Source: Rhexocercosporidium sp. MPI-PUGE-AT-0058 (Eukaryota > Ascomycota > Leotiomycetes > Helotiales). Taken from it: DNA of 29,692 nucleotides. Below are positions 1 to 29,692 of the stretch, piece after piece. Under the pieces are notes generated by a model. It saw only the letters and a list, made by a program, of their open reading frames with translations. It had not been told where the DNA came from and searched no databases. Within the stretch, counting starts at the first letter, position 1; every line of letters begins with the position of its first letter. The stretch is taken from positions 1 through 29,692 of the forward strand of contig JAGTJL010000051.1 of the NCBI GenBank assembly GCA_020746875.1, written 5' to 3'. The translations under genes and the position numbers were made by a program.

Positions 1-1218
1 TAGCGCTTTAAAAGGGCTGGGACTGAGAGGGCCTGGAGTTGCTGTCGCAATTGGTCTAGGTACCGAGATATATAACGTGTCAGGAAGTCGTAAAGCTCAC
101 TACCTAGCAGGACGGCTGGATGTCTCAATTAGTGTTGAATTCTGCAGAGCTTCCGCGTTACAACTGACCTTCCCGGTGTGCGCCACCCACGGATGACGAT
201 GGCCCAACAGCTTTCTGGGAGGTACAATAGTTGTGTACGGTGCTATTGTCTGATTTAGCGAGGGAGAAGCCATGAGGATTGAAGAAAGAATAGTAAGCCT
301 ACGAATACAAGCCGACAAGCGATGAAATGTCGGCTCCCCAGGTGGGCTCAAGCATGATGCAATCGAGGCCGCGCTCCATGTATTGTAACCTATCGCCGCC
401 ATATCAGCACAGAGCCCCCACGCTCAGGCGGCTCGCTCCGTTGAGGTCTTACACATCATCAAGGCTTTCCCTGTTCGGTGCTGGAGGCATTTGTGGGATC
501 ATGTCGCTGTCCCGTCGCTGTGAAAGGCGAAACGTGTTCATTTTGACAATTTCCTCGCCTAGGGATTTTGTAGAGTGTATTTCAGCGCTGTATGACCATG
601 GACTATACTCACAGATTGAAAAGAGATGTGTTTGGACAGGAATGATCTTGTTATGTAGGGCAGCTGCAGCGGCTGGAGGACGCTACCTTTTCAACACCAC
701 CGGGGGGCTGTGCGCAAAATACCTTTCAGCTCCTATATTCTCTGGCGATTGCTTGTGGCGCGCCCAGTCAGGGGCACCATGTATGTGTTTCTCCTCGAGC
801 GCTAATCTGATACATCAATAACCAGGCCTCTACCATGCGTTATCGAATGTCTAGTCCCCGATGGCAGGTACTTTTTATTAGCAGCCATAAGATAAAGCAG
901 ACTGCACGTACGGAATGCGCCGCGGGCTGTGCATGCCACAGGCCAGGCGAATCGCTGGCTCGTTCATCGCGCCCTCAGCCGTCGAGTGGTGGCTAAGGCG
1001 GGATACAATTGAATTAACGCATCTCTTCGGACAAGGCCGACCGCTGCTTTACTGGTTCGATGGGGCTAGAAATGAAGTGGTAAGGAGCTCCGACATGCAC
1101 AGTTGGAGACAGTTCCTAACATCGGCCAGCAGCATCCAATTCTCATCCAGTTTATACATCATCCTGTTCTTAATTCTGATCAAAATCCATTAGTTGGGCA
1201 GCCAGCTCTTGATGAGCC
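1..1218. other. 5' flank without a supported gene
   Basis: About 1.2 kb of GC-balanced sequence upstream of the NACHT gene. Open frames of 90-165 codons exist on both strands (for example 327-821 plus and 100-402 minus). Their translations are low in recognisable structure, rich in Ser, Arg and Cys, and overlap each other on opposite strands, so I do not call them genes. The last few hundred bases probably hold the promoter and 5' UTR of the NACHT gene, but no clear TATA element fixes it. The left end could also include the edge of a neighbouring gene outside the window. Confidence 0.5.
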
Positions 1219-4200
1219 ATGGAGCCACTATCTGTACTGAGCCTCGGCGCGGTCATTTTGGAATTCGTCCAGTATACAGATGAACATTGCCGAATCTTCA
1301 GGAACCTCTGTGACGATAACTACAATGATTTCAGGGAAGGCCTTTTCTTCGACATCACGAGACATTTCATGTACTTCGCGGCCGTTTTCAAGGCCCAACC
1401 GCCGACTGAGTCTAAAGTGCAGAGCCAGGTGAGTCGCTTGCGTTTTCAACCTACAGCTCAACGCCATGTAGCTCACCTTCGTGCAGGCACTGAACATGCT
1501 CCTCGAGGGATGCCATAAGATCGCTGCGGAAATGAGAGTAATCTTTTACAAGATGGCCAAAGACGAAGAAGTCAAGGATAACAACGTCCAGCTAGTCCTA
1601 AGAATCAAGAAGGCCAAGGAGTTCTGGAATGAGTCCGAAGTCTACCGTATACTCTCCAAGCTTGAAAGCTACAACAATCAGGTGGCGCCATGTATGCTAG
1701 CAATCATGCCCGCTCACCTTGACGCCATGGATGAAGAGCAGAGTGCTCGTTCCGGCACCATGTACCGCAGTTACGGGAAGATTACCGAGATCTTGACCGT
1801 CGTCGATAACAATCTGGAGTCGCTCGAGATCGAGAACATAAACTTGCGACGTGCAATGGGTGCAAAGGAATATAATCCCAACATTTCGCCCAGCCGCCGC
1901 CAGTATGAACCCGCTATGGCTGCCGTGGTGACTTTTCAGGGTGGAACGACCAGATTTTTAACTAGAACGGGCATGGCAAACCCTTACTCCCACGACAAGC
2001 AGCTCAAGGTCATGGTCTTGCGGGATGCGGATCGCTCTCCGGTGCTCGATGATTTCACATCAATACAAGACTTAGTGCTCCGCACTCTCATTTTCCCCAA
2101 GTTTTACGATCGCATCAAGCTAGTTAAAGAGGCCCACCACGAGACATACGAATGGGCGTTCTGCCCCCCCGAGGCTGGGAAGCCTTGGTCTCCCTTGGTT
2201 GGGTGGTTAGAGGACGAGGCTGGCTGTTATTACATCAAAGGGAAGCCGGGCTCTGGAAAGTCGACGCTGATGAAGTTCATCGCCCAGCACCAGCGGCTAG
2301 CAGCCGCGCTTGGGAAATGGGCTGGCAACGATCTCATTAGCGCCTCATTCTTCTTTTGGAATCTGGGGTCGCCGCTGCATAAATCTTCGGTCGGTCTGCT
2401 TCGCGGGTTGTTGTACGACATACTCAGGCAACGCCCGTGGCTGATATCCGTCGCCATGCCCGAACTTTGGAGAGCCGCAGTCTATCTCCCCCCGGGCGGT
2501 AGTCTAAGCGAGCCCTCCCTGGAGGAATTGAAGCAGTGGTTTCTTAAAATCTCGGACGGGTGGGGAACGGGAATCAAGTTTTTTTTCATGCTCGACGGCA
2601 TCGACGAGTTCGAGAGCGACCACAAGGAGTTGGTAGATCTGTTACATAAAGTCGTCGAGGGCGGCAAAGTCAAGATTCTCCTTTCTAGTCGGCCGACTCC
2701 GCTTTCAGAGGACTCATTTTCGCGCTGGCCAAGTCTTCGTCTTCAGGATCTTACCAGAGGTGATATCCGGAAGTACGCAGAAGATCATCTGTCTACAAGA
2801 GTGAAGCAGAAGCACGGAGAACAGTGGGTAGCGCTGATCGACGAAATCACCGAGAAGTCATACGGGGTCTTCCTGTGGGTCTTCTTGGTTGTTAAATCAC
2901 TCAAGGAGGGTTTCATAAAAGGAGATAACATCCAGGAAATGCGGAAGCGCCTGGTTGAACTGCCGTCCGACCTCGAGTCTCTCTATGATCACATATTTCA
3001 GCATCTTGAATCGCGTTACCGAATTCAAATGTCGGAGTTATTCCAGCTCTTGTTAAAGGCCCAGCAAGTGCAGTCGTCAGCGGGATACCCTTTGCTAATG
3101 CAGTTATCATTCTGTGCTGGTGACCCCCAGCAGGTCTTGTCCCTGCCGATGGGCTCTGTTGATCCCGAATACTGTCAAGACCAGCTCGACGAAACCAACC
3201 TTCGCATCCGTAGCAGGAGTTGTGGGCTCATCGAGAGCCGCGAGTGGCAGACGAACCGCATAAGCCCCACCACCAACACCCAAATCACCACGCAATTTGT
3301 CGACTTCATCCATCGCACGGTGGTGGAGTTCCTCCTCCTGCCCCGGATCTGGAAGCTGCTGATAACTCTCACTACCACAAGCCCCAAACACCATTACGAC
3401 CCGAGCCCAGAACTGTTCCGTTCATGCGTCATTATGTGCAAGACGTTACCTTCACCACGAGGCATCGAACCCGAGATCAGCAACCTCTGGCACATGGCCG
3501 ACCGAGCGCTGGTATTTGCTTCTATGGCCGAGGATTCGGGAAATCCTGTCCCGCTAGAGCATCTTAAGGAGCTAGACGCCGTCGTCACCGCGCATTGGGC
3601 CAAGATCATGCACTGCTTCTCTCGCCTAGGAACCTGTGATAGAAAGGGCCACTGGGCAGAGGGCTATAAAGTAGATCCACAGAGGCAACATATTCTTCAT
3701 CCAAACAGTTTTGCATCGGTCGCGTTATTTCACGGACTCGAGGACTATCTGACTAGAGAACTTGCTTGTGGATCAACAAGCTCAGCAATGGACACTAGCA
3801 TGTTACTCTACACTTGCCTGGAATATATCGGCGTCCCGCCCTGGAATCTCTCGGTCCCGGAGTTTGATGGGAGCCTCACTCGCGAGGCACTACTGTTTTT
3901 GGACCGGCAGGCAGTGCTACGGCCGCGGTGGGCCAATATAGCCATTTGTGCGCTGAAGTCAAACAGCTCCGACCCCAATAAGGCCGTGGTCGGTGGTGAC
4001 AGTTCGTGGAGCTTAATGGTCTCTTACATAGTAGCAGCTGGCGCACACAACACCAAGCAGACCTTTCACCGCGACCTCGAGGCGAAGGACAACGCATTCG
4101 CGCACACCTTCGCACAACTCATCGACACGTTCATCAGGCATGGAGCTGATCTGGGGTTCTGCTCAGTGAGTGGAGGGCAACCGGCGTGGAGGCTCATCGA

Positions 4201-4342
4201 GCAGCTGTTCTCGGACCAGCGCAGCTCGAGGATCAACCCCTGGGCGCGCGAGCCAGTAGTGAAGATCAACACTGAGGTCATGATCATGCGCGAATACTTT
4301 GAAAGTTTGTTACTGGAGTATAGGGGGTCAAGGCCTGGTTGA
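1219..4342 (+). CDS. NACHT-domain STAND NTPase (fungal NLR-like receptor), two exons
   Basis: Exons 1219-1428 and 1487-4342 give about 1021 aa. The start is the ATG at 1219 (MEPLSVLSLG, a typical opening of fungal STAND proteins). Residues 1-300 are mostly helical and resemble the HeLo-like or goodbye-type N-terminal domains of this group; the exact family is not settled. The NTPase follows: Walker A GKPGSGKS at 322-329 with Lys328 and Ser329, Walker B-like LDGIDE at about 439-444 behind a run of Phe, then KILLSSRP, and a winged-helix region with FIHRTVVEFL near 677-686, as in many fungal NACHT proteins. The last ~340 residues show no ankyrin, WD40 or TPR repeats, so the usual ligand-sensing repeats are absent or unrecognised. 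Such proteins act in the cytoplasm as nucleotide-driven switches for non-self recognition and cell death. The gene converges on the gasdermin gene with 365 bp between stop codons. NACHT assignment is firm; ligand and effector are unknown. Confidence 0.9.
1429..1486 (+). other. Intron in the NACHT gene (58 nt, phase 0)
   Basis: Donor GTGAGT follows a CAG codon, and the acceptor GTGCAG ends at 1486. Branch-point candidates are GCTCAC at 1471-1476 and GCTCAAC at 1456-1462. Removing it joins the 70-codon N-terminal exon in frame to the long exon, which otherwise has no upstream in-frame ATG before codon 6 of that exon. Confidence 0.85.
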
Positions 4343-4707
4343 GCAAGGGAGTACCGTGCTGTTCCTTGAGATCCAAGCAGTGATTATCAGGAAACGGAAC
4401 AGTTAACAGCCCTGGTATATGACGAGGATTTCTGGTTGTGGATGCTCAATACTAAACTCTGAATACAAATTTTACTTTTCATGCTAAACATATGTAATCA
4501 TTTGATTATCGTTATAGGTCTTTGCTTCACTGAAGAGAACGTGAGTGACGGTAGTGATAAAGATATTAGCGGTAGATATTGCAATGTAAGGAGAGATAAT
4601 CAACGCCGAGACGGTGATAATGGTTAACCGTGCCGTCTGCTTGCCAACACATTCCCTTACTCGTGGTTAATCGCTTAATCCATATAGCTCTTGAAGCAAA
4701 ACCATGA
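4343..4707. other. Convergent 3' intergenic region
   Basis: 365 bp between the stop of the NACHT gene (+) and the stop of the gasdermin gene (-). It should hold both 3' UTRs. I see no canonical AATAAA on either strand and no coding potential. It becomes more AT-rich between about 4,440 and 4,620. Confidence 0.6.
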
Positions 4708-5568
4708 CTATCTTTTTATCAATATCACGTCGTACTCCTCTCCATCGTCCTCCATGACCTTGCCGAGCTGCTGTCCTTTCTCCACTACATCAGAGAGGTC
4801 GTGATCTTGCGCTTTATCAAATACGAAATTGTCTATGGTATCATCTCCGTCTTCATCTTCGGAATCGGAGTTTTGGCTTTGGCTCGGCAGTCCATGCAAA
4901 TCACCCTCCTTGCCGAATGGCCGATGTCGAACGCTTCGCCAGCGATAAAAGATCTCTTCGAGCCGATATGCGAAAATGAAGGGCTCGTCAAGGTCATATG
5001 CGACGCTCTCAGGGTCCGATTTGTCGACTTCGAACTTGGGACCGACCTTGACAGGGACTCCGGTGACGGCCATCAAGTCCACCATTGCAGCCAACCGGAA
5101 GCCGAATCTCTTCAACGTCTGCTCGTTGACCGTCGCACCCGTGGCTATCTTTACGCCGGTGATGACGTACAGCCTCTCACGCCGGAGAACCTTGTCCTGG
5201 ATTTCCGGCACGGCCTTGATGGCCTCGATGTACTCCTCGGTGATCTGGAAGCTCTGTGTCCTGAGCTCTCTGCACGAGTACTCACGTCTGGTCTCCGTCT
5301 GCCCGTGCGCGCTGATCTCGCCGTCCACCACTTCGACGAACTGAGCATAGATCCCACCGCCAACCTTGACGGATGGCGATTTACTCCATTTGTAGTTTTT
5401 CAGCGGGATACTGTTGAAGACGGTGACGGACGGCGGCAAGACAATAGGCTGCGGGTTGACAGGCCCGTCTGGCAGGGCAGGGTCTAAGATGACATTTCCG
5501 AGCACGATGGACCCAATAGCAGAATAACTACCGGGGGCCACTATAAAGTAGGTCTTCTTTGCCTTCAT
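4708..5568 (-). CDS. Gasdermin-like pore-forming protein (HET-Q1/RCD-1 type)
   Basis: Single exon, 286 aa. An in-frame TTG at 5598 would add 10 residues, but fungi rarely use TTG. The first ATG after the upstream stop is at 5566-5568 (MKAKKTYFIV), so I start there. Fungal gasdermins are cytosolic 250-300 aa proteins that oligomerise in membranes after a short C-terminal tail is removed. The length fits. Residues 1-215 look like the mixed alpha/beta N-terminal domain, with the segment DEPFIFAYRLEEI at about 195-207. From about 225 comes a linker rich in Ser, Asp and Glu (SDSEDEDGDD, 234-243), then a small tail ending VILIKR. That plan, a large pore-forming part plus a tail of only 40-50 residues, is the fungal layout and differs from the ~200-residue C-terminal domain of mammals. 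A divergent subtilase gene next door matches het-Q1/het-Q2. The family call rests on length, architecture and context without an alignment; no truncation is seen. Confidence 0.8.
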   Translation of the reverse strand: MKAKKTYFIVAPGSYSAIGSIVLGNVILDPALPDGPVNPQPIVLPPSVTVFNSIPLKNYKWSKSPSVKVGGGIYAQFVEVVDGEISAHGQTETRREYSCRELRTQSFQITEEYIEAIKAVPEIQDKVLRRERLYVITGVKIATGATVNEQTLKRFGFRLAAMVDLMAVTGVPVKVGPKFEVDKSDPESVAYDLDEPFIFAYRLEEIFYRWRSVRHRPFGKEGDLHGLPSQSQNSDSEDEDGDDTIDNFVFDKAQDHDLSDVVEKGQQLGKVMEDDGEEYDVILIKR

Positions 5569-6055
5569 ATTTGGGTTGGTGATGATGAAATGTAGCAAGG
5601 CACTGGCTCGAATAAGGCTGCTCTGGCCTTCCCACTCTGGTATTTATGTACGGAGTAGAGTTCCAACCCCAGATGTGGGGCGGGGCGGGCCGACGCTCAC
5701 AAAAGCGGCGATGTTGGCTGCGCTGCGCCTGGATCCTGCGCCGCGGCCAAGCCCTGCCCCACTTTAGCGCCATGCCATTTCATTGTCTTATTGAACAGGG
5801 AGCAGCAAACAATCGATGCTCCCCCTGCCGTGATGAGACGAGTGGCGGGCGCCAACCTTCTGCTCATAATGGAGTTACCATTTGTCGACTCAGCCTTACA
5901 ATACAGTACAGTGCGCCCTGACTCACCGCCCCAATGCAGTCACAGAAGGCGCACTTTCTCGCTTTGTTGCTGGCTACAACTACCCATACATTATCCTTCA
6001 CTTAACGAACAATTCAGGACCGGCCTCGGTCATCCTTCCGGACCCTGAGGACAAC
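5569..6055. promoter_or_regulatory. Shared divergent promoter region of gasdermin and protease genes
   Basis: 487 bp separate the two ATGs, so both promoters lie here. For the gasdermin (minus strand) a TATA-like TACATAAATA sits at 5641-5650, about 73 bp before its ATG. On the protease side no TATA is clear; a CCAAT occurs near 5930. A plus-strand ATG at 5833 opens a 71-codon frame that stops at 6046-6048, only 7 bases before the protease ATG, and could act as an upstream ORF if the transcript starts early. Coregulation of the pair is inferred from the head-to-head arrangement only. Confidence 0.5.
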
Positions 6056-8697
6056 ATGGCGGCTAACAGGCACCGCGGTATCTCCAGGCAGGGCACTGGC
6101 CATGGCAGTTCTGGCCTCTTGTCCCATCGCGCTCCTCAATCCACGGTGCTTCTCAACGATCCTTGGGCAGAGAAGGCCGAGAATCGCTTCTCCTATCAGT
6201 CGCCAAATCGCCATGAATCGCCAGGACAGGCTGGCACCGAGGAATGGTTAATGCAGCGCCTGAGAGAGGAAGCCGAGGCAGCTGTTAACTATCTTGCACA
6301 GAACTTAGGACCTGGGCCATGGATCGATGTTACAGCTGCTTCCAGTCACCCCTTTCGCACGCCATTGACGACATGGTATACTGAGGGACGAAAGACTCGA
6401 GATGATTATGCCGACCTTCTACGTGGGTCATTTAGATATTCTCTGTCAAGCAGAGATATCTCGGAGATGCAGCAAGCGCTGCAAGAGCTTCATTGCTTGC
6501 CATTCCCAACGGTGCCGCCTAAATCCGACCCTTTTTTCTCTTTGTTGGACAAGGTTGACGGACTGTTCATCTCTGGCCGTGGGCGGCTTGGTGTGTTGCC
6601 GAAGTTAGGAGGCTTTGTTGTCCAGCATACAATTTCAGGGGCATGCGACGTCCCAGAACTTCTATCCGAGCCTTCTTCAGCACTTGAGTCCTATTTTTCC
6701 ACACCCGACGCAGGGTTGGCCGAGAAACTATATGACATCTACATCCGCCTTACCGCTCATGTTTCGAGGGCGAGATGGGAAACCAGGATAGATGTTAGCG
6801 ATCTTCATCGATCAGCCGAGCAAAAACTTGCAGATCTGCAGATGGGTTCTCAACAAATGAAAACGCGTAGTGGCTGTCAACTCGTGGCTTCGCCGTTCCT
6901 GGCCTACTTCCAAGCTCGTGTGGTTGAGTTGGAGACCACTCTGGAATGCGACATGGATAGTACCCTCGAGCTTCAATTCCAGCGCCAGATCCAGGACACT
7001 TCGCAGCTCCAATTTCCTCCAACAGAAGCCAATGCCGCCTTTGCCCATATTGCGGCTCTCGAGCATGCTTTTCGCAATGAGGCTGACCCGGTATGCACAG
7101 CGTTAGCACTGGCTGGTGATAATCGAGGTTCGCTGGACAGTCAGTATATACGGGGAGTCTTAAAGAACCCCTTGACAGACATCGAATATGTGCGTCATCC
7201 ACTGACGACTGCCACGCATGCTGGAAGCCTTCCTGTTAGCAAATCACAAGTAGAATTCAAGGAGCAGAGGCCAAAGCACGATACACGAACAGGTGATTTA
7301 ACGCAGCCGTTGTTACAAAATCCACATCAGGATGGGAGAGATGGTACTCAAAGTCTGCTCCCTTCACAACTCGTAGGTTACCACCAGCAAGTAGAGATCT
7401 CGCCACACAGGTTCCATATCAAAGCAGTGCATTTCAATAACCCCATAGATGTTGTCCTTCGGATTTTACCTGAGCGAGAGGATGCGCCAACACCATCAAG
7501 TCCACCACACATCGAAGACTTTCCTTGTCAGTCCGAAGAGGAGTTGAGTATATCCAGCGAGGTATGCTATATTTAATCTTGAAATACGAATAAAGCTGAC
7601 CGTTACGGCAGCCCGATGAACGGCTAGAAAGCGAGGGGGAAGGATCTCTCTTTGATATACAGGTGGAGAGCGATATTAGGGGCCTCAATGCCACGGCAGC
7701 CAGGGCATGGATCAGTACGTACCTAAAACGGACACAGACGGTCCTCAAAGCGCGGCGTAGTAAAGATGACAAGCGGGTCCGTATTGCCGTTCTCGACACG
7801 GGCATTGATCTTAATCATCCTGCTATTACTAAGTGCAGAACCAGCATCGTGGAGTACCACAGCTGGGTCGTCGATGACACATCCATTAGCGACGTCTGTG
7901 GTCACGGTACACACATCGCTTCCGTCCTGCTCAAGCTTGCTCCGTGGGCGGACCTATACATCGCCAAGGTATTCAAAGATGCCAACGACGTCGGCAATAC
8001 CGGGGTAGACGCTGTGGTGAAGGCAATTGACCACGCCAGGACGCAATGGAAGGTCGATATTATATCTCTCTCGTTCGGATACCGCCTCCGCAAGCCCTCG
8101 ATCGAAACGGCCATTGATGTCTGCGGTCTTACAAAACCGCCCATCCTTATCTTCGCAGCAGCGGCCAATACCGGTGCACTGGAGGATCGACCGGCATTCC
8201 CGGGGCGCATGAGGTCCGTTTTTTGTATAAACTCGGCCTCGGGTGACGGTAAAGCAATGTCGTACAATCCGCCGATGCTCCGCGGAAGTTTCAACTACAC
8301 TTTTCTAGGTGATGCCATCACTGGGGCATGGCCGATAGCAAGATCAGCCGACCACGGCGTTATCATCAAGAACAGTGACAAGGGTCCGGAGAGAATACTC
8401 TCGGGCACGTCACTCGCCGCACCAGTGGCTGCCTCGGTCGCAGCTGCCGTGCTCGAGCTTTGCCGGCAGCGGCCGCGGATCCCCGAGTTGAGCGACTGGT
8501 GCGTAGCGCGCGTGCAAACCTATGATGGGATGCAAGAGGTGTTCCGCGCCACCATGCAAGGACCTGGAGTGCACGAGTATACGCTCATTCAGCCGTGGGG
8601 CCTCTTCGACGCTTGGGAGGCAGAGGAGGCAGAGGATGCGCGGCTCGCGGCCGGGCGGAGGCTAGCTTTGGTTATACAACGAGAGTTTGGCACTTAG
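6056..8697 (+). CDS. Subtilisin-like serine protease, peptidase S8 (HET-Q2-like), two exons
   Basis: Exons 6056-7561 and 7612-8697 join in frame to about 863 aa. The first ATG of the frame is at 6056; a TTG at 5882 was rejected as a start. Residues 1-502 form a large N-terminal region I cannot assign: helix-rich to about 400, then a Pro/Gln/Ser-rich linker. The S8 domain fills 555-800. Catalytic Asp564 lies in VLDTGIDLNHP, His600 in GHGTHIASV, the oxyanion Asn688 in AAAANTGAL and Ser769 in SGTSLAAP, all present. There is no signal peptide, so the enzyme should be cytosolic, unlike secreted proteinase K types. In Podospora, HET-Q2 is a subtilase that activates the gasdermin HET-Q1 by cutting its tail; the neighbouring gasdermin gene suggests the same job here. 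Protease identity is firm; the gasdermin as substrate is inference. The stop codon is only 231 bp from RIP-mutated transposon DNA, yet the reading frame is intact. Confidence 0.92.
7562..7611 (+). other. Intron in the protease gene (50 nt, phase 0)
   Basis: Donor GTATGC after a GAG codon, branch point GCTGAC at 7595-7600, acceptor ACGGCAG ending at 7611. An in-frame TAA at 7574 lies inside it, which is why the gene appears as two separate open frames. Splicing restores one frame that runs from the N-terminal region into the catalytic domain. Confidence 0.9.
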
Positions 8698-8928
8698 TGT
8701 TAGATTGGTTAAGCTCTTTCCATGAGCTACTGCCCCAGCCGTACGAGCAAGAACTGCGATGGTTACATTCACCGATACTCACTCTGGGCTGGACTTGGCG
8801 CAGGTAATACACGGGGACAGATGAATAAATGGATGACAGACCTTATTACCCTCTCTCAGGAAAATAAAATATTATACTTCTTGTTTTACTTCTTATAGTA
8901 TAAATTATACTTTATTAGGTTCTTATTC
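8698..8928. other. Protease 3' flank and transition to AT-rich DNA
   Basis: 231 bp between the protease stop and the first LTR copy. AATAAA-like poly(A) signals occur at 8824-8829 and near 8863. Base composition changes abruptly to AT-rich at about 8,860. No coding sequence seen. Confidence 0.6.
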
Positions 8929-9112
8929 TATCGTATAAGCACGGGCAGCTGCTCCCTTAGCACTGCACGTAACTTAATTAGGTTCTGCTGCTGTAGACCG
9001 CCTTTAAGAGAATACCTGTCTCTTTTAATTTCCTTTTATAATTAAAATAATAATTAATCACTTTAATTTAACTTAAACTGTTCGTAGTACTTTAATCTAC
9101 TTTTATATCACA
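8929..9112 (+). repeat. 184-bp Copia LTR, plus orientation (solo or truncated element)
   Basis: It matches the LTRs at 10877 and 18655 over its whole 184 bp, from TATCGTATAAGC (TG changed to TA) to the final ATCACA. Flanking pentamers TATTC and ATTTT do not match, and the sequence that follows is not the Copia internal region, so it is a solo LTR or the edge of a rearranged copy. Confidence 0.8.
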
Positions 9113-9629
9113 ATTTTCGTCGTTTAAGGAAAAGCTTTTAGTATTTTAATATATGCTTCTATTATTGTGCTTTAATCTTCGTTTTTCTCGTAAAATATAA
9201 AAAGTGCGTCTTTATTATAATTTAGCGTTCGATAATAATAAAGCGACGAGCTATAAGAATTATAATAAGGAATAATTAATAATATTAATTGTGGCGATTA
9301 AGTTACTTACTAGAAAAGTAAATAACGATTTAATATTAACTTCGTTCCGCGTAAGTTAGCCTTATAAGTACTTTAATAAAAATTCTATTGTTTTATATAA
9401 TTTATTTTATAAGCTTTTTAAAGGTTTCAAAGTCTTATAAATTTCGCGCTTCGAGACTAGATTCAGGCTAGTCTTTATTATTATTATATTAAATTATCGC
9501 TGAAAGCCCGTCGTTTTTATATAAATAAAGCGCTTTCGTTTATGAAATAGCTTAAAGTAATTAATTACAAAAGTACCGCGAAATAATATATCATCGTTCT
9601 TTAATTCTTTTAGTTTATAAAAGCTCTTT
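9113..9629. other. Unassigned AT-rich segment between oppositely oriented LTRs
   Basis: 517 bp, AT-rich and RIP-like. It does not resemble the region just inside either end of the complete Copia copy. No open frame or repeat was recognised. It lies between a plus-oriented LTR and a minus-oriented LTR. Confidence 0.4.
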
Positions 9630-9812
9630 TGTGGTGTAAAAGTGGATCAAAGCACTGCGAGCAGTTGTAATTAAAGTAAAGTGATTAATTATATTCTAAA
9701 AGCCTTCCGAATTAGAAGAAAACAGTTATTTTCCTAAAGGCGGTCTATAATAGCAGAACTTAATTAGATTACGTGCAGTATTAAGAGAGCAGCTGCCCGT
9801 GCTTATACGATA
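9630..9812 (-). repeat. Copia 3' LTR in reverse orientation
   Basis: Reverse complement of the 184-bp LTR: it starts TGTGGTGTAAAAGTGG and ends GCTTATACGATA. The sequence to its right is the reverse complement of the region just before the 3' LTR of the complete Copia copy, so this is the 3' LTR of a minus-strand element. Confidence 0.85.
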
Positions 9813-10876
9813 TATTTCTTAAGTAATTAATAATAATAAGCTACTGCTATTATAATTAGCTGTATTAAGCGAGAGCAAATAATAAGAAAGAATCAGATAA
9901 ATAAATTCACTTATATGCGGTAATTAAGTAAATAACCTAATTATATAAATTAACGATTTTCTTATTAAACTTGAACTTATAAATACTCGATAACTTATAA
10001 ATCGACTGTTTTCGATTTATTATTTAATTAATCTATTAATTAATTAATTAATTAGCTGCTTTCTTCGATATTATAAGTGTTTCCAAGCGCTCCGCCAGAA
10101 TCGTCATAACAGAACGACGATCTGCTTATTAAAATAAAATAAATAACTCGATTTTCGATTTATTAGTTTCGATTTATTAATCAGAGATCGATTAATTAAA
10201 GATTACTTAATTAAAGAATAATTATTAACTTATAATAAGTTAAAGCTATTATTAATAATAAGAAGAAAGTCGTCGTTAAAGCACGATTATCGACTGCTTC
10301 CGTCCCCGTCCCCGCTTCTCGCCGTGCCGCTATTACTTCCTAGGCTTTAAAGCAACTAACAAGTGCTTATATAATAATTTATTTAAGTTATAATAATAAC
10401 GTTTTTTAAATAAAAAGTAGCGGTTAACGCTACGATACCGTTAAAAAAAAGTACTCGCTGCTTCGCTTATTCGTCCAGCTATAAGTGCGTAATTGCTTCT
10501 GCTGCTGCTTAAGCTCTTTCTTTATATATTATAATACGTTAGAAAATAAAGTTAATAAAAAAATAAATCGATTTAGTTATTTTTTTTTCGCTTTTTGATT
10601 TATTATTAATTTTTCTAAGAGTTAAAGTAATTAAGAATCCCGGTCCGTGCCGCTCTTAAGAATAATAATATTAGTAAAGCTGCTGCTGCTAGCGCTGCTA
10701 TTAGTTTTAGTAATAAAATTGCTTTAAAAGCTGCTAATAGATTTAAAAGTAATAAAGGAGATAACGATAATAAAGAGAACGGTAAGTTATTTGCTTTATT
10801 TTTAAAAAATTAAATTAATTTAATTAATTTCTTAAAAGAAAAGAAAAGTTTTTAATTGCTTTTATAACTTATACTT
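9813..10876 (-). mobile_element. 3' internal part of an older minus-strand Copia element, split by a nested copy
   Basis: It aligns by eye, in inverted orientation, with 17590-18654 of the complete element along its full length. Shared landmarks are the GCGCTCCGCCAGAATCGT-like block, the CCCGGTCCGTGCCG block and the ACTTATACTT end. It stops exactly at the TACTT target duplication of the inserted Copia copy and resumes at 18844. It contains an antisense coding remnant (plus strand here) equivalent to the one described at 17405-18060. Confidence 0.8.
10872..10876. repeat. Target-site duplication TACTT (left)
   Basis: TACTT directly precedes the left LTR and recurs at 18839-18843 directly after the right LTR. 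It proves one insertion event of the intervening element. Confidence 0.85.
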
Positions 10877-11060
10877 TGTCGTATAAGCACGGGCAGCTGC
10901 TCTCTTAGCACTGCACGTGACTTAATTAGGTTCTGCTACTGTAGACCGCCTTCAGGAGAATAACTGTCTTCTTCTGATTCTTAGAGCTTTTAGAAGAATA
11001 ATTAATTATTTTAATTTAATTATAATTGCTTATAGTACTTTGATTTACTTTTATATTATA
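10877..11060 (+). repeat. Copia 5' LTR
   Basis: 184 bp, TGTCGTATAAGCACGGGCAG at the start and TTATATTATA at the end (CA changed to TA). Its second half is more T-rich than that of the 3' LTR, while the 3' LTR is more mutated in its first half. No tRNA primer site could be read with confidence in the mutated sequence after 11060. Confidence 0.88.
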
Positions 11061-14000
11061 GTTATAAGTCTTGTTAACGAAGCTATTAAGTTAATATTCT
11101 TTTTTTTATACGCTATTAATTTAGATAAAGCTTATAAGGCAAGTTAGTAGATAAAGAGCATCTGCTATACGTTGCAGAGTTTTCTATTTTATTATAAAAT
11201 ATAATTCATACTGCTGTTTTCTATTAACTCTTCGATTCTACTCTGGACGAGTATAAAGGCCGAGCAACTGGACTCGATACTTCTCCAGTCCTTCTTCTTT
11301 TATCGAATACTCGGAGCTCACGAGAGTAATTCCTTCGTTATAATAGACTTAACTTCAGCTTCTTCTTCAAATAATCGAACTCCTCTTAATTATAATAAGC
11401 GCACTTAGATTCTTTAGTATTAAGCGTTTAAATCTTTTTATATCTTTTATAAGATATAAAATTCAGTAAACTTTGCGTTATTAATTACTTTTAACCTTTT
11501 CGACGCCGAATTAAAACCCTTATCGCTAAACGATTTAAGAATATAATAAGATAAAGAAGCTATTAAGCACAACTTCTAAGCTCAGGCGAAGTAAGACAAA
11601 GATGCTCGCGATCTTATAAAAAAAGCCTTAAGCCGAGCGTATTATTATTAGCAAAAGCTATAATTAAGAATATAGCTTTAATATATACTGCTTTTATAAA
11701 AGAATACGTAAAGAAGCTCGTATAATAGACGGAAAAAGCTCGAGCTTATAAGGCAGCTTATAAGTGGATTCAGGAGATAATTAATCTTTTTATTTATTAA
11801 AGAGCAGTTAAGGAATGCGAGAACGAGTAAGCTCGTATGGAAAAAAAGCAATTAATCGAGATAATAAACGGAAACTCTTAATTAAAATTATAGATTCTTT
11901 AATTACTTTTCCGGATCCTTAAGAGAGATTACGCTTCTTCGGAAATAAGTGCTCGCACGCTAGTATAATCTACTTATAAGAAGAAGCTCGCTATTATTAA
12001 AACAGAGCGAGTTAATCTTAAGAAGTAGCTCCAAGAATAAAGAGCGGCTTATTAAGATATTTTTTATACGACTTGCCGGACGTTAAAGGACCGCTAATAA
12101 TACTTGATTTTATTAAGGCGGTGCAAGAGAAGCTCGCACCGGAATAAGCGCGCGAACAGCACTCTGAATTATTAAAAGATAATATTCTCGGATAATAAAT
12201 TAGTATTCTTTACTTAATTACGTTAATTAATTATCTGCTTTTAATAAGGAATTACTTATAACCTTTGGATAATAAAAGATAGTAAGCTTATATATTACTC
12301 TTAAAAAAAGATCAGATACTTCCGTAATTTTATCGGTTTAACGAAATCAGTCGCTAAACACGCGAGTAAATACCTGCTTATGCAAGTATTACTTTTATTA
12401 TTATAAGATTATTAATTATTATAAACTTCGGTATTATTACGACGGCTCGACGGCGAGTAACCTCAGGAACTTATTATCAGTAAAAGAAATTAAAGAGATT
12501 CGACTCCGATTAGAGAGCGATTTCCTTAACTTCCGCCGAGAAATTACTAAATTCAGCGAGAATATACTATTAGTAACGCAATTAGCTTCCGGATTACTTT
12601 CCGGTAATTCCTTTTTTACTTAAGTACTAGCAGTTCTTATGATTTTAAAGCTAATTGCTTTAATAAAAGCAAGATACTTTAAAAACATTCAAGCTTGCCT
12701 TATAAGCCCTGAATTTCTCGACGAAGCTCTTACTACTACGGGAGTATACGCTATTATAAATATAAATCGCTATCCGCTTGTAAAAAGTACTTTACTCGAT
12801 AACGGAACTGCTATTTATTTAATAAATTCAAAACTTTTCTCGTTCTCAGAAGCTTTATTAAATCTATTATAAACGATAGCGTTAAAGCCGGAACGTTAAG
12901 TCTAATAATTAAAAGCCGCGGTACTCGAGTCTTTAAAAGTGCTCTTTACGGCTTTAACGGACCGAATATAAGCGATTTAACCCTCTCGAACGTCGCTATT
13001 ATTAAAGGCTTTAATATTAATATTATTTCAGAAGCTTGCTTTTTATAAGCAAGAGTTTAGTATAATAATTTAGATTGTATTTTACGTACGGAAATAACTG
13101 AGGATAATCTGGTTTTAAAATAATTATAGCGATAATTTAATTTAGTTTTTTTAAATATAAGCTTTTTAATTACTTTTCGGTTTCTTTAATTACTTGCTGT
13201 ATTTTAATTCGCCTAAATTATAGTTTTTTAATATTTTTAACGCTAAAAAGGAGCATCTGCCAAAGTTTTCAGTCGAGCAAACGATATTTAAAGCTACGAG
13301 TCGACGAAACTTACTTATGGTATTTGCGCGCAGGTTATTTTGGAAAAGAAGCTTTGGAAAACTTAATGAAAAATGCGCGTAACGTCGAGATTTAAGGTTT
13401 AATTCGGTTGGAATACGAGTATTATGCGGTAATTATTATATAGCAAGTAATAAGTCGTCGTTAATCAGAGAAAGCAGTTACTTGTCTTTTTTATCGTATT
13501 TCTTAGGATTTATTCGACTTTTTAATAAGTTTTAACAGAAATAACTAACTTTTATTAATTAAGGATAAATACGATAGGAAATTCTACGAGTAGCTTTTGA
13601 AAACTAAAAAATTAATCGCTATCTTAAATACTTTTAAACCGTTTAAAGCGTAAACGAAACGCCAATTCGGGCTCTCGGTCTGCAAAATACGCCAAGATAA
13701 CGACATTTCAATTATAAGAATTAATAGATCAACTAAATATAAAAAGTAATATAAAGAGAATAATATTAATATTGAATTTACTTCCTCATATATATACTAA
13801 TCTAATAAAAGAGCTAAGCGCGCAAGCAAAGAAATAATTAATAAATCGATTAAGATGCGCCTTTCCGCTAATTTACTCCGAGCGCTTTAAACGGAATTAA
13901 TAATAGCAGCAATTATTTTTATAATATAAGTTTATTTACTCGTAAAAGCTTCAAGAGTCCTAACGAAGTATTCTAAGTCTGATTTAAGTAATATTTTCGG

Positions 14001-16920
14001 TATTATAACTTTAAGCTTATACTAAAGCTGATAACTGATTTACGGCCTGACTGGAGCAACTTATATGCGTACGATTATAAAGCCTACCTTATAATTAAAG
14101 ACCGAGAAGCTCTCCGCTAAAAAAGAGCTTTTAAAATCAACTCGCGAGCGCACTTTAATTATTTAATTAAATATGTCTCATTTAATATTTATAAGATCTA
14201 AATGCTTTAATTATAATATGTAATAATAACTCGGAATATTACTTTTAACGAAATCTTCTTTTATTTAAGTTCTTTAAATATAAAAAGAGCAATCAGCCAG
14301 CCGCGCTTAATATTAAAGAATCTTATAGAAATATTAAAAGAAGAAAAAGGAGATCAGGATGTTAATTTTATTATAATCAATCGACTGAGCGCACTTGATA
14401 TACTAGAATCAAAAATACCGTTTATTACTCCGAACAGAGAATAACTAAGCGAAGTAATAAGCGCTATAAAAGTCGACGAGCTTATAAGCTCGGAAGTATT
14501 AAAACTTCTGGTTAAGTTTTCAAGCTCGGGGGTAGAGCTATTTGCTCTTCTTTTAGCTAAGTTAATAAAAGTAGATACGCCACTTCTAGTTAATTTAATA
14601 GCTTTTAATTTTATTTAGCCGCTTATTAATAAGAACTCGGGAGTAATTTAGTTAAGAAAGAGTGCTAGACTTCTTACTTATAAGCACTTTAATTAGGTTT
14701 TAAAATAAGTCGATATTTCAAGATAATTAGCGTTTAAGAGCGTAATTAAGAGAAGTATCTTATATAATATATTAAACTTCTAGAATAATATAAGCCTTAA
14801 GCGGAAGTCGATATTACAAGTTATAATTTACTTTAAAAAATTATACGATCGAGAGCGCGGTTTCAAGCGTTAAAGAGCACTTAAAGAAAGTATCGGCTTT
14901 AAGTAATTAAAAGCTCTGCCTTAAGTAACTGAGTACGAGAAGTATCTGTAATTATTAGAATTAGAAGAAAATAAAGAGTCAGGTTTACGCTTATTATTCC
15001 CGGCTTTAATTAAATCAAATTCCGGCTTATTTAAATCTTTTAAAAAGAAAAGAATAAAAGACCGAGCAATTAATAAAAATCGAAAGACTCGAGTTAGTAA
15101 TAAGGTAACGAAACCGAATCGAAGCGTTTATATAATAACTATTAAAGAGCTAATTACGGAATTATTATAACTGTTAAGTAACCGCGAGCACTTAAAGGAT
15201 TTTCTAAGGACTTTTTGACTTAATTAAGAACTAATACGAAAAGACGGAAAAGACCTGAGCGTAATTTACGCTATTATATTAGTATTTGTATTTAAAAATA
15301 TCGAAATTTAATAATTAATTAAATTCTTACAGATTTATTAATTACAAATACTTAAAGACTTATTAAATTGGAAAGACCTTAGGGACTACTTGTTAAAAGA
15401 GCACTTCCGAGCCGACGCTATTAAGGAGATAATTAACCTTAAGTCGCGCAATTACTAGAGAGTCGTCAAATACACTTTTATTACCGAGCAATTAATTCCC
15501 TTGAAATAAGTATTTTACGCTAAAGTCGATTTGTTAAGGTATTTAACCCGCTGTCGCTCCCGAGTCGTTATAAGAGGAGATTTACAGCCTGAAACGTTAA
15601 TTTTATTAATATATGTAGCTACTTTAGCTGCTTGCTTTTTCAGAACCGTTATAGCTATTGCAGCTTAATTTGATTTAGAAATAATTTAATTTGATATAAT
15701 AAATGCCTTTATCAACGCTAAACGAAATGAAATAAGTGCTCGCGTACGCTATTATTTACCGGACGATTTTAAATAAAACGGAATAATAATAGAAGTTAAT
15801 CGCGCATTTTACGAACTCAGGGATTTACCGGCGTTATAATACGGTAACTTCACTCATACTTTAATAACTTTAAGGTTAATCGCTTATAAAAAGGAGCCTT
15901 ATATATTTATAAATAAGCAACGTACGGTATTTATAATATTTTATATCAATGATATTCAAGTGCTCTATTATACTTCGGCTTTTAAAGACGCTAAATTAAT
16001 TATCGACGGCTTGAATATAATATATAAGCTTACCGGAAGAGAGCAAACGGAATAGTTCTTAAGCGTTCGTATTATTAAAGATCGATTAGCGAAGATTATC
16101 TCTTTAGTATACGATACTTATATTTAAAAAGTTACTTTTCGATTTGAATTAGTAAACGGAAATTACTTAAGTATATTATTACTTTAAGTCGAGCTATTAA
16201 AGAATCAAGAATAAGCTACTTCAGCTCAAATTAAAGAGTTTCAAGAAAAAGTTAAATCAGTGCTTTATACTATAATCATATTACGCGCAAATGTTGCTTT
16301 TGCTACTTTAAAGCTTTCTTATTTTTTAATTAATCCTTCCCGAGAGCACTTAGCTGCAATTAACTAGATAATTCGTTATCTTTTCGGCACTTGTTTTTTA
16401 GCGATTACTTATAGCTATAAGCTACGCGATTCCTACTTTATAATAGCATCAGATGCTTCTTTTGCGGACGATATCGAGACAAGGCGATCTTTTAATAGAT
16501 ATATCTTTATACTTTTTAAAAGTTTAATTCTTTAGAAAGCAGCTTTATAAGATATAATTATTACGTTTATAATATAAGCAGAGCTTCTTAGAGTTGAGCG
16601 CACCGGCAAGGAATTTATAGCATTTCAGCGATTCTTTCAAGAATTACGCCTTAATATAAAAGCAGCTTAAATAATTTTCTATAATAATTAATAGACGATT
16701 CGGTTAATCGTTAAGGAAAATCAGCGTATTTCTACTAAGTTGCGCCATATTAATATTCAGAATATATAATTACGCTAAGAGTTTCAGAAGAGTACTTTTA
16801 TAATAGAATATCTTCTTATAAGCTATATACTAGCTAACGGACTTATTAAAAACCTCTTTCGGCAGAAATTTAAAGTATTTATTACTTTTATTAACTTAAT
16901 AGATGTTCGTACTTAATTAA
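11061..16920 (+). pseudogene. Copia gag-pol polyprotein, degenerate
   Basis: Many in-frame TAA and TAG codons stand where Trp and Gln are expected. Recognisable parts in order: a gag region to about 12,600 without clear motifs; a still-open stretch 12639-12872 with the protease motif LLDNGTAIYLINS (Asp codon at 12798, DNG in place of DSG/DTG); GAG-pre-integrase LWYLRAGYFGKEALENL near 13315-13365; an integrase core with DLFDF near 13510, QDND near 13694 and an EPNGGAERAGKE-like block near 13800; reverse transcriptase with FDIINAFINA near 15690 and YINDIQVLYY near 15940 (YVDD expected, Asp read as Asn); RNase H with ASDASFADD near 16450. The element cannot encode a working polyprotein. Superfamily call is firm from domain order. 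Confidence 0.88.
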
Positions 16921-17404
16921 AGTAACTTCTTTAAAAGACTCGCTTTAAAGCAGTTTTTTATATATATTCTTTATTTTTTATTTATTCTTAAAATAATTAT
17001 ATAATAAGCTTACCTTCTAATTAAAAAGCTTTATTTATATTATTATATCTTCTTTTATAAAATTCTCTTTTATAAATTTTTATTTATAATTTTATTTTAT
17101 TAAAAATCAATTAAGCTCGGGAGTATAAATTATTATATCTTAAAGAATTAATTACTTTTAATAATTCTTTAATTCAAAAGCAAATGTAAGCTTTAATTTC
17201 TAAAATATAAAAAAATACTTAAAAAATAAGAAGTTCTTAAGCTTCAGAAAATAAAAAAATAACTTATTTATTAGAAAGTAAAAAATCTAAAACTTCCCGA
17301 ACTAGCTCGCTTAAAGTATTAATTATTATATTAACTAGCTTCTTAACGCGAGTAACTTAAGCTTCTTGCTCAGGAATAAGAATAACTTTATAAGCAGATA
17401 TAAC

Positions 17405-18060
17405 TTAGAAAGCCAGAATACTAAAGCCCGGATTATAAGCGCGAGCAGCTCCGGTAGCAGTCTCAGTAGCGGCAGCAGCGCGAGCAGCTTCAGTAATAGC
17501 AGCAGCAGCAAGATAATCAGTTGCTTTCTTATTACTTTTCTTAACGAAAAAAGCATTTGCAGTAGTAATAATCTTCTTTTTAATAATACAAGTATAAGCT
17601 GCAAAAGCAGTTAGAAGTTCTTCTTCTTCTTCTAAGAGATTAACTGAATTAGTTCGATTTTCTGGAAATAAAGCAAGTAATTTACCGTTCTTCTTATTAT
17701 TATTATCTTTATTATTACTTCTAAATTCATTAGCAGCTCCTGAAGCAATTCTATTATTAAAACTAATTGCAGCGCCAGCAGCAGCAGCTTTATTAATATT
17801 ATTACTTTTAAAGGCGGCACGGACCGGGATTCTCAACTGCTTTAGCTCTTAGAAAAATTAATAATAAATTAAAAAGCGAGAAAAAAGCAGCTGAATCGAC
17901 TTACTTTTTTATTAGCTTTATTTTTTAACGTATTACGATATACGAGAAAAAGAGCTTAAGTAATAGCAGGAGTAATTACGCACTTATAACCGGACGAGCA
18001 AGCGAAGCAGCGAGCACTCTTTCTAACGGTATCGTAATATTAACCGCTACTTTTTATTTA
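17405..18060 (-). pseudogene. Antisense accessory reading frame of the Copia element, Cys-motif, degenerate
   Basis: Between RNase H and the 3' LTR the plus strand shows no pol-like sequence. The minus strand shows a protein-like series: at 17968-18018 SARCFACSSGYKCVITP (Cys-x2-Cys-x5-Cys), then after some stops a 143-codon uninterrupted stretch (17836-17405) rich in Ala and Asn with a Glu-rich patch LLEEEEELL. It has no ATG of its own. The same frame exists in the older copy (10280-10870, plus strand). The Cys motif and basic/acidic make-up suggest a small nucleic-acid-binding or coiled-coil protein, but I do not recognise a named family. It might alternatively be antisense sequence without a product. 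Confidence 0.45.
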
Positions 18061-18654
18061 GAAAGCGCTATTAATACAGCTCAGATAAATTATTATACGA
18101 GCACCTGCTAGCTGCTTTAAAGCCCGGGAAGCAGCAGCAGCACGGCAAGAAGCGGGGGCGGAAACGGGAGTAATTAATAATCGTGCCTTAGCAACGACTT
18201 TCTTCTTGCTATTAATAATAGCTTTAACTTATTATAAGTCAGCGATTATTCTTTAATTAATTAATCTTTAATCAGTCGATCTCCGATTAATAAATCGAAA
18301 CTAATAGATCGAAAATCGAGTTATTTACTTTACTTTAGCGAGCAGATCGTCGTTCTGCTATAACGATTCTGGCGGAGCGCTTAGAGACACTTATAATATT
18401 GAAGGGAGCAGCTGATTAGTTAATTGATTAATAAATTAATTAAATAGTAAATCGAGAGCAGTCGATTTGTGTATTATCGAGTATTTATAAGTTCAGGTTT
18501 AATAAGAAAATCGTTAGTTCATATAATTAGGTTATTTGCCTGATTACCGCATATAAGTGAATTTATTTACTTAAGTCTTTCTTATTATTTGTTCTCGCTT
18601 AATATAATTAATTATAATAACAATAGCTTATTACTATTAATTGCTTGGGAAGTG
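17590..18654. repeat. Right arm of a ~1.06-kb inverted repeat
   Basis: Reverse complement of 9813-10871. The pair arises because two Copia copies lie in opposite orientations, one inside the other. The homology continues from 17589 down to about 17508 and pairs with 18844-18921, the remainder of the split element. Confidence 0.8.
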
Positions 18655-18838
18655 TGTCGTATAAGCACGGGCAGCTGCTCTCTTAGCACTGCACGTGATT
18701 TAATTAAGTTCTGTTATTATAAACTGCTTTCAAGAGAATAACTGTTTTCTTCTGATTCTTGGAGCTTTTAAAAGAATAATTAATTACTTTAATTCAATTA
18801 CAACTGCTTATAGTGCTTTGATCCACTTCTACACCACA
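18655..18838 (+). repeat. Copia 3' LTR
   Basis: 184 bp, TGTCGTATAAGC to CTACACCACA, a clean TG...CA pair. It is followed at once by the TACTT duplication (18839-18843). Confidence 0.9.
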
Positions 18839-18843
18839 TACTT

Positions 18844-18921
18844 ATACTATTAAAGAAAAGATTACTATTACTGCGAATGCTCTTTTCGTTAAGAAAAGTA
18901 ATAAAAAAGTAATTGATTATC
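18844..18921 (-). mobile_element. Continuation of the split older Copia element
   Basis: 78 bp that match, in inverted orientation, about 17508-17589 of the complete copy, so they continue the element interrupted at 10876. The match stops at 18921, where a different element begins with TGTCACGG. The rest of the older Copia copy is not in the window. Confidence 0.75.
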
Positions 18922-19170
18922 TGTCACGGTCCGTGTATTTACTCGGTGTAAATACGGTAGGTTATATTAATCTTAATAATCGAGAAGTAAATGTATTACG
19001 TACGATAAAGTAAACAATAACTAATATAATTAAAATATTTTTTTTAATTAAGTATAAAGCTCTTATTTAATAGTAGACGTGCCAGTCTTATATAAAACCT
19101 TCGTCTTTTTTAGGACCGCTAAAACCGCTAGACCTCTGGCGGTCTATCGGTCTTAGCGGTCGTTATATAA
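18922..19170. repeat. Gypsy LTR edge with three inverted repeats and TATA-like sites
   Basis: CACGG/CCGTG at 18925-18935, GTATTTAC/GTAAATAC at 18935-18942 and 18948-18955, and a larger stem ACCGCTAAAACCG (19115-19127) with CGGTCTTAGCGGT (19148-19160), 12 of 13 pairing. TATA-like TTATATAAAA occurs on the plus strand near 19088 and 19163. These arms keep their GC bases within AT-rich sequence. Confidence 0.55.
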
Positions 19171-19559
19171 AAGGGTTGCGTAATTTAAAAGCTTATTTGC
19201 CTTTTAATTATTTATTAATAATAATATTTATATAATATATAATTTATAAAATCCTAAGTATTAAGGTCTTTTAAAGAAATGTTTTTAAAAGTAATACTTT
19301 TTTAATATACTTTTTCTAAAACTCTTACTTTTTTAAGCTTATAATCTTAAATATTACGCTATTTTGGGGCTTAATATTACAGGACGCGGGGCGTTTATAA
19401 TATTATTCCTTTTTTAATTTAACGTAATTCTTACGCTTAAATAACTTAAGGAAATATTATATATATTTTACGGTTATTTTCCCTTTTTATTATAATTAAA
19501 TAAATATATATTAAAAAAAAAGATATAATATTTTTTAAAAGAAAAAGAAAACAGTTTAT

Positions 19560-20090
19560 TTTATTTTATAAAATCGAAAAGAACGGTTTTAAAATAATAT
19601 TTTATACGTTTTATACCCGGAATAATAAGACGTATGTAATATTTTCTAAGTCGAGCCGTTACTTAAAATATATTAAAGTTGGCAAGAGGTATAATGTCGA
19701 AATGCTCTTAATCGGGAGTTAAAATACTCTCGAAAAGGCAAAGGATAAGCTAAAAGTAAAAGAGCGTTTAACGCGTAAGGCCGAAAAATCTGCGCGTGAT
19801 AAGTTTTTACGAGCTTAAAAAGAGATGACTACGGCCTTATAAAAGATTATAAGTCGCCTCGATTGCTTAGCTTATTAATAAAAGTTCTTAAATAAATAAG
19901 AAGCAGAAATACTTTATCGCGGCCTTAAGAGTATAAATAAGTTAAGAAAAGTAAAAACGTAAAAAGTTATAAAGAAAAAGAAATAAAAGGCCTCCGTCGC
20001 TCGCCCGCCTACTCCGCTATTCGCCGTCGACTTCGCCAAGTTCCCCTTAGTCGAGTAAGTCTTATTTAACTTTATAGATTTAGTATTTTA
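19560..20090 (+). pseudogene. Antisense accessory reading frame of the Gypsy element, Cys-motif, degenerate
   Basis: Plus-strand translation, opposite to pol. At 19645-19704 it reads SKSSRYLKYIKVGKRYNVEM; if the three Tyr codons are RIP products of Cys (TGC to TAC) the motif is SSRC-x2-C-x6-C. A basic and acidic, probably coiled-coil stretch follows (EKAKDKLKVKERLTRKAEKS near 19736-19796), then a GLKSINKL segment near 19925-19948, with several stops between. It overlaps the 3' end of the minus-strand polyprotein. Cys-rich proteins of this sort are often seen as orphan predictions in ascomycete genomes. Its function is unknown. Confidence 0.5.
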
Positions 20091-20109
20091 AATAAACTTA
20101 AGTTTTATA

Positions 20110-21253
20110 AATAAAACCTTTAAAATTACTTAAAGTAATAAAAATTAAACTTAAGTTCTTACGTGTTTTTAAATTATAAGTACCCCTTTTACTTAATTAA
20201 ATACTTAACGACGCCGCGAAAATATTAATAATTCAAAATAGTTTCGATATTATATTTAGCGTTCGAGTTCACCGGTTATACTTTTATAATAAGAGCTAGT
20301 AATACCCCTAGCGGTGCTGGTTCGAGGAGAAATATATAAAATACTAAGTAAATATTTATAATTTTTAAAAGTGTTAATTAATAATTAATTAATCCTTTAA
20401 CCTTTATAATTTTAAATAATCTTAGTTTTTTATAATTTAATTTATTATTTAATCGCCTAGTCGCGATATTTTTTCTAAGTAAGTAAACCTTATCCCCCTC
20501 TCTTAGCGTTAGTCTTATACTACGCTTCTTATTATAATAAATGACTAATCTTTATATAATAAATAAAATATCCGTTAATAATTCGTTATATAATTATTTA
20601 AGCTCATCTTTTTATAATATAATTTTATACGCGGTCCCTCGACCTGAAATCGGTGTATTATATGCCGTTAAATTATACCCGTAATTCATATAAAACGGCA
20701 ATATTTTAATAGTCTCTTAATTTGCGCTATTATATATAAATTAAGTAGTTAAGAATAATTAAACCCAGTCTTATTTATGATTTATATAATATTGAAGATA
20801 AGTCTTTATTATTTAATTATTTTATTTTATTTAACTGTCGATTTAAAAATAAAATGCTATTAATATTTTTTATTTTATTTTTAAGAGTAATATTAATGTT
20901 TTCTAGAACTTCGAGATAAAGAGTTTATTTTTATTTAAGATAACCTCGTTTAATATTCTGTAATTTATAAAGATTATTTAAAAGAATACTTACGTTATTA
21001 TCGGCGTATTTTATATACTTAATACCGGTATTATATACGCGTACTTTATTATCTTATCCGTTATCACGTAAATTAAATTATAAATAATTTTAATAATTAA
21101 GTCTTTTAAGAGAAGTAGTTCGATTATAAAGTCTAAGGCGATTGACTTTTATAAGCGTGGCGGTGTCGTTAATGACTTTATAAGCTTATACAGCGTATAA
21201 TAATTTACTTTATTTCGTATACATATATTATAAAACGAGACCACGTCCTTAAT
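20110..21253 (-). pseudogene. Gypsy integrase C-terminal half and chromodomain, degenerate
   Basis: Minus-strand translation runs from the integrase core (ALDFIIELLLLKD near 21100-21140) through a FNNSAN-like block near 20700, LREGDKVYLLRKNIATRR near 20450-20517, to a chromodomain GVVKYLIK-stop-KGYL near 20170-20220 in which the expected Trp codon is a stop. A C-terminal chromodomain defines chromoviruses and would have guided insertion to marked chromatin. It continues at 23082 beyond the inserted DNA transposon. Confidence 0.8.
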
Positions 21254-21255
21254 TA

Positions 21256-21307
21256 ACGTCGGACCCCACCATTCCGGCCACCCCTAGTTTCCGGCCACCT
21301 CGCTTAA
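21256..21307 (+). repeat. Left terminal inverted repeat of the Fot1-type transposon
   Basis: Starts ACGTCGGACCCCACCATTCC. Identical to the reverse complement of 23028-23079 over 52 bp, GC-rich, with all CpA sites intact. Confidence 0.93.
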
Positions 21308-21899
21308 TTTTATTACTTCTTATTTAAGGCTTAATAACTTTATATTACTTTAACTTCTATATATAAAATTATGAAATCTGAATCTCCTTTTAATTCTGAT
21401 TTTATAGGTATAATTTAACGATTTTTAATTGTAATTTAAGCCTTAAAAATAATATATGTTGTCATAAACTTGGAATTTAAACTAGTTTGTACTTTCCTCC
21501 GTTTTTTTAATTGGAATTACTTTAATTTCGTTTTTAACTCTTAAATCTTTATTTTTGCCTATTTTAATTTATAATCGTTTTCATTAATTCTCTTTACAAT
21601 CTTTTTAATACGTAAACGTTTATTAAAAGGTAATTATATAATTTAAAGGTCAAATCCTGGAGCTAAAAATGAAGTTCTTTCTTAATTCTTAATGTATATA
21701 GCTTAAGTAAGTTATTAAAAACCTTTAAAGGTATCGTTAATACGTTTAAAATAAGTATAATTATTAAATTATTATTATTTTCTAATAGTAATAGACTTAT
21801 AAAAGGTTTTACTATAAATACTAGCTATAATTTAGTAGTCCTTTACTTAGCTTTAATATTAAAAGCTATTAAACTTTTTTAGCGTGTTTTTTAATAGTA

Positions 21900-22640
21900 A
21901 AGAAGGAAATTGCGTTTATTAATTAAAATAAAATTAAGTAAAGAACTTAAAGAATACAAGTGTTTTCGGTACGTATACTTTAAGGGAGAGAAAATCGTTA
22001 AATCTAAAAGTTATAAAACGTATGACGTATATAAAAGTAAGAATAAGACGTAAATATTATGCTTAAGGCACCTCTAAAGGAAATCCGTAGTCTTATAGCT
22101 CCCGTGGCCGTCTAAAATAAGGAGTCTTACTAAAGGATTGCGTGGTTTTGTTTAAGGAATAAATACCTTCTCTAGCCATTTAAGAGCCGTTTCGTTAGTC
22201 GTCTATTTATTTTCCGTGGCAATAAAGTATTAATTATTGAATTTATTTAATTAAGACGGAAACTATTATTGCTAAACCGACTTTCATTTATAAATTATAG
22301 CCGGAGCTATAGAAACTCTAGTTATAAAGATATATTTAATAATTGACGTTTAGGTACGTAAACTTGGCTATTTCCTTTAAACCTTACGCTTTTTAACGTG
22401 TTTTATAATTAGTTTATTAAAACCGCAGCCTTTTATAATATTAGTTTCGTCTATATTTTATTAATAGTTAACTAGAATTGCTTTAATAGCGAGGATATTT
22501 AATTTTTAGAACTAAGGCTTAATAACTTTAGAAAAAGCGTTATTAATACGTATAAAATCAACGTAGATTTGCTTTTTAGTCTTAAGAATAGGATTTTGTG
22601 CTAAAAATCGCTTTATTTAGTGTCGTCCGAGTGGATTATA
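21900..22640 (-). pseudogene. Fot1/pogo-like DDE transposase, degenerate
   Basis: Minus-strand translation shows the DDE-1 superfamily core: DETNIIKGCGFNKLIIKH near 22405-22460 (first catalytic Asp), TTNETALKWLEKVFIP near 22155-22210, LLILDGHGSYKTTDF near 22080-22125 (second catalytic Asp in LDGHGS), NIYVLFLLLYTSYVL near 22020-22070, then LDLTIFSPLKYTYRKH near 21960-22010. Trp and Gln positions are stops, so no active enzyme is made. A CENP-B/HTH DNA-binding part should lie to the right, toward 22900, but is too mutated to read. Confidence 0.85.
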
Positions 22641-23027
22641 ATTCCCTTAAAGTATTAAAAGCCTTTAAGTGAAAATCCTGATTTGTCCATATATAACTCC
22701 ACGACTAATAGCCTCTTAATTAAGTACCTAATTAATTAATTTGTCTTTTAATATCGTAGGTAGCCTTTATAAATAGCTAGCGGCTTCCCGGTGTAGTGAT
22801 GCGGTTGTAATTCGACCTTAAAGGGTAGTCCTTAGAACCCCTTACTTTAGCGATGCCTTTCGCTTAGACTTGTCATTTGCGATCTCCTAAAGGGCGTTTT
22901 AAACGTTAGCTTCCGTATATTAACGCCTTATAATAAAAACGATTTAGATTTAAAATTTTAAAGAAATCGATAAAGAATTAAATTAATTATTAATTACTAA
23001 AGTAGGTAGGTACGAGGGGCGGTGAGG

Positions 23028-23079
23028 TTAAGCGAGGTGGCCGGAAACTAGGGGTGGCCGGAATGGTGGGGTCCGACGT
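23028..23079 (-). repeat. Right terminal inverted repeat of the Fot1-type transposon
   Basis: Perfect inverted match to 21256-21307, ending GGGGTCCGACGT before the TA duplication. Confidence 0.93.
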
Positions 23080-23081
23080 TA

Positions 23082-25371
23082 CTTTTCTTATTTTTAAGAA
23101 ATAATATTTTTTAAAAATCCTTAATAATGTTTTAATTATCCTTTAATGCCTATAGGCCGATAGCTTATATTATTCCTTAATGAAGTTTATTTTATTTTAA
23201 GTAAGAATATAAACTCGTCTTTAATATAAAAGAGCTTCGATAGCGGTAAAAGAGAACCCTTCGCTTAACTGCTTCTTTTATTTAATTATTATTAAGTCTT
23301 TAACATAGCCTTTCCAGATTTTCTCGGGGCTTTAGCTTGTCGCTATTAACTACTTATAATTAATTATTAATAAGTCACTATCTCTTTTAAATATAATATA
23401 CGACTTATATATTTTATTTATAAAATATTCTGGTTTTTTATTAAAGGCGTCGGCCTTAACGTTTTCCGTTCCTTTAATATATGAAAATTAAAGCTTAACT
23501 ATAAAAAGTGTTTTATATTATTAAACCTGTCGTCGGTTTAATTCTTTTATAATCGTAAAGTAAATAAAAGTTTTATAGTTTATTAAAATCCGTACCTTAT
23601 AAGGTAATCCCTCGATGTAGACCTTTTATTTACGTATTACGTCTATAGCCTTTAATAGCTCTTTATCGTAAATATTATAATTAAGTTTTATTAATAAGAG
23701 TTTCCGCGAATAGTATACGATTAGTTATTATTTGCCGTCCTCGCCCGGTTAGCTTAATACGGCCTTAATAATATAATCGAAGGCGTTTGTCTTTATTATA
23801 ATTTCTTTATTTAAGTCGAAGGATATAAGGACTAATTCTTTAATAAAGGCTTCCTTAAAGTTTAAGAAGGCCGCCTCTGCCTTATCGCTTTAGTCGAAGC
23901 TTTTATTCTTATATATTAATTTCATAAGTAGTACGGCGATCTTCGAGTAGTTTCGAATAAATTGTCGATAAAAATTAATAAATTTAAGAAAGATTAAACT
24001 TTTTTAATATTTATAAGTTTAGTTTATTTAATAATTATTTTAACTTTTTATAAGTTTATAACCAGTCTTATAATAATAATTATATAGCTTAAAAAAGTGA
24101 CTTCTTTCTTATAAAAATAACACTTCTTAGGTTTTAAAAGTATTAAAAAAGCTGGAGGCTTTTTTAATATTATTATAACGTTTTTTACGTATTATTCTTT
24201 TGTCTTAAAGTAAATTAAAATGTCGTTTAAATAATATATATACATTACGTTTAAGTATTGTCGTAAAATATTATTAATTAAACGTTAAAATATAATAAGC
24301 GCGTTAGTTAATCTAAAGGGCATAACCGTATACTTATAATAATTAAAACGTATCCAAAATGCTGTTTTTTTTTTCTTTTAATTATCTTTACAAGGTTATA
24401 CGCGCTTCGTAGGTTTAATTAAGTAAAAATCTTAGCGCCGTTAAGCCTGTCGCGTAATTCTTTAACTAAAGGTAATACGTAATAATCCTTTTTAATAATA
24501 TTATTCAATCGACGGTAGTCGATGTATATTTTTTGTCCGCCGTCTTTTTTTATTACGAAGAAGACGTTACTTTTTTAAGAGGATTTAAACTCTTAAATAA
24601 ATCCCATTATTAGGTTTTTATTAATATATTTCTTAATTATTATTAAGTCCGTGGCTAAATATTCCCGTAAGAGTTAAAATATTAGCTTTATGTCTTTAAT
24701 TAACTTAATTTAATAATTATAGTCTTAATGTTTAGGTAAGGCGTTATTACCTAGTTCCTTTTTAAATAATGTCTTAAATCGTTTATATTCTGACAATATA
24801 ACGACTGTTATAAGGCCTATTACTTTATTTTTTAACTTTTCCTTAAAGATTGCGCTTAACCTTCTTAAGCCTTTTATTAACTTCTTATTTTAAAAATAGC
24901 CTTTATAATTATTAAATTTTAGTTTTTACGTTTTCCAGTCGATCTTGGGGTTATAGAGTTATATTTATAATAGCCTTAAGATAATGTCGTGTCTTTTAAT
25001 CTTAATTATATTAAACTAAATATATTTAGAGTGTTTGTCGATTCTTATATATAATCGTTTTATTTGTATATTAATTAAGCCCTTCGCGGCAAGTCCTCTA
25101 TCGACGAGTACTAGTTAGTACTTATTCTTTTTAACTTTAATAAGTAAGAAATACTAAATTATAATAATAAAAAATATGAAGTTTTTTTACGCTTTAGAAT
25201 TCATTATAGCTTATAGTTTTATTCTTTTAACGTTAACGTTAAAGGTTAAGTAATTACCTTCTTTAATAACTGCGAGCGTACGTAAGTCTATTCCTTTAAC
25301 GTAGACTTTTTTAGTTAATATATTTTTTTATTATTGATTTTCTAAATCTTTATATAAAATGCGGTATAATG
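23082..25371 (-). pseudogene. Gypsy protease, reverse transcriptase, RNase H and integrase N-terminus, degenerate
   Basis: Minus-strand reading from the right: an aspartic protease remnant AIMNSKA near 25190-25210 (AMMDSGA expected), the linker GLINIQIKRLYIRIDKHSKY, LYNPKIDWKT near 24935-24965, reverse transcriptase IYIDYRRLN near 24505-24535, VMPFRLTNA near 24310-24335 and YLNDILIYF near 24205-24235 (YLDD expected, GAC to AAC), then the RNase H region to about 23,600. Stops replace Trp and Gln throughout. The gag gene to the right of 25371 is missing. Confidence 0.82.
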
Positions 25372-26552
25372 TAATGGGGTTGAACTCAGAGGTCTATTTG
25401 TTACGTAATTAAGCTACATCTTATTATATTTAAAATAGCCTTTAAAATAACATTCTTTAATAATAATAACGATTTTTATTATTATAACTTTTCCTTTTTA
25501 TTTAAATTTATACCTCTTTCTTTTCTTAATAAATTATACTTTTTAAATATATAATATTTTTAGTATTCGTTAAATAATTATTTCTTATATTTATTTTTTA
25601 ATACTTATTTTATTATTTTTTTATTATATACTTAATATTTTCCTTTTTATATATTTTAATAACCGACGTAAAAAGTAAATAAAAAAGCTAAAGTAAAATA
25701 CGTAAAGAAGCCTAAAGGCCCCTTATATTAATTATAAGAACCGAAATTAATAAGTACTCGAATTAATATAAATTTATTTATTTAAAGATTTCTTAGCCTT
25801 TAAAATAAAACTGAATACGGCACCTCAATAGTTTCTTATAATATAACGAAAAGTATAAAAAGTCTGAAAAAAAACTACTTACTTTTAATATAAAAATACT
25901 TAAATTATTAAAAAAGCCAGCTTTAATACGTAAAATATTAATACTGAAAAGGTCGGACCGAAAATAGCCGCATTACGTTATTAAAAACGCTTTAATTAAT
26001 ATTAAAGTATATTTAATATTTTAAAAAATAAAAAATAAATTATTTAAAATAAATCCGGCGAATTTTAACGTTAATTATATTTTTAAAAAGCGTATTTATT
26101 ATTCTTTTCCTTTTCTTTTTTTTATTAAAGGCTTATTTTAGGCTGGCGAGACAGAACTTAATAAAAAGGTATACGGGGTTTTATTTTATGCTTTTTTAAT
26201 TAGTTTCGGTTTTAAGTTATTTTACGCCGAAATTGACTTTAATAATAATAAAGCTTTTATATTTAATAAGATTTGTTTATTTTATTTAAGCTTATACGTT
26301 TATTTATTATAAAAATAAAAAGCTTAGACTTCGACGTCTTTTAGGCTTTATTACTTTAAAAAAGCTTAAAGTTATAAGCTCTTTAACTTAATATTTTACT
26401 TATATATTTTCTTTATTTTCTCGAGTTTATATATTCTTTTTTTTTTAATATAATATATTATATCTTTTACTTTTTTATTAATAATATTAAACGTATTTAC
26501 TTTTTAATAAATTATTAAATTTATTAAGAAAAATTAATTATATTTAAAAATA
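25372..26552. repeat. Long direct repeat, copy 1 (unidentified element)
   Basis: Begins TAATGGGGTTGAACTCAG and matches 28751-29692 through most of its length, including ...GTTACGTAATTAAG..., GGTCGGACC...AAATAGCCG and TTTTCTCGAG. About 250 bp (roughly 26060-26310) are absent from copy 2. The TGGTGGGG start of copy 2 and its mutated form here would suit an LTR. Plus-strand translation after about 25,680 looks weakly protein-like with stops, and runs past the repeat end, so an LTR reading is not secure. Confidence 0.6.
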
Positions 26553-27288
26553 ATATTAAAAATAACGCTTTTAGCGGTAACTCGAAAGGTAAAGAGTCTA
26601 AACGACTTATTAATAATTTCTTTATAACTCGAGGAAGCTCTGCGACCTCGATTATAGATTACTTTATTACTAAGACTAGCTTTATAAGCTTTACAAGCTC
26701 TTTTACTTTTATGCCTACTAGACTTTTAATAAAGCTTAATATCGCTAGAATTATTAATCCTACTTTATTATAATTATTAAGAATACTTATAAATAATATT
26801 TTAATTATAAAGAGGAAAAAGAAGAGAAACAGAAGTAGCAATAATAACTTATAATAAGATATATTTAATTATAACTAAGGCAATAGCTATTTTAAAAAGC
26901 TTTAATATAAGAGCTTAAGCCGTTTCTTAAGTTTTATTAACTTATATAATACTTATTTAACTTATATATATTTAAGTTATATTATATTCGCCTTTGAAGT
27001 AGAGAAGACTTAACTCCGCTAATATAGGCTATATAGCACTGCTTTAAGCTTAAGCTACTTCCGCTTAGGCTTGTTAATTAACACGACTTATATTAAGATA
27101 ATATAAACTTATTAAAACTTTTATATTATACGGAATAAATAAGGCTTTAAATAATTATTATTACGAAATTACTTCTAGTAATATAGCGTCTTAATAGCTT
27201 ATATCTTTGAAAAGAAGAGATTTGGTGTGAATAATGATTCAATTACTTCGGGGGAAACTAGGTCTATATAACTACTTTTAGGCGCCAA

Positions 27289-27352
27289 GCTATTTAGCTC
27301 TCGCATCGGCTATTTACTCTCGCATCGGCTATTTGCTCTCGCATCGGTTATT
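27289..27352 (+). repeat. Short tandem repeat, three 19-20 bp units
   Basis: Three units of the form TATTTgCTCTCGCATCGGC follow each other with one or two base changes. Next to it (27,351-27,400) come three ~17-bp units of ACTAGCTTTATATnAAG. Confidence 0.75.
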
Positions 27353-27403
27353 AGCTTTATATTAAAACTAGCTTTATATCAAGACTAGCTTTATATTACC
27401 AGA

Positions 27404-27513
27404 GCTTCCGAGGTTTAAAACACGGAAGCTTAAGGCTTGATGAAGCCACTGTTTTAGCCCTGAATAACCCTTTACTGGAAGCTTAAAGCTTCCGAGGTTC
27501 AAAGCACGGAAGC
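27404..27513. repeat. Pair of direct repeats each forming a GCTTCCG/CGGAAGC hairpin
   Basis: 27404-27429 and 27488-27513 are near-identical 26-bp units. Each starts GCTTCCG and ends CGGAAGC, a perfect 7-bp stem with a 12-base loop. A further 18-bp direct repeat GCTTAATATAATCTTATA follows at about 27571 and 27612. Confidence 0.75.
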
Positions 27514-28750
27514 CGAGGCTTTATGCGAAGCCGGAGCTTTATGCAAAGGTAGTTGAGTTATGGAAAGGTATGCTTAATATAATCTTATATTATTAAGCGA
27601 GTTTAGCCGAGGCTTAATATAATCTTATAATCTTAAGCCGCACGACTTATTACGGACTTTATTAAAAGATCTTTTTATTTTATAATAGCTTAAGTTATAT
27701 TAACTTTAAGTACTTTTAATTATTTATATTTTAATAAAATTAATATTATTAAGTTTTTTAAGACTTTAAAGTAGCTTTTTACAGCTTAAAGTATTATAAA
27801 TAACGTTAAAAAGAAATAATACGTCGTAAATTATTACACTCTTAAAGTAAGCCAAAACATCGAGTAGCTTCCCGACTTTCTTAATAGCACTTATTAAGAG
27901 TTAATTAAAGAAATTATAAGAAAATATTAAACGTTTAACTTTAAATAATATCGTTATATTCTTTAAAACTTAAAAAAGATATTTAATAATTTTAAATATA
28001 TTATAAAAAATGTTTTTAAATTTTAATATTAATAGTTTTTTTAAGCTTTTAAAGAAGTTAATCGAGCTTATATATAAAAGAAAATTATTATAAAATAATA
28101 AATAATTATAACGTTTTTAACGGCTTTATTTAAGTATTTAAGGTAAAAGGCCGGAACTTTTATAAAAAATAATAATACCTTTAATATAAAAAATATATAA
28201 TCTTTTAATAAAATATACGTTAAAATAAAAAACTTATTCCGAGTCGAGCAGGAAATTAATACTTTAATTAAAAAAGAAGTTTTATTTATATGAATTACTT
28301 AAGCTGACCGTCTTCGACTCGGGTCGAGTAATAATAAAACTGCTTTTTTAATAATATAATTTAAAAAGCTTAACTTTATAATTCGCCTCGAGTTTATAAA
28401 GTATAAGAATAATTCTTTAACTTAAGAAATTAACGACGTCTTTAAAAAGAGTTCGGTATTTTATTTTAAATTAAATTAAAAAAGACATATTTAAGAAGAA
28501 GTTATTTTTATTATCGAGAAGCTGACTCGCGATATTAATTAAATTATAAAATAAAATATTAATATAATTATAAAAGGATTAAATAATTTACGTATTTTAT
28601 ATATTAATATAAAAAAAAGAAAAAAAAAAGAATTAATAATCAAAGTTAAGGCTTTATTTACTTATAAGTTAATTGTATATCTTAAAAAAGCTAAAGTATT
28701 TTATTAAGATTTTAAAATAAGCTTTAAATATAATCGACGTTTTAATATTA

Positions 28751-29692
28751 TGGTGGGGTTGACCTTAGAGGTTTATTTGTTACGTAATTAAGTTATATCT
28801 TATTATATTTAAAATAGCCTTTAAAGTAATATTTTTTAACGATAATAACGATTTTTATTATTATAACTTTTCCTTTTTATTTAAATTATACTTTTCTTTT
28901 ACTTTAATAAATTATATTTTTAAAATATATAATATCTTTAATATTCGTTAAATAAGTATTTCTTACGTTTACTTTTTAATACTTATTTTATTACTTTCTT
29001 ATTATATGTTTAGTGTTTTCTTTATTATATATTTTAATAACTTACGCAAAAAGTAAATAGAAAAGCTAAAGTAAAATACGTAAAAAAGCCTAAAGGCCTC
29101 TTATATTAATTATAAAGACTAAAACCAATAAGTGCTTAAACTAGTGTAAACTTATTTACTTAAAGATTTCCTAGCTCTTAAAGTAAAACTAAATACGGCA
29201 CTTTAATAGTCTTTTATAATATAATAAAAAGCATAAGAAGTTTAAAAGGAAACTACTTACCTTTAATATAAAAGTACTTAAACTATTGGAAATGCCAGCT
29301 TTAATACGCAAAATATTAATATTAAAAAAGGTCGGACCAAAAATAGCCGAATTACGTCGTTAAAAACGCCTTAATTAATATTAAAATATATTTAATACTT
29401 TAAAAACGAGAAATAAATTATTTAAAATAAATTCGGTAAATTTTATTATAAGGACAAAAGGCCTAGACTTCGGCGTCTTTTAAGCTTTATTACTTTAAAA
29501 AGGGCTTAAAGTTATAAGCTCTTTAATTTAATATTTTATTTATATATTTCCTTTATTTTCTCGAGCTCGTATATTCTCTTTTTTTTAATATAATATATTA
29601 TATCTTTTACTTTTTTATTAATAATATTAAACGTATTTACTTTTTAATAAATTATTAATTTTATTAAAAAAAATTAATTATATTTAAAAACG
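28751..29692. repeat. Long direct repeat, copy 2 (runs to the window end)
   Basis: Begins TGGTGGGGTTGACCTTAGAG and follows copy 1 (25372-26552) to the end of the window, apart from the ~250 bp lacking here at about 29,440. Differences are mostly C/T and G/A. Whether the repeat ends at 29,690 or beyond cannot be seen. Confidence 0.6.

What the first reader, a model, noticed from the sequence alone, without database searches (positions are those of the whole stretch)
4708..8697. Divergent gasdermin-protease pair resembling het-Q1/het-Q2
A 286-aa gasdermin-like protein with a short acidic-linker tail lies head-to-head with a cytosolic subtilase whose catalytic residues are intact. In Podospora anserina the same two-gene design is an incompatibility system in which the protease activates the gasdermin. 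The protease is hidden by a 50-nt intron that breaks it into two open frames, so automatic annotation could miss its 502-residue N-terminal half and hence the full pair.
Basis: partly seen in the sequence, partly recalled or inferred. Interest (0 to 1): 0.88.

Follow-up and report, generated by a model that had tools for sequence, protein, structure and literature searches.

The report
Fungal gasdermin with its protease switch
A Rhexocercosporidium fungus carries side by side a gene for a gasdermin, a protein that likely punches holes in the fungus's own membrane, and a gene for a large protease that is predicted to switch it on by clipping its tail; it is one more example of a suicide module already known from many fungi, with a predicted sensor part that matches no Pfam family.

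Summary
In detail: a 286-aa gasdermin (4708-5568, minus) lies head-to-head with an 863-aa S8 protease (6056-8697, plus; intron 7562-7611; D564/H600/S769 present). Profiles match RCD-1 (6e-20) and HET-Q1 (8e-14); the predicted fold is closest to RCD-1. The spliced protease is identical to an NCBI protein of Rhexocercosporidium sp. MPI-PUGE-AT-0058, so annotation did not miss it. Four of nine close gasdermin relatives have a protease homolog on a contig of equal length. Four further gasdermin genes in this genome all lie within about 11 kb of S8 proteases, whose N-terminal modules differ. The interpretation needs correcting: in Podospora het-Q1 and het-Q2 are alternative genes at one locus and HET-Q2 has 388 residues. 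Here both sit in one genome and the protease has about 500 N-terminal residues without Pfam match. That is the commoner fGSDM/Q2L two-gene cluster (about 80% of fungal gasdermins, in print), where the protease is probably held off until its sensor part is triggered. A conserved NFVFD motif (F248/F250), 36-38 residues from the end, is the predicted cleavage region. New member of a known kind; cleavage, killing and trigger are untested.

The parts
4708..5568 (-). Fungal gasdermin (fGSDM), 286 aa, one exon
   Evidence: ORF; profile to RCD-1-1 E 6.1e-20 and HET-Q1 E 8.2e-14; fold closest to RCD-1
4909..5568 (-). Residues 1-220: predicted pore-forming core
   Evidence: Most gasdermin rows align over about residues 4-220; conserved among 10 orthologs
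4831..4908 (-). Residues 221-246: acidic linker, low predicted order
   Evidence: Tail 221-286 has 21 D/E and 5 K/R; pLDDT under 50 at 221-257
4813..4830 (-). Residues 247-252 NFVFDK: predicted cleavage region (F248 or F250), inferred
   Evidence: Mean column identity 0.90 in 10 orthologs against 0.77 before and 0.88 then 0.61 after it; 38 or 36 residues from the C-terminus; HET-Q1 is cut at F238, 40 from its end (PMC10989679, passages)
4711..4812 (-). Residues 253-286: C-terminal tail, predicted inhibitory piece
   Evidence: Present in the 10 close orthologs; role inferred from HET-Q1
5569..6055 (.). 487-bp intergenic stretch, presumably a shared divergent promoter region
   Evidence: Position only
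6056..7561 (+). Protease exon 1 (residues 1-502): N-terminal half without a Pfam match; predicted mostly helical between about 60 and 370
   Evidence: low-confidence model, mean pLDDT 36
6218..7090 (+). Residues 55-345: conserved part of the N-terminal half, predicted sensor or inhibitory module
   Evidence: Aligned in 9 homologs; no profile match to the TPR, NTPase-like or DUF7580 modules compared
7562..7611 (+). 50-nt intron (GTATGC...CAG) with in-frame stop
   Evidence: spliced product identical to NCBI protein P0011
7612..8697 (+). Protease exon 2 (residues 503-863): S8 subtilase domain
   Evidence: PF00082 E 5.5e-18, residues 556-784
7795..7797 (+). Catalytic D564
   Evidence: DTGID motif
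7903..7905 (+). Catalytic H600
   Evidence: GHGTH motif
8410..8412 (+). Catalytic S769
   Evidence: SGTSLA motif
1219..4342 (+). Neighbouring NLR-like gene (predicted exons 1219-1428 and 1487-4342): NACHT/NPHP3_N and DUF7791; convergent with the gasdermin; link to the pair untested

Best explanation
The locus holds a fungal gasdermin gene head-to-head with a gene for an 863-residue S8 protease, and the protease is predicted to cut the gasdermin's short acidic tail, which would free the core to form membrane pores and likely kill the fungal cell. Shown here: both frames are intact, the gasdermin belongs by profile and fold to the RCD-1/HET-Q1 family, the protease has the three catalytic motifs, and gasdermin and S8 genes lie together in some relatives and at the sister loci of this genome. 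Inferred: the about 500-residue N-terminal half keeps the protease off and acts as sensor; on an unknown trigger (non-self contact, virus or other stress) the protease is released and cuts near F248/F250, shedding 36-38 residues. Because both genes sit in one genome, the pair is best read as a regulated death module (fGSDM/Q2L cluster), not as a het-Q1/het-Q2-type incompatibility locus.
Against: No cleavage, expression or death data. A single-sequence search of solved structures found no gasdermin and Pfam gave none; the link rests on profiles and a model. The gasdermin model is of middling quality (pLDDT 63, pTM 0.59) and its tail is unreliable. The protease model failed (pLDDT 36), so autoinhibition is not shown. 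The F248/F250 site is an analogy; distant relatives have other residues there (for example ILVEK in P0022). 5 of 9 close gasdermins had no protease partner: four on contigs of 2.2 kb or less, but P0002 on one of 42,781 bp. 2 of 7 other S8 loci have no gasdermin in the stretches read. Pair-tree agreement is weak: Pearson 0.95 but Spearman 0.56, P 0.09, five pairs in two clades.
Confidence: 0.8

Rival explanations
1. A heterokaryon-incompatibility locus of the het-Q1/het-Q2 kind: the two genes act against each other between strains after hyphal fusion.
For: Same protein families, and such incompatibility systems are proposed to derive from these clusters (PMC10197012, PMC12881547, passages).
Against: het-Q1/het-Q2 are idiomorphs; here both genes are in one genome and the protease keeps a 500-residue N-terminal half that 388-aa HET-Q2 has no room for.
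Confidence: 0.1
2. An RCD-1-like gasdermin activated by meeting a different allele, with the protease unrelated to it.
For: Closest solved fold is RCD-1, which is not controlled by cleavage (PMC12881547, passages).
Against: The gasdermin has a 66-residue tail with a conserved motif, and S8 partners recur beside gasdermins.
Confidence: 0.05
3. A decaying remnant at the edge of an inactivated repeat block.
For: RIP-like base bias covers the kilobases from 9001 to the end, and TA/AT is already 0.95 in 8001-9000; one sister locus (C21) has an S8 frame with stops and a possible gasdermin remnant.
Against: Both frames are intact with catalytic motifs present; GC is 48-56% in the kilobases 4001-9000 and TA/AT 0.53-0.77 in 4001-8000.
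Confidence: 0.05

Closest known systems
fGSDM/Q2L two-gene clusters of fungi (S8 type)
   Same: Gasdermin beside a large S8 protease in one genome; short acidic tail; several such loci in the genome
   Different: The protease's N-terminal half matches no Pfam family and none of the sister modules compared here
HET-Q1/HET-Q2 of Podospora anserina
   Same: Gasdermin family (profile match to HET-Q1), S8 protease, a phenylalanine 36-38 residues from the end where HET-Q1 is cut 40 from its end
   Different: There idiomorphs and a bare 388-aa protease; here both in one genome and an 863-aa protease
RCD-1 of Neurospora crassa
   Same: Closest solved fold and strongest profile match
   Different: RCD-1 proteins are shorter (244 and 257 aa) and are activated by the meeting of two alleles, without cleavage (PMC12881547, passages)
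Bacterial gasdermins with adjacent protease genes
   Same: Same logic: pore former beside its protease; the bGSDM profile matches weakly
   Different: Prokaryotic, distant sequence

Membership tests
Fungal gasdermin (RCD-1/HET-Q1 family) | Sequence relatedness to characterised fGSDMs | tested here: met
   Profile E 6.1e-20 (RCD-1-1), 8.2e-14 (HET-Q1); single sequence alone: no match
Fungal gasdermin (RCD-1/HET-Q1 family) | Gasdermin N-terminal fold | tested here: met
Fungal gasdermin (RCD-1/HET-Q1 family) | Pore formation and cell killing | not testable with these tools
   Needs expression
fGSDM/Q2L two-gene cluster | Protease gene within 10 kb | tested here: met
   487 bp between start codons
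fGSDM/Q2L two-gene cluster | S8 (or CHAT) domain with its catalytic residues | tested here: met
   PF00082 E 5.5e-18; D564, H600, S769
fGSDM/Q2L two-gene cluster | Pair kept together in other genomes | tested here: met
fGSDM/Q2L two-gene cluster | Protease cleaves the gasdermin | not testable with these tools
   Only inferred
HET-Q1/HET-Q2 incompatibility system | Genes are idiomorphs at one locus | tested here: not met
   Both side by side in one genome; definition from PMC12881547 (passages)
HET-Q1/HET-Q2 incompatibility system | Incompatibility between strains | not testable with these tools
   No second strain held
RCD-1 allelic system | Activation by two alleles without cleavage | not testable with these tools
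   No alleles available; a 66-residue tail is present here

The most novel reading that the evidence does not exclude
The protease's N-terminal half is a new kind of sensor module for fungal gasdermins, present in Rhexocercosporidium, Coleophoma and Nemania, and this fungus runs five gasdermin-protease switches in parallel in which four kinds of sensor module are plugged into the same S8-gasdermin output.
Probability: 0.4. Interest if true: 0.55.

Novelty: new member of a known kind. Interest (0 to 1): 0.36.

Why it matters
How the proteases that release fungal gasdermins are controlled is named as future work in a 2025 review (PMC12881547, passages). One genome with five gasdermin-S8 neighbourhoods and four kinds of N-terminal module (one of them matched only below threshold) is a natural set for asking which module senses what, and the module here has no Pfam relatives.

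Tried and rejected
Tried without result: single-sequence search of solved structures with the gasdermin (one chance hit, E 0.75); Pfam on the gasdermin (0 families at E<=1); the 12-sequence profile also lists two unrelated chains at E 1.4 and 1.5, taken as chance; structure of the whole protease from 9 sequences (mean pLDDT 36, not used for a fold claim); profile comparison of protease residues 55-345 with eight sister or relative sequences (best probability 0.9%), so the region is neither shown to be a divergent TPR, NTPase or DUF7580 module nor shown not to be. Pfam at E<=10 on 7 homologs gave no family above its cut-off for the N-terminal half. Papers: none held names the strain; none holds both 'fungal gasdermin' and 'Helotiales'. 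HET-Q1's structure (9uv9) did not appear in the fold listings, which says nothing on the fold. Alignment A4 used 54 of 71 distinct gasdermin sequences; of the 17 left out most were short or long, P0075 (312 aa) for no stated reason. Rejected: two separate genes instead of one protease (identity with annotated P0011; relatives with both halves in one protein).

Full report
What is there. The window is contig C47 (29,692 bp) of a 62.7-Mb genome. The spliced protease is identical over 863 residues to an NCBI protein of Rhexocercosporidium sp. MPI-PUGE-AT-0058 whose longest contig is 29,692, and the sister gasdermin P0022 bears the same organism name on a contig with the length of C3; the organism is placed in Helotiales. 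The gasdermin gene is one exon of 286 codons on the minus strand. The protease gene has two exons around a 50-nt intron. The start codons are 487 bp apart.

Is the protease one gene? The identical NCBI model, three relatives whose exon-1 frame ends at the same place with a similar ending, and five relatives with both halves in one predicted protein (P0012, P0013, P0017, P0018, P0019) say yes; no transcript was seen. The S8 domain spans residues 556-784, with D564, H600, N688 and S769 in their motifs. Pfam has no match for the N-terminal half in the window (E<=1) or, above cut-off, in 7 homologs. It is predicted mostly helical between about 60 and 370, but that model is poor.

Does the pair belong together? 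Of 9 other close gasdermins, 4 have a protease homolog on a contig of the same length (1160198, 5580, 10636, 90585); in Coleophoma cylindrospora the tags are consecutive. The other 5 have none; four of these lie on contigs of 2.2 kb or less, one (P0002) on 42,781 bp. In the own genome one search finds five gasdermin genes (three also, three); the one on C15 shows as two frames 59 bp apart, presumably two exons. The S8 search finds 14 matches, which I group into 8 loci. The four other gasdermins lie near one of the seven other S8 loci: C58 about 2.4 kb, C18 about 2.8 kb, C3 about 4.9 kb, C15 about 10.4 kb from the S8 match. A possible remnant of a gasdermin (E 0.0008) lies at C21 beside an S8 frame with stops. 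Two S8 loci, C3:722 kb (beside ankyrin repeats) and C8:824 kb, show no gasdermin in the stretches fetched. Random placement would give four of four with a chance of about 5e-11; the radius was set after seeing the loci, and the tool calls its counts lower bounds.

Different sensors, same output. The parts next to the S8 domains are TPR repeats at C18, a sub-threshold NPHP3_N match at C3 (E 0.011), DUF7580 at C58 and C15 and the unmatched region in the window; the sister gene models were read as open frames, not as annotated genes. Profile comparison of the window's region with these gave no match.

How it likely works. Published summaries say that HET-Q2 likely cuts HET-Q1 at F238, removing 40 of 278 residues (PMC10989679, passages), and that about 80% of fungal gasdermin genes are clustered with protease genes that are putative sensors (PMC10197012, PMC12881547, passages). 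The original report (Clave et al. 2022) was not held. By analogy the window's protease is predicted to cut at or near NFVFDK (residues 247-252; mean column identity 0.90 in 10 orthologs against 0.61-0.88 in the other tail stretches), 36-38 residues from the end. That site, inhibition by the tail and restraint by the N-terminal half are inferences. Because both genes sit in one genome, the protease is presumably off by default, unlike in the idiomorphic het-Q1/het-Q2 pair.

Verdict. It is a new member of a known kind.

Noticed in passing
window 1219-4342 (+): NLR-like gene (sub-threshold SesA match at the N-terminus, NACHT/NPHP3_N, DUF7791) convergent with the gasdermin, 365 bp away; it may or may not belong to the module.
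   Followed up: partly
window 9001-29692: AT-rich block with RIP-like dinucleotide bias (GC 18-33% per kb, TA/AT above 1.2); bases 12001-15000 have 40 further matches listed in the genome at 83-86% identity (40 of 216 candidates scored).
   Followed up: partly
L020 4895-5894 and L037 8009-10000: At both C3 and C15 a fungal AAA+ ATPase-type gene (AAA_lid_13 at both; AAA at C3, DUF7025 at C15) lies between gasdermin and S8 protease: a possible third member of those clusters.
   Followed up: partly
L025 2911-3045 and C21:215843-216506: Possible gasdermin remnant (E 0.0008) beside an S8 frame with several stops: perhaps a decayed pair.
   Followed up: partly
L022 1105-4220: S8 frames preceded by ankyrin repeats and a protein-kinase match, with no gasdermin found in the flanks fetched: a sensor-type S8 gene without a pore partner nearby.
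   Followed up: partly
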